Positions 1 to 64,000 of a stretch of DNA of 64,000 nucleotides are shown piece after piece. The DNA is taken from NCBI RefSeq assembly GCF_003569045.1, contig NZ_BFCB01000002.1, forward strand, positions 1,221,506 through 1,285,505, given 5' to 3'. The stretch is from Aggregatilinea lenta (GTDB lineage Bacteria; Chloroflexota; Anaerolineae; Aggregatilineales; Aggregatilineaceae). The position numbers were made by a program, and so were the translations under genes. The notes under the pieces are model-generated. The model ran no database searches. It was not told the DNA's origin and was given only the letters and a program-made list of their open reading frames with translations. Each line of letters opens with the position of its first letter. Position 1 is the stretch's first letter.

Positions 1-1883
<1,883 letters not shown>

Positions 1884-1948
1884 GTTCTTATCACCTCATG
1901 TGTGTCAGTTTGGTTGTGAATTGACTGAATAATACCCGCTGGACGACT

Positions 1949-2557
1949 CTAACCAGCCACGCGCACCATCGCCGGACGCAGCACACGCTCGCCGGACGCA
2001 TAGCCGCGCTGGAGGACTGCTGTCACCGTGCCGCTCTCGGCATCCGAATCCGGGTCCACGCCAATCGCTTCGTGGAACGCGGGGTCGAACGGCTTGCCAA
2101 GCGCCTCAATCGGCTTCACGCCCTGCTCATCGAGGAAACGCTCCATCTTGCGCAGGATCAACGTGATGCCGTTGAACCAACCGTCGCGCTCGCCTTCGGG
2201 CACGGCGTCAATCGCCCGGTAGAAATCATCCAGCACCGGCAGCAACTTTACCAATACATCTCCGGCCACCTGCTGGCGCTGCTCGGCACGTTCCTTCTCG
2301 ACCCGTTTTTTGTAGTTCTGAAACGACGCCCGCTCACGCTGCAAGCTGTCGAGGAACTCCTCGGCACGGGCGTTCGCCTGACTAATCTGTGTCTGCAACG
2401 AGACTTCCTCCTCACTGGCAAGTGCGTCAGATGTCTCGGCCTGCCCCGACGCACCGGTCGCATCCGTCACGGGTGCGTTCACTTCATCTTCCGATACGGA
2501 ATCCGATACAGAGTCGGTCCGCAAGTTGTCATTCGGGTGTTGGGTTTCCCCTGGCAC
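1949..2557 (-). CDS. grpE: Nucleotide exchange factor GrpE
   Basis: GrpE releases ADP from DnaK. The acidic, disordered first ~55 residues are followed by a long coiled coil (QISQANARAEEFLDSLQRER, then FQNYKKRVEKER) and the C-terminal beta domain with GVKPIEALGKPFDPAFHEA. The frame opens at a GTG at 2566, but that codon sits inside the Shine-Dalgarno GGAGGTGAG. The next in-frame GTG (2557) is 8 nt downstream of GGAGG and is the better start, giving 202 residues. First gene of the grpE-dnaK operon. No palindromic CIRCE operator is visible upstream. Confidence 0.96.
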   Translation of the reverse strand: MPGETQHPNDNLRTDSVSDSVSEDEVNAPVTDATGASGQAETSDALASEEEVSLQTQISQANARAEEFLDSLQRERASFQNYKKRVEKERAEQRQQVAGDVLVKLLPVLDDFYRAIDAVPEGERDGWFNGITLILRKMERFLDEQGVKPIEALGKPFDPAFHEAIGVDPDSDAESGTVTAVLQRGYASGERVLRPAMVRVAG

Positions 2558-2796
2558 TCTACTCACCTCCGTGCGAACAATCTATGGCTACGGTCTACGC
2601 AGCATCCGTAGTGTATCCGATGTGTAATAGAAATTCGTTAGCAAAACGCTGGAGATGTATAGAAAGTTGGGGAAACATGATCGAGAGGCGGCTGAGAGAG
2701 CCGTTTTGGCGCGCTGACCTTCTTCGAGCCCGGTGTACAGCGGGCAAGTACAAGCATAGAATTGGGGAACCGTTCGCATCAACGCGAGAGAATGTC

Positions 2797-3390
2797 ATGA
2801 ATAACGCCATGAACATCGTCAATGTGGGCTACGACTCGACCAATTATTACGTCCTGGCGGACGCTGCGCCGCGCCTGCTGGTGGATGCCGGCTGGCCAGG
2901 CACGCTTCCAAAACTCCGGCGCCAGTGCCAGCGCATGGGCGTCACCTTGCCAGACCTCAAATATATGCTGATCACGCATTACCATCCCGATCACGCCGGG
3001 CTGGTCCAGGATCTGAAGAACGCCGGCATGACGCTGGTCGTGATCGACCTTCAGATCCCGACCATTCCCGCGCTGCGCACGCACATGAAGCCGGGCCAGG
3101 GCTACCTGGATATCGACCTCACCGACAACTGCGTTATCCGCCTCGCGGAGAGCCGCGCGTTTCTGGCGGAGATCGGCATCGCAGGCGAGATCATCCACAC
3201 GCCCGGCCACTCCGACGACAGCGTGAGCCTGATCCTCGACGGTGGCGCAGCCTTTACCGGCGACCTGACGCCCCCGATGATGGTGCCGGACGATCCGGCT
3301 AATGCGCTGTACCAGAGCTGGCAGGCGATCCGCGCGCACAGCGTCACGCAGGTCTATCCGGGTCATGGACCGGTGTGGCAACTGGTATAG
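2797..3390 (+). CDS. MBL-fold metallo-hydrolase
   Basis: Metallo-beta-lactamase-fold hydrolase of 197 residues; substrate unknown. The metal-binding signature HYHPDH is present (residues ~71-76), followed by HTPGHSDDS, FTGDL and a C-terminal YPGHGP histidine, so both metal sites look intact. The open frame runs far upstream across the antisense of grpE, but the family begins just before the first strand (NIVNVGYDSTNYYVL), so the ATG at 2797 is preferred (2809 is possible). Family members include glyoxalase II-like enzymes, quorum-quenching lactonases and RNases; nothing here separates them. It is monocistronic, with its own terminator directly after the stop. Confidence 0.88.
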   Translation: MNNAMNIVNVGYDSTNYYVLADAAPRLLVDAGWPGTLPKLRRQCQRMGVTLPDLKYMLITHYHPDHAGLVQDLKNAGMTLVVIDLQIPTIPALRTHMKPGQGYLDIDLTDNCVIRLAESRAFLAEIGIAGEIIHTPGHSDDSVSLILDGGAAFTGDLTPPMMVPDDPANALYQSWQAIRAHSVTQVYPGHGPVWQLV

Positions 3391-3393
3391 CGC

Positions 3394-3414
3394 ACGGGAT
3401 AGCTCCCGTTTTTT
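3394..3414 (+). terminator. Intrinsic terminator after the MBL hydrolase gene
   Basis: ACGGGA-TAGC-TCCCGT stem-loop followed directly by six T residues, four bases after the stop codon of the MBL gene. Confidence 0.85.
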
Positions 3415-3531
3415 GCACCTCAATTTGGACATTCCGCGATTAATAGAAATCCAAATGGGCGATTCCGTCTGTATGTACGAGTAGAGCAGCCTGACGATGC
3501 TGCGAAACTCAGGTTAACGGAGGAAAACGCC

Positions 3532-4674
3532 ATGTTTCGGAAACCCACATCGCTCGTAAAAGTCCTTGCCATCATTAGTGTATTGACCGCCGTCGTGATT
3601 GGGCTGTCTGTCGTCGGAGCGCAGGAAACGAGTCCAACGGTGCAGATGGGAGGCAACGACGAGCTTGGCTCGTTCCTGGTCGATTCGAATGGCATGACAC
3701 TGTACCTGTTCACTAACGACACTCCGGGCGTCAGCAACTGCTCCGGCGACTGCCTGGTCAACTGGCCGCCGCTGCTCGTGGACGAAGGCGTCCAGCCGAC
3801 CCTGGCCGCCGGGATTCCGGGCCACCTCAACGTCATCCAGCGCGCGGACGACAGCACGTATCAGGTCGTCTACAACGGTATGCCGCTGTACTACTGGAAG
3901 GACGACGCGCAGGCAGGTGACGCGACCGGCCAGGGCGTCGGCGACGTGTGGTACGTCGTCAATCCGGCGGACGTCTCGCTCGGCGGCAACGACGAGCTTG
4001 GCTCGTTCCTGGTGGACTCGAACGGGATGACCCTCTACCTGTTCACCAACGACACGCCGGGCGTCAGCAACTGTTCCGGCGACTGCCTGGTCAACTGGCC
4101 ACCGCTGCTGGTGGATGAAGGCCAGGAACCGTCGCTCCAGCCGGGATTGACCGGGACGCTCAGCACCATCGCGCGGGACGACGGCACATATCAGGTGGCC
4201 TACGACGACATGCCGCTGTACTACTGGAAGGACGACGTACAGCCGGGCGATGCGACCGGCCAGGGCGTGGGCGACGTCTGGTACGTGATCCAGCCCGCGA
4301 CGGTCGGCATGGGCGGCAACGACGAGTTGGGGTCGTTCCTGGTCGGGCCGGATGGGATGACGCTTTACCTGTTCACCAACGACACGCCGGGCGTCAGCAA
4401 CTGCTACGACAACTGTGCAGTCAACTGGCCGCCGCTGCTCGTGCCGGAGGGCCAGGAACCAACCGCAGCGGAGGGAATCACCGGCACGCTGGGCGTAACC
4501 GAGCGCACGGACGGCACGTATCAGGTGACCTACGACGACATGCCGCTCTACTACTGGATCAAGGACGTGGTCCCCGGCGACGCGACCGGCCAGAACGTGG
4601 GCGAAGTGTGGTTCGTGATCGATCCCAACGCGCCGATGGATATGGAAGCCACACCGGACATGGCTGGCGGCTAA
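3532..4674 (+). CDS. Secreted protein with three PF03640-type (YxFxxD lipoprotein-like) repeats
   Basis: A 380-residue exported protein of unknown role. An N-terminal signal peptide (RKPTSLVK then a hydrophobic stretch to about residue 30, VGAQE cleavage region) lacks a lipobox Cys, so it is probably released or surface-attached rather than lipidated. Three tandem units of ~110 residues follow (about 40-149, 150-259, 260-370). Each has GGNDELGSFLV, MTLYLFTNDTPGVSNC, a second Cys, VNWPPLLV, MPLYYWKDD or IKD, and GDATGQ-VG-VW. This is the 'secreted repeat of unknown function' family (COG4315). Each unit has one Cys pair, probably a disulfide. The units are also close at DNA level, pointing to fairly recent duplication. 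Strong GGAGGA ribosome site. Confidence 0.88.
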   Translation: MFRKPTSLVKVLAIISVLTAVVIGLSVVGAQETSPTVQMGGNDELGSFLVDSNGMTLYLFTNDTPGVSNCSGDCLVNWPPLLVDEGVQPTLAAGIPGHLNVIQRADDSTYQVVYNGMPLYYWKDDAQAGDATGQGVGDVWYVVNPADVSLGGNDELGSFLVDSNGMTLYLFTNDTPGVSNCSGDCLVNWPPLLVDEGQEPSLQPGLTGTLSTIARDDGTYQVAYDDMPLYYWKDDVQPGDATGQGVGDVWYVIQPATVGMGGNDELGSFLVGPDGMTLYLFTNDTPGVSNCYDNCAVNWPPLLVPEGQEPTAAEGITGTLGVTERTDGTYQVTYDDMPLYYWIKDVVPGDATGQNVGEVWFVIDPNAPMDMEATPDMAGG

Positions 4675-4716
4675 ACGCGGCTAACCAAAGCCGCCGCACA
4701 ACCACATACGAAACAG

Positions 4717-4745
4717 TTGAGGCCCGGCATTATGTCGGGCCTCAA
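4717..4745. terminator. Bidirectional hairpin between convergent genes
   Basis: Perfect 10-bp stem TTGAGGCCCG / CGGGCCTCAA with a 9-nt loop, between the secreted-repeat gene and hrcA, which converge here. The A/T flanks make it usable from both sides. Confidence 0.7.
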
Positions 4746-4795
4746 TAGTATCGATTCAACGGTCACCACGACCGGATCGCTAAAATCTGTGCACC

Positions 4796-5878
4796 TCAGC
4801 TTTCGCGGAACACGTCATCCAGCAGGCCGGACATCAGGTTCGCCACGTAGCGCACGGCGCTGATCGCGCGGCCATAGCGCATGCGGGTCGAGCCGAGCAC
4901 GCCCAGCGCCCCGCGCGATTCCGGCGTGCCATAGCGCCCCAGGACCATGCTCAGGTGGCTGAGTTCTTCCCAACGCCCCTCGCCCGCCACCACCACGCGC
5001 ACGTCCGGCTGGTCGGGCGAGAGCGTTTCGGTCAGCAGCGCGTCGAGCACGCCGCCCTCTTCGAGCACGTGCAGCGCCTGCTGCGCCTCGTCGTCGTTGA
5101 AGTTGGGCAGTATCTCGCTGAGACCGTAACGGTACACGTCGCGCGCAGCCTGCTGGTTGGTCTGCACCATCGCGTCCGCGACCAGCTCACCGACCTCGTG
5201 CGTTAGCGGATCGGAGTGCGCTCGCGTCTTGGCGCGCACCTGTTCTGCCGTCAGCGCGTTACATAGCAAGTTGAGCACCTGCGCCGTGCGCGAGAGCACG
5301 TCCTGCGGGACCGGCTCGGCCAGCGTCAGGATCTGCTGGCTGACGCTGCCGCCACGCAGCACGAGCACCATCAGCACCAGCCGTCCATGTGTAGCGATCA
5401 ATTCCAGGTGCTTGAAGTGGCTTTCAGATGCACGCGGCAGAGTCACCAGCGCCGCCGACTGCGCCGTGCGCGACAGCGCCACGACCGCCGTGCGCATCCA
5501 TTCTTCGAGATCGGTGGGGGCTTTCTCGAACGCGCCTGTAATGCGGCGGCGCTCGACGGACGACAGTTTGACGTCGCGCAGCAGCCGGTGCACGAAGTAG
5601 CGGTAGCCCTTCTTGGTCGGCACGCGGCCCGCCGACGTATGCGGCGCGTAGATCAGTCCCTGCTGCTCCAACACGCCCATTTCGTTGCGCACGGTCGCGC
5701 TGCTGACACCCAGGCCAAAGTCATCCACCAGTGACTTCGAGCCGACCGGCTGCGGGTTGCGAATATATTCCTGTACGATCAGCGAGAGGATCTGCTCCTG
5801 GCGCTCGGTGAGCTGCGGCAGGTCAGACGGCTCCGCCATCAGGGGCGGACTCTCAGGCGGCGGTGGATAGAGGGTCAT
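4796..5878 (-). CDS. hrcA: Heat-inducible transcription repressor HrcA
   Basis: HrcA represses class I heat-shock genes through CIRCE operators and responds to GroEL. The 360-residue product has the N-terminal winged helix (LTERQEQILSLIVQEYIRNP, then VGSKSLVDDFGLGVSSATVRNEM, then GLIYAPHTSAGRVPTKKGYR). The central GAF-like region and a C-terminal dimerisation part ending in MRYGRAISAVRYVANLMSGLL follow. Length is normal for the family. ATG at 5878 is used; the in-frame ATG 13 codons later is an alternative. The gene is separated from grpE-dnaK by two plus-strand genes, and a good sigma70-type promoter lies upstream (5956-5984). Confidence 0.96.
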   Translation of the reverse strand: MTLYPPPPESPPLMAEPSDLPQLTERQEQILSLIVQEYIRNPQPVGSKSLVDDFGLGVSSATVRNEMGVLEQQGLIYAPHTSAGRVPTKKGYRYFVHRLLRDVKLSSVERRRITGAFEKAPTDLEEWMRTAVVALSRTAQSAALVTLPRASESHFKHLELIATHGRLVLMVLVLRGGSVSQQILTLAEPVPQDVLSRTAQVLNLLCNALTAEQVRAKTRAHSDPLTHEVGELVADAMVQTNQQAARDVYRYGLSEILPNFNDDEAQQALHVLEEGGVLDALLTETLSPDQPDVRVVVAGEGRWEELSHLSMVLGRYGTPESRGALGVLGSTRMRYGRAISAVRYVANLMSGLLDDVFRES

Positions 5879-5928
5879 TCCAGTGTGCCTTGTCTTCTCA
5901 AATGTCTCTCAAGCGTGTGTGGGACAGC

Positions 5929-5948
5929 CGTTAATAGCGCAGCTAACG
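5929..5948. promoter_or_regulatory. Imperfect dyad downstream of the hrcA -10
   Basis: CGTTAATAGC / GCAGCTAACG: the half-sites match at 7 of 10 positions, just inside the expected hrcA transcript start. It could be an operator, but it is not a CIRCE match and the symmetry is weak. Confidence 0.3.
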
Positions 5949-5955
5949 CAATTTC

Positions 5956-5984
5956 ATCATACCATGCGCGCAAATGGGCGTCAA
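5956..5984 (-). promoter_or_regulatory. Sigma70-type promoter for hrcA
   Basis: On the minus strand: TTGACG, a 17-nt spacer, then TATGAT with an extended TGG before the -10. Near-consensus. The start would lie around 5949, giving a ~70-nt leader. Confidence 0.75.
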
Positions 5985-6103
5985 AATCGGGCGTGCGCCT
6001 GTAACCAGGCAGATAATATCTTAAAACAGCCTGACACTCTGCAAGAAGCACGTTAAAATCGGCGCGCAGCAGCAGTTTGAGTCTGGCGTTCCCGGTCCGA
6101 TCA

Positions 6104-6112
6104 TGGTATTAT
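6104..6112 (+). promoter_or_regulatory. Extended -10 element upstream of thioredoxin gene
   Basis: TGG-TATTAT lies ~95 nt before the thioredoxin ATG. The -35 position is poor (TGGCGT at 17-nt spacing), so the call rests on the extended -10 alone. Confidence 0.4.
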
Positions 6113-6205
6113 TTTGGAGACAAAGTATTTTTCGCCTGCATATCCGCAGGTGGAGCACGTGGGATGACGCGGGCCGGTAATCCCCAATACGAGGAGACAG
6201 TACAA

Positions 6206-6535
6206 ATGGGTGAAAAAACCTTCGAGGTCACCGAAGCCACCTTCGAAGCGGACGTTCTCAAGTCCGAAACGCCGGTCCTGATCGACTTCTGGGCCGAATG
6301 GTGCACGCCGTGTCGTATGATCGCGCCGCTGGTCGACCAGCTCGCGACCAAGTACGGTGACAAGCTGCGCGTCGGCAAGGTGGACGCCGATACGAACCAG
6401 GGCATCCTGATGCAGTACGGCATCCTGGGCATCCCGACCCTGATCCTGTTCAAGGACGGGAAGCCGGTCGAGCGCATCACGGGCTACATGCCCCTGCCCT
6501 CGCTTGAGCCGAAGATCGCCCAGCACCTGGGCTAG
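6206..6535 (+). CDS. trxA: Thioredoxin
   Basis: Cytoplasmic dithiol-disulfide oxidoreductase of 109 residues. It carries the active site WAEWCTPCRMIAPL, with TP instead of the usual GP between the two cysteines. The cis-proline region GIPTLILFKDG and the GYMP turn are intact. The start chosen has a GAGGAGA ribosome site 9 nt upstream; the in-frame extension beyond it is not part of the fold. Monocistronic, with an extended -10 element upstream and a long terminator downstream. The CTPC motif may shift the redox potential slightly (inference). Confidence 0.96.
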   Translation: MGEKTFEVTEATFEADVLKSETPVLIDFWAEWCTPCRMIAPLVDQLATKYGDKLRVGKVDADTNQGILMQYGILGIPTLILFKDGKPVERITGYMPLPSLEPKIAQHLG

Positions 6536-6555
6536 CATCCAACGCAGGCCACTTC

Positions 6556-6588
6556 AGCGGCTCCCGATCGAATCGGGAGCCGCTTTTT
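6556..6588 (+). terminator. Intrinsic terminator of the thioredoxin gene
   Basis: 13-bp perfect stem AGCGGCTCCCGAT / ATCGGGAGCCGCT with a 3-nt loop, then CTTTTTG. Confidence 0.9.
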
Positions 6589-6610
6589 GTTTCCCGCACG
6601 GCGCAAAGCA

Positions 6611-6737
6611 CCTCACCCCCGCCCCTCTCAAATCTGGGTTAGAGAGGCGAGAAAAGCCATTCCGAATGCATTTTTGTAGGGATAGGGCTAACTCGTCCGG
6701 CTTTTCGCTTAATGGGCGGGATAAGTCCCACCCCTAC
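6611..6737. repeat. Degenerate intergenic repeats (CTCACCCCCG type plus GTAG palindrome)
   Basis: The first part (6611-6651) matches the CCTCACCCCCG-CCCCTCTC hairpin repeat seen again near 8165, 10158, 17580 and 24734. The second (6677-6737) begins GTAGGGATAGGGC and ends CCCACCCCTAC, a worn and stretched copy of the GTAG-type palindromes. No gene is seen between the thioredoxin terminator and the beta-propeller gene. Confidence 0.55.
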
Positions 6738-6808
6738 GAAGGGGAGGCGCACTTTTTCTGCTTCTGTTTTTGGCTGAAAACTGCCCACTGAACACTGGCC
6801 GCTATGCG

Positions 6809-8086
6809 TCACGGCAGCCACAGAAAGTCGAGGATCGCGGCGGTGTCTTCGAAGGTGAATGCGCCGTTGGGCGGCGCGGGGGCGGCGAACAGCAGGGACG
6901 TCTCACCGCCGTCGACCGGCGTCAGATAGACGCTCGCCTGCCGCGCCTCGACGTCGTTCTTCACCCACGCGACCTGCGTGCGGTCGGGGCTGAGGTCGAA
7001 CGACGCGCCCCACACGATGTCGTTATCGTCGCGGGTCACAAACGGCCCGGTTGCCACAAGCTGCCGGGGCTGCTCGCCCAGCCGTGCGACGTAAATCCCG
7101 GTTGCGCCCGGCGCGCAGCCCTCATCCGCAATCGCACGCATCACCACACGGCCATCCGGCAGCCACACGGCGAGGTCCAGGATCATGTTGCGAATCTCGA
7201 ACGCGATGGTGCGCAGCAGGCTGGTCCCGGTGATCTCCAGGTAGACCCAGCCGTCATCGGCAAGGCCGAGTCCGGCAGTCCGGCAGACGCTGCTCTGCAC
7301 TTTGTCGCTCGACGCAAGCGCGTAGAGCTGGTGCTGACCGTCCGGGGAGCGCCAGGGCGCATACGGCTGGACCAGCGCCACATCCGGCGACAGCGCGCGC
7401 CGCTCGCCGGTCACGGGATCGTACAGCATCGGGTTGGCCTGCAAACCGCCCACGGGACCAATGCCCATCACCACGGCGGCGGGTCGCCCGTCGTCCAGCC
7501 ACGCGACGTCCACCGGCAGCCCGGCGGGTGCTTGCAGCATCGCCGTCAGATCGCGCGTGTCACGCGGCATATAGTAGGCCGTCTGCACGCCGCCCGTCTC
7601 CACGACGAACGCCAGCGCCGCGCCATCAGGGGACCACTGCACCGCGAGGATGAGATCGTCTGTGTCCAGCTCGGCGACGATCAGCGAGCGCCCGGCGGAG
7701 ACATCCAGCGCCATAAGCGCGTTGGTGGTGCGGTAAATGACCTGCGTGCCGGCGGGATCGGGGATGAGCGGCCACAGCGCCACGCCGCGATCCACTTCGC
7801 GGGGCGCGCCGCCTTCGTCCAGGGGCCAGACCACCAGTTTGCGCTCGACAATGCCCTGGATCATCACCAGGGCGCTGTCCGGCGACGCGCCGCCCGGCAG
7901 CGGTGTCACCGCCACCGGCGTGGCGGTCGGTGTAGGGGGCACGGTCGGCTCGATGCCGGGGCGCAGCGGCTCAGAATTCGGAGCTTGGCCTCGCACCGCC
8001 ACCGCTACGAAGCTCAGGGCCACCACGAGGACCACGATCCCAATCATCTGCCGGGAGAATTCACGCCACCGCATGGCCGGGTTCAC
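6809..8086 (-). CDS. Membrane-anchored TolB-like beta-propeller protein
   Basis: A 425-residue protein with one N-terminal membrane segment (MIGIVVLVVALSFVAVAV). A proline/threonine-rich linker (PTVPPTPTATPVAVTPLPGG) and repeated blades follow. The blades have WD40/TolB-like motifs such as LAVQWSPDGAALAFVVE, DLAVWLPDGRVVMR and FDLSPDRTQVAWV. The repeats suggest an extracytoplasmic propeller used for protein or ligand binding; no catalytic residues are evident. It is the last minus-strand gene after the two ABC ATPases and large permeases, with a 203-nt gap holding repeats, so it may serve the same export system, but separate transcription is possible. ATG at 8086, or 8074. Confidence 0.7.
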   Translation of the reverse strand: MNPAMRWREFSRQMIGIVVLVVALSFVAVAVRGQAPNSEPLRPGIEPTVPPTPTATPVAVTPLPGGASPDSALVMIQGIVERKLVVWPLDEGGAPREVDRGVALWPLIPDPAGTQVIYRTTNALMALDVSAGRSLIVAELDTDDLILAVQWSPDGAALAFVVETGGVQTAYYMPRDTRDLTAMLQAPAGLPVDVAWLDDGRPAAVVMGIGPVGGLQANPMLYDPVTGERRALSPDVALVQPYAPWRSPDGQHQLYALASSDKVQSSVCRTAGLGLADDGWVYLEITGTSLLRTIAFEIRNMILDLAVWLPDGRVVMRAIADEGCAPGATGIYVARLGEQPRQLVATGPFVTRDDNDIVWGASFDLSPDRTQVAWVKNDVEARQASVYLTPVDGGETSLLFAAPAPPNGAFTFEDTAAILDFLWLP

Positions 8087-8164
8087 TCATCTAATACAAC
8101 GGGCAATTTGTAGTTGGGTTAAATGCTGCACAGTGATAGAAGGAGCGCATGATTCGCGGGCAGA

Positions 8165-8254
8165 CCTCACCCCCGGCCCCTCTCCAATCAAGTTGGAGAG
8201 GGGAGACAGACAAATGTTTGCAGGTTTCGTAGGGGCGGGTTTGTAACCCGCCCT
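8165..8254. repeat. Two intergenic repeats: CTCACCCCCGGCCCC hairpin and GTAG palindrome
   Basis: 8165-8206 is the best copy of the CCTCACCCCCGGCCCC repeat, with inner stem CCCCTCTCCAA / TTGGAGAGGGG. 8229-8254 is a REP-like palindrome GTAGGGGCGGGTT-TGT-AACCCGCCC. Both lie in the gap between the beta-propeller gene and the ABC ATPase gene. Confidence 0.75.
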
Positions 8255-8289
8255 GATTTTTCTCGCGCATAGAATCCGATTTAGCAGCG

Positions 8290-9033
8290 TTACCCACCCG
8301 GAACGGTCACACCCGCCTTGACACGCGTCTCGATCAGCGCGCCATCGCTCAGCTCGTGCACCACGTCCGCCTCGGCCATCACCTGCGGATCGTGCGTGAC
8401 GATCAGCAGCGTCACACCACGCTCCTCAACCAGGCGCCGCAGCAGGTCTAGAATGCGCCGCCCGGTGCGCGTATCGAGCTGTCCCGTCGGCTCGTCGGCC
8501 AGAACGAGCGAAGGACCTTCCGCCAGCGCACGCGCAATCGCCACGCGCTGCTGCTCGCCGCCTGACAATTCGTAGGGCCGGTGATGGGCGCGCTCACCGA
8601 GGCCAACCCAGGTCAGCGCCTCGTCGATACGCGTCTCACGCTCGGCGGGGTCCGCGCCGCGCATGCGCAGCGGCACGCCGACATTCTCGCGCGCGCTGAG
8701 CAGCGGCATCAGCCCGAACGTCTGGAAAATGAAGCCCAGGTGCCTCAGGCGCAGGTCGAGGCGCTCGCGCTCGTCCATCTGCATCAGACTGCGCCCCAAC
8801 ACGCGGATGTCGCCGCCCGACGGCGTATCGAGGCCTGCCATCAGGTTGAGCAGCGTGGTCTTGCCTGACCCCGACCGCCCCACGATGGCGGTCATCTGGT
8901 GCGGCCAGACGTCCAACGTCACGTCATTGACGGCGTGAATGTCCTCGCCCGCGAGGTGGTAGATCCGGTGTACGTGCGACAGGCTGATGACCGGCTCCAG
9001 GCTGCTGCTGTACGGTTCGTGTCCGTTCGTCAT
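8290..9033 (-). CDS. ABC transporter ATPase (MacB/LolD type), second of a pair
   Basis: Cytoplasmic ATP-binding subunit of an FtsX/MacB-type exporter, 247 residues. Walker [11 protein letters not shown]-loop [13 protein letters not shown], signature [15 protein letters not shown], Walker [13 protein letters not shown] and the H-loop VTHD are all intact. The ATG at 9033 begins one base after the stop of the first ATPase gene (TAG-C-ATG), so the two are translationally coupled. The longer upstream frame only overlaps that gene and is not used. With two different ATPases and two giant permeases in one operon, a heterodimeric machine is likely (inference). Substrate unknown. Confidence 0.93.
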
Positions 9034-9034
9034 G

Positions 9035-9982
9035 CTACTTGTCCTCCCGCCCGTTGCTGCTCGGCTCGCCCTGGACGGTATGCTCCGGCCACACGCCGAT
9101 GTGATCTTCGTTGAGGTGCAGCCGGACGCGATCTTCCATATCCAGCGCTTCGATGTACGCTTCGGGCAGTTGCAGACGCCCGGCGCGGTCGAGGATGGCA
9201 TATTCTTCTTCGTGCAGCGCCACGTCGCCCTCGCGCCGCCGCAAAATCTCGGTGCTGGTGCGCCCGTCGCGCATGCCAATCACGCGATCCACGCGCGTCG
9301 ATACGCTCATGTCGTGCGTCACGATCATCACCGTCACGCCGAACTCTTCGTTCAGCGTGCGCAGGGAGTGGAAAATCTGCTCGGCGGAATGACTGTCCAC
9401 CTCGCCCGTCGGCTCGTCGGCCAGCAGCAGGGCCGGACGGTTCGCCATGCCAACCGCGATCGCGACGCGCTGCTGCTCCCCGCCGGAGAGGCGATCAGGG
9501 CGGTGGTTCAGGCGGTCGCCCAGGCCGACGCGCTCCAGCAGGTCGGTCGCGCGGGCGCGCCGCTCGCGCAGCGGGAATCCGGCCAGCGCCATCGGTAGCT
9601 CGACGTTTTCTTCGGCGGTCAGGTACGGCAGCAGGTTGCGCGCCGTCTGCTGCCACACGAAGCCGACCATGTGCCGCCGGTAGCGCACCTGATCGCGGCG
9701 CGACATTTCGAGCAGGTTATAGTCGCCCACGCGCACACGCCCGGCAGTCGGGGAATCCAGCCCGCCGAGGATGTTCATCAGCGTGGACTTGCCGGACCCG
9801 GACGGCCCCACCAGCGCCATCATCTCGCCCTGGCGGATCAGCAGGTCCAGCCCCTGCAAGGCGACCACTTCCAGATCCGCGATCTTATAAATTTTGACCA
9901 GATTCTCGCACTCGATGAAGATCGGGCGGGCCTTGTCCGCCGATCCGGGAGCGCTTTCCGGTAGTGTTGCTGCCTGGCTCAT
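9035..9982 (-). CDS. ABC transporter ATPase with C-terminal AbrB-like extension
   Basis: ATPase subunit of the same exporter, 315 residues. Walker A GPSGSGKST, Q-loop FVWQQTARNLLPYLT, signature [15 protein letters not shown], Walker B LLLADEPTGEVD and VTHD are intact. Unlike its partner it carries ~60 extra residues (about 255-315). Within these, AILDRAGRLQLP, EALDMEDRVRL and DHIGVWPE resemble the SpoVT/AbrB swapped-hairpin pattern (GR-x-IP ... lg-gd-v). This assignment is by eye and tentative. The MSQAATLP start has GAGAGGG upstream; the longer frame to 10066 enters a palindromic repeat and is rejected. Confidence 0.92.
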   Translation of the reverse strand: MSQAATLPESAPGSADKARPIFIECENLVKIYKIADLEVVALQGLDLLIRQGEMMALVGPSGSGKSTLMNILGGLDSPTAGRVRVGDYNLLEMSRRDQVRYRRHMVGFVWQQTARNLLPYLTAEENVELPMALAGFPLRERRARATDLLERVGLGDRLNHRPDRLSGGEQQRVAIAVGMANRPALLLADEPTGEVDSHSAEQIFHSLRTLNEEFGVTVMIVTHDMSVSTRVDRVIGMRDGRTSTEILRRREGDVALHEEEYAILDRAGRLQLPEAYIEALDMEDRVRLHLNEDHIGVWPEHTVQGEPSSNGREDK

Positions 9983-10051
9983 CGTTGTTACCCTCTCGCG
10001 CTGTCCGACGCCTGTGCGTCTGCGGCGTGTTCGATTGGTATGGTTTATCTC

Positions 10052-10127
10052 GTGAGGGCAGTTCATGAACTGCCCCTACGCCATCGTTAATTTTTGCACG
10101 TCGGGCGGGGTTGAAACCTGCCCTTAC
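10052..10127. repeat. Pair of GTAG-type REP-like palindromes
   Basis: Two units 24 nt apart. 10052-10079 reads GTGAGGGCAGTTC/ATGAACTGCCCCTAC. 10103-10127 reads GGGCGGGGTT-GAA-ACCTGCCCTTAC. They sit upstream of the first ATPase gene, inside the exporter locus. Confidence 0.75.
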
Positions 10128-10157
10128 AGATCACCCCATTCCCAATTCCGGTCTTTG

Positions 10158-10202
10158 CTCCCCCTCTCCAACCGCGATTGGAGAGGGGGCCGGGGGGTGA
10201 GG
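10158..10202. repeat. CTCACCCCCGG-type hairpin repeat, inverted copy
   Basis: CCCCCTCTCCAA-CCGCGA-TTGGAGAGGGGG stem followed by CCGGGGGGTGAGG, the reverse complement of the CCTCACCCCCGG repeat at 8165. It lies immediately downstream of the second permease gene, where its stem may also work as a transcription barrier. Confidence 0.7.
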
Positions 10203-10218
10203 TCGCGTTTAATCCGCC

Positions 10219-13200
10219 CTACTCACCTTCCAGCCGCAAAACCTGATTGACGCTCATGCGGCGCAGGTAGATGGCGGTGATGCCCATCAGCACGCTGTAG
10301 GACGCAATCAGCGCCAGCAGCATGCCCAACAGGCTCAGCCACGGGATGCTGAGCGTCTCCCCGCCAACCAGCGCCAGGAACGGCAGCAGCAAATAGGCCA
10401 GCCCCAGCCCGATCAGACTGCCGATCAACAGCGCAGGCAGGATCAGCACGATCTGCTCGATCAGCAGCAGCCGCCAGATATTGCTCGCGTTCCAGCCCAG
10501 CGAGCGCAGCACGCCAAACGTAAACGAGCGCTGCCTGGCCGTCACCATCAGGTAGAAGCCGAAATCCAGCAGGCTTAGCGCGAGGCTGATCCAGAACCCG
10601 GCGAACAGCATGCCCGCCACGGCGCTCGGCAGCGGCTCGCGCTGGATCTCGCCGTAACGCGTCCAGGCCCACGCCGTGCTGTCGATGCCCGGCAGCGCCG
10701 CGATCGCGTCTTCGAGCGCGCCGCTCGGCTCGCGGTCGGGCAGCTCCAGCCAGATCTCGTTGCGGGCGAAGAACGCGTTGGAGGCGGCGGCCTGGTTCAG
10801 CACCGGCTGGATCAGCGCCAGCGGCGCGAGCAGTGCGGGTTCATCCTCCGGCACGGATGGGATGTCGTCCACCACGCCCGCCACGACAAAGCCGATCTCG
10901 ACCGATCCGGTTCCCAGGTTGAGCACGAGGTTCTTCTCCTCGCCCACGGTCAGAGGCTCGTCGGCGGCGGTCTGGCGGCTGCTGGTCCCGGCAAACAGGC
11001 TGGCGAAGCGCGCGTTGATCACCACCGGGATGCGGCGGATCTGCGGCTCGTTCACGACGATGCTCGGCTCGCGCTGGACGCCGCCCATCCGCCCGGTGCG
11101 GTAGTCCAGACGCAGCACCGCGTCGCCCTCGACCGGCGGCACCTCGTCCGTCACGCGCTGCGGCACGACGCCCTGCACGCGGCTGACGGTGTCCGCCGTG
11201 GCCGCCCACGAGGCCGCGTAGGGATTGGCGGTAGTCGCTTCGGCCCAGGCGTTCGTCTCGTCCTCGAAGCTCTCGACCGTCTCCGCCGTGCCGAACGCAT
11301 CCTGCGTGGCGATGCGGTCGATGTAAATCGTGTGCTCGAAAGCGTCCAGGTTGCCCTGGCGGTCGTTGATGCCGATGCGCATCAGGCGGTATGGCAAACG
11401 GCCCTGGGCCGGCATCGTGCCGTTAAAGGTCAGCCACTCGTCGGTGGGTGTCGGCGCGTTGACGATGGACTGTTCCGGCTGCTGCTGCGCGTCCGGCGCG
11501 ACGGAGGTCGGCCCGCCCGTGCCGGGCAGCGCCAGCGGCACGGCATAGGGCACCCCGAGCGCGTCCTGCAGGTAGGCGGTCAACTGCACCGACACCGCCG
11601 GTTCGTCCTCACGCTGCGGCGCGGTGGAATAGACCTGCACCGACAGCAAACTTGCGTCGTCGGGCAGCGCCACGCCCGGATCGGGCGGCGCGGGAATCGC
11701 GGCCAGCGGATCGATTGCGCCGGACAGATCGGGGAAGGCGTCGCTCGCGTCCGTCGTCACGCCGAAGATGTGCACGTCCGTGCGCGCCGACGAGCCGGGA
11801 TCGCCTTCCGCATGCAAGACCATCGCGGACGACGACACGCCCGGCAGCCGGTCCCAGTTGACCGTGGCAGCGTCCAGCGCAGCGGGGTCGATCTCAATGC
11901 GCGCGCTGCCGCCCGTTTCGTCGTGCGCAGCGGCCCACGCGCCCCGGTCGCGCGTGGCGGACAGGCCCAGCGAGGCCGTGCCCAGCGCCAGCGTGCCGAT
12001 CAGCAGCAGCACCAACTGCGCGTAGTGGCTGGGGTCGCGCGAGACGTTCCACAGCGCCAGCGGCGTGGTCAGGTGGCGGCTGCGCGAAAACAGGCGCGAG
12101 AACCGGTCCATCAGCCACGGGAAGAAGCGCAGCCACAGCAGCGCCGCGCCGGTCAGCACCAGCGCCGGACCGAGCAGATTGAACGGATCGTTCAGGCCGC
12201 CGGTTTCGGTCAGGTTGTCCGCGATGAGCCGGATCACGTCCCGCGGGGCGGCAAACAGGTTATTCAGCAGATCGCCGAACTTGCCGCCGACCAGATAATA
12301 GAGGCGCAGCATGAAGCCCAGGCCAACTCCCAGCAGGATGATGTCCAGCGCGAAGCGCGCCCACGCGGGCCGCGTCGGGGGCCGCGAAACCATCTGCTTC
12401 AGCCGCAGCAGGCTGCGGTTGGCGGCGGGCAGCGCAGGCGAGGTCAGTACAATCACGGCGGCGACCGCCGCGCCGATGCTCATGTAGATCGAAATCGTCG
12501 GGATGGTGGTCGAGTCGAGGGAGCGCCCGCCGAGCGCGTGGGAGAGCGGCCCGAAGCGCTCCATCACGCGCATGAACACCACACTCAGCAGCGGTCCGGC
12601 GGCCATTCCGGCCAGCCCCAGCACACCGACCGTGACCAGTTGCAGCGCGACGAGCTGTGGCACGCTGCCGCCCCGGCTGACGATGGTGCTCCACTCCGAC
12701 CCCTGCTGTTCGAGCACGAGCGCGACGGTGTTGATCAGGTGGTAGAGCATCATGATCAGGATCGCGCCGGAGAGCAGGATAATCGGCCCTTCCGTCTCGG
12801 AGACGTTCCCGGCGAAGTTGTCGAGAATATTCGTCAGTCCGCTGAGAACCGACAGGCCGGGATGGTACGCGCTCAGGCGGCTTTGCAGCACGGTCAGATG
12901 GTCGGACACGGCGCGCGTGTTGTCGGCGCTGACGACGTCCGTGTTGGTCTGGAACTGGTAGACGTAGCTGTTACCGGGCGTGACCGCGCGCAGCCAGTCG
13001 GTGTAGGCTTCGGGGATGGCGGCCATGCCGAAGTCGTAGCGGAAGTTGCCCGGCGTCGTCTCCACGTCCGAGCCTTCGAGGAAGTTGCGGTTGCCGTCCC
13101 AGATCAGATCGTTGGGGTCCTTCGGCTCGACGATGCCCACCACCACGATCGAGGCGACCTCGCCGCTGCCGTCGGCCATGCGCGTACCCAGCGTAATGCG

Positions 13201-13812
13201 GCTGCCAAGTTCCAGGTCGGCCTCGTCGGCGACGGTGCGCGTCACGACGACCTCGACCTCGCCCCGGTTATAGATGCCGATCTGCCGTTCCTGCTGTTCC
13301 TCGTCGCTCAAGCCTGCCGGATCGACCTCGTCGGGCGTAGGCAGGCGCACCGGCCAGCGGCCCTCGACCAGATCCAGGATCGACGGCATATCCGCGAAGG
13401 CGTACGGCTGGTAGACCGAATCCGTGCGCGACGAGACGGACGTCACCGGCTCACCGTAGCGGAAGATGTAGCCGCGCGTCGCCAGGTCGCGCGAGCCGCC
13501 GCTCATTTCACTGGTAGGCGGCGTGTAGTCGGCGCGGATGAAGTACTGGTAGCCGACCGCCAGATCGCCCAATTCCTCGCGCACCACATTAAACGACTCA
13601 CGCGTCAGCGGCTCGTTGTCCACCACCAACGTGATCAGGCGCTCACGCGGGGAGGCGTTGTCCAGGTCGAAACGCAGCCCGACGTCGGTCACAGCGCGCA
13701 CGTAAAACGGCCCCAGCGCGAAGAACCCGGTGAGCAGGCACACGGCCAGCAGCAGGATGCTCAGCGAGCGCCACTCGCGGCGCATGCGTTTGAGGATGAG
13801 TCCAATCGTCAT
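10219..13812 (-). CDS. Very large FtsX-like ABC permease (second)
   Basis: A 1197-residue inner-membrane permease, far larger than ordinary MacB or LolC/E (~400-650). After an N-terminal membrane helix (LSILLLAVCLLTGFFALGPF) comes a ~300-residue extracytoplasmic domain. A first FtsX-like helix bundle follows (about 340-620; IILLSGAILIMMLYHLINT, then LQLVTVGVLGLAGMAAGPLL). Next is a second ~450-residue extracytoplasmic domain. A C-terminal FtsX bundle closes the protein (FAGFWISLALSLLDFGFYLM, RQRSFTFGVLRSLGWN, WLSLLGMLLALIASYSVLM). It looks like two MacB-type permeases fused head to tail. It starts 30 nt after the first permease gene and is clearly part of that operon. Substrate is not evident. 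Confidence 0.88.
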   Translation of the reverse strand: MTIGLILKRMRREWRSLSILLLAVCLLTGFFALGPFYVRAVTDVGLRFDLDNASPRERLITLVVDNEPLTRESFNVVREELGDLAVGYQYFIRADYTPPTSEMSGGSRDLATRGYIFRYGEPVTSVSSRTDSVYQPYAFADMPSILDLVEGRWPVRLPTPDEVDPAGLSDEEQQERQIGIYNRGEVEVVVTRTVADEADLELGSRITLGTRMADGSGEVASIVVVGIVEPKDPNDLIWDGNRNFLEGSDVETTPGNFRYDFGMAAIPEAYTDWLRAVTPGNSYVYQFQTNTDVVSADNTRAVSDHLTVLQSRLSAYHPGLSVLSGLTNILDNFAGNVSETEGPIILLSGAILIMMLYHLINTVALVLEQQGSEWSTIVSRGGSVPQLVALQLVTVGVLGLAGMAAGPLLSVVFMRVMERFGPLSHALGGRSLDSTTIPTISIYMSIGAAVAAVIVLTSPALPAANRSLLRLKQMVSRPPTRPAWARFALDIILLGVGLGFMLRLYYLVGGKFGDLLNNLFAAPRDVIRLIADNLTETGGLNDPFNLLGPALVLTGAALLWLRFFPWLMDRFSRLFSRSRHLTTPLALWNVSRDPSHYAQLVLLLIGTLALGTASLGLSATRDRGAWAAAHDETGGSARIEIDPAALDAATVNWDRLPGVSSSAMVLHAEGDPGSSARTDVHIFGVTTDASDAFPDLSGAIDPLAAIPAPPDPGVALPDDASLLSVQVYSTAPQREDEPAVSVQLTAYLQDALGVPYAVPLALPGTGGPTSVAPDAQQQPEQSIVNAPTPTDEWLTFNGTMPAQGRLPYRLMRIGINDRQGNLDAFEHTIYIDRIATQDAFGTAETVESFEDETNAWAEATTANPYAASWAATADTVSRVQGVVPQRVTDEVPPVEGDAVLRLDYRTGRMGGVQREPSIVVNEPQIRRIPVVINARFASLFAGTSSRQTAADEPLTVGEEKNLVLNLGTGSVEIGFVVAGVVDDIPSVPEDEPALLAPLALIQPVLNQAAASNAFFARNEIWLELPDREPSGALEDAIAALPGIDSTAWAWTRYGEIQREPLPSAVAGMLFAGFWISLALSLLDFGFYLMVTARQRSFTFGVLRSLGWNASNIWRLLLIEQIVLILPALLIGSLIGLGLAYLLLPFLALVGGETLSIPWLSLLGMLLALIASYSVLMGITAIYLRRMSVNQVLRLEGE

Positions 13813-13842
13813 TCGTCGTTTATCCCTGCTTCCTCACGCGCC

Positions 13843-16800
13843 CTATTCGTCACCGAGCCGCAGCGTGCGCGACAGCGACAGCCGCCGCACCAGCAGCAGG
13901 CTGGAGCCGAGCACCAGACCCAGCACGACCAGCATCAGCACGCCATATTCGATCAGGTTGCGCGCCTCGACGCGCATCACAAACGGCGGGATCACGCCCT
14001 CACCGGTCGCGCCCAGCGCCAGGGTCGGCACGACCTGGCTCGCCAGCACGCCGCCCAGCAGCGCGCCCAGCGCCACAGCGATCACCATCACGATCACCTG
14101 CTCCAGCGCCAGCCCGCCGACCACGCGCAGCGACGATAGTCCCAACGCGCGCAGCATACCAAACTCCGCGCGGCGCGATTGGGCGGTCAGGGCCACGTAG
14201 GTCAGCAGGCCGACCACGCTCAGCGCCAGTGCGACGATGAACGCCAGATACATCAGGCCCATCAGCCCCAGGCCGAGCGGATTCGTGCGCAGGCGGCCCA
14301 ATTCCTCGGCCAGCGTGCTGCTGCTCAGCAGGACCACGTTCTCGTCCTCGAAGCCGCGCAGCGCCACGTTGACCTGGCTCTCGCTGCCCGATTCGACCGC
14401 GTCGCCGAAGCGCAGCCACACCTCGTCCGGGTAGAACGTGCCGCTGGGCCGCCGGTTGAGCGTGTAGATCAGCTCGCGCGCGTCCACCACCATGAACGAG
14501 TCGCCCTTGGGAATGCTCTCGGACGGGTCGCGGTTGAACAGCGAGGGATAATAGTCGGCCACGGCCACGGGGCGGAACTGCACGCTGGTTCCGCCGATGT
14601 TCACCAGCGTAAACGGCGGCGCGTCCAGCCCAACCGCCAGCCCGTTGTCAACCTCGACACGGCTGCTGATGATCGCGTCCAACGGCCCCAGCGCGGGGTA
14701 ATTCAGCAGCCCGCCGATGATGGTACGCTGCGCAGACTGGTCCCACAGGAAGGAGATCGCATCGTCGCGCTCCCCGGCGAGCTGCGCGCCCGGCTGCGCG
14801 CGGCCCGTGGCGGTCGCGCCCCGGTCGTAGGCGAACTCCCAACTACCATCCGAGAAGATCGGGTACGGCGTCGCTGTGCCGCCCTGGTAGAGCGTCATCT
14901 GGGCCAGCGTCAGACGCAGGCCGCGCTCGCCAGAGCGGCTGTTCGGACTGCGATATTCCCAGTACATCGACACCAGCCGCAAAGGAGCGGCGGGCGTGTA
15001 AGTCAGCGCGGAGAGATCCGCCTCCATGTACACCCACCCGCTGGTGACGAAGGCGCGCGCCTCCGCACCAGGCTCGTCGCTGCCGACGCGGTTATACTCG
15101 ATCTCGACCGGCTCAGCAGGAACCACCACCCACGCGCCATTGGCGTCCAGGAAGCGGAAATTGAGGTCGGTGCGGTTCGTCAGGCGCGAGACGCTGGCCT
15201 GATAGACCTGATCGCTGGTGAAACCGAAACCCGTCGTCTCCATGCGTGCCCACAGGCCGATTTTGTCCGGCACGAGCGGCAGTTCTTCGCCGCGCTCCGG
15301 CAGGTCCGGCGCATCGTCGGGCAGGCGCAGGATGTTGACCGCGCCCAGGTCGGAGCGCCAGTACAGCGTATCGCCGAACGTCGAAGGGTCGATGCCCAAA
15401 ATCGTGCCGCGCAGGTCACCCGCGATGCTCGTGCTCAGGTTGACGTTACGTACGCGGTAGGCGGTGCTCGCCGCGGCGATGCCATCCTGCGCTTCGTAAT
15501 AATCGGCGCTGCGGGCGCGGTTGGCGTTCAGGCTCGTGTCGCGCTCGGTGAAGCGCGCATCCGTGCCGACCGTATACCTGGCCTGATCCTCGTGGCTGTT
15601 AGAGACGGTCGCGCGGAAGCTGGTCGCAAACCAGCCGATGCCGACCGCCAGCGCCAGCAGGAACGTGATGCGCCCATAATGCACCGGCTCGCGGCTGAGC
15701 TGCCAGTTCGCCAGCGCGCTGACCAGCCCACGCCCGGCGGAAGCGGTGCGCGCCAGCGCCCCGGTCAGGATCGGGAAGAAGCGCAGCGCGAGGCTGCCCA
15801 GCGCCAGGAACAGCAGCGCCGGGGCCATCAGCATCAGCGGGTCAGCCTGCTGCCCGCCCAGGTTCACGTCCGCGAAGGGCGATCCGCGCCGGACCAGCAG
15901 CCACAGCGCGCCCAGGCCCACCAGCGCCAGGATCACGTCGAGGTACAGCTTCTGCCACCACTGCTGGCTGCCGCTGCGCGTCGCCGCGCCGCCCGCCTGG
16001 ATCAGCGGCAGGCGCAGCACGGGCCGCAGCGTGCCCATCAGCGCCACGAAGGTCACGCCCGCCGCCACCGCCGCATAGGTGAACACCCGCCCCGTCAGCG
16101 GTAGCGGGAACTCGTCCGTGTTGGCGACGATTGGTCCCAGCACCTTCAGCAGCGCCTGAGCCAGGAACGGCGCGACGGCCACCGCCAGGATACACAGCAG
16201 CAGCGCCTCGATGCCGCGCAGCAGCAGGATCTGGCTGTCCAGCGCGCCGCGACTTTGCAGCATGGCGATCTCGCGCCGCTCGCTGCGCCGGACCAGCGCC
16301 GCCGTCACGATCAGGAAGAACAGCACCAGCGCGCCCACCTGGAGCAGCAGCAGGCCAAACGGCGCATCGAGCAGGTCCACTTCTTTGGCGTAGGTGATCA
16401 GGATGCCGGAGTCCACGTCGTCGCGCAGGGCGTCGTAGTCGATCAGGCGCGTCGCGTAGTTAAACGCCAGATCCTGGCGCTGCGCCCCGGCTTGTTCGTC
16501 GACCGCGCTGGGGATCAGCGACTCTTTGAACGTATACTGCATGTTGCGGTCGAAGGCACGCAGGGCATCGCGCGCCGCGTCCACCCGCGCGAACGGCAGA
16601 TTTTCGTGGGCGAACAGCACGCGCCAGCCGATGCGCGTCGGCGTGTCGGGCAGGAACGCCTGCCCGGCGAGGAACGCCGCCGGGCGCGTCGTCAGCGCCG
16701 CCAATTCATAATCCCACAGCCCGGCCCCGCTCGCCTTGTCGATCAGGCGCAGCGGCGAGGGGTCCATCCAGTACGGCGATTCCTCGTCCAGCGGCGCGAC

Positions 16801-17526
16801 CACGCCCACAATCGCCGCCGTGATCGGCTGGCTGGATGGGTGACCGCCGCCGGTCTGTCCCTGGTTGTTCATGCCCTGGTCGAAGACCACAACCATGCCG
16901 TCCGACAGGTTCAGCTCGTTGGCGACCGACAGCCCAATCACGATCTCCATATCCACGTCGCCGTCGGGCGTTGCCTGCGGGAGCCGCCCACTAACCACGC
17001 GCACCACATCCGGCCAGTTGTCGTAATAGCCCACGTGGCCGCGCACGCCCACCAGCGGGACCAGCTCGTCCGACTCTTCGGAGCGGATCGACAGGCCCAT
17101 CGCTTCGCTTTCGACGTAGGTCACCACCCGATCGACCCAGCCGTCGATGTCGCCGAGATCCTGCCGCACCAGATCCGTCGCCAGTGCTGTCGCGCCGTCC
17201 GCCTGCTGTTCGAGGCCCCCCGCCGAGGTCGCCGCGCTGCCGCGTAAGCTGATGTTGGCTGCAACGTTCGTATCCTGCGCGGGCTGCTGTTCCAGCCGCT
17301 GGAGCATGCCGACCTGCGCCACCGCCGTCGTATAGAGCGGGACCAGCGCACCCACCGAGGCCGCCAGCACGGTGCCTGCAAAGATGGTCAGCAGCGAGCG
17401 CCATTGGGTAAGGAGACGAGCGAAGGCCAGATGGAGCGCGAAACGAACTGGCGTGCGGCTCAGTTCTCGCATGCCGCTGATCCAACGCGTGGTCCAGCGA
17501 GCAGATTCTGTACGGCGACCTAGCAT
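13843..17526 (-). CDS. Very large FtsX-like ABC permease (first)
   Basis: A 1227-residue permease with the same double architecture as its neighbour. The N-terminal helix is LLTIFAGTVLAASVGALVPL, followed by an extracytoplasmic domain to ~400. A helix bundle holds the FtsX hallmark RRSERREIAMLQSRGALDSQ. A long extracytoplasmic domain (~660-1090) with beta-rich, possibly lectin-like stretches follows. A C-terminal FtsX bundle closes it (LTYVALTAQSRRAEFGMLRA). The start MLGRRTES at 17526 has AAGGGAT upstream; the 20-codon extension to a TTG runs into an intergenic repeat. It shares the layout but not close identity with the second permease, suggesting an old duplication. Confidence 0.87.
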   Translation of the reverse strand: MLGRRTESARWTTRWISGMRELSRTPVRFALHLAFARLLTQWRSLLTIFAGTVLAASVGALVPLYTTAVAQVGMLQRLEQQPAQDTNVAANISLRGSAATSAGGLEQQADGATALATDLVRQDLGDIDGWVDRVVTYVESEAMGLSIRSEESDELVPLVGVRGHVGYYDNWPDVVRVVSGRLPQATPDGDVDMEIVIGLSVANELNLSDGMVVVFDQGMNNQGQTGGGHPSSQPITAAIVGVVAPLDEESPYWMDPSPLRLIDKASGAGLWDYELAALTTRPAAFLAGQAFLPDTPTRIGWRVLFAHENLPFARVDAARDALRAFDRNMQYTFKESLIPSAVDEQAGAQRQDLAFNYATRLIDYDALRDDVDSGILITYAKEVDLLDAPFGLLLLQVGALVLFFLIVTAALVRRSERREIAMLQSRGALDSQILLLRGIEALLLCILAVAVAPFLAQALLKVLGPIVANTDEFPLPLTGRVFTYAAVAAGVTFVALMGTLRPVLRLPLIQAGGAATRSGSQQWWQKLYLDVILALVGLGALWLLVRRGSPFADVNLGGQQADPLMLMAPALLFLALGSLALRFFPILTGALARTASAGRGLVSALANWQLSREPVHYGRITFLLALAVGIGWFATSFRATVSNSHEDQARYTVGTDARFTERDTSLNANRARSADYYEAQDGIAAASTAYRVRNVNLSTSIAGDLRGTILGIDPSTFGDTLYWRSDLGAVNILRLPDDAPDLPERGEELPLVPDKIGLWARMETTGFGFTSDQVYQASVSRLTNRTDLNFRFLDANGAWVVVPAEPVEIEYNRVGSDEPGAEARAFVTSGWVYMEADLSALTYTPAAPLRLVSMYWEYRSPNSRSGERGLRLTLAQMTLYQGGTATPYPIFSDGSWEFAYDRGATATGRAQPGAQLAGERDDAISFLWDQSAQRTIIGGLLNYPALGPLDAIISSRVEVDNGLAVGLDAPPFTLVNIGGTSVQFRPVAVADYYPSLFNRDPSESIPKGDSFMVVDARELIYTLNRRPSGTFYPDEVWLRFGDAVESGSESQVNVALRGFEDENVVLLSSSTLAEELGRLRTNPLGLGLMGLMYLAFIVALALSVVGLLTYVALTAQSRRAEFGMLRALGLSSLRVVGGLALEQVIVMVIAVALGALLGGVLASQVVPTLALGATGEGVIPPFVMRVEARNLIEYGVLMLVVLGLVLGSSLLLVRRLSLSRTLRLGDE

Positions 17527-18309
17527 AGAATATCCCTTGACGGCGAAATTGACGGTGTCGGAAGATGTTTGATAAGTCCCCCTCAACCCCCGGCCCCTTC
17601 TCCCAGAGAGGGAAAAAGGGGAGTCTTCCCTCGCCCTTAAGGGCGAGGGGCGGCACGCAGTGCCGGGGTGAGGGTTTTAACACCCTCTCAAAGTCGGAGC
17701 GTGCCAATTCTGTACTGTGATATACGCAGCAAACGGAGGATGCTGTCACCCCCACACGAAGTGTCCCACCCCACCGGGCCGCACCATTCTACCGCTCCTT
17801 CGCTGCCATGAACACGCCGCGCCGCGTTTTGGCGCACGATTACAAGAATTAAGGGGGGCGGGGGCGGAATTCTCCCCCCAGACGTGCTCACCAGGTTTTG
17901 CATCTCCCGCGCCGGTTGGCATGGGCGGGCCGATGATCATATAACCGTACCATTGCAGACGCTGCTGCCGGACGCGCGCGGATGACCTTATAATCTCTTA
18001 TATCGATCCTGGAGATGAACGGGCCTGCCGGGATGCCGTGCGTTATGCGTGCCCCTGGCAGGCCGTGGACAGAGCCGCGTAAGGGAGACCGCCCCGCCTA
18101 TCGTGAGAGAGGCCCCCCTGCTTGTTGTAAAAAACGCGTCAAGCTATACTTTAACTATTAATTGTCTTCGCAGTTGGGTTCCAACGCGCGTCTGCGTCTG
18201 CTTCTAAAATATGATTATGATATGATTAAATACAGGAAAAAAATTGCAGACCCGTACGGAATAGTCCCACTGCGAATCCGAACTCTCCCAACAAAGGTGG
18301 TAGACTAGC
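17527..18309. other. 783-nt gene-free region with repeats, a hairpin and promoter elements
   Basis: Divergent intergenic region. About 17578-17675 holds a long copy of the CCCCCGGCCCC hairpin repeat, including the perfect palindrome CCTCGCCCTT/AAGGGCGAGG at 17629-17648. Around 17849-17870 there is a G-rich tract. A TATAAT (17989-17994) without a good -35 precedes a stable hairpin GGCCTGCC...GGCAGGCC (~18021-18065), which could belong to an unidentified RNA. The promoter used for the S1 gene is annotated separately. No supported open frame is present. Confidence 0.6.
18122..18150 (+). promoter_or_regulatory. Promoter of the first S1-domain gene
   Basis: TTGTTG, a 17-nt spacer, then TATACT. 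A start near 18157 gives an AT-rich leader of about 150 nt before the ATG at 18310. Confidence 0.6.
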
Positions 18310-19899
18310 ATGGACTTTGAGGAAAACAAGCAACAGCAAGCGGCGTCCGAGAATGAGTCAGCCCGTAATTCTGGCGCGCCAGGCCAGGATGACGCCATGT
18401 CTGAGCAGAGCTTTGCTGAACTGCTCGACGCCTCATTCGATTACACGCCACCACGTCGGGGCGAAATTCGGCAAGCTACCATCTTGCAAATTGAGCCGAA
18501 CGAGATCATCGTCGAGCTGGGCGCTAAGAAGGATGGCATCGTCACCACGCAAGACCTGGAACGCCTGCACGACGAGTTCCGGCGCTCGCTGAAGGTCGGA
18601 CAAACGGTGCCGGTCTACGTCCTCAATCCGCGTGACACCGATGGCAATCTCGTCGTTTCGATCAACATGGGCCTCCAGCAGTACGACTGGGACAAGGCCC
18701 GTGAGCTGTTGGAAAAAGACGAGGTCGTCGAGGTCACGGTCACCGACCACAACCGTGGCGGTGTCCTGGTGCGCTGGAACATGCTGGAGGGCTTCATCCC
18801 CTCGTCGCACCTTGTTTCGGTCAGCGCCGGGCTGCAGGGCAACGAGCGGCGCGACGCGCTCAACTCGCTGGTGGGCGATAAGCTCGGCGTCAAGGTCATC
18901 GAAGTCGACCAGGATCGCCGCCGCCTGATCTTCTCCCAGCGCGAGGCGCAGCGCGAGTGGCGCGCGCAGCAGAAGGCCCGCCTGCTTTCCGAGCTGAACG
19001 AGGGCGACGTGGTACGCGGCACGGTCACCGGGCTGCGCGACTTCGGCGCGTTCGTCAATCTGGGCGGGGCCGACGGCCTGATCCACGTCAGCGAGCTGGC
19101 ATGGCACCGCGTGGATCATCCGCGCGACGTGCTGCGGGTCGGCCAGGAAATCGACGTCTACGTGCTCAGCCTCGACCGCAACACCAACCGGATCGCGCTC
19201 AGCCGCAAGCGCCTGCTGCCCGATCCGTGGGACGATGCGTTGGAGCGCTACCACGAAGGTATGCAGGTCGAAGGCACGGTGACCAACGTCGTGGACTTCG
19301 GCGCGTTCATCGCGCTGGACGACGGCCTGGAAGGGCTGCTGCACCTCAGCGAAATGGGCGACGGCTCGCTCAAGGAGCCGTACAGCTACGTCAAGAAGGG
19401 CGACCGCCTCCAGCTGCGCATCAGCCGCCTGGAACCCGATCAGCGGCGCGTGGGCTTCACGCAGCGCTGGGGTACGGAACAGCCGGTCCTGTCGCGGCCT
19501 GAAGGCGAGGCCGAACCCGAGCCGGAAGCGCACGCCGAAGAAGCCGCCCCGGCAGCCGAAGCAGATGTGGCCGTCCCCGAAGCGAGCGTCGAAACAGAAG
19601 CCAGCACTGAAACGACAGCCGAAGCGAGCACTGAGACAGAAGCCAGCGCCGAGGTAGAGGCGCAGGCGGAACCTGAAGCGGCAGTACAGGCCGAGCCAGA
19701 GCCGGAAGCCGAAGCGAGCACTGAAACAGAGACCAGCGCCGAAGTAGAAGCGCAGGCGGAACCGGAAGCGGCAGTAGAGGCCGAGCCAGAGCCGGAAGCT
19801 GAGGCGGAACCGGAAGCTGAGGCCGAGCCAGAAGCTGAAGCCGAGACCGAGGCCGAACCGGACGAAGAAGCCGAAGAAGAGGACAAAAAAGAGTCGTAA
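18310..19899 (+). CDS. S1-domain RNA-binding protein with long acidic tail (ribosomal protein S1-like)
   Basis: A 529-residue RNA-binding protein with four S1 (OB-fold) domains: about 50-115, 135-205, 225-300 and 315-385. The third has the classic VTGLRDFGAFVNLGGADGLI plus HVSELAWHRV; the fourth has TNVVDFGAFIALDDGLEGLL. It most likely helps mRNA bind the 30S ribosome, as bS1 does. The last ~140 residues are almost only Glu, Ala, Pro, Thr and Ser in short repeats (EAEPEPEA, ASTETE), which is unusual for S1 and suggests a disordered acidic arm. A paralogue follows on the same strand. Promoter at 18122. Confidence 0.9.
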   Translation: MDFEENKQQQAASENESARNSGAPGQDDAMSEQSFAELLDASFDYTPPRRGEIRQATILQIEPNEIIVELGAKKDGIVTTQDLERLHDEFRRSLKVGQTVPVYVLNPRDTDGNLVVSINMGLQQYDWDKARELLEKDEVVEVTVTDHNRGGVLVRWNMLEGFIPSSHLVSVSAGLQGNERRDALNSLVGDKLGVKVIEVDQDRRRLIFSQREAQREWRAQQKARLLSELNEGDVVRGTVTGLRDFGAFVNLGGADGLIHVSELAWHRVDHPRDVLRVGQEIDVYVLSLDRNTNRIALSRKRLLPDPWDDALERYHEGMQVEGTVTNVVDFGAFIALDDGLEGLLHLSEMGDGSLKEPYSYVKKGDRLQLRISRLEPDQRRVGFTQRWGTEQPVLSRPEGEAEPEPEAHAEEAAPAAEADVAVPEASVETEASTETTAEASTETEASAEVEAQAEPEAAVQAEPEPEAEASTETETSAEVEAQAEPEAAVEAEPEPEAEAEPEAEAEPEAEAETEAEPDEEAEEEDKKES

Positions 19900-19903
19900 T
19901 ACG

Positions 19904-19928
19904 GCGCGCAGGCAAATTGCCTGCGCGC
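19904..19928 (+). terminator. Hairpin after the first S1 gene
   Basis: Perfect 12-bp stem GCGCGCAGGCAA / TTGCCTGCGCGC starting four bases after the stop. The T-run is poor (TTCGTT), so termination may be incomplete. Confidence 0.6.
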
Positions 19929-20011
19929 TTCGTTCGCCACCTACAACCTTCGGGTGTGCGCCGCGTCTGGCTGCGCCTGCCCCGCCGCTTTGGTCATCCC
20001 GCGTAAACGGT

Positions 20012-20040
20012 TTGACAAAGTTCTCTCACGCGGCTATAAT
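20012..20040 (+). promoter_or_regulatory. Perfect-consensus sigma70 promoter
   Basis: TTGACA, exactly 17 nt, TATAAT: a full match to the housekeeping consensus. It drives the structured RNA at 20047-20233 and, on read-through, the second S1 gene. Confidence 0.88.
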
Positions 20041-20046
20041 GCGACG

Positions 20047-20233
20047 GACTTTCGGGAAGGAGGGCGCTCTTGCGCGAGTAGTCTTGGCTGTACGGACGTT
20101 TTACGCAATTCATTCCGCAAGCATATTCGGCTTGCAAGCGCGTTCGGGCCAGCAACGCAGCGCAGTGCGTTCCAGGTAAGCAAGTTTTCCACCGGCGTGC
20201 CACTTTCATAGCAACGTGGCCAGCCGGTTTTTT
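20047..20233 (+). ncRNA. Candidate structured RNA or attenuator leader upstream of second S1 gene
   Basis: A ~187-nt segment bounded by a consensus promoter and an intrinsic terminator, without a convincing reading frame. Visible hairpins: GCAAGC/GCTTGC (20117-20135), AACGCA/TGCGTT (20154-20171), and the terminator stem. Size resembles 6S RNA, but I could not fit the 6S central-bubble pattern, and it lacks SRP, RNase P or tmRNA signatures. It may be an independent small RNA, or a leader whose terminator controls the S1-domain gene 63 nt further on. Confidence 0.5.
20192..20233 (+). terminator. Intrinsic terminator inside the leader of the second S1 gene
   Basis: CCGGC-GT-GCCAC, 12-nt loop, GTGGC-CA-GCCGG followed by six T residues. 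Very strong, yet it lies between a consensus promoter and the S1 start codon. Confidence 0.88.
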
Positions 20234-20295
20234 GCTTCTCCGACCGAAGCCACTCCACATCCGACCCCTGGGGGGACTAGACAAAAATAGATAAG

Positions 20296-21546
20296 ATGGT
20301 CAATCTAAACATAAACAGCGACACGACGGAAGCCGAGATGGATTTCCTCACCTTGCTTGAGGAGTCTTTCTCAACGGAGCAGCCCGGACGGGGCGACATC
20401 GTCACCGGTGTCATCCTCTCAATCGACAATCTGGGCATGCTCGTGGATATTGGGACCAAGCGTGACGGCGTTGTACCCCGCAGCGACCTCGAAAAGCTTG
20501 GCGAAGACGTCACCTTCCAGCTTGGAGACGAAGTCCCGGTCATGATCGTCCGTTCCGAAGACGAGGACGGCAACATGATCGTGTCAATCGCCCAGGCCAA
20601 GCAGAATGAAGACTGGCTCAACGCCGAGCAGATGTTGACGAGCGAAGAGATCGTCGACGGCTTCGTGGCAGATGCGAACCGGGGCGGCTTGATTGTGCCC
20701 TACGGCAACCTGCGCGGCTTCATTCCCGCCAGCCACGTGATCGACCTGCCGCGCGGCCTTAACGAAGAAGAACGCCGCGCACACCTCATGTCGATGATTG
20801 GCCAGAAGATTTCCGTGAAGGTGATCGAGGTCAACCGCCGCCGTCGCCGTCTGGTGCTCAGCCAGCGCGAGGCCCAGCGCGAGATCCGCGACGCCAGCAA
20901 GGACGCGCTGCTTGAGGAACTCGCCGAGGGTGAAGTTCGCCGTGGCCGTGTCAGCGGCCTGCGCGACTTCGGCGCCTTCGTCGATCTCGGCGGAGCTGAC
21001 GGTCTGATCCACATCAGCGAGCTGGCCTGGCACCGCGTCAAGCACCCGCGCGAACTGCTCAACGTGGGCGACGAGATCGACGTGTTCGTGCTGCGCCTGG
21101 ACCAGGAAGGTCGCCGTATCGGCCTGTCGCTCAAGCGCCTCCAGCCGAACCCATGGTCGCAGGTCGACGAGCTGTATCACGTCGGCCAGGTGGTCGAGGG
21201 TGTAGTCAGCCGCGTGACGCAGTTCGGGGCATTCGTCAGCCTCGATCCGGGCATCGAAGCCCTGCTGCACGCCAGCCAGATCGCGGACCCGACGCCGGAG
21301 AACCCGGCGGAGATCCTGCGCGAAGGCGACACGATCTCGGCCCGCATCATCAGCATCGAATCCCACCGCCAGCGCCTGGGCCTGAGCATCCGCGACGTGG
21401 AGAACAACCTCCCGACGCTGGAAGCCCGCGAAGACGAGGCGCTCGACGCCCCGCAGGACGAAATTGACGCTGGTCAAAGCGAGGCTTACACGGTACAATC
21501 GGAAGAGCTTGAACCGGTTGTTGAGGAAGAGCCAGTCGCGGAGTAG
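20296..21546 (+). CDS. S1-domain RNA-binding protein, paralogue of upstream gene
   Basis: A 416-residue protein with four S1 domains (about 32-98, 115-185, 205-275, 290-360), collinear with the preceding gene. Both share DGDG-NMIVSI-like, GGLIVPYGNLRGFIPASHV, VIEVNRRRRRLVLSQREAQRE and SGLRDFGAFVDLGGADGLI stretches. It lacks the long acidic repeat tail and ends in a short acidic stretch. Likely a ribosome-associated or mRNA-binding S1 protein. The ATG at 20296 has no clear ribosome site; the in-frame ATG at 20338 has GGAAG 5 nt upstream and may be the true start. Expression probably passes through the terminator at 20192-20233, implying attenuation. Confidence 0.9.
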   Translation: MVNLNINSDTTEAEMDFLTLLEESFSTEQPGRGDIVTGVILSIDNLGMLVDIGTKRDGVVPRSDLEKLGEDVTFQLGDEVPVMIVRSEDEDGNMIVSIAQAKQNEDWLNAEQMLTSEEIVDGFVADANRGGLIVPYGNLRGFIPASHVIDLPRGLNEEERRAHLMSMIGQKISVKVIEVNRRRRRLVLSQREAQREIRDASKDALLEELAEGEVRRGRVSGLRDFGAFVDLGGADGLIHISELAWHRVKHPRELLNVGDEIDVFVLRLDQEGRRIGLSLKRLQPNPWSQVDELYHVGQVVEGVVSRVTQFGAFVSLDPGIEALLHASQIADPTPENPAEILREGDTISARIISIESHRQRLGLSIRDVENNLPTLEAREDEALDAPQDEIDAGQSEAYTVQSEELEPVVEEEPVAE

Positions 21547-21571
21547 CATCAACCGATCTTGAAGACGGATG

Positions 21572-21603
21572 AGGCAGGTTCTGCGTAACCTGCCTTTCTT
21601 TTT
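21572..21603 (+). terminator. Intrinsic terminator of the second S1 gene
   Basis: AGGCAGGTT, loop CTGCGT, AACCTGCCT, then TTCTTTTT. Confidence 0.88.
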
Positions 21604-21710
21604 GACTGTGTCCTTCGACACCGTCCGAACGTCTTTTTGATACAGGTCTTTGCAGACTGCACCGCAGCCCGGCAGAGCCAAAAAAACCATTATAGAAGGG
21701 TGGTGAGAAC

Positions 21711-21911
21711 ATGGCCCATGTGGAGTTGCAGTCCGGTGAGTCGCAAGAGGGACTCCTCAAGCGCTTCCGGAAGCAAGTCGCCAAGGACGGCATCCTCAGC
21801 ACGGTACGCCGCAAGCGCTGGCACGTTTCGAAGAGCGAGCTGCGTCGTATCCAGAAGAAGAAGGCTGTCCGGCGCGCGCGCCGCAAGCAGCGCAAGACCA
21901 GAGCGAGTTAA
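21711..21911 (+). CDS. rpsU: 30S ribosomal protein bS21
   Basis: A 66-residue, strongly basic protein. It shows the S21 order ESQEGLLKRFRKQVAKDGIL, then RKRWHVSKSELRR, then a K/R-rich C-terminus. bS21 sits on the 30S platform and helps start-site base-pairing. GGTGAG ribosome site 4 nt before the ATG. Followed 107 nt later by infA on the same strand, a translation-initiation pair. Confidence 0.93.
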   Translation: MAHVELQSGESQEGLLKRFRKQVAKDGILSTVRRKRWHVSKSELRRIQKKKAVRRARRKQRKTRAS

Positions 21912-22018
21912 CGACGCGATTCTTCACTGATCGCAGCGGCTGGGTCATAGAGGACCGTCGCTGACGCGTTCTCTAGACCCGGCGTTTAATGTACGCCAGA
22001 AAGAAGACAAACACGTCG

Positions 22019-22282
22019 ATGGCGAAACGTACAGACGACAAGATCGAAATGGAAGGGACCGTCGTAGAAGCCCTTCCCAATACCCAGTTCACCGTTCAGT
22101 TGGATAACGGGCACAAGGTGCTGGCCTATCTGTCCGGCAAGATGCGCAAGTACTACATCCGCATCCTGCTCGGCGACCGCGTGCGCGTTGAGATGACTCC
22201 GTACGACCTGTCGCGCGGGCGCATCACCTACCGCTATCGCAAGGGCGGCGGCCCAGCGCCTGACGAAGAAACGTCGGAGTGA
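22019..22282 (+). CDS. infA: Translation initiation factor IF-1
   Basis: IF-1 occupies the ribosomal A site during initiation. An 87-residue OB-fold protein with [60 protein letters not shown] and R. A short non-conserved tail ([12 protein letters not shown]) makes it longer than the usual 72 residues. The start is placed at MAKRTDDK, as in other IF-1 proteins; ten upstream in-frame codons are possible but unlikely. It is unlinked here to the usual ribosomal-protein neighbours (rpmJ, rpsM), which is uncommon. Confidence 0.94.
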
Positions 22283-22322
22283 TCCCGGCCCGCAGCCGGT
22301 TCGCCGGTTCACTGAATGGCAC

Positions 22323-22346
22323 AGCCCCAGTTTTGCCGGGGCTTTT
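22323..22346 (+). terminator. Intrinsic terminator of infA
   Basis: AGCCCC, 9-nt loop, GGGGCT with a run of four T residues. Confidence 0.8.
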
Positions 22347-22374
22347 GTTCGTTCTCCGCTCGCGCGTCTGACCG

Positions 22375-22893
22375 ATGGCGCGCGGTACAATCCCCGCCCC
22401 TGGCCCCTTATGGCAGCTTGTCGTCCGTAAATACGACGGTCGGCTGCACATCACGCTGCCGCTGCACCTCATGGACGACAATGGCAGCCGCCTGTGGCTG
22501 CGCACGCCGCTGGGTGGCGAAGTCAAACACCTGACGCGCGGCAAGTCGTGGGCCATCACCCGTCCCTCGGATATGTTCTTCTGGCGCGACCGCTGGTACA
22601 ACGTCTACGTGAACTACGACGAAGCGTGGCAGTTCAGGAACTTTTACTGCAACGTGGGGCTGCCGCCGGAGATCCGCGACGGCGAGATTTCGTACGTGGA
22701 CCTCGACCTCGACGTGCAGATCTGGGCCGATGGGCGCGCCGAAATTCTCGACGAAGACGAGTTCGACGAGCATCGAGTCCAGTTCGGTTACCCGGATACC
22801 GTGCAGGAAGCGGCGCGAGGAGCCGTCGAGGATCTGCTGGCGCTGTGGCGCTCTGGGGCCGAGCCGTTCGCGTGGTACAACACCCGGCCCTGA
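22375..22893 (+). CDS. DUF402 protein, probable nucleoside phosphatase
   Basis: A 172-residue protein with the DUF402 (COG3557) core: WYNVYVNYDEA, RNFYCNVGLPPEI, SYVDLDLDVQIWADGRAEIL, DEDEFDEH. The acidic residues bind metal in characterised relatives, the nucleoside tri- and diphosphate phosphatase Ntdp of Gram-positives and FomD. A hydrolase acting on nucleotides is therefore likely, exact substrate unknown. No strong ribosome site is visible before the ATG. It converges with the phosphoribosyltransferase gene. Confidence 0.85.
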   Translation: MARGTIPAPGPLWQLVVRKYDGRLHITLPLHLMDDNGSRLWLRTPLGGEVKHLTRGKSWAITRPSDMFFWRDRWYNVYVNYDEAWQFRNFYCNVGLPPEIRDGEISYVDLDLDVQIWADGRAEILDEDEFDEHRVQFGYPDTVQEAARGAVEDLLALWRSGAEPFAWYNTRP

Positions 22894-22918
22894 CGGACGG
22901 AGCGCTCAGGCTCCGGCG

Positions 22919-23455
22919 CTAATTCTGATCGGGCATACCCCCGGCGGGAATGCCATGCAGGCCCCGGTCAATCTCCCACGGATACACAATGTAAGCGTCC
23001 GTCACGGCTCCGTAGAAGTCCGGTTCGGCCCGGCTGAACAGGGACCGGTAGGGGTTGAAGTGGAACACGCAAGTGAACGGCGTGCCGCCCGCCGACTGGC
23101 AGCGGTTCTTGACCGCCGTGCTGGTGCGGCCACTGCCCCACACGTCGTCCATAATCAAGATCCGCCGGTCCTCGAGCAGCGCGTCGTCCGGGAACTGCAA
23201 GAACGACGGCCACACCAACAGGCGCGCCTTCTCGTCCCCGGCCAGATCGCGCGGGAAGTCTACGGCGGCAGTCAGGACGTTCGTGATATCGAGCGCTTCA
23301 CCGAGCAGACCGCCGGGCACGATGCCGCCGCGCGTGATCATGATCATCGCGTCGAACGAACCGCCCGCGCGTAACTGCGGCAGCAGCACATCCACCAGCT
23401 TGTCCACATCTTTCCAGGTCAGCCACTCCTGACGCAACGGTCTGCGTGATTCCAT
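22919..23455 (-). CDS. Purine-type phosphoribosyltransferase
   Basis: A 178-residue type I phosphoribosyltransferase that would join a base to PRPP. The PRPP loop ILIMDDVWGSGRTSTA (about residues 98-113) has the two acidic residues plus GSGRT. MIMITRGGIVPGGLLGEAL is the PPi-loop region. The C-terminal YIVYPWEIDR with an aromatic/Trp resembles xanthine-guanine or hypoxanthine enzymes (Gpt-like, COG2236), so purine salvage is the best guess. AGGAC ribosome site. The preceding 283 nt (to 23738) contain no other recognisable gene. Confidence 0.85.
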   Translation of the reverse strand: MESRRPLRQEWLTWKDVDKLVDVLLPQLRAGGSFDAMIMITRGGIVPGGLLGEALDITNVLTAAVDFPRDLAGDEKARLLVWPSFLQFPDDALLEDRRILIMDDVWGSGRTSTAVKNRCQSAGGTPFTCVFHFNPYRSLFSRAEPDFYGAVTDAYIVYPWEIDRGLHGIPAGGMPDQN

Positions 23456-23738
23456 AAGTGTCCTTTTTTTTCGTCGGATACAGGCTACGGCTTCTACGTC
23501 CTGGAATTATCGCTTCACTTGCGGGGAAAGTCAAAGCACAAGCCGCGCGTGGGGCCAGCACACACGGGCAGAAACGGCCAATCTGTCCAGGGCGCTTGCA
23601 ACGCGCCGCCATGCAACGGATAATCAACGGTAAGCGAACCCGCCAGCCAGAACCGTTTACCGTACCGGAACGCGTCGTATTGGCAGATCGCCTCGTGCCC
23701 CGCGCAAACGCGATGGGCGCGGGCAAGGAGAACGCAAC

Positions 23739-24428
23739 GTGAAGACGAATTCAGAGCGGACGATCGAAGCGCTGACCTGGGCAGCCGTCGTGATCTGGAT
23801 GGGCTTCGCCCTGATCATGCACCTGTTGGGCTATTTGTGGCTGGTGGTGATGGTGCTGAGCATCATCCTGCTGACCTCGGCCATCTACCAGCGCAGCCGG
23901 GGCTGGCACACTTCGCTGACGATTTGGGTCGCCGGGGTGTGGATGGCTGTCTTCAGCGTGATCGAGGTCGTCAACGAGATCTTGAAGGTCATGAACGACG
24001 GTGACGGGCTGCAAATCGACGTTTGGGTCTACGCGGGGATCGTGCTGATCTCGATGGGGCTGGCGGTGGTGCTGCGCAACCTGCAAGCGCCTACGCCCGC
24101 GGCGCGCCGCCCCGAACAGGAACGCCCGCCGATCGTGCCCACGCAGATCCAGGACGACACCAGCAGCGGCTACCTGCCGCCGAGCGGATCGCAGCGCGTG
24201 TACACCGACGCCCGGACCAGCGGCATGACCACCGGTCTGACGAACGACATCCGCGCCACGCAGCAGCCCCCGCGCGCGACCGTCGCGCCGGAGCCAAGCA
24301 GCCGGTCCCGCCGCCGCGCGCGGCCCGCCAACAGCAACGCCGCCCCTCCCAACGACCTGGAGGCGCGCGTCGAGGACATCATCCGCCGCAGCCGCGAGCG
24401 CCGCGACCAGGACAACCTGCCCTACTGA
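23739..24428 (+). CDS. Membrane protein with disordered C-terminal tail
   Basis: A 229-residue protein of unknown function. Four hydrophobic segments lie in the first ~115 residues (WAAVVIWMGFALIMHLLGYL, WLVVMVLSIILLTSAIY, SLTIWVAGVWMAVFSVIEVV, VWVYAGIVLISMGLAVVL). A ~110-residue hydrophilic tail rich in Pro, Arg, Ser and Thr follows, ending with a charged helix LEARVEDIIRRSRERRDQ. The GTG start has AAGGAG 8 nt upstream. No neighbour hints at a role. Confidence 0.7.
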   Translation: MKTNSERTIEALTWAAVVIWMGFALIMHLLGYLWLVVMVLSIILLTSAIYQRSRGWHTSLTIWVAGVWMAVFSVIEVVNEILKVMNDGDGLQIDVWVYAGIVLISMGLAVVLRNLQAPTPAARRPEQERPPIVPTQIQDDTSSGYLPPSGSQRVYTDARTSGMTTGLTNDIRATQQPPRATVAPEPSSRSRRRARPANSNAAPPNDLEARVEDIIRRSRERRDQDNLPY

Positions 24429-24468
24429 GGCCCGTCACGCCGCCCGGTGCGCGCTACAGGAACAGCGC

Positions 24469-24669
24469 CTAGAGGAACAGTGCCATATAGCCACCGAACA
24501 GGCCCAGGACCAGATAGACGATGGCGACCACGGTACGCACGCGCTGGCGTCCGTAGCGCTCGATCCAGGTAGACATCTGGTCTTCGTTCAGGAAAGTTTT
24601 CCAGCCCATCAGCGTGCCGATAAACCCGGCGATGCCGCCCAAAAAGATGATCCAATCCAAAAACTCCAT
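24469..24669 (-). CDS. Small two-helix membrane protein
   Basis: 66 residues. Two hydrophobic helices (LDWIIFLGGIAGFIGTLMGW and VVAIVYLVLGLFGGYMALFL) flank a polar loop with WIERYGRQR. ATG with AAGGT 9 nt upstream. Function unknown; the compact hairpin and conserved-looking helix ends suggest a real gene. Confidence 0.6.
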   Translation of the reverse strand: MEFLDWIIFLGGIAGFIGTLMGWKTFLNEDQMSTWIERYGRQRVRTVVAIVYLVLGLFGGYMALFL

Positions 24670-24733
24670 CGTTTGAAACCTTCTTTCCTGCCGCATTCCT
24701 GCGGAAAAATCACAACGTTGCCCATCTGGGCAG

Positions 24734-24779
24734 ATCTCATCCCCGATCCCTCTCCAGTCCAGGCTGGAGTGGGGAGACA
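24734..24779. repeat. CTCA-CCCCG hairpin repeat
   Basis: CTCATCCCCGATCCCTCTCCAG-TCCAGG-CTGGAGTGGGGAG, a diverged copy of the repeat best seen at 8165. Confidence 0.6.
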
Positions 24780-24854
24780 GGTAAAATCTAGCGCGTGTTA
24801 CGCCGTCTTTGTATCTTTACCGGCCAAAACAGTGCTGCGTCAAGCGCACCTTCG

Positions 24855-26084
24855 CTACAATCGCTCGCCGCAGATCAGCGCCGTATGCTGACCCGCCACG
24901 CGCGTCAGCACCACCACCGCCGACTCGCCCTGTCCATCCAGCTTGAGCTGGCGGATCAGGTCCTCCGGCGCGATGGGGCTGCCGCGTTTTTTGACCGTCA
25001 CCCGCCCGACGCCGCGCGCACGCAGCGCCGCCCGCAGCCGTTTGAGGTTGAACGGCATCCAGTCCCACACCGGCCACGCCCGCGCCCACGACGACTCCAC
25101 CAGCGCGTCCGCCGTGAGGTAGGCGATGCTCTCGTCCAGGCGGGTCACCGGCGCACCCAGTTCCGCGCCCAGTTCGGCCAGCAGCCCCGCGCGAATGATC
25201 GCCGGGTCCGGCTCGTACAGCACCGCGCCCGGCTCGGCCAGCGGCGGCGCAGGCAGTCCACGCGGCTCCAGCGACGCGCCCGACCCATCCGGCTCGACGC
25301 GGCTGGCGCGGCAGCCCGCAAAGCCCCACGCACCGGTCCACAACACGGCCTCTTTCAGCTCGCCGCCCGCGCTGACGAACTCGATCCCCGCGCCCGCAGC
25401 CGTATAAGGCCACAGCTCGCCCAGGTCCACGCCCGGCGACAGCTTGACCGCCAGCGCCTCGAACGGCCACGCGCGGATCACGTCCAGCGGCGGGTGATAG
25501 TCGCGCACGGAAAAGATGCGCCGTCCCGCCGCTCGCCGCGCCGGGTCGAAGAACGCGGCAGGCACACCCGCCAAGGGCAGCGGATCGAGCAGGTCGGCCC
25601 GAACCAGCGACGCCGACAGGCCGTTGGCGTCCAGATTCGCGGATGCGAGGAGCAGCCGCACCGGGTCAAGGTCCACGCCGACCGCCGACGCACCGGGCAC
25701 CGCCGCCAACGCCAGCAGATCGCCGCCGACGCCGCAGCCCAGATCCGCGATACGCGCCGCGCCGAGATCCGTGAAACGTCGCGCCCGCCACCGGCTGACG
25801 GCTTCACCGCTGGCCTGTTCGAGCGCGTCCGGCGTGAAGACCATCGACGCGGCCCGGCTGAACTTGGCGGCGGCGCGCTGCCTAAGCCGCGCCGTGGTCA
25901 GGGCCGCGCCCGCTTCGCCCGGCGACAGAGTCTGCCGCAGCCGGTCGAGCAGCGCCAGCGTGTAGCGCTCGTCCAGGTCTTCCGCCGCCAACTGCGCCAG
26001 GGCTGCCTGCCCCGCCGAGCCAAGCAAAAACCGTGCGTCGCGTTCGTCCACCGTGTCGATCCCTGGTCCGAGGCCGGACAACAT
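24855..26084 (-). CDS. SAM-dependent methyltransferase with THUMP-like C-terminal domain
   Basis: A 409-residue class I methyltransferase. The SAM-binding motif I IADLGCGVGGDLLALA, the post-I acid VGVDLDP, and a catalytic-loop FFDPARR (DPxR type) are present. The C-terminal part (MPFNLKRLRAALRARG, VTVKKRGSPIAPEDLIRQLK) matches the THUMP-like domain, suggesting a nucleic-acid substrate. The ATG at 26084 abuts a perfect palindrome and has no ribosome site. A GTG at 26051, with CAGGG upstream, would remove 11 residues and may be the actual start. Confidence 0.85.
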   Translation of the reverse strand: MLSGLGPGIDTVDERDARFLLGSAGQAALAQLAAEDLDERYTLALLDRLRQTLSPGEAGAALTTARLRQRAAAKFSRAASMVFTPDALEQASGEAVSRWRARRFTDLGAARIADLGCGVGGDLLALAAVPGASAVGVDLDPVRLLLASANLDANGLSASLVRADLLDPLPLAGVPAAFFDPARRAAGRRIFSVRDYHPPLDVIRAWPFEALAVKLSPGVDLGELWPYTAAGAGIEFVSAGGELKEAVLWTGAWGFAGCRASRVEPDGSGASLEPRGLPAPPLAEPGAVLYEPDPAIIRAGLLAELGAELGAPVTRLDESIAYLTADALVESSWARAWPVWDWMPFNLKRLRAALRARGVGRVTVKKRGSPIAPEDLIRQLKLDGQGESAVVVLTRVAGQHTALICGERL

Positions 26085-26114
26085 TTAGGGACAATTCAGC
26101 CGAATTGTCCCTAA
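26085..26114. repeat. REP-like palindrome touching a start codon
   Basis: Perfect 13-bp inverted repeat TTAGGGACAATTC / GAATTGTCCCTAA with a 4-nt loop. It is related to the unit at 50039-50064 (TAGGGGCAATTC / GAATTGCCCCTA). Confidence 0.8.
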
Positions 26115-26148
26115 CCATCTTACGCAACTGCCCGGCCAACCGGTCCGG

Positions 26149-26460
26149 CTATTCGCTGCCGATCTGGCCGATCAGGCGCTTGAACTCTTCCCACTCGTCG
26201 CGGCTGAAGTAGAGCGAACCCCAGTCCAGCTCGACTTCGTAGTCCAGCTCGCCTTCACCGGCGTCTTCGGGAACTTCTTCGGTGACGTCGCCGACCAGAT
26301 CCAGGAAATCTTCCCATTCTTCCTGGAAGAAATGCACGGTCACCGCGCCCAGTTCCAGGTGGTAGGTCATTTCTTCGTCCGGCTCTTCGGCCACCCAGAT
26401 GGTGTAATTTTCGGTTTCGGCAATGGATTCGGTCGGGATTTCGGACATATCGTTACTCAT
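26149..26460 (-). CDS. Small acidic protein of unknown function
   Basis: 103 residues, very rich in Glu and Asp. Two similar halves are visible: VHFFQEEWEDFLDLVGDV and LYFSRDEWEEFKRLIGQI, an internal duplication of a strand-helix unit. AAGGAG lies 11 nt before the ATG at 26460. Close behind the next minus-strand gene, so likely co-transcribed. I do not recognise the family. Confidence 0.65.
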   Translation of the reverse strand: MSNDMSEIPTESIAETENYTIWVAEEPDEEMTYHLELGAVTVHFFQEEWEDFLDLVGDVTEEVPEDAGEGELDYEVELDWGSLYFSRDEWEEFKRLIGQIGSE

Positions 26461-26498
26461 GGCTGGATTCTCCTTGGCAAAAGATACGCTGAACTGCA

Positions 26499-26825
26499 TT
26501 AGTCGTTCTCGGCATCCGCTTCAAAGGCTTCAACTGCGCGTAGGACCTCCAACAGGGCCAGCAAGCTCGCGCCGCTGTACGCCTGATCATCCAGCCCTTC
26601 GACGCGAAAGCGCCGCTCTAGCATCGTGGTCTCAAAGTTGGGCGCGCCAGTCACCGACTGCACGCGCTCCGCAACGACCTGCCGCCGCTCGGCATCCCAG
26701 GTATAGGCGGTCTTGGTCCAGAACATCCGGTAACCCGCCACGATCCGGTCGTCCGTCAGCGGCGTCGGCGGCTTGCGTTTTCGTCCCGACGCAGGCCATA
26801 AAAGCCGGCGAAATGCCTCGAACAT
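26499..26825 (-). CDS. Hypothetical protein
   Basis: 108 residues with a basic N-terminus (FRRLLWPASGRKRKPP) and a mixed alpha/beta remainder (AGYRMFWTKTAYTWDAERRQ, then LERRFRVEGLDDQAYSGAS). ATG preferred over the GTG one codon earlier, because AGGAAG is then 6 nt away. Lies between the acetyltransferase gene and the acidic protein on the same strand. Family not recognised. Confidence 0.55.
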   Translation of the reverse strand: MFEAFRRLLWPASGRKRKPPTPLTDDRIVAGYRMFWTKTAYTWDAERRQVVAERVQSVTGAPNFETTMLERRFRVEGLDDQAYSGASLLALLEVLRAVEAFEADAEND

Positions 26826-26870
26826 CACTCTTCCTGACTGCGCACTCTGCCCACGGCACAGCGCGCGCTG

Positions 26871-27827
26871 CTAATTCTCTCCTGAAGCGCGGCGGCTGTC
26901 CAGATCTGCATGGGCGGCAAGGTGAATCTCGCGCTCGAACAGCCAGATTTCCCGGTCATCCCGGCGACGAAAGCCCGCATCTTCCAGCGCCAGCAGCCGC
27001 TCCGGCTGCTTGACCACCTTGACCGCCACTCGCTCGCAGCCGCTGTCCGCCGCCCACCGCCGGGCCGCCCGCGCGACGTAAGCCAACGCAGCCGGAGCCG
27101 CGTCCAGGTAGCCGAACCTGAGCGTGCCCGCGCCCCGCTGCCGGGCATCGCCCGGCGCGCCGAGAATCGCCACGCCTTGCAGCTCGCCGCCCGGTGTCCA
27201 GCCAAGCACCTGCCCTGCCGCCAGCCAATCCGTGACGCGCGCCTGCGTCAGCCGCAGAAAATTCCATTCCGATTCAAAGCTGCACGGGACCTGCTCGAAG
27301 TAGGGCAGCGTCGCCAACCACGCCATCACGTGCGGCAGGTCATCCGGCCCCAGCCGCGCCAACCGGGGACCTGCCCCCGCCGCTGCCGGAGCGTCGTACG
27401 ACACGAGGCTCGCCACGTGCTCGAAGCCCGTTTCCGTCACCACGACCTGGACGACCTCAGTCCTCGGAGACGACTTGAAACAAATCACGCCGCTGCCGAT
27501 CTGCCGGACGCGGTTCAGCACGAAGTGGTGCAAAATCCGCGCCACGCCCTGCCGCTGATGATGCGGCGCGACGCGCAGCACCTCGATCCACCACTCGCCG
27601 TCGCCCAGCCGGCTGAGCCGCGCCGCACCCACCACCTGATCGCCCGCCAGCGCCACGACGTGCTCACCCGCGGCGTCGGTGTACCAGCGATCGAGGGTAT
27701 GGGTCAGACGCTCCTCGCCGTACGTCGCAACCGCGGCAATTGCTTCGATCGCGGCCCGGTCATCCGGCGATGCGGGGCGAATCTGGAGGTCGGGATGAGT
27801 CGTGGTCACGGTCTGCATCGACTGCAC
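26871..27827 (-). CDS. GNAT-family N-acetyltransferase
   Basis: 318 residues with a GNAT domain in the first half: WWIEVLRVAPHHQRQGVARI is the acetyl-CoA pyrophosphate motif (V-x-x-x-x-R/Q-x-x-G). A second region (GYLDAAPAALAYVARAARRW and KQPERLLALEDAGFRRRDDR) looks like a second, degenerate GNAT half, common in ~300-residue family members. Acceptor unknown. The GTG at 27827 has GAGGG at 7 nt; the ATG three codons later (27818) is equally possible. Confidence 0.82.
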   Translation of the reverse strand: MQSMQTVTTTHPDLQIRPASPDDRAAIEAIAAVATYGEERLTHTLDRWYTDAAGEHVVALAGDQVVGAARLSRLGDGEWWIEVLRVAPHHQRQGVARILHHFVLNRVRQIGSGVICFKSSPRTEVVQVVVTETGFEHVASLVSYDAPAAAGAGPRLARLGPDDLPHVMAWLATLPYFEQVPCSFESEWNFLRLTQARVTDWLAAGQVLGWTPGGELQGVAILGAPGDARQRGAGTLRFGYLDAAPAALAYVARAARRWAADSGCERVAVKVVKQPERLLALEDAGFRRRDDREIWLFEREIHLAAHADLDSRRASGEN

Positions 27828-27914
27828 AGGAAATCCCTCTCTTTGCCTGCCCCGCCAAACCGGGACAACGTCCATGCCGTCCGACCACTAGTGCCCTGCG
27901 CGATGCAGGCGCGG

Positions 27915-29240
27915 TCAGGACTCTTGCGCCCGGTCGGTGCTGCCACTCGTGATGCGCTGCCAGTCTTCCGTGCCGCTGGGGGGCAGCACGGGGAAGCGTT
28001 TGCTCAGAAAATAGTGCATCACCTGATACACCATGCCGCGCTGCTGGGCGGAATAGGGCGCGACCGCCGGGAACAGCTCCTCGTCCAGCAGCTTGCCGCG
28101 CACGTAGCGCCCGAACAAGCGCAGCGTCGCCACGGTGGGCGCGGCCAGGATCACCCCCAACAGGCCCGCCAGACTGGAACCGATCAGGATGGCGACCAGC
28201 ACCACCAGCGGGTGCAGGTCCAGGCTGTTGCCCAAAATGCGCGGCACCAGGAAGATCGCTTCGAGTTGCTGGATCGCCATGTAGGCGCCGGCGGTTACCA
28301 GCGCAAAGGCAAGGCCCGCGTCCAGGCCAACGGTCGAGCTGGGTGAGGTCAGGGCGAACAGCACCGCCGGAATCGCCGAGAGCGTCGGCCCCAGGTTCGG
28401 GATGAACTCCAGGAACCCGGCCAGAATCGCCAGCAGCAGCGACTGTGGCAGGCCCAGGATCAGCGTCACCACGTAGGTGGCCGATCCAACCGCGACGCCG
28501 AGCATGATCTGCCCGCGCAGGTAAGCGTTCCAGATCAGGCCCAGCTCGTGAAACAGTCGGAGGATGTCGCCCCGGTACGATTCGGGTGTGGCGCGCACGA
28601 AGTAATCGATGAACGTCGGGCCGTCACGCATGATGTAGAACATCATCACCAGCGCCAGGAAGGTCGACACCACCACCGACACCGCGCCTCCGACGACGGT
28701 CAGGGCCGAGTCGGAGATGGAAAACAGCGCAGACTGAAGCGTGTCGCTGAAGGTACTGTCGCCGTTGGTACCGTCGGTCGTCTCCTCACCGAACGGCATC
28801 AAGCCCTGGATCTCCTCCCACGGCACGATCGTGAAATCGCCGATGGTGATCGGCTGGCTCAGGAACTCCTCGATGTCACCCTGCGTGCTCTCCATCAGGT
28901 CGGGCACGTCCTCCGCGAACTGGCGCAGCTGCGAGAGCGTCGCGGGGACGATCAGCCCGACGACGATGCCCATCAGGCCGAACAGCACCAGCCACGTCAT
29001 CAGCACGGCCAGCGTACGGCGCGACTCGTAGTGGTGCAGCCCGTAGAGGCGGTGCTCGAAGAAGTTCACCAGCGGTGAGAGCAGGTAGGCAAACACCACG
29101 GTCAGCACCAGCGAAGTCCACGTCGCGGCGTCAATACGCATCAACAGCCCTAAAAGCAAGACCACCATCACCAACGTCACGATGGTTTTGGTTGGCTTGC
29201 TCCAGGGCGGGCTTGTTACGGTGGGGACTCTGCCGGACAC
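27915..29240 (-). CDS. AI-2E family transporter / PerM-like membrane protein
   Basis: A 441-residue polytopic membrane protein. The N-terminal helices include IVTLVMVVLLLGLLMRI and WTSLVLTVVFAYLLSPLVNF. A ~100-residue soluble segment (LRQFAEDVPDLMESTQGDIE) follows. The C-terminal cluster holds GLPQSLLLAILAGFLEFIPNLGP and LLGVILAAPTVATLRL, typical of PF01594. Some members export autoinducer-2 or act as Na+/H+ antiporters, so the family name does not fix the substrate. GTG start. The 609 nt upstream are non-coding. Confidence 0.88.
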   Translation of the reverse strand: MSGRVPTVTSPPWSKPTKTIVTLVMVVLLLGLLMRIDAATWTSLVLTVVFAYLLSPLVNFFEHRLYGLHHYESRRTLAVLMTWLVLFGLMGIVVGLIVPATLSQLRQFAEDVPDLMESTQGDIEEFLSQPITIGDFTIVPWEEIQGLMPFGEETTDGTNGDSTFSDTLQSALFSISDSALTVVGGAVSVVVSTFLALVMMFYIMRDGPTFIDYFVRATPESYRGDILRLFHELGLIWNAYLRGQIMLGVAVGSATYVVTLILGLPQSLLLAILAGFLEFIPNLGPTLSAIPAVLFALTSPSSTVGLDAGLAFALVTAGAYMAIQQLEAIFLVPRILGNSLDLHPLVVLVAILIGSSLAGLLGVILAAPTVATLRLFGRYVRGKLLDEELFPAVAPYSAQQRGMVYQVMHYFLSKRFPVLPPSGTEDWQRITSGSTDRAQES

Positions 29241-29460
29241 GTTGTCACTCTGTTCTAGGGTTTAGGCCCCGTGTTAGCATCTCGATGTGAGAGGCGCTGA
29301 TACCCTTAATTGTAACCTGACGGGTAACGAAACGCTAACCTCGTGGGCAGTAAACGGCGCATTCCGCCGGTCCGCAGGCGGGCACACGAGGCGCATCTGA
29401 CCATACGCTGACCAGCCAATAGAACCGTGAATCACTGGTGAAAATTACACAAAGTGCGAC

Positions 29461-29489
29461 TTGGCTAATAGCGGTTCGCCTGCTACAAT
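29461..29489 (+). promoter_or_regulatory. Promoter of the NYN-domain gene
   Basis: TTGGCT, 17 nt, TACAAT with an extended TGC before the -10. A start near 29496 leaves a leader of about 350 nt. Confidence 0.72.
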
Positions 29490-29791
29490 GAAGTTGTGGG
29501 CAACGTAGCATGACCGACTCGCTGGAACGGTAAACAATCAGCTTTTGACGGTGGTGAATACGAAGAAATTTATGCCGAGATCTGATTTTGACCCGAAACC
29601 TTTTATTGCTTGAAGGCTTAGTGGTCTCAGACTCATCACTGCTGCCCAATATTACGCCCGTTTTTACGATAACTTAGGCTATAAGATTTAGCCTTATCCA
29701 CCACATGCTACACGCCCCCAATCTAGGTGAGAGTATCGCGGTGTTGAGATGCGGCTGTACATGGGCCGTGTAACAACACCCGTATGCAGTT

Positions 29792-29835
29792 TTGGCTATC
29801 CCTCATTAGCGCTGGTCGTCATGAGGCATAGCCAA
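29792..29835 (+). promoter_or_regulatory. Long hairpin beside the ribosome site of the NYN gene
   Basis: TTGGCTAT-C-CCTCAT, 14-nt loop, ATGAGG-C-ATAGCCAA: 14 pairs with one C/C mismatch, ending 14 nt before the start codon and next to the GAGG ribosome site. Well placed to control translation or to be a processing site. Confidence 0.6.
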
Positions 29836-29849
29836 CGTGAGGTTTATGG

Positions 29850-31958
29850 ATGACAGCCTACTTAATTGTCGATGTCGACGATCTGCTTCAACGCTTAGAG
29901 CAGCGGGGCGTCACGCCTGACGTCCCATCCATCGCGGCAGCCCTGATGAACAGCGCCGCGCTGGCAGCAGGACTCAAGAGTCCCGACGATCTGCGGGCCG
30001 TAGCCGTCGCGGACTGGAACCGGTACCGCCGTCCCAGCGGCAGTGCGGGCATCAGCGTACAGCAGGTCTTCGCGGGCGAAGGCTACGAACTCTTCAACGT
30101 GCCGGAACGCAAGTTTGTCACCGACGCGCTGTTGATGCACTACTTCTCGGTTGAATCCGACCCGGTGGACGAGCTGATCATCGCCACGACGCGCCTGGAC
30201 ATCTCGACGTTGGTACACCGCGTCCAGACGTCCGACCGCGCGCGTGTGCGTATCTGGGGCGACGAGCCACCGCCCGACGTGGAAGATGTGATCTTCCAGC
30301 CGCTGGAAGCGATCCTGGGCATCCCCAGCAAGACCGTCGCGCTGTACATCGATTTCGAGAACATCAGCATCAGCCTGAGCGAACAGGGCTACATCCTCGA
30401 CCTCGACAACGTGATCGAAGGCATGATCCGCCAGGCCCAAACACACGGGCAGGTGAGCCATATGGCGGCCTACGCGCCGTGGGGCCAGCGCGGCAGCCTT
30501 GCCCCGCTGACGGACCGCACCGGGCGCGAAGTGTCTGACGAAGCGCCGAGCCGCATGGCCCGCGCCAACATCGACCCCGTCTTCAGCCTGCCCGGCAAGA
30601 ACAGCGCCGACATGCGCATCGCCAAAGAGGTGCTTGGCGACAGCGCCAAAGCCGACAGCGCCGACGTATTCATCATCGCCAGCGGCGACCGCGACTTCAA
30701 CGAGGTCTTCAGCGCCGTGCGGAGCCGCAACAAGCAGGTGATCGTCTGGGGCGTGCGCGGCAGCACCAGCCGCCTCGTAGAATCCAACCCGGCGCTGAGC
30801 GTGGAATACGTTGAAGACTTCTGCAACCTGCACCGCCACAGCGAGGGGCCATCGGTTTACAACACCGCCCCGACCCTGACCCCGATCCAGGGCGGCGCGC
30901 TGCAGTACGAAGAGCCGGAATTCCGCCCGTCGCAGTGGTCGAGCGTTATCGTGCAGCTCGATCAGTTGCTGACGCAGATCGAAGACGAGACGGTCACGCT
31001 CGACGAGCTGGTCAACCAGCTCATCGAAGCGCATACGGTTCCCAACGAGGACCGCGCGGAAGATTTGATCTTCCAGGCGGCCAGCCGGGGCCTGCTCGAA
31101 TATGATCCCGATACCCAGCGTATCGGGCTGAACATGTCGCATCCCGTCGTGGACAAGACGTTCCTGATCCGCGACCGCATCGTGCACCGCGTCGCCAATA
31201 CGCTGCACGTGCGCGGCTGGGAATACGTCAACTACGGCTTCCTGCTCAAAGGCATCGGCATGGATCACGGCCTGGAAGGGCCGAGCCTGAACACGTCCGA
31301 TACGTGGCGCTCGGAATGGGTGGACTTCCTCGTGCGCGAAAACATCCTCGCGCGCGAGCTGGTGCCGCACCGCCACAACCCCGAAGACCTCGTGCCCGTG
31401 ATCAAGCTTGCGGACCTCGAAGTGGCGGCAACAGCGCAGAATCCGCCCGGCATCACCGAAGAAGACGTGCACGAGATGACGCGGCGCGTGATCGTCAGCG
31501 TCGAGCAGTTCACCAGCTTCCGGGGCTTCGCGTGGTGCCCACTGGGCAGCCTGCACCGTCGCCTGCGCCCGTTCGACCCCAGCACCACGTTCCAGCAGGC
31601 CGTCGAGGAGCTGCTGGAGATGGGCGCGGTCGTCGTGCGCGAGTACGAGAATCCGCAGAGCGACTACAAGACCAAAGGCATTTCGCTGGTCGACAGCTCG
31701 CCCATGGTGATCGACGTGCTGACCGAGCGCAATCGCTTCGTGCAGATCCTGCTGGACCTATACGAGCGCCGCGTGCCGATCTCGCGCGAGGTGTTGCAGG
31801 AACTGACTCAGATGGAAGATGAGGATCTGGATCTGTGGATTTCGATCATGCAGTCGGAAAACATCCTCAAGCCGGTGCCGGGCCAGCACGAGCTGTACAG
31901 TCTGTTCCGCACGCACCACACGGTCAGCCTGGTGGCGGGCGAGACGGCGGAAGAGTAG
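29850..31958 (+). CDS. Two-NYN-domain (PIN-like) putative ribonuclease with C-terminal winged-helix regions
   Basis: 702 residues. The second NYN domain (about 163-325) is canonical: VALYIDFENI (D168), NSADMRIAKEV (D254), VFIIASGDRDFNEVFSAVR (D280, D282) and KQVIVWGVRGSTS. These acids bind Mg2+ in PIN/NYN RNases of the LabA/DUF88 type. The first ~135 residues look like another NYN copy (YLIVDVDDLL, TDALLMHYF, ELIIATTRLDISTLVHRV), but the G-D of the SGD motif is lost, so it may be inactive. The remainder (350-702) is alpha-rich with probable winged-helix units, perhaps for RNA binding. It lies upstream of rpsO-pnp. A long structured leader precedes it. Confidence 0.82.
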   Translation: MTAYLIVDVDDLLQRLEQRGVTPDVPSIAAALMNSAALAAGLKSPDDLRAVAVADWNRYRRPSGSAGISVQQVFAGEGYELFNVPERKFVTDALLMHYFSVESDPVDELIIATTRLDISTLVHRVQTSDRARVRIWGDEPPPDVEDVIFQPLEAILGIPSKTVALYIDFENISISLSEQGYILDLDNVIEGMIRQAQTHGQVSHMAAYAPWGQRGSLAPLTDRTGREVSDEAPSRMARANIDPVFSLPGKNSADMRIAKEVLGDSAKADSADVFIIASGDRDFNEVFSAVRSRNKQVIVWGVRGSTSRLVESNPALSVEYVEDFCNLHRHSEGPSVYNTAPTLTPIQGGALQYEEPEFRPSQWSSVIVQLDQLLTQIEDETVTLDELVNQLIEAHTVPNEDRAEDLIFQAASRGLLEYDPDTQRIGLNMSHPVVDKTFLIRDRIVHRVANTLHVRGWEYVNYGFLLKGIGMDHGLEGPSLNTSDTWRSEWVDFLVRENILARELVPHRHNPEDLVPVIKLADLEVAATAQNPPGITEEDVHEMTRRVIVSVEQFTSFRGFAWCPLGSLHRRLRPFDPSTTFQQAVEELLEMGAVVVREYENPQSDYKTKGISLVDSSPMVIDVLTERNRFVQILLDLYERRVPISREVLQELTQMEDEDLDLWISIMQSENILKPVPGQHELYSLFRTHHTVSLVAGETAEE

Positions 31959-32017
31959 CGAGACCCAGGGACTGGGGATCAGGGATTGGTCGCTCGTCCG
32001 GCAGCAAACGTGAAATT

Positions 32018-32129
32018 GTAGGGGCGTATAACGATACGCCCCTTTTTGCTGCCCAGGTGACAGGTAGGCGACATCGTTCCCGGTCATCCCGGCTTTGCGC
32101 ATACCGGGCGGAGCAAGCCCCGCCTCTAC
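32018..32129. repeat. Pair of GTAG-type REP-like palindromes
   Basis: 32018-32042 reads GTAGGGGCGTAT-AACG-ATACGCCCC and is followed by TTTTT, so it may also terminate the NYN transcript. 32105-32129 reads GGGCGGAG-CAAG-CCCCGCCTCTAC. Confidence 0.72.
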
Positions 32130-32214
32130 GGGTCACGTGAGGCATTGAGCGTGGGAGAAACTTGCATTTTCTCGCTCAAAAAGTGCATAACAGCCTCCAG
32201 ATAAAGGAAGAACC

Positions 32215-32412
32215 TTGAATCAGCTTAAGACTTTACGCAAAATGTATATTCCTCTGCTCGTCTTCTGGGGAATTGTTTTTGTTTACTTCATTTTAACGTC
32301 AAGTGTTGATGAAAAACTGAGGCTAGTCGCGACAGCAATCAGTATAACGGTAGTGGGTTTTACCACGTCGCTTATCATGGCTTTTATCTTTGGCAGAAAA
32401 AAACATCAGTAG
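32215..32412 (+). CDS. Small two-helix membrane protein, AT-rich gene
   Basis: 65 residues: basic start (NQLKTLRK), helix MYIPLLVFWGIVFVYFIL, short polar loop, helix ISITVVGFTTSLIMAFIF, and a basic end GRKKHQ. The TTG start is supported by AAAGGAAG 6 nt upstream. Base composition is clearly more AT-rich than the neighbours, so it may be a recent arrival. Function unknown. Confidence 0.6.
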   Translation: MNQLKTLRKMYIPLLVFWGIVFVYFILTSSVDEKLRLVATAISITVVGFTTSLIMAFIFGRKKHQ

Positions 32413-32507
32413 CCGTGCGACTGAAAAGACACCGTATATCCCTGGCAGTTCCCCGCCTCTGTATACATTCACCAAACCGCGCCACGCCCGCCCTGACTCA
32501 TTGAGCC

Positions 32508-32536
32508 TTTCCATCTCCCCCGCGAGTTGATATAAT
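32508..32536 (+). promoter_or_regulatory. Promoter of rpsO
   Basis: Perfect TATAAT with extended TGA before it; the -35 (TTTCCA, 17-nt spacing) is weak. It gives a leader of ~90 nt before rpsO, where S15 autoregulation occurs in other bacteria. Confidence 0.6.
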
Positions 32537-32631
32537 CATCACGGGTGTTAAACCTATTGACCGTGACCGGTGGGCCAACGTCCCGGACCATCTGGTGACA
32601 ATAGCTTTATACCGAAGGGATGTACAACAGC

Positions 32632-32901
32632 ATGGGACTTGACAAGAGCATCAAAACCGATCTGATCCAGAACTACGCCCGCCATGACGGGGACACCGGC
32701 TCACCGGAAGTCCAGATCGCCATTCTGACGACCCGCATCGAACAGCTCACCGAGCACCTGCGGGTGCACAAGCATGACGAGCACAGTCGCCGCGGCCTGC
32801 TCAAGTTGGTCGGCCAGCGCCGGCGCCACTTGAAGTACCTGAGCCGCAAAAGCCCCGAAAGCTACCGCGAGCTGATCCAACGTCTGGGTCTGCGCCGCTA
32901 A
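32632..32901 (+). CDS. rpsO: 30S ribosomal protein uS15
   Basis: 89 residues, the exact usual length: [57 protein letters not shown], and [21 protein letters not shown]15 binds 16S rRNA early in 30S assembly and often represses its own mRNA. An in-frame ATG four codons upstream sits directly on GAAGGG and is too close to be the start. Followed by pnp, the classic rpsO-pnp arrangement. Confidence 0.97.
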
Positions 32902-32913
32902 ACTCAGAAAACC

Positions 32914-32944
32914 AACGCGCGGATCGAGGTTTGATCCGCGCGTT
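32914..32944 (+). terminator. Hairpin between rpsO and pnp
   Basis: Perfect 12-bp stem AACGCGCGGATC / GATCCGCGCGTT with a 7-nt loop. No true T-run, so it may be an RNase III processing site or weak terminator, as in other rpsO-pnp operons. Confidence 0.6.
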
Positions 32945-33084
32945 CGTTTGAACAAGAAAGAAGTTGTCGTTTGCCCGGAGTGACAGGTATTGGAACATGC
33001 TCTCAAGCGGCCAGAATTCTGGCACGCGGCTTGAGTGTATCTTCCAGTCCCTGCCTCCGGGCGCTTTAGTCTACGGAGGATTCC

Positions 33085-35406
33085 ATGACTACAGGTAACG
33101 GCGGGATGCCCGCCAACCAACGCTTCGTGGCACACGTTGCCGACCGCGAAGTCGTGATTGAAACCGGCAAGCTGGCCGAGCAGGCCGGTGGAGCCGTGAC
33201 CGTCCGCATGGGCGACACGGTGGTCTTCGCCACGGCGACCATGAGTTCGACCGCGCGCGAAGGTATCGACTTTTTCCCGCTGAGCGTGGACTATGAAGAG
33301 AAACTCTACGCTGCAGGCCGCATCCCCGGCAGTTTTATGCGCCGTGAGGGTCGCCCGTCCGAGGCGAGCATCCTGATCTCGCGCGTCACCGACCGCCCGC
33401 TGCGCCCGCTGTTCCCCAAGGACATGCGCAACGAAGTGCAGGTGATCGTCACCTCACTCAGCCACGACCAGGAAAACCACGCCGACATGCTGGCGATTAT
33501 CGCCGCCAGCGCCGCACTGACCATCTCCGACGCGCCGTGGGGCGGCCCGATCGGTGCGGTACGGGTTGGCCTGATCGACGGCGAGTTCGTCGCCAACCCG
33601 ACCATCCCTGATATGGATAACAGCACGCTCGACCTGCGCATGGCGGCCACCGCCGACGCGATCATCATGGTCGAAGCGGGCGCCAACGAAGTGGACGAGG
33701 AAACGATGGTCCGCGCCCTGCGTTTCGGTCACGACGCCTTGCAGGACCTGGTTCGTGCCCAGAACGAGATGCGCGAGCAGCTCGGCAAGCCCAAGCGCGA
33801 CTATGCGTCCACCGGCATCGACCAGGTGCTGGCCACCGAAGTCGAAGACAAGGTGCGCGACGATATCGCCAACATCCTCGCCACCCGTCCTGAGCGCGAC
33901 GCCCGCAACGAGGCGCTGGATGCGCTGCGCGAGCGCCTGATCACCGAATACGAAGAGGCGGGTCCTGCCCCCGAAGTAGACGGCGGCGTCAGCCCGAAGA
34001 TCGTGCGCGAAGTGATCGACGACACGCTGAAAAAGGAAATGCGGCGGCGCATCATCGAAGAGGGCCTGCGACCCGATGGGCGCGATATGGTGACCATTCG
34101 CCCGCTGGCCGCCGAGATCGACATCGTCCCGCGCGTGCACGGCTCCGGTCTGTTCAAGCGCGGCCAGACGCAGGTGCTCAGCATCTGCACGCTCGGCACC
34201 CCGCGCGACAGCCAGCCGCTCGACGGGCTGTACCCTGAAGACCAGAAGCGCTTCATGCATCACTACAACTTCCCGCCCTACAGCACGGGCGAAACGTGGT
34301 TCCTGCGCGGCCCCAAGCGCCGTGAAATCGGGCACGGCGCACTGGCGGAAACCGCTCTGCGCGCGATGATCCCGGCGGAAGACGTGTTCCCCTACACCAT
34401 CCGCGTCGTGAGCGAGGTCATGTCCTCCAACGGCAGCACCAGCATGGGCAGCGTCTGCGCGAGCACCCTGGCTTTGATGGCCGGCGGCGTGCCGATGATC
34501 CGCCCTGTGGCGGGTATCGCGATGGGCCTGATCAAAGAAGGCGACCGTACCGCCGTGCTGACCGACATCCAGGGCATGGAAGACCACCTGGGCGATATGG
34601 ACTTCAAGGTCGCGGGAACCAGCGAGGGCATCACCGCCCTGCAGATGGACATCAAGATCACGGGCGTCAGCGACGACGTGCTGCGCCAGGCACTCAGCCA
34701 GGCGCACGATGCGCGGTTGCAGATCCTGGACGTGATGCTGGCCGTTATCCCTGCCCCGCGCGACCACCTGAGCGAGTACGCGCCGCGCATCGAGATGGTC
34801 CAGATCAACGTCGAGAAGATCGGCATGGTGATCGGACCGGGCGGCAAGACCATCCGCCGCATCCAGGAAGAAACCTCGACCAAGATCGACATCGAGGAAA
34901 CCGGCATGATCTTCATCGCCAGCGTGGATGGCCCCAGCGCCGACCGCGCCCGCGACATGATCCTGGCCCTGGTCGAAGAACCGGAATTGGGCCGCATCTA
35001 CACGGGCCGCGTGGTCCGCGTGGAGTCCTACGGCGCGTTCGTCGAGCTGCTGCCCGGCAAGGACGGCCTCGTGCCGATCAGCCAGCTGGCCGATCACCAC
35101 GTTGTGGAAACCAGCGACGAAGTGAGCATGGGCGACGAGATCATGGTCATGATCACCGACATCGACTCCGACAACAAGATCCGGCTTAGCCGTCAGGCCG
35201 TGCTGGAAGGCTGGACGCTGGAAGAAGCGCGTGCGGCAGATCCGCGCATCGGCAGCGGCGGACGTCGCGGCGGTGGCGGCAATCGAGGCGGCGGTGACCG
35301 TCGCGGTGGCGGCGGCGGTGATCGTCGTGGTGGCGGTGGCGGCAATCGTGGCGGCGGCAGCGGCGGTGGTGGAAATCGCGGCGGTGGCGGCGGCGGTCGT
35401 TACTAG
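33085..35406 (+). CDS. pnp: Polyribonucleotide nucleotidyltransferase (PNPase) with Gly/Arg-rich tail
   Basis: 3'-5' phosphorolytic exoribonuclease, 773 residues. First RNase PH domain (DRPLRPLFPKDMRNEVQVIV), helical linker, second RNase PH domain (GSGLFKRGQTQVLSICTLGT and VSEVMSSNGSTSMGSVCAST). A KH domain (EKIGMVIGPGGKTIRRIQEE) and an S1 domain (RVVRVESYGAFVELLPGKDGL) follow. The last ~55 residues form a nearly pure Gly/Arg/Asn tail with RRGGGG and NRGGG repeats, absent from E. coli PNPase and likely an extra RNA-binding arm. ATG with GGAGGA ribosome site. Confidence 0.98.
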   Translation: MTTGNGGMPANQRFVAHVADREVVIETGKLAEQAGGAVTVRMGDTVVFATATMSSTAREGIDFFPLSVDYEEKLYAAGRIPGSFMRREGRPSEASILISRVTDRPLRPLFPKDMRNEVQVIVTSLSHDQENHADMLAIIAASAALTISDAPWGGPIGAVRVGLIDGEFVANPTIPDMDNSTLDLRMAATADAIIMVEAGANEVDEETMVRALRFGHDALQDLVRAQNEMREQLGKPKRDYASTGIDQVLATEVEDKVRDDIANILATRPERDARNEALDALRERLITEYEEAGPAPEVDGGVSPKIVREVIDDTLKKEMRRRIIEEGLRPDGRDMVTIRPLAAEIDIVPRVHGSGLFKRGQTQVLSICTLGTPRDSQPLDGLYPEDQKRFMHHYNFPPYSTGETWFLRGPKRREIGHGALAETALRAMIPAEDVFPYTIRVVSEVMSSNGSTSMGSVCASTLALMAGGVPMIRPVAGIAMGLIKEGDRTAVLTDIQGMEDHLGDMDFKVAGTSEGITALQMDIKITGVSDDVLRQALSQAHDARLQILDVMLAVIPAPRDHLSEYAPRIEMVQINVEKIGMVIGPGGKTIRRIQEETSTKIDIEETGMIFIASVDGPSADRARDMILALVEEPELGRIYTGRVVRVESYGAFVELLPGKDGLVPISQLADHHVVETSDEVSMGDEIMVMITDIDSDNKIRLSRQAVLEGWTLEEARAADPRIGSGGRRGGGGNRGGGDRRGGGGGDRRGGGGGNRGGGSGGGGNRGGGGGGRY

Positions 35407-35427
35407 ACCCCATACCTGAGAAACCAG

Positions 35428-35458
35428 AACGCCCGGCGAGTTGTGCCGGGCGTTTTTT
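35428..35458 (+). terminator. Intrinsic terminator of pnp
   Basis: AACGCCCGGC, 7-nt loop, GCCGGGCGTT with a run of six T residues. Confidence 0.92.
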
Positions 35459-35487
35459 GTTGATCCGCCGAACCGGGTGAAACTCCC

Positions 35488-35973
35488 CTACCCGGCGGGG
35501 TGTGCGAATTCAGCCTCGCGCAGGTCCAACAGGCGTTGGACCTGCCACGCGCGCTCCCGTTCGACGGCGGCGTCCGCGTCCGCGTCGCTGCTGGCGCGGT
35601 GAAGCGCTTGCAGCGCGTAAATCGCCGCGCCCGGCGCATGCGCATATACATGTGCCGTCGCGACGGCCTGCCCCGCGGCGCGAGCCGCGGAACGGGCCGG
35701 ACTGTCCTCGCCCACCTCACGCGCGGCGGCGTGCGAGTCCAGCGACGCCTTGCGGATGACGGCCATCCTGAACTCGCCGGTGTCGATCCACGCCTGGAGC
35801 GTGACGAGCGCCTGCCGGGGGCGCGGGTCGTCGGGGAACTGATCCTCGAAATAGGGCAGTACCCGCTCGGCGCAGTCGATCGCCCAGCGGGCCAGCGTCT
35901 TTTGATCCGTGCTCTCCACAAGGTCCGTGAAGACGGCTTTGTGCTGAAGCAGCGAAAATTTGGATTTGCTCAT
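35488..35973 (-). CDS. Imm-5-like putative immunity protein
   Basis: 161 residues, all-alpha. The pattern ARWAIDCAERVLPYFEDQ, DDPRPRQAL, ARSAARAAGQAVATAHVYAH, and APGAAIYALQALHRA matches proteins annotated 'putative immunity protein, Imm-5-like'. The family name comes from polymorphic-toxin loci, but no toxin is visible here, so the real role may be different. ATG with GGAGG at 4 nt (35973); the longer upstream frame overlaps the next gene and is rejected. Confidence 0.68.
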   Translation of the reverse strand: MSKSKFSLLQHKAVFTDLVESTDQKTLARWAIDCAERVLPYFEDQFPDDPRPRQALVTLQAWIDTGEFRMAVIRKASLDSHAAAREVGEDSPARSAARAAGQAVATAHVYAHAPGAAIYALQALHRASSDADADAAVERERAWQVQRLLDLREAEFAHPAG

Positions 35974-36032
35974 GGAACCTCCATAGCAGCCAATTCGGGC
36001 GGCTATTCTACCACGCTCCACTCGCACGCCGC

Positions 36033-36830
36033 TTACCCCTCTGGCGGGAAGTACGCCAGCGCCTTGAAGCTCGACGGGACCTCGAACGGCGCGTCCAGGT
36101 CGATCCCCTCGCGCGCCGCGGCCTCGCGCATGGCCGTGACGCCGCGCACGATCACCGCGTCCGGCAGCCGCCAGCACTGCGACCAGATGCGCTCTTCCAT
36201 GCGGCGAATGTGCTCGCGCGGGGTGCGCGTCTGCGTGTACTCGTAGATGTGCGGCTCGCCGTCCTGCCGCCAGCCTTCATCGGCCAGAAACGTGCCGTAC
36301 TGCGCGCGCGACACGCCCACGTTTTCCATGCGGTCGCGTCCAACGGCCTCGTCCCAGGCCTGCGAGAGCGTTTCGTGCACCGGGCTGAGCTTGTCTGGCT
36401 GGTCGTAAAACGCGCTGACCAGCCGCGCGCCGGGCTTGAGAGCACGCGCTACTTCGCGCAGCGCGGTCTGCCACGCCGGAATCAGGTGGAAAACGTGCAC
36501 GGCGACCGCACCATCAAACGCGTTCGCGAGCAGCGGCAGGTGCGTCGCATCCCCCAGCACGGGATAGACCGCCCGCCCGGTGCGCTTGTCGAGCAGCCGC
36601 CCCATCATCGCGCGCGACAGATCCACCCCGACCACGGCGCGCACGTGTGCCGCCAAGGGCAGCGCAATGCGTCCGGTGCCAATGCCCACTTCCAGCACGC
36701 GGTCGCCGGACGCGAACCCGCCCGCGCGGGCCATCAGCGCGATGGCAGGCCCCTCCACACCCGGCGCAAAGCCGCGCGTCTCGTCATAATAGTCGACAGC
36801 AGGGTCAAAGACGATGGATTCCGAGGACAT
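36033..36830 (-). CDS. Class I SAM-dependent methyltransferase
   Basis: 265 residues. The SAM site is DRVLEVGIGTGRIALPLA (motif I) with VVGVDLSRAMM; motif IV region AFDGAVAVHVFHLIPAW and motif VI LREVARALKPGARLVSAF. Typical of the UbiE/Methyltransf_11 group; acceptor unknown. The C-terminal YTQTRTPREHIRRMEERIWS is common in this group. A 20-nt gap follows the GYD gene on the same strand. Confidence 0.87.
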   Translation of the reverse strand: MSSESIVFDPAVDYYDETRGFAPGVEGPAIALMARAGGFASGDRVLEVGIGTGRIALPLAAHVRAVVGVDLSRAMMGRLLDKRTGRAVYPVLGDATHLPLLANAFDGAVAVHVFHLIPAWQTALREVARALKPGARLVSAFYDQPDKLSPVHETLSQAWDEAVGRDRMENVGVSRAQYGTFLADEGWRQDGEPHIYEYTQTRTPREHIRRMEERIWSQCWRLPDAVIVRGVTAMREAAAREGIDLDAPFEVPSSFKALAYFPPEG

Positions 36831-36850
36831 GACGCACCCTTTCGCAAGCG

Positions 36851-37150
36851 TTACGGACGGCGATCCAGGCTCATGCGGCTGATGAAATCGTTAATCGAGA
36901 TCGCGGGCAGGCTGAGCGGCTTGAGATGTCCGTGCGAGACCAGTTCCATGCTCACCCGCGCGATGGTCTCGTTGTCGGGCGCTTCGATGATGTGCACGAA
37001 GTCGTACTGGCCCAGCGTCGCGTACTGATCCAGCACCTTGACGCCCAGATTCTCGATGTCCATGCTGGTATCGCGCAGGCACGAGGGATCTTCGGCGACG
37101 CAGGTCGCGCCCTCGCTGGTCAGCATGCTGAGCAAGATATAAATCGGCAT
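36851..37150 (-). CDS. GYD-domain protein
   Basis: 99 residues, ferredoxin-like alpha/beta. IYILLSMLTSEG, VLDQYATLGQYDFVHIIEAP (the GYD position reads GQYD) and NETIARVSMELVSHGHL follow the GYD family (PF08734). Family function is unknown; some members oligomerise like dabb proteins. AAGGAG 9 nt before the ATG. Upstream of the methyltransferase gene and likely co-transcribed. Confidence 0.82.
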   Translation of the reverse strand: MPIYILLSMLTSEGATCVAEDPSCLRDTSMDIENLGVKVLDQYATLGQYDFVHIIEAPDNETIARVSMELVSHGHLKPLSLPAISINDFISRMSLDRRP

Positions 37151-37212
37151 CGTTTTGGACTCCTTCAAGGCAGTTATTAGTGGACAGGCATTAATTTAAG
37201 CTGATCGCCATG

Positions 37213-37318
37213 AGCCGTTAGCGGAAAAGCCAGAATACGGAGTCGCGTCCCTTAGGGCGTCGTATCTGCGTTATTTTCGCTCGACGGCTTTTGGTTTTTG
37301 AGCGAACCGCTAACGGCT
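37213..37318. repeat. Interrupted inverted repeat, ~106 nt
   Basis: Outer arms AGCCGTTAGCGG (37213-37224) and CCGCTAACGGCT (37307-37318) are perfect complements. Just inside, AAAAGCC (37225-37231) pairs with GGCTTTT (37286-37292). The size and terminal inverted repeats recall a small non-autonomous element. No gene lies inside. Confidence 0.6.
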
Positions 37319-37332
37319 AAACGCTAGCCGCT

Positions 37333-38610
37333 CTAAAATACCGTAATCGGTTCTTCTTCGGCGGGCGTAGGCGTCATGGGGGTCGGGATCGCCGCGCCGT
37401 TGTAATTCGGATCGTTGGTGATGCAGGTCTGCATGCCGCTATTGATCGCCTCGCGCTGCGTGTCATTGGGCGACATCTGCAACGCGCGGGTCAGCAGGGG
37501 CCAGGCTTCCGGGCAGCGGTTCAACAGGGCCAGCGACAATCCCTGGATGTACACGCAGTCGATAGACTGGTCCTCCGGCGCGAGGCTCTGCTCGTCCTCA
37601 AGCCGCGCGCACGTCGCAAACGACTCGGCGGCGCTCTCGTAGTTCAGGTTGCGATACTGCGCCCGGCCCAGATTCAGGTAACCTTCAGGATAGGTTGGAT
37701 CCAGCTCCACGGCCTGCGAGCACGTCTCCGCAGCCAGCGCAAACTCGCCTTGCAGCGCATAGGTCGCGCATTTGCGAGTGTAGGCTTTCGCGTTTTCCGG
37801 CTCGATGGCCAGCACCTGATCGTAGGCCGCCACCGCTGCCTCGAAGTCGCCCTGCGCGCGGTAATAAATGGCCAGTTCGTAGTACAGCGGGCCGAGGTTC
37901 GGCTGGCGGGCGAGTGCCTCCTGGTACTGCTCGATCACGGCGTCCGTGTCGCCAGTATACGCCAGCGCCTGCGCCAGCGCGCGGCGCGCGTCCACGCTGT
38001 CGGGGTTGAGTGTCACGGCGCGCTCGGCGGTTTCGAGTGCGTTGCCGGGCCGCCCGGACCAGTAGTAGGCCATCGACAGGTAGGCCCACGCCTCGGCAAG
38101 ATCGGGCGCGAGTTCGACCGCACGCAGCCCGGCGGCAACCGCTTCGTTGTAGCGGCTCTGCTCGTACAGCGCCAGATTCAGCAGCGCACGAGCGCGTGCG
38201 TCGTCCGGCGCGCGCTCAACCGCATCCGTCGCCAGCGCGTCCAACTCTTCGATGCGGGCGTTGTACTGCGTGCCGTCGTAGCCGTCATACAGCAGCGCCC
38301 GGCCAAACTCGAACGCGATGTCCATCCGGTCCGGTTCCAACGCGACGGCCTGACGGTAGAGGTCGACCGCCGCGTCGAGGTCCCCGGCCTGGAAGTAATG
38401 CTCGGCCTCCGTCGCCAGCTCGACCGCGCTGGCCGTCGGCGTGGCGCCCGTCTCGATCAGACCGACGGCCCACTTCTGGAGGCTCTCAAAGCGCAGGAAC
38501 GCACCCCCGATCACCACCAGCACCAGCACGATCGCCGCAATGCGCCGCAGGTGCAGGCTGCGCCCCTGGCGGCCAAAGTGCAGCTTGGATCGATCGCGCC
38601 GGATATACAC
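37333..38610 (-). CDS. Membrane-anchored TPR protein
   Basis: 425 residues. A basic N-terminus and one helix (IAAIVLVLVVIGGAFL) anchor about eight tetratricopeptide units. Examples are AEHYFQAGDLDAAVDLYRQA, AWAYLSMAYYWSGRPGNALE, LYYELAIYYRAQGDFEAAVA and GYLNLGRAQYRNLNYESAAE. A proline/threonine-rich tail follows. Such proteins scaffold envelope or secretion complexes; the partner is not evident. GTG start without a clear ribosome site. It follows proS by 15 nt and may be co-transcribed with it. Confidence 0.8.
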   Translation of the reverse strand: MYIRRDRSKLHFGRQGRSLHLRRIAAIVLVLVVIGGAFLRFESLQKWAVGLIETGATPTASAVELATEAEHYFQAGDLDAAVDLYRQAVALEPDRMDIAFEFGRALLYDGYDGTQYNARIEELDALATDAVERAPDDARARALLNLALYEQSRYNEAVAAGLRAVELAPDLAEAWAYLSMAYYWSGRPGNALETAERAVTLNPDSVDARRALAQALAYTGDTDAVIEQYQEALARQPNLGPLYYELAIYYRAQGDFEAAVAAYDQVLAIEPENAKAYTRKCATYALQGEFALAAETCSQAVELDPTYPEGYLNLGRAQYRNLNYESAAESFATCARLEDEQSLAPEDQSIDCVYIQGLSLALLNRCPEAWPLLTRALQMSPNDTQREAINSGMQTCITNDPNYNGAAIPTPMTPTPAEEEPITVF

Positions 38611-38625
38611 GTAAGGCAGTCCCGC

Positions 38626-40074
38626 CTAATACGCCTTGGCGAAATACGCCATTTCCGCCGCGTCGCCGCCGCAGATCGCGCATTTGCCCGTTTCGCCAGG
38701 GTGCGGCTGGTGCGTCGGGAAGTTGCGGCTGTTAGCGCTGGTGTCTTCCTTGACCTTCGCCTCGCAGTCCGCGCCGCCGCAGAACCACGCCAGCGCCCAC
38801 TCGTCGCCGCGCACGACGCTCACCAGATCGTCATAGCTGCTGACCTCGTGCAGGTGGCTGTCACGGAACTCGGTCGCCTGCTGGAGCAGGCTGGCCTGGA
38901 TCTCGTCCAGCAGCGTGATCACGGTCGCGGCGAGGCCCTCCTGCGCCACGAACGACTTCCCCGCCTTGCCGGGCACGTCGCGGCGCGCCAGCGCCACGGT
39001 GTTATTGGCGACGTCCTTCGGCCCCACTTCCATGCGCAGTGGCACGCCGCGCATCTCCCAGTCATTGAACTTGAAGCCGGGGGAGAGGGTATCACGGGTA
39101 TCCACGTGCACGCGCACCCCCGCCGCGCGCAGGTCCGCCGCCAGCCGCGTGACCGCTTCCATCACCGGCCCCTGCTCCTCTTCCTTGCGGAAGATCGGCA
39201 CCACGACCACCTGAATCGGGGCCATCTTGGGCGGCAGGCGCAGGCCCTGGTCGTCGCCGTGCGTCATAACAATCGCGCCGACCATACGCGTGCTGACGCC
39301 CCAGGAGGTCGTCCAGCAGTGCTGAAGCTCGTTGTTCTCGTCCGTGAACTGGATATCGAACGCCCTGGCGAAGTTCTGGCCGAGGTCGTGGCTGGTTCCC
39401 GCTTGCAGGGCCTTGCCATCGCGCATCATTGCTTCGATGCTGTAGCTGAACAGCGCGCCCGCAAAGCGCTCCTGGTTGCTCTTGCGGCCCGGAATGACCG
39501 GGATCGCCGCGTCATTCACGGCAAAATCGGTGTACACGTCGAGCATCTGCATCGTCTCGGCGCGGGAATCCTCGTGCGTGGCGTGGGCGGTATGCCCCTC
39601 CTGCCACAGGAATTCCATCGTGCGCAGGAACAGGCGCGTGCGCAGCTCCCAGCGCACCACGTTGGCCCACTGATTGATCAGCAGCGGCAGGTCGCGGTGC
39701 GACTGGATCCATTTCTGGAACGCCCAGCCGATGATCGTCTCCGAGGTAGGGCGCACGACCAGCGGCTCCTCCAGCACCTTGCCGCCGCCAATGGTCACCA
39801 CCGCCAGCTCCGGCGCAAAGCCCTCGACGTGCTCGGCTTCCTTCTTCAGGAAGCTTTCGGGGATGAACAGCGGGAAGTACGCGTTCTGGTGGCCGGTTTC
39901 CTTAAAGCGGCGATCCAGCCCGCCTTTCACGCCTTCCCACAGCTCGTAGCCGTAGGGCTTGATGATCATGCAGCCGCGCACCGGCGAGTAATCGGCCAGA
40001 TCCGCCTTCTGCACGACATCGGTATACCACCGGGAAAAATCTTCGCTCTGGGGGGTGACACCCTGCTGTGACAC
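38626..40074 (-). CDS. proS: Prolyl-tRNA synthetase, archaeal/eukaryotic type
   Basis: Charges tRNA-Pro in the cytoplasm. 482 residues of the short class without the bacterial editing insert. Class II motifs are seen: YSPVRGCMIIKPYGYELWEG, LVVRPTSETII (proline/ATP site), MEFLWQEGHTAHAT, and GVSTRMVGAIVMTHGDDQGL. The C-terminal zinc-binding domain characteristic of archaeal-type ProRS has CGGADCE and CAICGG. AAGGAG lies 9 nt before the GTG at 40074; the longer frame to 40173 lacks support. Confidence 0.95.
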   Translation of the reverse strand: MSQQGVTPQSEDFSRWYTDVVQKADLADYSPVRGCMIIKPYGYELWEGVKGGLDRRFKETGHQNAYFPLFIPESFLKKEAEHVEGFAPELAVVTIGGGKVLEEPLVVRPTSETIIGWAFQKWIQSHRDLPLLINQWANVVRWELRTRLFLRTMEFLWQEGHTAHATHEDSRAETMQMLDVYTDFAVNDAAIPVIPGRKSNQERFAGALFSYSIEAMMRDGKALQAGTSHDLGQNFARAFDIQFTDENNELQHCWTTSWGVSTRMVGAIVMTHGDDQGLRLPPKMAPIQVVVVPIFRKEEEQGPVMEAVTRLAADLRAAGVRVHVDTRDTLSPGFKFNDWEMRGVPLRMEVGPKDVANNTVALARRDVPGKAGKSFVAQEGLAATVITLLDEIQASLLQQATEFRDSHLHEVSSYDDLVSVVRGDEWALAWFCGGADCEAKVKEDTSANSRNFPTHQPHPGETGKCAICGGDAAEMAYFAKAY

Positions 40075-40218
40075 GGTCGCGTGCTCCTTGCGTCCAAGGG
40101 TAAGAGGTCGTCGTTGCGCTGCGATCCCGCACGGGACGGCGGCGGGGCGGCCCTGAGGCGCGCCGCGCGGCAATTGTACCGCATTTGCGCAGGACGTCTA
40201 TCATGGCCCTTCCTTTGA

Positions 40219-40227
40219 TGCTACAAT
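40219..40227 (+). promoter_or_regulatory. Extended -10 element upstream of the HTH-doc module
   Basis: TGC-TACAAT, 35 nt before the HTH gene start; the -35 position is poor. Located in the divergent gap with proS. Confidence 0.45.
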
Positions 40228-40261
40228 CGAGACGTTATCCGTTTCAACAGGATGTCCACCC

Positions 40262-40540
40262 ATGACCGACAAACAGACTCCAACCCCTGAGTTCAAGGCA
40301 AAAGTGGTCCTTGAAGTGCTCACACAGGCTAAACAAATCGCTGACAGCAGTCGAGAGTACGGCATCCCTGAGCCGGTGATCGAGCAGTGGGTAAATGTCT
40401 TTCTGGAACGCGCACCGCGCATTTTCGAGGATGAGCATGTTCGGTCGGAGCAGGAGATCACCGATCCCGCGTTCGTTGCCAGCCTTGAGCGCAGTCTGGA
40501 AGAGAACCGCGATATATGGGAAGAACTGGCAAAACACTGA
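40262..40540 (+). CDS. Transposase-like HTH protein, candidate antitoxin
   Basis: 92 residues. The first half, PEFKAKVVLEVLTQAKQIAD and SREYGIPEPVIEQWVNVFLE, is the HTH_Tnp_1 fold found at the N-terminus of IS3-family OrfA. The second half, ERSLEENRDIWEELAKH, is an amphipathic stretch like the toxin-neutralising tail of small antitoxins. The next gene begins 25 nt before this one ends, so the two are coupled. No transposase catalytic gene or terminal repeats are near, so an antitoxin role is more likely than an IS remnant (inference). Confidence 0.68.
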   Translation: MTDKQTPTPEFKAKVVLEVLTQAKQIADSSREYGIPEPVIEQWVNVFLERAPRIFEDEHVRSEQEITDPAFVASLERSLEENRDIWEELAKH

Positions 40541-40929
40541 GCGTAAGCCAGATCGTCGAAATTAACCGCCGAATGATCCGAGAGTTCGGCGGTGTGTTTT
40601 TTGAGGGCGACTCGAATCTGGCAAATTCCGGTTCCCTCGAACATATCCTGGACGCGGTCGAGGGCACATTGTTCGGGGAGCCACTTTACACCGACATTTA
40701 CCAACAAGCAGCCGCCATTGCCTGGCGCATCATCGTCGGGCATATCTTCCACGATGGCAATAAGCGTACTGGAATGGAAGCCTGCCGACTCTATCTTGAT
40801 CTAAGTGGATACGTCATGCATATGGATCGGGAAGTGATCGATGTAGCGCTACAAATAGCCAAACGGGAAATAGAGTTCGAAGCGTTTATCGAGTGGCTGG
40901 CAGAGAGAACCAGTGAGCGTACCGAATAG
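40516..40929 (+). CDS. doc: Fic/Doc-family toxin
   Basis: 137 residues of the Doc type: helices around QQAAAIAWRIIVGHIFHDGNK, with the active motif HIFHDGNKRTG (H76, F78, D80, N82, K83, R84). Doc phosphorylates elongation factor Tu in phage P1, while other Fic proteins transfer AMP. The HxFxD-GNKR form with K instead of the G of AMPylators favours the Doc kinase branch. Overlaps the upstream HTH gene by 25 nt, the usual antitoxin-first order. Start ATG without its own strong ribosome site, consistent with coupling. Confidence 0.88.
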   Translation: MGRTGKTLSVSQIVEINRRMIREFGGVFFEGDSNLANSGSLEHILDAVEGTLFGEPLYTDIYQQAAAIAWRIIVGHIFHDGNKRTGMEACRLYLDLSGYVMHMDREVIDVALQIAKREIEFEAFIEWLAERTSERTE

Positions 40930-40971
40930 TACCCGCTCAAATAATGCGGCCTAAATTTCCAGAGCGCAGTT

Positions 40972-40996
40972 GGGCGGGTCTCTAACCCGCCCCTAC
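40972..40996. repeat. GTAG-type REP-like palindrome
   Basis: GGGCGGGTT-family unit: GGGCGGGT-CTCTA-ACCCGCCCCTAC, ending in the typical CTAC. Confidence 0.72.
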
Positions 40997-41078
40997 GCAC
41001 CTCGACTTAACCAGCGCCAGCGCCCATCACGCCAGATTTTGAACTAACCACCAAGAACTAACGACGAACAACTGCCTT

Positions 41079-41678
41079 TTACGCCTTCGCGTCCCCCAGC
41101 CGCAGCCGGATCGCGGGCGGGTTGGCCCACCATGCCTCTAGCGCCGGGACGACTTCCTCTGGCGACTCGACCAGCGTCAGCCACTGCAAATCGGTCGGCG
41201 TGATGGCCGCGTTCTCGGCGAACGCGGCGACGAAGCGCCGCCACATCGGGCCGACCAGCACGAACGGGCGCGCCGAAAGTTCCCCGACCTGCAGCAGGCT
41301 CCACACCAGCGAGATCTCGCTCAGCGTGCCGACGCCGCCGCGCAGCGCGACGAACGCATCCGGGCGCTGGACCAGGAAAAACAGCCGCTCGCGCAGCGTC
41401 TCGAACGACACGACCTCCTTGCAGAAGCCGTTGGGCTTCAGGCCGCGCGTCTCGAACATGCCGACCGCGCCGCCGATTACGTGGCCTCCGGCCTCGTATG
41501 CGCCCTGGCTGGCGGCTTCCATCACGCCGCTGTAGCCGCCAGACAGCAGCGCATAGCCCGCCTCGGCCAACGCGCGGCCCACCGCCTCTGCGACGTGCCA
41601 ATCGACGCTGCCCGGCGCGACGGATGCGCTGCCATACACCGCCACCACGCGGTCCGTTGCCTGTGAAGAACTGTCCAT
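41079..41678 (-). CDS. LOG-family (lysine decarboxylase-like) nucleotide-binding protein
   Basis: 199 residues of Rossmann type: VVAVYGSASVAPG, YALLSGGYSGVMEAASQGAY, and LRGGVGTLSEISLVWSLLQ. The family hallmark PGGxGTxxE reads RGGVGTLSE here, so the proline is replaced. LOG enzymes hydrolyse cytokinin-type or other nucleoside 5'-monophosphates to base and ribose-phosphate; the wider SLOG superfamily includes nucleotide sensors of bacterial defence. It is the last gene of the minus-strand run that includes the TIR-like and protease genes, 98 nt after the prodomain-like gene. ATG at 41678. Confidence 0.83.
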   Translation of the reverse strand: MDSSSQATDRVVAVYGSASVAPGSVDWHVAEAVGRALAEAGYALLSGGYSGVMEAASQGAYEAGGHVIGGAVGMFETRGLKPNGFCKEVVSFETLRERLFFLVQRPDAFVALRGGVGTLSEISLVWSLLQVGELSARPFVLVGPMWRRFVAAFAENAAITPTDLQWLTLVESPEEVVPALEAWWANPPAIRLRLGDAKA

Positions 41679-41776
41679 ACTATCCCACTCGCTCTTTCTA
41701 TGGTCTTCCGGCCTCACGCGGCGCCGGATCGGCCCCTAAGCATACCCCGGCCCCTTCCGAAGCGCATCCCGCCGGG

Positions 41777-42043
41777 TCACGACTGGGCCGAAAGCTTGCC
41801 CACTTCCTGCACGTCCACAGGCACGCCGTCGAGGATGGAGGGAATCACGTCCTGCGGGGCGAGCTGCGCGGGCGGCACTTTGCGGCTGACCATAACCACC
41901 AGCGCGATCTCGCCCGTGTGCAGGCCGCCGCGATAGCGCACGCCTACGCCCACGCCGACCACATTGGCCTTCCGCATCAGTTCCGCCGTATGCACGCGCT
42001 TGACCGCCTGGACTTTGGCTTGAGCTTCCTGCGGATCGTCCAT
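41777..42043 (-). CDS. Stand-alone copy of the protease N-terminal domain
   Basis: 88 residues that align with the first ~80 residues of the upstream trypsin-like protein. Shared features are KVQAVKRVHTAELMRKANVV versus KETHKEELMDKSNVV, the GVGVGVRYRGG / GVGVGYKVSGG turn, VSRKVPPAQLAP / VREKVPASSLPP, and LDGVPVDVQEVG / LDGVPTDVVEVG. No protease domain follows. It starts 11 nt after the protease stop, with AAGGCGGTG as ribosome site, so the two are made together. A free propeptide-like inhibitor or folding partner is an attractive inference. Confidence 0.8.
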   Translation of the reverse strand: MDDPQEAQAKVQAVKRVHTAELMRKANVVGVGVGVRYRGGLHTGEIALVVMVSRKVPPAQLAPQDVIPSILDGVPVDVQEVGKLSAQS

Positions 42044-42054
42044 GCATCACCGCC

Positions 42055-43056
42055 TTATATCGTCACGCTGAGACAATCCAGCACGTCCTGGATGGGGTTG
42101 AAAATCGTGCTCTGGTCCGACCCGGCAAACAGCAGCCCGACCGCCTGCAACGAATCGCCCGCCACCAGCAGCGAACCCGAATCGCCGGGCGCGGACATCG
42201 CGCCAGACACGAGCTGGCCGTCGAACTGCGCCGTCTGGCCGTCGTAATCGACCGACACGGTCGCGTCGATCACGGTGATCTGCCCGGTCGTCAGGCCCGT
42301 CGAGCGCCCGGACTTGCGCACGGGCATCAGCAGCTCGGCGGGGCGCGTGCCCTGCACCACGCCGATTTCGAGGATCTCGTCGGTGATGAAGCCGTCCTCC
42401 ACGGGGCGCGCGACGGCGGCATCCACGCGGTTGGTCGCCTGCGCGTTGATCTGCATGCTCTGCAGACGATGCTGGGACCCCATCCACCGCGCGATCAGGT
42501 TCGCCAACCCCGCCACACCCCCCGCGATGTTACAACTGCCCGGCGAGGTCGTGAACTCGAGGCGACAGAAACGCTCCAAATGCGCGATCAGGTCGCTGCT
42601 CAGCCCGCCGTCGATGGGACCCGGCTGCAAAATCGCGTCGCCGACCTGGGCGTTGTTCATGTTTGCCAGCACGTGATTGTTGGACAGGATCAGCCGCGCC
42701 CCGGTCGCCCGGTCGCGCACGACCGCGCCGAACGTCCCCGCCGTGATCTGGTAGTGACCGATGCTGACGCCGGGCGGCGCGGGCCGCCAGCGCTCGGTGC
42801 GGGTCTGGAACGCGCGCAGTGTGCCGACCTCTACCACGTCCGTGGGCACGCCGTCCAGTTGTGGCGTCACGCGCGACGAGGGCGGCAAGCTGGATGCGGG
42901 CACTTTTTCGCGCACGAGCACGGTCACGCTCAAGGTGTCGGTGCGTTCGCCACCCGACACCTTGTAGCCGACGCCGACCCCCACCACATTCGATTTGTCC
43001 ATCAATTCTTCTTTGTGCGTTTCCTTAACGGCGATCACGCTCTGCTGGCTGGACAT
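42055..43056 (-). CDS. Trypsin-like serine protease with N-terminal GVGVG domain
   Basis: 333 residues. An N-terminal domain (1-80, NVVGVGVGYKVSGG, LDGVPTDVVEVG) precedes a chymotrypsin-fold domain with a visible triad: H128 in LSNNHVLA, D212 in NRVDAAVA, and S293 in APGDSGSLL. This arrangement recalls bacterial relatives of the plant NAL1 protease. No signal peptide is seen, so it probably acts in the cytoplasm. AAGGAGA ribosome site. It lies 161 nt downstream of the macro/TIR-like gene and directly upstream of a solo copy of its own N-terminal domain. Confidence 0.85.
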   Translation of the reverse strand: MSSQQSVIAVKETHKEELMDKSNVVGVGVGYKVSGGERTDTLSVTVLVREKVPASSLPPSSRVTPQLDGVPTDVVEVGTLRAFQTRTERWRPAPPGVSIGHYQITAGTFGAVVRDRATGARLILSNNHVLANMNNAQVGDAILQPGPIDGGLSSDLIAHLERFCRLEFTTSPGSCNIAGGVAGLANLIARWMGSQHRLQSMQINAQATNRVDAAVARPVEDGFITDEILEIGVVQGTRPAELLMPVRKSGRSTGLTTGQITVIDATVSVDYDGQTAQFDGQLVSGAMSAPGDSGSLLVAGDSLQAVGLLFAGSDQSTIFNPIQDVLDCLSVTI

Positions 43057-43217
43057 GGCTTGGTCTCCTTATCGTCAACCGGTCGATGTCGTGCTCAGGC
43101 GGGAAAAATATTATCGGTGATTGGCTAAACGGGACGGGGAGACGGGGATGGGCGATCCCACGCGGCAGGGAACGACGATGCTTCTGTTAATTCTACACCT
43201 TCCGCGCGGAAACGACC

Positions 43218-44357
43218 CTAGCCGTGTGACCTGTCGAGATTGGGTAGCAGCTTGTCCAGTTCACCCGCCAGCATATCCTTGAGCTTGTGGATTTTTTCGT
43301 ACATCAACACGCGCTGCGTTTTGATGTCGAACGGCAGCAGCTCACCTTCGCGCGCGATCAGCACCGTGGACGTGTTCACACCCCACGCGTAGCCGACTTC
43401 GAGGAACACGTTCGGGTTGCCGCCGTCCAGCAGCGCCACGACGAGCCTGGCCGTGCGGATGCGCTCAAACATGCGGTCGATGATGTCTCCGGTGAAGTGG
43501 TCGAGGTCCATGCGCTCGCACAAATAGCCGCGATCCTTAATGCACGGCTGGATCGCCAGATAAAACTGGTCGTCGTAGTCGTCTTTGAACGGCATGGCGA
43601 CGAAGATGTGCGGGGTGGTCGCGGTCGCCTCCGCGACGCGAAACTCCGGCATGAACGAGTCAGCGCCGCTGATCACGCGTGGTTGCGGCGCAATGATTTT
43701 CAACTCGGGCGCTTCCGCTTCAAAGTCTGCGGGCGGCGGCACGGACGGCGCGGTGATCGGAGCTTCCACCGGGGACCGCATCGCGGCTTGCGGCGCAATC
43801 GGCGCGGCTTCCTCCGGCGCGACCGGCTGCGCCACCAGAAATTCGTCCAGCGCGGCCCGAAATACCTGTGCGCGGTACTCGTTTTGCTCCACGATAGTGA
43901 TACGGGCCAGATCGGACGGATATTCCCCGGCTTCGTAAGCATCCGCGAAGCCCAGCAGCAGCGAGCGGAACGCTTCAACTTCGTCCAGACTAAGACCGGT
44001 TCGCACGCCATGCACGGTCGTCGCCAAGTGTCCGCAGGGCACGCTCTCGCGCCACAACGATCGTAGGAAGCTATGGCCCAGCGCGCGGAGCTGCGCGTAA
44101 TGCAGCGTTTTTACGGCCCCTGTGCCCACGACGACGACCTGCGGGGACGCCAGGGTATTTTCGCTTGGCAGCAGGCGGTATTCGCCGGACGCGGGGCGCT
44201 CGGCTTCGGGTACACCCAGCCGCTTTAGCACCTGGGCATCCAGGCCGGACGAGTTCGGCGCGTATTTCACAGCCAGCACATCGGCGGGAAACGCCAGCGC
44301 GTCGCCCTGCACGACTTCCACCGCGAACCCAAATTTGATCTCCGTGTGCCCGCTCAT
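43218..44357 (-). CDS. Macro-like plus TIR/deoxyribosyltransferase-like fusion protein
   Basis: 379 residues in three parts. Residues 1-175 look like a macro or M17-N fold: VEVVQGDALAFPADVLAVKY, VVVVGTGAVKTL, and DLARITIVEQNEYRAQVFRA. A Pro/Ala-rich linker spans 176-245. Residues 249-372 form a Rossmann-like domain: IFVAMPFKDDYDDQF, IKDRGYLCERMD, TGDIIDRMFERIRTARLVVA, and NPNVFLEVGYAWGVNTSTVL. E320 is in the position of the catalytic Glu of nucleoside deoxyribosyltransferases and TIR NADases. Macro domains bind ADP-ribose, and TIR-like domains cleave NAD or nucleotides. The gene is 16 nt after a MazG-like gene. Annotation by eye; the C-terminal domain is surer than the N-terminal one. Confidence 0.72.
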   Translation of the reverse strand: MSGHTEIKFGFAVEVVQGDALAFPADVLAVKYAPNSSGLDAQVLKRLGVPEAERPASGEYRLLPSENTLASPQVVVVGTGAVKTLHYAQLRALGHSFLRSLWRESVPCGHLATTVHGVRTGLSLDEVEAFRSLLLGFADAYEAGEYPSDLARITIVEQNEYRAQVFRAALDEFLVAQPVAPEEAAPIAPQAAMRSPVEAPITAPSVPPPADFEAEAPELKIIAPQPRVISGADSFMPEFRVAEATATTPHIFVAMPFKDDYDDQFYLAIQPCIKDRGYLCERMDLDHFTGDIIDRMFERIRTARLVVALLDGGNPNVFLEVGYAWGVNTSTVLIAREGELLPFDIKTQRVLMYEKIHKLKDMLAGELDKLLPNLDRSHG

Positions 44358-44373
44358 GGTGTCTCCCTGCTCC

Positions 44374-44676
44374 CTATTCGTCCCACGTGCGCCCGTAGTT
44401 CACGTCCAGCTTGTCGAGGATCGCGCGCTCCAGGTCGATGTCGCTGACGCTCGCCAGTTGCAGCAAATACAGCGCGACGTCGGCCAGCTCGCCCGCCAGC
44501 GCGTCCCGATCCGCGATCTCCCCATTCCACTGGAAGTGTTCCAGAACTTCCGCCGCCTCGATGCTGATCGAGGTGGCGATGTTGCGCGGCGTCTGCGGAC
44601 GCGGGCTGTCCGGCGCATACCAGCCTTTACTGCGCACAAAGTCGTTCATTCGCTGCGTGAGTTCGGCGATGTCCAT
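44374..44676 (-). CDS. MazG-like nucleotide pyrophosphohydrolase
   Basis: 100 residues, all-alpha. The metal-binding motif is E40-A-A-E43 (SIEAAEVLEHFQW) with E63-L-A-D66 (GELADVALYLLQLA), typical of MazG-like/RS21-C6 enzymes that cut (d)NTPs to monophosphates. The sequence RPQTPRNIATSISIEAAEVL is common to dCTPase-like members. The stop lies 16 nt before the macro/TIR-like gene, which has GGGAGAC as ribosome site, so the pair is an operon. It may be housekeeping nucleotide-pool cleaning or part of a nucleotide-based response. Confidence 0.88.
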   Translation of the reverse strand: MDIAELTQRMNDFVRSKGWYAPDSPRPQTPRNIATSISIEAAEVLEHFQWNGEIADRDALAGELADVALYLLQLASVSDIDLERAILDKLDVNYGRTWDE

Positions 44677-44735
44677 AGGCGTATCCAGATGTGCGAGGTG
44701 CAGCAGAGTATGGGGCTATTATAGCGCAGGCGGCA

Positions 44736-46199
44736 TTACATCGCGTTGCGGCTGCGGCGCGTGATCGTCTGGAAGATCGTGCGCAGCACGATCTTGATGT
44801 CCAGCCACAGCGACCAGTTCTCGACGTACCACAGGTCGTACTTGGTACGCTCCAAAATCGAGGTGTCGCCGCGCAGGCCGTTGACCTGCGCCCAGCCGGT
44901 CATCCCGGCCTTTTCGCGGTGGCGTTCCATGTAACGGGGGATGTATTCACGGAAGCGCTCGACGTAGTAGGGCTGCTCCGGGCGCGGCCCGACGAGGCTC
45001 ATCTGCCCGTAGAAGACGTTGATCAGGTTGACGATCTCGTCCCAGTTGGTCTTGCGCATCAGCCGCCCGATGCGCGTCACGCGCGGGTCGCCCTGGACCG
45101 TCCAGCCCGGCCCGTTACGCTCGGCGTCGCTGCGCATGGTGCGGAACTTGATCAGGGGGAAGGGGCGACCGTCCAGGCCCATGCGCTCCTGGCAGAAGAA
45201 CACCGGCCCCGGCGATTCGAGCTTGATCGCGATCGCGGTCAGCACCAGCATCGGGCTGAGGAACACCAACCCGACGAACGCGCCGAAGATGTCCATACCG
45301 CGCTTGAGGCTCAGCTTCCAGCCGCGCAGCGCCACGTCACGCACGGAAAGCAGCGGCAGCCCGTTGAGGTCGTCTACAGTCAGGCCGCCCGCCATGTATG
45401 CGAAGATGTCCGGGTAAATCTTGATGTTGACTTTGCCGCGCTGGCACTTGTTGATCAGGTGCACCAGCTCCCCGTGCGAGGCTTCCGGCAGGGCGATTAT
45501 CACCTCGTCCACGGCGTACTCGTCGATCAGCTCCGGCAGCTGCCCGGTTGTGCCGATAATCGGCACCTCGCCCACCTTGCCACCGGGCGCACCGTTCACC
45601 GCGCCGATGATGTTGTAGCCGAGCTGCGGCGACCAGCGGATCTTTTCCGCGATGGTACGCGCCACGTCGCCGGAGCCGATGATCAGCACGTTGTCGCGCC
45701 CCACCCCGACCTGCCGCAGGTGCAGCAGCGACTGGCGATAGAAGCCGCGTCCGGCGATGGTCAGCACGATGCCGAACACCCAGGCATAAATGATCACGCC
45801 GCGCGGATAGTCCAGCTCGAAGCCGCTGTTCTTGAACGCCAGCGTCTCGATGGCGACGGCCAGGAAGGTGCCGATGGACACGTTCTGCGCGATGGCGTAG
45901 CTTTCGTCGAAGCGGCTGACCATACGCCGCATGTGGTACATGCGCGCGAAGTAAAACACGAGCAGCACGCTCGTCACGTGCACGAGCATCATGGGAACGT
46001 AGCTGGTGAACGAGGGTGGATTGACCGGCAGCGCGGGCAGCGGCAGGCGCGCACGCGCGATATAGCCCAACAGAAAGGCCAACGCGAGCATCAGCCCGTC
46101 GATCAGAAACAGGGAAGTATGCAGCGCCCCGCGTAGGCGGTGGCTGTTCCGGGACTCTAGCTTACCCCGATCCGTGAGGCCTGCGTCAAATCGTGCCAC
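44736..46199 (-). CDS. Undecaprenyl-phosphate sugar phosphotransferase (exopolysaccharide initiating enzyme)
   Basis: 487 residues. N-terminal membrane helices (LHTSLFLIDGLMLALAFLLG and following) lead to a Rossmann-like central domain (NVLIIGSGDVARTIAEKIRW). The C-terminal bacterial sugar transferase domain starts KLSLKRGMDIFGAFVGLVFL and holds GPVFFCQERMGLDGRPFPLI, KFRTMR, and SLVGPRPEQPYYVERF. It transfers a sugar phosphate to undecaprenyl phosphate to begin surface polysaccharide synthesis. The frame is open to 46421, but the GTG at 46199 with AAGGGG upstream avoids a long overlap; 43 nt still overlap the glycosyltransferase gene. Confidence 0.9.
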   Translation of the reverse strand: MARFDAGLTDRGKLESRNSHRLRGALHTSLFLIDGLMLALAFLLGYIARARLPLPALPVNPPSFTSYVPMMLVHVTSVLLVFYFARMYHMRRMVSRFDESYAIAQNVSIGTFLAVAIETLAFKNSGFELDYPRGVIIYAWVFGIVLTIAGRGFYRQSLLHLRQVGVGRDNVLIIGSGDVARTIAEKIRWSPQLGYNIIGAVNGAPGGKVGEVPIIGTTGQLPELIDEYAVDEVIIALPEASHGELVHLINKCQRGKVNIKIYPDIFAYMAGGLTVDDLNGLPLLSVRDVALRGWKLSLKRGMDIFGAFVGLVFLSPMLVLTAIAIKLESPGPVFFCQERMGLDGRPFPLIKFRTMRSDAERNGPGWTVQGDPRVTRIGRLMRKTNWDEIVNLINVFYGQMSLVGPRPEQPYYVERFREYIPRYMERHREKAGMTGWAQVNGLRGDTSILERTKYDLWYVENWSLWLDIKIVLRTIFQTITRRSRNAM

Positions 46200-47062
46200 A
46201 GCGGGCGTCCCCCCTTCAGGACCAGACCCGCCAGAATCAGGCTGTGCAGCCACCAGGGTGTCGTCGCGCGGTAGTGCTTCCGGTAGAAGATCAGCATCGC
46301 CCGGTAGAACTCGTTCTGCGCCCGGCGCGACTGCCGGCTGGCTGCGCGTTTGACGTGCGTCACGGTCACGGCGGGGTTGTACATCACTGTCCACCCGGCT
46401 TGCTTGATCCGATACGCCCAATCGAGATCTTCTCCATACATGAAAAACGTTTCGTCGAATAGCCCGGCCTGCTGAATCGCGGCCCGGCGAACCATCATAA
46501 ACGCCCCGACAACCGAGTCGACTTCGGTTTCCACGCCGGGATCGAGGTAGGTCAGATTATAGCGGCCAAACCGGCGGCTGTGCGGGAACAGCTTCGAGAG
46601 GCCGACCATGCGGTAAAAGCTGATCTCCGGGGTCGGGAAGCTGCGGCGGCACGCGTAATCCAGGCTGCCGTCCAACAGCACCAGCTTCGGCCCCGCGATA
46701 CCGACCGCAGGCTGCCCATCCATATAATCCACCATGTCGCGCAGCGCGGACGGCGGCAGCACCGTGTCGGGGTTGAGCACCAGCGCGTAACGCGGCGCGT
46801 CGTCGTTCCCGTTCTGCTCGAAGCCGAGCAGGCGCAAGCCCTTGTTGTTCGCCACCGGGAAGCCGTCATTGGTCGGGCTTGCGATCAGGGTCACATCGGG
46901 GAATTCATCGCGGACCATCTCGGCGCTGGCATCAGCGGAGGCGTTATCGACCACCACCGTGCGCACCGTCACGCTTTTGGACGCGGCGACAGAGCGCAAA
47001 CAGTCGCGCAGCAGGTCGCGCGTGTTCCAGTTGACGATGACAATGCCCAGGTCTGGCGCCAT
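46157..47062 (-). CDS. Family 2 glycosyltransferase (rhamnosyltransferase-like)
   Basis: 301 residues of GT-A fold: LGIVIVNWNTRDLLRDCLRS, VVVDNASADASAEMV, ALVLNPDTVLPP (metal-binding NPD in place of DxD), and LFDETFFMYGEDLDWAYRIK, the acidic acceptor-site motif. Likely adds a sugar to the lipid-linked unit made by the overlapping sugar transferase gene. Start MAPDLGIV at 47062; an upstream ATG would add 11 residues of low likelihood. Confidence 0.9.
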   Translation of the reverse strand: MAPDLGIVIVNWNTRDLLRDCLRSVAASKSVTVRTVVVDNASADASAEMVRDEFPDVTLIASPTNDGFPVANNKGLRLLGFEQNGNDDAPRYALVLNPDTVLPPSALRDMVDYMDGQPAVGIAGPKLVLLDGSLDYACRRSFPTPEISFYRMVGLSKLFPHSRRFGRYNLTYLDPGVETEVDSVVGAFMMVRRAAIQQAGLFDETFFMYGEDLDWAYRIKQAGWTVMYNPAVTVTHVKRAASRQSRRAQNEFYRAMLIFYRKHYRATTPWWLHSLILAGLVLKGGRPLWHDLTQASRIGVS

Positions 47063-47242
47063 GATGTTCTCAAGTTCCCCCGCGTGCCCGGTCATTCTAC
47101 CGGGCGGTTGAATGCGCGGCAAGTGCCACTACAAAGCTGTATGGTCCGAGGCCTCTAGTGCAAGCATACCGCACTCGCGCGGCGCGTCCTCAATGCGCAC
47201 CTGACGCTCCCCTGACGGGCGCCGGGTGGTGCCAGTCTGGTT

Positions 47243-47782
47243 TCAACCCTTACACGGCTTGAGCTTTGGATCACTCACCTGCGCGTCCAGGGCCGAAGGC
47301 ACCGAAAACCGGTAGAAGTACACCTTATTGTCGCCAACGATCTCCACAATGCCCGTGTTGACCGTCTTGACCCACTCGACCGTGTATTCCGCCTTCGAGC
47401 CGCCCGAAATGGGCACCTCGATCTCAAGCTGCGTCAAAAGCTCCGGCTTCGCATCGATCCCCATGCGCTCGATCACTGTGCTTTGAATCAGCGCGCGCAG
47501 ATTTTTGGTCAAAGGCGGGTTGGCGTCGTCGGAATCGACCGTCACTTCCCGCGTAATCTGTTTTTCAAAGGGATAGATCAGGACGGCTGAGTTTGTCTCG
47601 TCACAGTTCGAAAGCGTGGTCGAGTCTTTTCCGTCCGTCTGATGCAGTTCAACACTCGATATAAATACCGCACCGGGGTGCAGCGTCTCGGACGGAAACT
47701 TATCTTTTCCCCCACAGGCACATAACATCAACCCTGCCAGCAGCAGTGGCCCTATTGCGCGGCGCACGTCTTCCCCCTTCAT
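47243..47782 (-). CDS. Putative lipoprotein of unknown function
   Basis: 179 residues. The signal AIGPLLLAGLMLCACGG contains a plausible lipobox (LMLC), so the protein is probably lipid-anchored. The mature part is beta-rich (VFISSVELHQTDGKDSTTLS, LEIEVPISGGSKAEYTVEWV), with a Cys pair perhaps forming a disulfide (SNCDETN and KPCKG). ATG at 47782. No family recognised. Confidence 0.68.
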   Translation of the reverse strand: MKGEDVRRAIGPLLLAGLMLCACGGKDKFPSETLHPGAVFISSVELHQTDGKDSTTLSNCDETNSAVLIYPFEKQITREVTVDSDDANPPLTKNLRALIQSTVIERMGIDAKPELLTQLEIEVPISGGSKAEYTVEWVKTVNTGIVEIVGDNKVYFYRFSVPSALDAQVSDPKLKPCKG

Positions 47783-47844
47783 GAGCAAAATACATGCGCC
47801 TCATTTTAGGACCGGGCCAGGAGCCGCACAAGGCCGAAACCCGC

Positions 47845-48291
47845 TCAATGCAGCGCCTTGCGCACCGAGGGGAACACCTGCGTCCAGGCATAGATCAGCC
47901 GCGCGTGCGGCGAATTGCCACGCGGCGCGACGATATGCACGATGTCGTAGCCCCGAGCGCTGGCACGTTCCGCGACGAGTGTCATGCCGTCGTATGCGCC
48001 GTCCGGCACCGCGTCCGACGCCCACGCTTTTTCGGCTCCGTCGATGCGCCGCCGGAACTCCGCGAGCATTTCATCCGTGACGGGCTGCGGCTCGCCCCGG
48101 TCCAGCGGCGCGCGGAACGGGCACTCCACACAGATCAGCAGCAGGCTCGCGCCCTCGTCGCGTTCCAGCAGCACGAAGCGATCCATTGCCCGGCGAAAGG
48201 GCGTGATCGCTGTGAGCACGTATACGCGGTCCGCGCCGTGCGCGGCACGGAACTGTTCCACTTCGCGGAGGCGCTGTTCGTCGTCGGCCAT
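47845..48291 (-). CDS. Hypothetical protein coupled to murE
   Basis: 148 residues, mixed alpha/beta: VYVLTAITPFRRAMDRFVLL, ASLLLICVECPFRAPLDRG, VAERASARGYDIVHIVAPRG. No catalytic pattern is recognised. The ATG starts one base after the murE stop (TAA-T-ATG), so it is translationally coupled to murE. Confidence 0.65.
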   Translation of the reverse strand: MADDEQRLREVEQFRAAHGADRVYVLTAITPFRRAMDRFVLLERDEGASLLLICVECPFRAPLDRGEPQPVTDEMLAEFRRRIDGAEKAWASDAVPDGAYDGMTLVAERASARGYDIVHIVAPRGNSPHARLIYAWTQVFPSVRKALH

Positions 48292-48292
48292 A

Positions 48293-49870
48293 TTAATTGT
48301 CCTTCTCCGCGCCCGCCGTGGGCAGCGTCAGCAGCGGCATGCCGCGCAGGGCCGCACGCAGCGCCGCACGGTCATCCCAGGGATATTCGACCGTGCCGAA
48401 ACACATGCTCTGCTCGTGCCCTTTGCCGCACGCGATCACCAGATCGCCGGGCCGCGCCAGCGAGCACGCAAAAGCCAGCGCCCGCCCCCGGTCCGGCACA
48501 CGCCAGAATGTCTCATTTTCCACCCCACCCCGATCCGCCGCGCTGCGCGCCATCTCGCCGAGGATGGCGTCCAGCGATTCCGTGCGCGGGTCCTCGGCGG
48601 TCAGCACACATAGATCGGCCCGGTCCGCGCCGATCTCGGCCATCAGCCGCCGCTTTTCGCGGTCACGCAGGCCCGCGCTGCCAAATACCGCGATCACGCG
48701 CCGGTCGGCGGGGATCATGGCACGTGCCGCTTCCAGCGCCCGCTTGAGCGCGTTGGGCGTATGCGCGAAGTCCACCAGCGCCAAGAAGTCCTGCCCGGCG
48801 TTGATGCGCTCCATACGGCCCGGAATGGGTGGCATCGAGCCAACGCCGTCCGCGACCGCCGAATCCCAGCGCGCGGCCTTTTCGCCCAGCAGGGCGTGTG
48901 CAACAGCAGCCGCTGCCAGGATGTTCGCCACGTTGAACGGCCCGACGAGCCGCGTCCCGACCGGCTGACAGCGCTCGCCCGGCGCGGCCACGATCAGGCG
49001 CGTGGCGTCCGGCCCGTACTCGACCATCTCCGCCGACACGTCCACGCCATCGCGCGACTCCAGCGCGTACGTCAGCACGCGATCAACACCCGCCGCGAAC
49101 GCACGGAAGACCTCCACGCTTGGATCGTCGGCGTTGATCACGGCCACCTTCGGCACGCCCGGCTTGCGGAACGACGACGCGGCCATCTCGAACAGGCGGC
49201 CCTTGTCGCGCCGGTACTGCTCCCAGGAGCCGTGAAAATCGAGGTGCTCGTGCGTGACGTTAGTCAGCACGGCGACGTCGTAGTCCACGCCGTTGACGCG
49301 GCCCTGCGCCAGCCCGTGCGAGGTCGTTTCGAGCACGGCGTGCGTCATACCCGCGTGGACCATGCGCGCCAGATACGCCTGCACCTCGTCCGCGTGCGGC
49401 GTCGTGACGTGTAAACCCGTGTCGAGCGCTTCGTCCCCGATCACGGCGCTGACGGTGGTCAGCAGGCCCACGCGCAGGCCCGCCGCCGTGAGGATGCTGT
49501 GCAGCAGCGTGCAGGTGGTCGTTTTGCCGTCCGTACCCGTCACGCCGATCACGGTCAGTTGGCGCGAGGGGTAGCCGTAATAGGCCGCCGCCAGCCAGCC
49601 CAACGCCGCCATACCGCTGGCAACCTGCGCATACGGCACGGGACAGGTCACCTGCTCCGGCGCGCGCTCCCCGATCACCGCCGCTGCGCCGCGCTCGACC
49701 GCCTGCGGGATCAGGTCGTGGCCGTCCACGGACGCACCCGGACGCGCCAGAAACACGCCGCCGGGCTGCACTGCCTGGGCGCTCTCCGTGACCGGTGCAG
49801 TGATTTCGACGTCGCGGTCCGGCCCGGCGATCAGGTCCGGCGCTGCCGCCGCGAGTTGGCTGAACTTCAT
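48293..49870 (-). CDS. murE: UDP-N-acetylmuramoyl-tripeptide synthetase MurE
   Basis: Adds the third amino acid to the peptidoglycan stem, in the cytoplasm. 525 residues with the Mur ligase order. The N-terminal uridine domain holds VQPGGVFLARPGASVDGHDL. The ATPase has P-loop GVTGTDGKTTTCTLLHSILT, TNVTHEHLDFHGSWEQYRRD and NADDPS. The C-terminal domain has LVDFAHTPNALKRAL. The amino-acid selecting site reads EDPRTE, against DNPR in meso-diaminopimelate enzymes. It keeps the arginine but changes the first two residues, so the substrate (DAP or another diamino acid) is uncertain. It lies away from other mur genes. Confidence 0.95.
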   Translation of the reverse strand: MKFSQLAAAAPDLIAGPDRDVEITAPVTESAQAVQPGGVFLARPGASVDGHDLIPQAVERGAAAVIGERAPEQVTCPVPYAQVASGMAALGWLAAAYYGYPSRQLTVIGVTGTDGKTTTCTLLHSILTAAGLRVGLLTTVSAVIGDEALDTGLHVTTPHADEVQAYLARMVHAGMTHAVLETTSHGLAQGRVNGVDYDVAVLTNVTHEHLDFHGSWEQYRRDKGRLFEMAASSFRKPGVPKVAVINADDPSVEVFRAFAAGVDRVLTYALESRDGVDVSAEMVEYGPDATRLIVAAPGERCQPVGTRLVGPFNVANILAAAAVAHALLGEKAARWDSAVADGVGSMPPIPGRMERINAGQDFLALVDFAHTPNALKRALEAARAMIPADRRVIAVFGSAGLRDREKRRLMAEIGADRADLCVLTAEDPRTESLDAILGEMARSAADRGGVENETFWRVPDRGRALAFACSLARPGDLVIACGKGHEQSMCFGTVEYPWDDRAALRAALRGMPLLTLPTAGAEKDN

Positions 49871-49977
49871 AGCTGCTGCCTCTGTTTTTTTCTTGCGAGT
49901 CGTCGCTGCATCACCGCTCACATTGTAACGCGCCGGACGACGCGGGCCATAAAAAGCGGCAAATACACGGGGGCGCA

Positions 49978-50065
49978 GTAGGGGCGTATAGCTATACGCC
50001 CCTACAAAACCCGGTTTCCCAGCAAAGACGCCCATGCCTAGGGGCAATTCATGAATTGCCCCTAC
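49978..50065. repeat. Pair of perfect GTAG-type REP-like palindromes
   Basis: 49978-50005 is a fully self-complementary 28-mer: GTAGGGGCGTATAG then CTATACGCCCCTAC. 50039-50064 is TAGGGGCAATTCA/TGAATTGCCCCTA. The two lie 33 nt apart between murE and the aldo/keto reductase gene. These are the best-preserved copies of the family in the window. Confidence 0.85.
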
Positions 50066-50082
50066 GGAAAACCCGTGCGATT

Positions 50083-51030
50083 TTACGCCTTCGCGGTGTT
50101 CAGGCGCGTCATCTCGTCCGGCGACAGCGCCAGATCGACCGCGGCGAGATTTTCCGCCATCTGGTCGGGCGTGCTGGCCGCCATCACCGGCAGCACCGCC
50201 GGATCGCTGTGCAGCATCCAGGCCAGGATCACCTGATTCAGCGTCGCGTTGTGCGCCGCCGCAACCTCGTGCAGCGTCGCCAAGCGTGCGTCACTGTCCG
50301 CGCCGACGTACTGATCCGGCAGCGGGCGATCCGCGCGGGTATACGCGCCCGCCAGCAGCGGCGAATAGGCCAGCAGCGTGAAGTCATCGCGCCGCGTGCG
50401 CAGGTAGTCCAGCAGATCCTCGTTGACGGCCACCTGCCCGCCGAACTTTGAATCGTGTTTGGGCCGCAGGTAGGTATAACGCTGCTGCAAACAGCAGTAG
50501 TCCGGCCAGCCGTGCGCCGCGCTGAGGTGGTGCGCCTGCTCCAATCGCCACGCGCGGAAGTTGCTCGCGCCGGTGAAGCGCACCTTGCCCGCCTGATGCA
50601 GCCGCGCGAACGCTTCCAGCGATTCTTCCTGCGGCGTATCGCGGTCGTCTACGTGCGCGTAGTACAGGTCGATGGTCCCGACGCCCAGCTTGCGCAGGCT
50701 CTTGTCGCACTCGGCCTCGATCTGCCCCGCGCGCAGCCCCTGCTCGACGCCCGGCAGCGGGAAGCCAACCTTACTGGCGAGAAACAGGTCGCCGCGGTTG
50801 CCGCGCGCGCGCATCCATTCGCCCAGCAGCATCTCGCTCTCACCGCCCCGGAAGCCCTCGACCCAGTGCGCGTAAATATTGGCCGTGTCGATGAACGATC
50901 CGCCCGCCTCCGCGTATTGGTCGAGCAGGGCAAAGGACGAATCGCGGTCGTTGCGCGTGCCGAGGTACATCCCGCCGAGGCACATCGCGCTGACTTCGAC
51001 GCCCGTCCCGCCTAATGGGTATGTTTTCAT
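50083..51030 (-). CDS. Aldo/keto reductase
   Basis: 315 residues, TIM barrel, NADPH-dependent oxidoreductase. Catalytic tetrad visible: FIDTANIYAHW (Asp and Tyr), LFLASKVGF (Lys) and IDLYYAHVDD (His). The NADP-binding end has VLPVMAASTPDQMAENLAAV. Closest in feel to the AKR11/YajO group; substrate unknown. GGCGGAG ribosome site before the ATG at 51030. It follows the ATP synthase genes but is separated from them by a terminator. Confidence 0.9.
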   Translation of the reverse strand: MKTYPLGGTGVEVSAMCLGGMYLGTRNDRDSSFALLDQYAEAGGSFIDTANIYAHWVEGFRGGESEMLLGEWMRARGNRGDLFLASKVGFPLPGVEQGLRAGQIEAECDKSLRKLGVGTIDLYYAHVDDRDTPQEESLEAFARLHQAGKVRFTGASNFRAWRLEQAHHLSAAHGWPDYCCLQQRYTYLRPKHDSKFGGQVAVNEDLLDYLRTRRDDFTLLAYSPLLAGAYTRADRPLPDQYVGADSDARLATLHEVAAAHNATLNQVILAWMLHSDPAVLPVMAASTPDQMAENLAAVDLALSPDEMTRLNTAKA

Positions 51031-51051
51031 TTTTCTCCGCCTCAAAGAAGC

Positions 51052-51082
51052 AAAAACGCCAGAGGTCAGTGACCGCTGGCGT
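51052..51082 (-). terminator. Terminator of the Fo ATP synthase genes
   Basis: Minus strand: ACGCCAG, 13-nt internal part with GGTCA/TGACC, CTGGCGT followed by five T residues. It ends the operon after the b-delta gene, before any F1 gene. Confidence 0.85.
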
Positions 51083-51107
51083 CATTGTAAACTATGGTGT
51101 GAGCCGC

Positions 51108-51809
51108 TTAGCGCAGCCGCGCCGCCAGTGCCGTCATGTCGCCGCGCACGCTGCCGTCCACGACCTTGTCGCCGGAGCGAAGGATCAGGCCGCCCAGGAT
51201 GCTGGGGTTGACCTGAAAGTCCACTTCGGACGCGCCGGTCGCCTTGCGGATCTGCGCCTGCTCTTCGTCGGTCAGCGGCAGGGCGCTGGTCACTTCGACG
51301 TGATCGCCGAGGCTGCTCGCCCCTGCCGGAACGTCCACAAAGAAGCGCTTGATCACCGCGCGCTGCTGCGCGGCGTCCAGCGACTGGCCCAGCACGCGCT
51401 CGGCGGCGGCCATCGCCAGCGCCACGATCTGCTCGCGCGATTCGGACAGGATGCGGTTGCGCTCTTCTTCGGCCTGCGAATGCGCCTGCGTCCGGCGGTC
51501 TTCCGCTTCGTGCTGCGCATCCCGCAGGATGGCGCGCGACTGTTCTTCGCCGCGCTGCCGTGCTTCGTCAAGAATACGCTGGCTTTCGGCGCGCGCCCCG
51601 GCGAGCAGCTGCTCGCGCTCGCGCTCGGCGTTTGCCCGCGCTTCTTCCGCTGCCCGCGCATCTTCGAGACCCTTCGCAATCTTTTCCTGGCGTGCGTCGA
51701 GCATATTCAGCACTTTAGGCCAAACGCCCTTCGCCAGCAGGAAGAAGATCAGCAGAAAGTTAAAGATCTGCGCGAGCAAAAATCCCAGATTAATCCCTAA
51801 TGCGTCCAT
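51108..51809 (-). CDS. atpF: ATP synthase subunit b fused to the C-terminal part of delta
   Basis: 233 residues against ~160 for a normal b subunit. One N-terminal helix (LGFLLAQIFNFLLIFFLLAK) and a long charged coiled coil (40-150) are standard b. Residues ~165-233 then carry the delta/OSCP C-terminal hallmark: VEVTSALPLTDEEQAQIRKA and NPSILGGLILRSGDKVVDGS, then a closing helix MTALAARLR. So one polypeptide would serve as peripheral stalk and part of its F1 anchor. No separate atpH or other F1 gene follows. Starts 22 nt after atpE. Confidence 0.9.
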   Translation of the reverse strand: MDALGINLGFLLAQIFNFLLIFFLLAKGVWPKVLNMLDARQEKIAKGLEDARAAEEARANAEREREQLLAGARAESQRILDEARQRGEEQSRAILRDAQHEAEDRRTQAHSQAEEERNRILSESREQIVALAMAAAERVLGQSLDAAQQRAVIKRFFVDVPAGASSLGDHVEVTSALPLTDEEQAQIRKATGASEVDFQVNPSILGGLILRSGDKVVDGSVRGDMTALAARLR

Positions 51810-51831
51810 GCTCTATCCTCTCACCCTCGGC

Positions 51832-52167
<336 letters not shown>

Positions 52168-52195
52168 TCAAGAAACGTCCCTTCCGGTTGACTGA

Positions 52196-53323
52196 TTACT
52201 CGATTTCCTGCTCCAGCAAATCGCCTTCGTGATCCTCGATTTCGTGCCCTTCCATCGCCATCGAGCCAAACACCAGCAGCAGCATCCCGAACACGAACGC
52301 CTGGATCGCGCCGACGAACAGCTCGAAGCCATAGAAGACTACCGGCAGCAGGAACGCCGCCAGGAAGGCCATCACGAACAACAGCACCTGGCCCGCGAAA
52401 ATATTGCCAAAAAGACGGAAGCCAAAGCTGAGAATTTTGGCGAACTCGGAGATCGTTTCCAGCAGCCCGACGACGAAGTCCATTACGCCCATCGGGTTTT
52501 TGCCCGCGTTTTCGAGCGCTGGCGTGTTGATGAACTTGGCGAAGTATTTGGGTCCCAGCGACTTCACGCCGAAGTACTGGATGGCGACAAACGCGATCAA
52601 CGCCAGACCCATCGTCAGGTTGAGGTCGGTCGCCGCCGCACGCACAAACGGCGTCACGACGTAGATGTCGTCACGCACCGGGCGATCCGTTGGCATATCC
52701 GACTCGGCCTCGCCGGGCACCTCGCCCGCGACCTCGGACCCCTCAGCGATGATTTCCTCGCCGTGGCTTTCTTCGGCAGCGTGGCACGCTTCATAGTCGG
52801 CTTCCGTGGCGCGTTCGCCGCCGTCAAGCGGCTCATCGACCTGGAGGATCGAGCCGTTGCGCTCGTAGCCGCTAAAGCCCGATTCCGCGCAGTGCATCAC
52901 GCCGACGCTGTCCACGCCAGGGATGAGTTCCAGCCAGTTGGCGGTGATCAGGAAGAGGAAGATCGTCGCCATCAGCGGGAACAGCTTGCGCGCGTTGTGC
53001 CCGGCAGACTGCTTCGCCAGGCTGTATAGCGCGCTCGTCAGCACCTCAAACAGCCCTTGCAGCCGCCCAGGGATGAGCGACATCTTGCGCGTCGCCCCAA
53101 AGGCGAACAGCAGCACCAGGATATCGGCCAACACGGTGCCCACGACGGTGTTGGTCAGGGTGATGCCGGTGCCCAGGAAGTTTTCGGTCAGGACCTCGCC
53201 GGGCACTGAGATCACCGGCAGCGCCATGCCGATCCCCGCACCGGGCAAAAGAACAAAGGGCACGACGGCGCAGAAAAGCACACTGGCGACGACAATGCCA
53301 ATAAATATCAAGACTCCTTTCAA
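52196..53323 (-). CDS. atpB: ATP synthase subunit a with large acidic insert
   Basis: 375 residues, well above the usual ~240-270. The conserved C-terminal half has EFAKILSFGFRLFGNIFAGQ, where R303 is the essential arginine facing the c-ring, and the proton half-channel helices. Between ANWLELIPGVDSV and the next conserved ATDLNLTMGLAL sits a ~80-residue insert (about 140-222). It is rich in Glu, with three Cys/His-containing spots, probably on the outer face. The TTG start overlaps the previous stop by four bases (TTGA), with AAAGGAG 8 nt upstream. Confidence 0.94.
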   Translation of the reverse strand: MKGVLIFIGIVVASVLFCAVVPFVLLPGAGIGMALPVISVPGEVLTENFLGTGITLTNTVVGTVLADILVLLFAFGATRKMSLIPGRLQGLFEVLTSALYSLAKQSAGHNARKLFPLMATIFLFLITANWLELIPGVDSVGVMHCAESGFSGYERNGSILQVDEPLDGGERATEADYEACHAAEESHGEEIIAEGSEVAGEVPGEAESDMPTDRPVRDDIYVVTPFVRAAATDLNLTMGLALIAFVAIQYFGVKSLGPKYFAKFINTPALENAGKNPMGVMDFVVGLLETISEFAKILSFGFRLFGNIFAGQVLLFVMAFLAAFLLPVVFYGFELFVGAIQAFVFGMLLLVFGSMAMEGHEIEDHEGDLLEQEIE

Positions 53324-53856
53324 GTTTCATTCTCCTTTGTGCCAGACGATTTCACCGATGTGGAGGACGGTCCGGGTGCTTGACGCTTGCCGGGTGGCGC
53401 GGTCTGGATCGCGCCCACCGAAGATAGCAACAACCGGACCATCACATATAAGCTCACCGGAATGGCAATCAGCACCAGCCCGATGGTTAAGACCGGATGG
53501 GTGTCGAATTGGGCGTCGAGAAACAGGCCAGCGAACAGAGCGAGGAAGATCAGCACCACCGACGAGCAGCCCGCCTGCCCGGCGACGGCAGCTAGCGTCA
53601 GGTTCCGCACGTACTGAGCTTGCGGATTACGGTCCATCTTAATCGTCCTGCGCAGTGCCCAGTACAGGGCGAAAGGGACGCTGCCCAAAAACAGCGCCAC
53701 GCTAAAAGCCGGGTGAAGGTGGGTGATCTGAAAATCGATCAGCATCCCGGCGCCTGCCGCAAGCAGTACGAAGATCAGAGCCGCACAGCCGGTTTCTCCG
53801 GCGACAACTTCAAGTGCGGCGCGCGACGTGCTTACGGGCGTACGCCTGAGCTGCAT
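53320..53856 (-). CDS. Duplicated AtpZ/AtpI-like membrane protein
   Basis: 178 residues with two similar two-helix units. Unit one is AGETGCAALIFVLLAAGAGM, then HPAFSVALFLGSVPFALYWA. Unit two is AGQAGCSSVVLIFLALFAGL, then HPVLTIGLVLIAIPVSLYVM. Each resembles one AtpZ/AtpI-type hairpin, proteins that sit first in atp operons and assist c-ring assembly or Mg2+ uptake. It is the first gene after the operon promoter and overlaps atpB by four bases. The duplication is visible; the function is from position and family. Confidence 0.78.
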   Translation of the reverse strand: MQLRRTPVSTSRAALEVVAGETGCAALIFVLLAAGAGMLIDFQITHLHPAFSVALFLGSVPFALYWALRRTIKMDRNPQAQYVRNLTLAAVAGQAGCSSVVLIFLALFAGLFLDAQFDTHPVLTIGLVLIAIPVSLYVMVRLLLSSVGAIQTAPPGKRQAPGPSSTSVKSSGTKENET

Positions 53857-53962
53857 CGCTGGCTATCCTGATGCGCGTCGAACGGGGAAAAATCAGGCAC
53901 AGAGATGGCGCGATGGTAGTCCCCGTGACAATTATTATGGTCATTCTGTGCTTTAATGCACA

Positions 53963-53991
53963 ATCGTAGCAGACACAAGATAGTTTGTCAA
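53963..53991 (-). promoter_or_regulatory. Promoter of the Fo ATP synthase operon
   Basis: Minus strand: TTGACA, 17 nt, TACGAT with extended TGC. A start near 53956 leaves a ~100-nt leader. Confidence 0.82.
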
Positions 53992-54028
53992 AAAACTATG
54001 AGTAAAATAGCCTCAAACTTGTGCAGCT

Positions 54029-54058
54029 TTGACGGCTATCGTTCAATAATTCTAATAC
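54029..54058 (+). promoter_or_regulatory. Possible promoter of the two-domain thioredoxin gene
   Basis: TTGACG, 18 nt, TAATAC. Moderate match only. Confidence 0.45.
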
Positions 54059-54182
54059 AGATTAAACGACAGCGACACAACTATACGCGGTTCTGGCTCA
54101 TCTAACCAGTGTGAATATTTTCAGTTTCGCCATCTACGCGGAATTTTACCGCAGAACGATTGAAACGAGGAGCAAACCACTC

Positions 54183-54890
54183 ATGCCACGCTTCGATATG
54201 CCGCTCAATACCAACGATCAAAGCATCGACCGCGTGCTCAACAGTGGCCTGCCGGTCGCGCTCGTGCTGTCCTCGGACGGCCTTGACGGCGCGCTCGATG
54301 AGGCGCTACGCCAAGTTGCGAAGGATCACGCCGGGAATCTACTGGTCACCAGGCTGGACACACAGGCCAACCCGCAGACCGCCGCGCTGTTTAGCGGTCC
54401 TCTGCCCGCGCTGATCGGCTACCGCGACGGCCAGGAGGTCGATCGCGCCGCCGCGCTGACGCCCGCGAGCTTCCGCGCCCACGTGGACTTTTTGCTGGGC
54501 CGGGGCGCGCGTCCCGCCGAGCCGGAGCCGGTCCGCGCACAGGCTGCCGCCAGCGCGCCCGCCAAGCCCGTCGTGGTGACCGACGCGACGTTCCAGGCAG
54601 AAGTTGTGAACAGCGACCTGCCGGTGGTGGTCGATTTATGGGCCCCCTGGTGCGGTCCGTGCCGCATGATCGCACCCGTGCTCGAAAAGATGGCGGGTGA
54701 ATACGCGGGCACGCTGAAGATTGCAAAGGTCAATGTGGACGAAAACCCGCGCACGTCGGCCATGTTCAACGTGCGCAGCATCCCGACGCTGCTCGTCTTT
54801 CGAGGCGGCAAGGTCGTGGATCGCATCGTGGGGGCCGCGCCGGAACCGGCGCTACGCCAGCGGATCCAGTCCGCGCTGGCGGTGCACTAA
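54183..54890 (+). CDS. Two-domain thioredoxin-like protein
   Basis: 235 residues. Residues ~1-115 look like a thioredoxin fold without cysteines ([60 protein letters not shown]). Residues ~127-235 are a canonical thioredoxin: [55 protein letters not shown]. The inactive half may bind a client, as in CnoX-type chaperone-redox proteins, but the order and length differ. Start at 54183 with GAGGAG 10 nt upstream; the 24-codon extension to 54111 is unlikely. Confidence 0.88.
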
Positions 54891-54919
54891 CCCCAGCGGC
54901 GAAAATCACCGAATCCATG

Positions 54920-55211
54920 CAGGGGCGGGTCAGTGACTCGCCCCGTTTGTTTTCCGACAATGCGGTGGGCGCCTCGTAGAGGCGTATTGCGATACGCCCC
55001 ATGTGTAGATTGATGGGCGTCTGATCCCTACGATGAACACGCAATCAGGGAGCAAGTCACCAGCCGGATGTGCGGTGGGGTAGGGCTTGCCCTACCCGGC
55101 TTTGCTGACAACGGGCGGGGCAAGCCCCGCCTCTACGAAAGGCAGAGTCATCTATCGCGCCGCTGAATGTTTGATTTGCTGCATACGGGGCGTATTGCGA
55201 TACGCCCCTAC
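54920..55211. repeat. Cluster of five to six GTAG-type REP-like palindromes
   Basis: Units: 54920-54945 (CAGGGGCGGGT-CAGTG-ACTCGCCCCG), 54976-55000 (GTAGAGGCGTAT-TGCG-ATACGCCCC), 55078-55097 (GGGTAGGGC/TTGCCCTACCC), 55113-55136 (GGGCGGGGC/AAGCCCCGCCTCTAC) and 55185-55211 (ACGGGGCGTAT-TGCG-ATACGCCCCTAC). They fill most of the 400-nt gap after the thioredoxin-like gene; no gene is seen among them. The densest cluster in the window. Confidence 0.82.
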
Positions 55212-55237
55212 CAAAACCCGCGCATTTCGTACATCAC

Positions 55238-55269
55238 AAAAAACGGGCAGGCCGCCACCGACCTGCCCG
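55238..55269 (-). terminator. Terminator of the 51-residue Cys-containing gene
   Basis: Minus strand: CGGGCAGG, loop, CCTGCCCG followed by six T residues, 22 nt after the stop. Confidence 0.88.
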
Positions 55270-55290
55270 CATGTGTTCAAATCCAGCGTG

Positions 55291-55446
55291 CTACTTGGGC
55301 TGTGCGAGGCTGCGCTGGTACGACTTCCAGCCGGGGCAGAACTTGGTGTGAAAGCGCCAGAGCCGCGCCTTCCAGGTCTTGGGATTTTCTTCTGCGGACG
55401 CGCGCAGCTTGCACGTCTCGCACGGGTGCTGCTTGGTTTCGGACAT
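55291..55446 (-). CDS. Small Cys-containing basic protein (51 residues)
   Basis: Short gene with good signals: GAGGAGG ribosome site before the ATG and a strong terminator behind. The product begins MSETKQHPCETCKLRASAEE and continues with WKARLWRFHTKFCPGWKSYQ. The CETC pair plus a third Cys and His could bind a metal, and the protein is rich in Lys, Arg and Trp, as nucleic-acid binders are. Family not recognised. Confidence 0.65.
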   Translation of the reverse strand: MSETKQHPCETCKLRASAEENPKTWKARLWRFHTKFCPGWKSYQRSLAQPK

Positions 55447-55515
55447 GGCGATCCCTCCTCATCACAAGCGAACAATTCAAGCGCGGCGGGATGCCGCGCA
55501 CGCGCATAAGGGAAA

Positions 55516-56106
55516 CTACTCCGCCAGTCGCAGATCGGGCACGCGTGTCGTCGGGAATGAGAACTGGATCTGGTGGAACAACCAGCGACCGTTCCGGCGC
55601 ACCAGCACCGCCGTAAACCGGAACGGCCAGATATACGTGTCGCCGCGTGCCGTTTCGAACAGCACGTTCGTCACGCCGCGCGCGATTTCGAGTACTTTGT
55701 CCTGCGGCGACAGCGTATCGCTGTCCAGATGCTCGTAAACGCCGCTCAAAAATGACTGGTAAAACGCATCCTCGCCGATCACGCTGGCGACCGCGCCTTG
55801 CGTTGCCACCCACGCGACGTCGCCCAGCACGTTGATCACCGCACCGCGCACGTCCAGCTCCACGTCGCCCCACTGGAGCCAGTCCGATTCGATCAGCGTG
55901 CGCACTTCCTCACGGCCATAACACCATTCGCCCGCGCCGGTGCCGATCACCAGCAGCTCGTCGTCGGGCACAAACAACGCGGCCAGGAACGCATCCAATG
56001 CACCTGGATCGCGCCGCGTGTACCCGTCCTGAAAGCGCTGGAGCACGGCGCGCACCGCCGAATCCGGATCACTGCCAGCGACATGAGCATGCTGGGCCTG
56101 AATCAT
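55516..56106 (-). CDS. SnoaL/NTF2-like domain protein
   Basis: 196 residues with the cone-shaped NTF2-like pattern: AVRAVLQRFQDGYTRRDPGA, LDAFLAALFVPDDELLVIGT, GEWCYGREEVRTLIESDW, and late strands FRFTAVLVRRNGRWLFHQIQ then FSFP. Close to DUF4440/SnoaL_3 proteins, a fold used by isomerases, hydrolases and binding proteins; no catalytic set can be named. It lies downstream of the nuo operon terminator on the same strand and is probably separate. Confidence 0.8.
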   Translation of the reverse strand: MIQAQHAHVAGSDPDSAVRAVLQRFQDGYTRRDPGALDAFLAALFVPDDELLVIGTGAGEWCYGREEVRTLIESDWLQWGDVELDVRGAVINVLGDVAWVATQGAVASVIGEDAFYQSFLSGVYEHLDSDTLSPQDKVLEIARGVTNVLFETARGDTYIWPFRFTAVLVRRNGRWLFHQIQFSFPTTRVPDLRLAE

Positions 56107-56254
56107 TGTTTATCCTTAATCAATTTCTACCGCACCCCGCCGGGTGTGCCTCATACAAACTATACATCGTGCGCGATTCAACGCAACACATTTCGCCGTG
56201 TATTGACAGAAAATCAACGTAACATTTAGAAAATTGATGCGCTTTTCACATTAG

Positions 56255-56284
56255 AAAAGGGCGTCCCGCTGCCGGAACGCCCTT
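56255..56284 (-). terminator. Terminator of the nuo operon
   Basis: Minus strand: AAGGGCGT, 12-nt loop, ACGCCCTT running into TTTTC, 26 nt after the nuoN stop. Confidence 0.85.
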
Positions 56285-56309
56285 CAATCGACTTGAACGG
56301 TGCCCTGCC

Positions 56310-57827
56310 CTAGAACAGCAGGTAGAGCGCGTGGGCCGCGTCCGTGGCCCAGTCGATCAGCGGCGTGATGCCGATCGTGCCGAACAACAGCACGCCCGCC
56401 GCCGACAGGCCGAGCGCCCAACTGTAGGGCGTCGCTACCGGGATCGGGCGATCCTCGTCCGCGCTGCGGTCCATGTACATCACCTTGACCACAACCAGAT
56501 AGTAGTACAGGCTGATGATGGCGTTCAGCACGCCGATCAGCGCCAACCACACGAGGTCGGAGTTCACCGCCGCCCGGAACAGGAAGAACTTGCCCACGAA
56601 GCCCGCCGCCGGGGGAATGCCCGCCAGACTCAGCAGTGCGAGCGTCATCGCCAGCGCCAGCCACGGGTTGCGGCGGCTGAGACCCGCCAGATCGCGGATC
56701 TGCTCACTGCCGGTCGCGTTGGCGAACAACACCACTACGCCGAAGGCCAGGATATTGGTCAGCACGTACATGAACACGTAGAACGCGACAGACGCCACAC
56801 CATCGCCGGTGCGGTCCGTCGAGATCGCCGCCACGCCGATGAGGATGTAGCCCGCGTGCGCGATGGACGAATAGGCCAGCAGACGCTTGATGTTAGTCTG
56901 GACCAGCGCCAGCACGTTACCCAGCGTCATGGTCACTACCGACAGCACCGCCAGCAACTGCACCCAAAAGCCGCTGAAGTCCTTGACGCCTTCCACCGCG
57001 CCGACCAGATCGGCGGGCGGGAAGACGGCCAGCAGCAGGCGAACCAGCAGGCCAAAGCTCGCGGCCTTGCTGGCCGTGCTCAGCAGCGCGGTGACCGGCG
57101 TGGGGGCACCCTCGTAGACATCCGGCGTCCAGAAGTGGAACGGCACGGCACTGATCTTGAAGCCCAGCCCGACCACCACCAGTCCAAGGGCCACCACGAC
57201 TGGCGGGGTATTGAAGCCGCCCATCGCCAGCGTCTGCCCGATCTCATAGATGTTCGTCTGGCCGGTGAAGCCATAGAGCAGGCTCAGCCCGTAGAGGCTG
57301 ATCGCGGATGTGAACGCGCCGAACAGGAAGTACTTCAGGCCCGCTTCGGTGCTGCGCTCGTCGCGCAGGTAGCCCGCCAGCATGTACAGCGTAATGGAGG
57401 TCATTTCCAGCGCCAGGAAGACCATGATCAGGTCGGCAGCGGCGCTCATCAGGCTGGCCCCGATCACCGACGCGATCAGGATCGCGTAGTAGTCGCCACG
57501 CGCGCGCAGGCCCAACACGCCCATACTGAGCAGGCAGCTCAGCCCGCCTGCGACGATGACCATCACGCGGAAGATCTGCGCCAGATCGTCATGACGGATC
57601 ATGCCGCCCAGCAGCAGTTGGTCCTCAAGGCCGCCCGTCGGGCCGCCCAACACAAAGGCCACCGCCGCAACCGCCAGCAGCCCAAACCCGGCCACGTAGC
57701 CGAGGTCACGCCGCCGGTCTTCCGACCACAACACGTCCGCCGCCAGCACTGCCAGCGCCAGAACCGTCATCAGCAGCTCGGGGAGGATGGCGATCAGGCT
57801 CGCCTGGGTATCGGTCGAGAAGCTCAC
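56310..57827 (-). CDS. nuoN: NADH-quinone oxidoreductase subunit N
   Basis: Antiporter-like proton-pumping subunit of complex I, 505 residues, ~14 helices. The core lysine/histidine region is visible in VVVGLGFKISAVPFHFWTPD and VYEGAPTPVTALLSTASKAA, and IKRLLAYSSIAHAGYILIGV marks the second half-channel. The GTG start follows the second nuoM stop after one base (TAA-C-GTG), with GGGAGGG inside the end of nuoM. Last gene of the operon. Confidence 0.97.
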   Translation of the reverse strand: MSFSTDTQASLIAILPELLMTVLALAVLAADVLWSEDRRRDLGYVAGFGLLAVAAVAFVLGGPTGGLEDQLLLGGMIRHDDLAQIFRVMVIVAGGLSCLLSMGVLGLRARGDYYAILIASVIGASLMSAAADLIMVFLALEMTSITLYMLAGYLRDERSTEAGLKYFLFGAFTSAISLYGLSLLYGFTGQTNIYEIGQTLAMGGFNTPPVVVALGLVVVGLGFKISAVPFHFWTPDVYEGAPTPVTALLSTASKAASFGLLVRLLLAVFPPADLVGAVEGVKDFSGFWVQLLAVLSVVTMTLGNVLALVQTNIKRLLAYSSIAHAGYILIGVAAISTDRTGDGVASVAFYVFMYVLTNILAFGVVVLFANATGSEQIRDLAGLSRRNPWLALAMTLALLSLAGIPPAAGFVGKFFLFRAAVNSDLVWLALIGVLNAIISLYYYLVVVKVMYMDRSADEDRPIPVATPYSWALGLSAAGVLLFGTIGITPLIDWATDAAHALYLLF

Positions 57828-57828
57828 G

Positions 57829-59421
57829 TTACCCTCCCAACATCGAAACGATCGGCTTGATCCCGGACTCGATCATCGGCTGCATCAGCCGGGGATACAC
57901 GCCAATCGCAATAATCCAGAACACCAACAGCCCCAACGCAACCTTGTCGTAGATCTTCAAGGGGGTGATGTGGGGATACCGCTCTTCGTCGAACGCACCA
58001 AAGAACACCTGCCCGACGACGCGCAGGATGTACGCCGCCGTGATGATGATGCCCAACGCGGCGACAATGGCGATGGCGCCATAGTAGTTAAACGATCCGA
58101 ACAAGCCGTCTGCCGGCGCAAAAACGGGCCGTCCCCACAGACCGGTGAAGATCGGAAACTCTGCGATGAAGCCGCTGAGTCCCGGCATGCCCATGCTGGC
58201 GAAACCGCCGACCATGAAGGCCAGCGCCACCAGCGGCAGCTTCTGGGCGAAGCCGCTCAGGCTGGGGATGTCGCGCGTGTGCGCCCGGTCGTAAACCATG
58301 CCGACGCAGGCGAAGAAGAGCGCCGTCATCACGCCGTGGCTGAACATTTGCAGCCCCGCGCCGGTCATGCCGGTCACGTTCATGGTGGCGAAGCCCATGC
58401 TCACCAGCCCCATGTGACTGACCGAGCTAAACCCGATGACGTACTTCATGTCGCGCTGGCGGAAGGCGATGAACGCGCCGTAGACCACGTTGACCAGCGC
58501 CAGAAGGATGATCCACGGCAGATGCACTTTCGCGCCTTCGGGCAGCAGCTCCACGCCGACGCGCAGCGCCGCGAACGCGCCGAGCTTCATCAGCACGCCC
58601 GCATGGATCATCGAGACGGCGGTCGGCGCGGCCACGTGACCATCAGGACTCCAGTTGTGGAACGGGAACAGACCCGCCAGCACGCCGAAGCCGATGAAGA
58701 TCGCCGGGAACCACACCTTCGCCACACTCGCTCCGCCAATGAACGCGTTGTCGAACACGCCCGCTTTGGTCGCCGCTTGCAGGTCCATGAAGTCGAAGCT
58801 GTAGATGCCGGTCGCCTGCCCTGCTTTGAAGTAGAGCACCAGCATCCCGATCAGGGCGATTACGGAGCCGATCAGGATATAAAGCGTCAGCTTCATGGCG
58901 GCGTATTCGCGCGTCTGCGCCCACCCCCAGATGACGATCAGGAAGTACATCGGGAAGATGGCGAGTTCGTAGAAGAAGAACAGCACGAACAGGTCCACCG
59001 CCAGGAACACGCCGTAGACACCGGTCACCAGCAGCAGAAAGAACGCCATAAACTCGCGCGTGCGGTCTTCGATGCCCCAGGAGATCAGCACGCCCGCGAA
59101 GCCTGCCAGCGAGGTCAGCAGCACCATCGGCGCGCTGATACCGTCCACGCCCAGATGCCAGCTCACGCCAATCGACTCGATCCACGGGATTTTGTCTTCA
59201 AAGGCAAAATACGTCTGCCCGTTGGCGGCAGCGGCGTTGGCGGCATCGGTATCGAACCCGAAGAACACGCCGAGCGACAGCAGCAAGCAGGCGCCCATAA
59301 TCACCGCCGCGATGATCCGCGCCTGCTCCTTCGACTCTTTTTTGAGCAGCAGAATGAGCACCGCGCCGATCACCGGCAAAAGCAGGATGCCGGTCAAGAC
59401 ACCGCTAAAAACTCTATCCAT
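57829..59421 (-). CDS. nuoM: NADH-quinone oxidoreductase subunit M, second copy
   Basis: 530 residues, antiporter-like. SWHLGVDGISAPMVLLTSLA, LFFFYELAIFPMYFLIVIWG (the Glu on helix 5), GVLAGLFPFHNWSPDGHVAA and SVSHMGLVSMG are typical NuoM. It follows a related but distinct nuoM in the same operon and lacks that copy's ~45-residue insert. GAGGAGG ribosome site 9 nt before the ATG. Confidence 0.96.
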   Translation of the reverse strand: MDRVFSGVLTGILLLPVIGAVLILLLKKESKEQARIIAAVIMGACLLLSLGVFFGFDTDAANAAAANGQTYFAFEDKIPWIESIGVSWHLGVDGISAPMVLLTSLAGFAGVLISWGIEDRTREFMAFFLLLVTGVYGVFLAVDLFVLFFFYELAIFPMYFLIVIWGWAQTREYAAMKLTLYILIGSVIALIGMLVLYFKAGQATGIYSFDFMDLQAATKAGVFDNAFIGGASVAKVWFPAIFIGFGVLAGLFPFHNWSPDGHVAAPTAVSMIHAGVLMKLGAFAALRVGVELLPEGAKVHLPWIILLALVNVVYGAFIAFRQRDMKYVIGFSSVSHMGLVSMGFATMNVTGMTGAGLQMFSHGVMTALFFACVGMVYDRAHTRDIPSLSGFAQKLPLVALAFMVGGFASMGMPGLSGFIAEFPIFTGLWGRPVFAPADGLFGSFNYYGAIAIVAALGIIITAAYILRVVGQVFFGAFDEERYPHITPLKIYDKVALGLLVFWIIAIGVYPRLMQPMIESGIKPIVSMLGG

Positions 59422-59480
59422 AAAAGTCGGCCTCCTCGTTCACAGGAGAAGTCCCCCTGTTGTTGCCGCGTATGCCTCGA

Positions 59481-61202
59481 TCAGCCGCCTAACAAGCCCA
59501 GGAACTGGCTCACGCCGTTGTTGATCACCGGCATGATCCAGTTGGGATATAACCCCGTTACCAGCATGAGCACCATCAGCGGGACCACCGCCACGACCTC
59601 GCGCACGCTGATTTCCAGCTTGTGCTCGGTGCGGTCATATTCGACCCATTCCTCGTTGACGGGGCCATGCAGCACCTTCTGGATGCCTTTGAGCACGAAG
59701 ATCCCCGTCACCAGCAGCCCGAACATCGCCAGGAAAACGTAGATCGGGTACATCCTGAACGCGCCGGACACCACCAGGAACTCGCTGACAAAGCCGCCGA
59801 AGCCCGGTAGTCCCAGGTTCGCCATGCTGACAAAAATCAGGATCGCGCCGAAGACCGGCACGATAGGCCACAGCCCGCCAAAGCGTCTCAGGTCACGCGT
59901 GTGCGCCTTGTGATAGAGCGCGCCCACCAGCAGGAACATGGCCGCGCTGGACAGGCCATGCATAAACATTTGCAGCACCGCGCCGTTCATCGCGGAGACG
60001 GCGTTAGCTTGATCGCTTTCGAACCGTTCCGGCGGGTAAGCCGCCGTGACGCTCTGCTCCCACGACTGCCCTTCGGCCTGCTCGATGCCGAGCGTCGGGC
60101 CGAGGATATTGGTATGGCCGTTCAGGCGCGCGTAGTTGACGCCGTACATCATCGCGGCGACGGCCAGTCCCAGCACCACGAAGCCCATGTGGTTCACGGA
60201 GCTGTAGGCCACCAGCCGCTTGAAGTCGTCCTGCGCCCAGGCCGCCAGCGCGCCCAGGATGATGCCGAGCACCGCCAGCAGGCCGATCACGTCCACGAGG
60301 TTGTAGTCGAGCACGCCAAACAGCGTGCGCTGCACGATCCATTCTTCGGGGAACAGCGGGATCGCCAGCCGCAAAAAGCCGTACGCACCGAGCTTGAGCA
60401 GCACGCCCGCCAGCAGCATCGAGCCGCCGGTCGGCGCTTCGGTGTGCGCGTCGGGCAGCCACGTGTGGAACGGCCACACGGGCATCTTGATCATGAACGC
60501 AATCGCGAAGCCGAGTAGCGCGTAATATTTTACGATGCCGCTATCGAGACCCAGGATCTTGCCGCCCTCTTCCGTGAACCCCGGCCAGTTGGCGATGGCG
60601 TTGGGAATATCGAAGCTGCCCAGGGAAATACCTACGAGCTGAATCGCCAGCAGCAAACCGAGCGACCCGGCCATCGTATACAGAATGAACTTGTTGGCCG
60701 CGTAGCGCCGGTTCTCGCCGCCCCACAGGAAGATCAGGAAGTACATCGGCACGAGGCCGATCTCCCAGAACAGGAAGAATACGATCAGGTCCAGCGCGAC
60801 GAACACGCCGAGCATGCCCGCTTCGAGGAACAGGAACAGCGCCATATGCGCCTGCACGTTCTCGTCCACCTCGAACGAGATCAGGATCGCCAGCGGGACC
60901 AGCAGCCCGGTCAGCAAGATCATGGCGGCGCTCAGGCCGTCCACGCCCACGTGCCACGTCGAGTTGAGCAGCGGGAACCATTCGGACTGTGCCTCGAAGG
61001 CCCATGCGCCCTGCCCCGGCGGGTTGTTCTGCACCTCCACGAACGCGTAGACCGCCAGCGCCGCGACCACCAGGCTGAAGCCCAGCGTCACCCACCGCGC
61101 CTGGCGCTCGGTTCCGCGCGGCAGCACGAACACGATCACCGCCCCCAGCAGCGGGAGCAGGATCATGATCGCCAGGAAGTTATCAGAAAGAAAGTCCTGC
61201 AT
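59481..61202 (-). CDS. nuoM: NADH-quinone oxidoreductase subunit M, first copy with insert
   Basis: 573 residues, antiporter-like. TWHVGVDGLSAAMILLTGLL, FFLFWEIGLVPMYFLIFLWG, MIKMPVWPFHTWLPDAHTEA and SSVNHMGFVVLG are conserved NuoM motifs. About 45 extra residues (roughly 350-400) form a hydrophilic loop containing YARLNGHTNILGPTLG and WEQSVTAAYPPERFESDQA, not found in the second copy. Starts three bases after nuoL. Two NuoM paralogues imply either an extra pumping module or alternative complexes. Confidence 0.96.
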   Translation of the reverse strand: MQDFLSDNFLAIMILLPLLGAVIVFVLPRGTERQARWVTLGFSLVVAALAVYAFVEVQNNPPGQGAWAFEAQSEWFPLLNSTWHVGVDGLSAAMILLTGLLVPLAILISFEVDENVQAHMALFLFLEAGMLGVFVALDLIVFFLFWEIGLVPMYFLIFLWGGENRRYAANKFILYTMAGSLGLLLAIQLVGISLGSFDIPNAIANWPGFTEEGGKILGLDSGIVKYYALLGFAIAFMIKMPVWPFHTWLPDAHTEAPTGGSMLLAGVLLKLGAYGFLRLAIPLFPEEWIVQRTLFGVLDYNLVDVIGLLAVLGIILGALAAWAQDDFKRLVAYSSVNHMGFVVLGLAVAAMMYGVNYARLNGHTNILGPTLGIEQAEGQSWEQSVTAAYPPERFESDQANAVSAMNGAVLQMFMHGLSSAAMFLLVGALYHKAHTRDLRRFGGLWPIVPVFGAILIFVSMANLGLPGFGGFVSEFLVVSGAFRMYPIYVFLAMFGLLVTGIFVLKGIQKVLHGPVNEEWVEYDRTEHKLEISVREVVAVVPLMVLMLVTGLYPNWIMPVINNGVSQFLGLLGG

Positions 61203-61205
61203 GGG

Positions 61206-63467
61206 TTACCTCGCCTGGTACAGCAGCAGCGTGCTGATCACGAGCAGCGCGATCACGACGTACAGCAGGTACTGTTGGATGCGCCCGGATTGGATCTCGC
61301 GGAATTCCCGCGCGCCGCGCGCAATCGCACGCGGGATACCGTCGCCCACGCCGTCGATGACCACCGAGTTGAAACGCTTGAAGAACTCGCCCGTCACGGT
61401 CGCAATCTCGGCGAAAATATCCAGAATGCCGTCGATCGTTTCCTTATCGACCGCCTGCACCATCACCACTGCGAAGCGTTCGACCGGCTGGACCATGTAG
61501 CGGCGGTAAAACGCGTCGAAGTAGAAGCGATTTTGCAGCGCGGTCCACAGGCCCGGCCCCAACGCCTGTTCGGTCGGGTCGTCGTCTTCGGCGGCCAGCG
61601 CGCGCTGGCCGTAGAGCCACCAGCCGAGCGTCAGCCCACCGAGCGCAATCAGGATGCTGACCAGCACCGGCAGCCCATCCAGCGCCAGCGTGCGCGGCTC
61701 TTCCAGCAGCGTCGGCGCGATAAAGTGATGCAGCGGGTTATTCAGCAGGCCGAACAGCGGGAAGTCCTCGTGCACGCCGATGAAACCCGCGAAGATGGCG
61801 AAGAACGCCAGCACGATCAGCGGCAGTTCCATCAGCCGGAACGAGGTACTGTCCTGTGGGCTGACCGCTTCGTCTTCCAGGCGACGGGCCGCTGCCCAGC
61901 GCGAATGCACCCAGCGGTTGCGGAACGAGCCGATCCCGGCATAGCGGGCGGACTCGGTGCGCGGCGCGCCCCAGAAGGCCAGGAACCACATGCGCGCGGT
62001 ATAGAACGCGGTCAGGAACGCCGCCAGCACCAGCATAACCAGCACGAACAGCGCCAGCGGGAAGCCCTCGGTCGTGCCGTGCCACGCGTCCGCGATGATC
62101 TCGTCCTTCGACCAGAACCCGGCGGTCAGGAGGGGGAACCCGGCCAGCGACAGGCCGCCAATCGCCATCGTGATGGCCGTGACGGGGATGCGGTCCAGCA
62201 GGCCGCCCATGCGCCGCACGTCGTTAGCGGGCGCGACGTAATCGGCCTGCAAGCCGTCGGGCGGATCGGGTAGGTGCTCGTGCGCGCCAAGCTCGTGCGC
62301 GTGATGCTCGCCATGTTCCATTGCATGAATAACCACGCCGGACGCCATGAACAGCAGCGCCTTGAAGAACGCGTGATTGATGAGGTGGAACGCCGCCGCC
62401 ACCCACGCGCCGATGCCCAGCGCCGCAACCATGAAGCCAAGCTGGCTGATGGTCGAGTAGGCCAGGATACGCTTGATGTCGTTCTGGCCGACCGCCAGAA
62501 TCGACGCGCCGAGCGCAGTCGTGCCGCCGACGAGCGCCATCAGCACCATCGGCGTGCTGAAATCGCCGTGGTGGAAGTCCGCGCCCGCCGAAAGCAGCGG
62601 GAACATGCGGATCACCATGTACACACCGGCGGAGACCATTGCCGCCGCGTGGATCATCGCGCTGACCGGCGTCGGGCCTTCCATCGCGTCGGGTAGCCAG
62701 ACGTGCAGCGGGAACTGCGCGCTCTTGCCGATCGTTCCAATGACCAGCAGCACGCCGATGAGCGCCGCCGCGCTGCCGCCAATGATCGGCGTGGAAACTT
62801 CGAGCAGGTGGTGCAGCGCTTCCTCGTTATAGAGGATCTCACGGAAGTTCAGCGTCCCGGCCACCGCGAACAGGTAGCCGATGCCGACCAGCATCAACAC
62901 GTCCGCGACGCGTGTCGTCATGAACGCCTTAACGCCCGCCTCGTACGCGCTCTTCTTCTGGAACCAGAAGCCGATCAGCGAGTACGAGCAGAAGCCCATC
63001 ACCTCCCAGCCGATGAACAGCAGCAGCAGGTTATCGGCCAGGACGAGCGTCAGCATCGCGCCCGCGAACAGCGACAGGTAGGCGAAGAAGCGCGAATAGT
63101 ACGGGTCGCCGCGCAGGTAACCCATCGAGTACACGAAGATGAGCACGCACGCCAGCGGAACCATCAATAACATATAAGCCGTGAGCGGATCGACCAGCAC
63201 GCCCATGCGCACCGTCGTCAGGCCCACGTCCAGCCACTTAAACGAGCTGCCGAACACCTCGTGTCCCAGCTCTGCGTCAGAGGCCCACACGACCTTGACG
63301 AACTCGATCATGCTCAAAACCCACGACAACCCGATCCCGCCCAGCGCCACCAGCCCGCTCAACGTCTTGTTGTGCGTGGTGAACAGCACGATGATCAGGA
63401 AGCTCAGCAGCGGGAAGAACAGGATCAGCCAGGGCAGGTAATCGGCGCTAAACCAGTTAATATCCAT
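61206..63467 (-). CDS. nuoL: NADH-quinone oxidoreductase subunit L
   Basis: Distal antiporter-like subunit of complex I, 753 residues. It has FIGWEVMGFCSYSLIGFWFQ, SAQFPLHVWLPDAMEGPTPV and NDIKRILAYSTISQLGFMVA. The C-terminal region holds the long lateral helix (YFDAFYRRYMVQPVERFAVV) and a last membrane anchor. A His-rich loop (about 378-413, HAMEHGEHHAHELGAHEHLP) interrupts the helix bundle. It could bind metal or simply be lineage-specific. ATG with weak ribosome site. Confidence 0.97.
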   Translation of the reverse strand: MDINWFSADYLPWLILFFPLLSFLIIVLFTTHNKTLSGLVALGGIGLSWVLSMIEFVKVVWASDAELGHEVFGSSFKWLDVGLTTVRMGVLVDPLTAYMLLMVPLACVLIFVYSMGYLRGDPYYSRFFAYLSLFAGAMLTLVLADNLLLLFIGWEVMGFCSYSLIGFWFQKKSAYEAGVKAFMTTRVADVLMLVGIGYLFAVAGTLNFREILYNEEALHHLLEVSTPIIGGSAAALIGVLLVIGTIGKSAQFPLHVWLPDAMEGPTPVSAMIHAAAMVSAGVYMVIRMFPLLSAGADFHHGDFSTPMVLMALVGGTTALGASILAVGQNDIKRILAYSTISQLGFMVAALGIGAWVAAAFHLINHAFFKALLFMASGVVIHAMEHGEHHAHELGAHEHLPDPPDGLQADYVAPANDVRRMGGLLDRIPVTAITMAIGGLSLAGFPLLTAGFWSKDEIIADAWHGTTEGFPLALFVLVMLVLAAFLTAFYTARMWFLAFWGAPRTESARYAGIGSFRNRWVHSRWAAARRLEDEAVSPQDSTSFRLMELPLIVLAFFAIFAGFIGVHEDFPLFGLLNNPLHHFIAPTLLEEPRTLALDGLPVLVSILIALGGLTLGWWLYGQRALAAEDDDPTEQALGPGLWTALQNRFYFDAFYRRYMVQPVERFAVVMVQAVDKETIDGILDIFAEIATVTGEFFKRFNSVVIDGVGDGIPRAIARGAREFREIQSGRIQQYLLYVVIALLVISTLLLYQAR

Positions 63468-63502
63468 GCGCGAAATCCCCTATTTCTGCCGCAGGTGGCC
63501 GC

Positions 63503-63811
63503 TCACCATTTGAGCACGTTGACGTCTTCCGCGATCACCGACTGGTGACGGCGGTAGATCAGGATGATGAGCGCCAGACCGACGGCGGTTTCCGCCGCCG
63601 CGACGACGAAGACGAACGCCGCGAACACCTGCCCGCCGACGTTCTCGGGCGCCTGGTAGCGCCAGAACGCGACGATGTTAATCAGCGCGGCATTGAGCAT
63701 CAGCTCGATGCTCATCAGGATTGCAATGGCGTTGCGGCGCGCCAGCACGCCGTACAGCCCGGTGCTAAACAGCGCCGCCGACACCACCAGGAACATCCAC
63801 AGTGGAACCAT
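63503..63811 (-). CDS. nuoK: NADH-quinone oxidoreductase subunit K
   Basis: 102 residues, three helices: LWMFLVVSAALFSTGLYGVL, AIAILMSIELMLNAALINIV (conserved Glu in SIELMLNA) and FAAFVFVVAAAETAVGLALI (second Glu). Part of the proton path of complex I. ATG at 63811 with GGAGG 6 nt upstream; its first base is shared with the nuoJ stop codon. Confidence 0.97.
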   Translation of the reverse strand: MVPLWMFLVVSAALFSTGLYGVLARRNAIAILMSIELMLNAALINIVAFWRYQAPENVGGQVFAAFVFVVAAAETAVGLALIILIYRRHQSVIAEDVNVLKW

Positions 63812-64000
63812 CAATCGCCTCCTGTCGTCGCTTGCTCAGCGCCCGGCTCGACCACCGGGGCAGGCTCCGACCGGCGCGGCTCCGGCTCTTCCGGGCGGAC
63901 CATCATCGCTGCGCCGACGAGCGCCGCCATCAGCAGCACCGACGCCACCTCGAACGGCAGCACGTACAGGTCGGGGTCTACCAGCGATTCGCCCAGCGTC
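63811..64000 (-). CDS. nuoJ: NADH-quinone oxidoreductase subunit J, C-terminal end only
   Basis: The last 63 codons of a gene that begins beyond the right edge. LYVLPFEVASVLLMAALVGA and AMMVRPEE match the last helix of NuoJ, followed by a Pro/Glu-rich tail ending ATTGGD. The TGA overlaps the nuoK ATG by one base. Confidence 0.9.
   Translation of the reverse strand, partial: TLGESLVDPDLYVLPFEVASVLLMAALVGAAMMVRPEEPEPRRSEPAPVVEPGAEQATTGGD

Follow-up and report, generated by a model that had tools for sequence, protein, structure and literature searches.

An M17 aminopeptidase-type N domain joined to a TIR/DRHyd-superfamily domain: a probable autonomous sensor-effector encoded next to a mazG-like gene

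In the window (the whole stretch of 64,000 nucleotides analysed here), the gene that follows a mazG-like gene encodes a protein that joins the N-terminal domain of M17 leucyl aminopeptidases, without the peptidase, to a TIR/DRHyd-superfamily domain. We consider this fusion to be, probably, an autonomous sensor-effector for which the mazG gene is dispensable. The M17-type N domain, freed from the peptidase, would most likely sense a signal or control assembly. The C domain, once switched on, would most likely act as an N-glycosidase that cleaves NAD+ or a ribonucleotide through Glu320, and the cleavage would arrest or kill the cell, by analogy with TIR-type effectors; MazG would not be needed for this function. 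What is new is an unusual build, an M17 N domain without peptidase plus TIR/DRHyd, of a known kind of effector that is presumably of the immune type, and we found no M17-N/TIR or M17-N/DRHyd fusion described in the open-licence literature searched. TIR-type sensor-effector fusions are prominent in bacterial immunity, and their sensor input is often unknown. Here a front domain detached from a housekeeping peptidase is the candidate sensor, and it might bind the ligand of the peptidase N domain or mimic the assembly of the peptidase.

The two genes are part of a genome of 6.2 Mb in five contigs. Both are minus-strand ORFs (Table 1), separated by positions 44358–44373, in agreement with the spacing of 16 nt given in an earlier note on this DNA. 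Both halves of the fusion are matched in eight other genomes of a first survey, which covered 41 genomes including the source genome; in a ninth, G006, the relative is cut by the contig end. The AlphaFold2 model of the fusion, made with 12 family sequences, has a mean pLDDT of 74 and comprises two folded domains, connected by a poorly predicted linker (residues ~176–241). Therefore, in view of the relatives with both halves and the two predicted folded domains, the fusion is not a chance ORF. The Pfam matches of the fusion, M17_N (0.034) and Nuc_deoxyrib_tr (0.12), are both below cut-off, and a PDB search with the full fusion sequence as a single query gives no match.

Table 1 Features of the locus, in window coordinates
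Feature	Positions	Strand	Basis
MazG-like NTP pyrophosphohydrolase	44374-44676	-	ORF with ATG, 100 aa; Pfam and PDB relatives
M17N-DRHyd fusion protein	43218-44357	-	ORF with ATG, 379 aa
Fusion N domain, residues ~8-177, leucyl-aminopeptidase N-terminal (macro-fold)	43827-44336	-	VIA, profiles, M17 signature in distant loci
Fusion C domain, residues ~246-371, DRHyd/TIR-superfamily N-glycosidase domain	43245-43622	-	PADLOC, VIA, Glu320, Phe252
NARROW LEAF 1 N-terminal-domain-like gene, 333 aa	42055-43056	-	1.8e-04, below cut-off; weak trypsin-like matches too
NARROW LEAF 1 N-terminal-domain-like gene, 88 aa	41777-42043	-	1.4e-07
LOG-type SLOG protein	41079-41717	-	TIGR00730 1e-24, just below cut-off; Pfam Lysine_decarbox above cut-off
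Doc/Fic-type toxin gene	40262-40929	+	DOC_P1 7.3e-16

The N domain has a macro fold, and structure comparison alone does not separate its two candidate lineages. The domain superimposes on E. coli PepA (1gyt) with a VIA Z of 17.1 (159 residues aligned, rmsd 2.3) and on the second macrodomain of PARP9 with a VIA Z of 16.8 (160 residues, rmsd 2.9). This tie would suit a reading in which the N domain is a true macrodomain, one that binds or hydrolyses ADP-ribose and thereby detects what a TIR, or the fusion's own C domain, produces, in the manner of ThsA in TM-macro Thoeris. The tie is broken by sequence profiles. In 400 genomes of the phylum, a profile built from 11 N domains matches 12, the source genome itself and 11 others, and the 11 matches are weak and lie in frames of at least 504 aa that read as leucyl aminopeptidases. 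The broader profile A5 (27 rows) reaches aminopeptidase N domains at 5.7e-18 and 3.0e-18. Three profile searches give 43 distant loci (40 distinct places, those in G411, G266, and G330 each being fetched twice), and in 41 of the 43 loci the M17 signature, sought in all six frames with a pattern widened to cover variants, is present in one of the frames. The remaining two loci are short (2,288 and 2,439 bases; L150 and L156), and L150 reads as a truncated aminopeptidase. When the N-domain profile is searched against the PDB, two entries match, 8pz0, an aminopeptidase (E 0.018), and one that is unrelated (E 0.38); neither is a macrodomain, and no macro profile hit is found in Pfam either. In addition, Lys31 is present in 25 of the 27 family rows, at a site where aminopeptidases read V-N, which also argues against an ADP-ribose macrodomain.

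Therefore, the N domain belongs to the N-terminal lineage of M17 leucyl aminopeptidases and has lost the peptidase. It is homologous to the PepA-type enzyme over most of its length, but the 379-aa frame has no metallopeptidase domain and the M17 signature is not found in the locus. The earlier note had described the domain as macro/M17-N-like, and the description holds on both counts, the macro fold by structure and the M17-N lineage by sequence profiles. A macrodomain that reads ADP-ribose is, in our judgement, distinctly improbable. TM-macro Thoeris (ThsA macro, ThsB TIR) resembles the fusion in that a macro-fold domain and a TIR-fold enzyme form one functional unit. According to an excerpt of PMC11204291, however, the Thoeris components are encoded as separate proteins, the effector being a membrane protein and the macrodomain one that binds ADPR, whereas here a single protein carries an aminopeptidase-type N domain. 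The PADLOC models of thsA and thsB have no match among five window proteins.

The C domain, modelled alone with a pLDDT of 87, is nearest to DNPH1 (8rps; VIA Z 16.2, rmsd 1.8, 120 residues aligned), followed by MilB (Z 14.8), a deoxyribosyltransferase (Z 13.5), and TIR structures with Z of 13.3 or less (4c6t and 8ifl at 13.3), SPARTA and STING-TIR among them. The Rossmann-like fold of TIR, NDT, and DNPH1, together with the catalytic Glu, places the domain in the TIR-DRHyd-SLOG superfamily. The motif NPNVFLEVG, singled out in the earlier note for its catalytic Glu, is present in the fusion, and its Glu is residue 320. A profile alignment with MilB, weak at E 0.23, pairs Glu320 with a MilB Glu, and the structure of the MilB E103A mutant is among the Foldseek matches of the domain. 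The Pfam models TIR and TIR_2 do not match the window fusion at E up to 1, whereas canonical TIR models do match the N-terminal or swapped domain of its relatives. Since the nucleotide N-glycosidases (Z 16) match the C domain better in structure than do the TIRs (Z 13), NAD+ is not the sole likely substrate.

One active-site position bears on the choice of substrate. In the structural alignments, the first aligned residues are model residue 8 with DNPH1 18, 9 with MilB 12, and 9 with NDT 2. With an offset that is inferred to hold over five residues, Phe252 (model residue 14) falls on human DNPH1 24, MilB 17, and NDT 7. Residues 7 of NDT and 24 of DNPH1 are Tyr, as the mutant names Y7F and Y24F tell, and the fusion has Phe instead. 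In the part of PMC11204291 that treats this position, the residue is given as usually Phe or Ala in NADase TIRs and as Tyr in NDT and DNPH1, which are highly specific for 2'-deoxy substrates. Phe252 is present in 16/16 Glu-type members, which suggests, as far as the sequence can tell, a substrate with a 2'-hydroxyl, e.g., NAD+ or a ribonucleotide. Thus, DNPH1/Rcl, MilB, and nucleoside deoxyribosyltransferase share the fold and, by the weak MilB alignment, the Glu motif of the C domain; the window protein differs from all of them in its fused N domain and in the TIR exchange among its relatives, and from DNPH1 and NDT in Phe252.

With DNPH1 and a CMP N-glycosidase as its closest folds, the C domain could also belong to nucleotide-pool sanitation, in which MazG would convert (d)NTPs to (d)NMPs, the DNPH1-like domain would remove the base, the nearby LOG protein would do the same on NMPs, and the N domain would be a scaffold without immune role. 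Phe rather than Tyr at position 252 argues against 2'-deoxynucleotides as substrates, and the relatives and neighbourhoods described below weigh on the same side; we regard such a role as unlikely.

The effector end of the fusion has been exchanged among its relatives. Of 154 genomes of the order that were searched, 35 gave a match, and 34 of these hold the family, as 36 proteins at 34 loci, the window's included; the 35th match, a 510-aa frame in G033 (E 2.9e-4), was taken for an aminopeptidase and left out. The fusion is patchy in its own family (6/18 genomes) and in the order (34/154). Beyond the order, a search of 396 genomes of the class gives, among the matches listed, one clear member, G579, an M17N-DRHyd protein with the Glu. 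The 36 proteins fall into three builds: M17N-DRHyd (16 proteins, the one in G006 being cut by the contig end), M17N with a canonical TIR (one protein), and TIR-M17N-DRHyd (19 proteins). In the single protein of the second build, in G026, a canonical TIR (TIR_2 2.6e-24) accompanies the family N domain; there is no DRHyd domain, for which reason the protein was left out of the comparison of Glu and TIR. The N-terminal TIR of the third build carries a FISYS-type motif in 19/19 proteins, two of which were scanned (TIR_2 2.4e-25 and 3.5e-25), and the motif S-x-W-[VI]-x-x-E, which we take to be the TIR catalytic motif, is likewise present in all 19.

The DRHyd active site is eroded in the TIR-bearing build. 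Residue 320 is Glu in 16/16 DRHyd-only proteins, which together with the DNPH1, NDT, and TIR folds bears out the earlier reading of a TIR/deoxyribosyltransferase-like C domain, and it is Gln in 18 and Gly in one of the 19 TIR-bearing proteins. Residues A254, F257, G290, D311, N314, and N316 are kept in 15–16 of the 16 DRHyd-only proteins vs 0–2 of the 19 TIR-bearing ones. The three builds can be read as a natural experiment on one glycosidase site, which is retained, replaced, or eroded according to the presence or absence of another TIR. Since a canonical TIR either replaces the DRHyd domain or accompanies an eroded one, the two domains probably fill one role, a pattern that may reflect a single evolutionary event. 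The same exchange argues against nucleotide-pool sanitation, in which we know of no canonical TIRs. It is conceivable, if rather doubtful, that aminopeptidase N domains have been recruited as sensors of infection or stress for interchangeable TIR-superfamily killers, and that the original DRHyd enzyme of the three-domain proteins is now a pseudo-enzyme that regulates the newly acquired canonical TIR.

In the N-domain tree INDEPENDENCE, which has rows for 35 of the 36 proteins (the N domain of the contig-cut G006 protein is omitted), at least three changes of the TIR state are needed. The Glu/Gln split yields three independent pairs when all branches are counted and one when the branches must be supported, and monophyly of the 19 TIR-bearing proteins is not rejected (p-AU 0.49). 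Accordingly, we describe the Glu/Gln split as a pattern without exceptions that may go back to one event, and make no claim of repeated convergence. Two further ideas about the third build were discarded. That the Gln form might be a natural substrate trap is at odds with the loss of other active-site positions as well. The C domains of TIR-bearing proteins do not look decayed either, as they remain under purifying selection, with dN/dS of 0.04–0.15 in the eight of 10 TIR-bearing pairs that could be scored because dS was unsaturated. The pairs were picked by hand and share members, and dS is saturated or high in several of them, so that the ratios are rough.

The two domains also differ in their rates. 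All six DRHyd-only pairs compared show lower similarity and a higher dN in the N domain than in the C domain; for example, the identities of the N and C domains are 64% vs 93% for G024/G030 and 59% vs 76% for G008/G003. The faster change of the N domain does not extend to the whole family, because the 10 TIR-bearing pairs are divided, with the dN of the N domain above that of the C domain in six and below it in four. Tandem duplicates occur in G011 for the fusion gene (L042:2337-4454) and in G450 for the three-domain gene (L115:6533-9534).

The C domain has a relative among CBASS effectors. The sole PADLOC match of the fusion at E up to 1 is the CBASS 'TIR' effector model PDLC00733 (1.1e-14), over the C domain. 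A tblastn search with the window protein gives 20 plasmid and 18 phage records, and the matches listed fall within residues 229–379, i.e., the C domain and the linker that precedes it. Among the genes found in this way, that on the Klebsiella plasmid NZ_CP099749.1 encodes a full PDLC00733 member (7.7e-192) with a Cap17-like N-terminal domain (7.1e-78), and sits after CBASS cyclase, HORMA, and TRIP13 genes. The family of this N-terminal domain, PF18178, is given in an excerpt of PMC10952713 as a TIR- and PNP-associating SLOG family. The Klebsiella effector resembles the fusion in its two-domain build and in a C domain with the Glu motif, but its N domain is Cap17-like and that of the fusion is M17-type. 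Therefore, the fusion shares the plan of the CBASS effector, an N-terminal sensor candidate followed by a TIR/DRHyd effector, with another N domain. The operons differ as well: none of the cyclase, HORMA, and TRIP13 genes of the Klebsiella system is matched among the scanned window proteins, and a CD-NTase cyclase is found neither by Pfam in the two genes and eight neighbours nor by PADLOC in the two genes and three neighbours. A related C domain (PDLC00733 1.4e-18) is also encoded by a Streptococcus phage gene (L181:2944-3603), near annotated genes of DNA-binding proteins.

The N domain of the three-domain relative L121 has no match on plasmids, and no relatives were found on viral contigs. 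A scan of genome contigs with a single protein gave 22 stretches that fit a pattern, none of them encoding a relative, and an alignment-based scan of genome contigs gave 10 loci.

The effector of retron-Eco1 is NDT-like. NAD+ cleavage by this system was reportedly described by Carabias in 2024. The DUF4062 TIR-like NADases (Swarozyc), as presented in a portion of PMC13174449, are similar to the fusion in that they pair a TIR/NDT-related domain, in which a Glu is conserved, with an auxiliary domain for sensing, and differ in that the window fusion has no DUF4062 match in Pfam. Judged by the company that its effector domain keeps, namely a CBASS effector and canonical TIRs, an anti-phage function of the fusion is plausible by analogy.

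The 100-aa protein is a MazG-type NTP pyrophosphohydrolase, as had been proposed. The Pfam models MazG-like (7.8e-08) and MazG (1.3e-04) match it above cut-off, its PDB relatives include the pyrophosphatase 4qgp (5.9e-10) and dCTP pyrophosphatase 1/RS21-C6, and the metal motifs ExxE (EAAE) and ExxD (ELAD) can be read from the sequence. The earlier note had gone on to suggest that the two proteins cooperate in a nucleotide-based stress or anti-phage module. Such a module would fit the gaps of 16, -4, 3, and 7 nt between the two genes in G000, G003, G008, and G009 (the start in G009 was chosen by hand), and the mazG gene that lies one gene away in G445. In its own family, the fusion follows mazG directly, within 16 nt, in four of the six genomes that hold it, and the two genes are likely co-transcribed there.

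The wider survey does not bear out the partnership. In the fetched stretches, mazG is the next gene in 4/34 fusion loci, and with G445 the loci in which it adjoins the fusion or lies one gene off number just 5/34. In the other 29, no mazG is nearby, two of the 29 being uncertain (G006 runs off its contig, and the mazG of G011 is at the edge of another contig). Thus, the pair is largely not conserved in relatives. Matches to the mazG query occur in 30 of 41 genomes (22 strongly, with E < 1e-30, and eight weakly), and in 7/7 mazG loci fetched from fusion-free genomes the fusion is not beside the gene. In four of these genomes (G001, G002, G020, and G025), mazG is beside glycosyltransferase and sugar transferase genes, as it is in four that have the fusion (G000, G003, G008, and G009); in G005, G013, and G015, mazG is present, the fusion is absent, and the glycosyltransferase/sugar transferase block is not in view. 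The fusion also occurs without a close mazG match, in four genomes of genus g19 whose mazG matches are weak, partial, and elsewhere (1.4e-7 to 9.1e-7), and in the TIR-bearing branch the gene that adjoins it is instead that of a PlsC-like acyltransferase (13/18 loci). In summary of the neighbourhoods, mazG is a conserved neighbour beside which the accessory fusion gene sits in one family, and a required partnership is not supported. We give a joint MazG–fusion module very little chance; the adjacency in the own family leaves room for a local functional link.

The same neighbourhoods complete the case on nucleotide-pool sanitation. The likeness of the MazG-like protein to dCTP pyrophosphatase 1 would suit it, as would the LOG gene that is in the same block in G000, G003, G008, and G011. 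The 29 of 34 fusion loci without mazG nearby in the fetched stretch, the two uncertain ones included, argue against it, as does G002, which keeps mazG and LOG together without the fusion.

Other neighbours of the fusion differ by lineage, which fits a self-contained protein and hence the autonomous sensor-effector that we favour. The PlsC-like acyltransferase gene is directly beside the TIR-M17N-DRHyd genes, often with a 4-nt overlap (e.g., L121:7465-8079), and the single PlsC-like protein scanned matches Pfam Acyltransferase at 6.4e-14. Of the five TIR-bearing loci without it, those in G460 and G484 are at contig ends, with that side hardly or not visible. In g19, a gene for a protein of 431–433 aa is directly upstream of the fusion in 4/4 loci; the one member scanned, of 431 aa (L046:6099-7394), has no match in Pfam. 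The first residues of one member of this family resemble a membrane anchor. In an unsystematic look, no clear defence islands were apparent in the fusion neighbourhoods viewed.

In the source genome, two genes similar to NARROW LEAF 1, a plant domain, sit between the fusion and the LOG gene. The LOG gene belongs to a conserved block, and in G003 the three genes mazG, fusion, and LOG run into one another with overlaps of 4 nt. Upstream of the Doc/Fic-type toxin gene, a 92-aa ORF overlaps the toxin gene and may encode an antitoxin.
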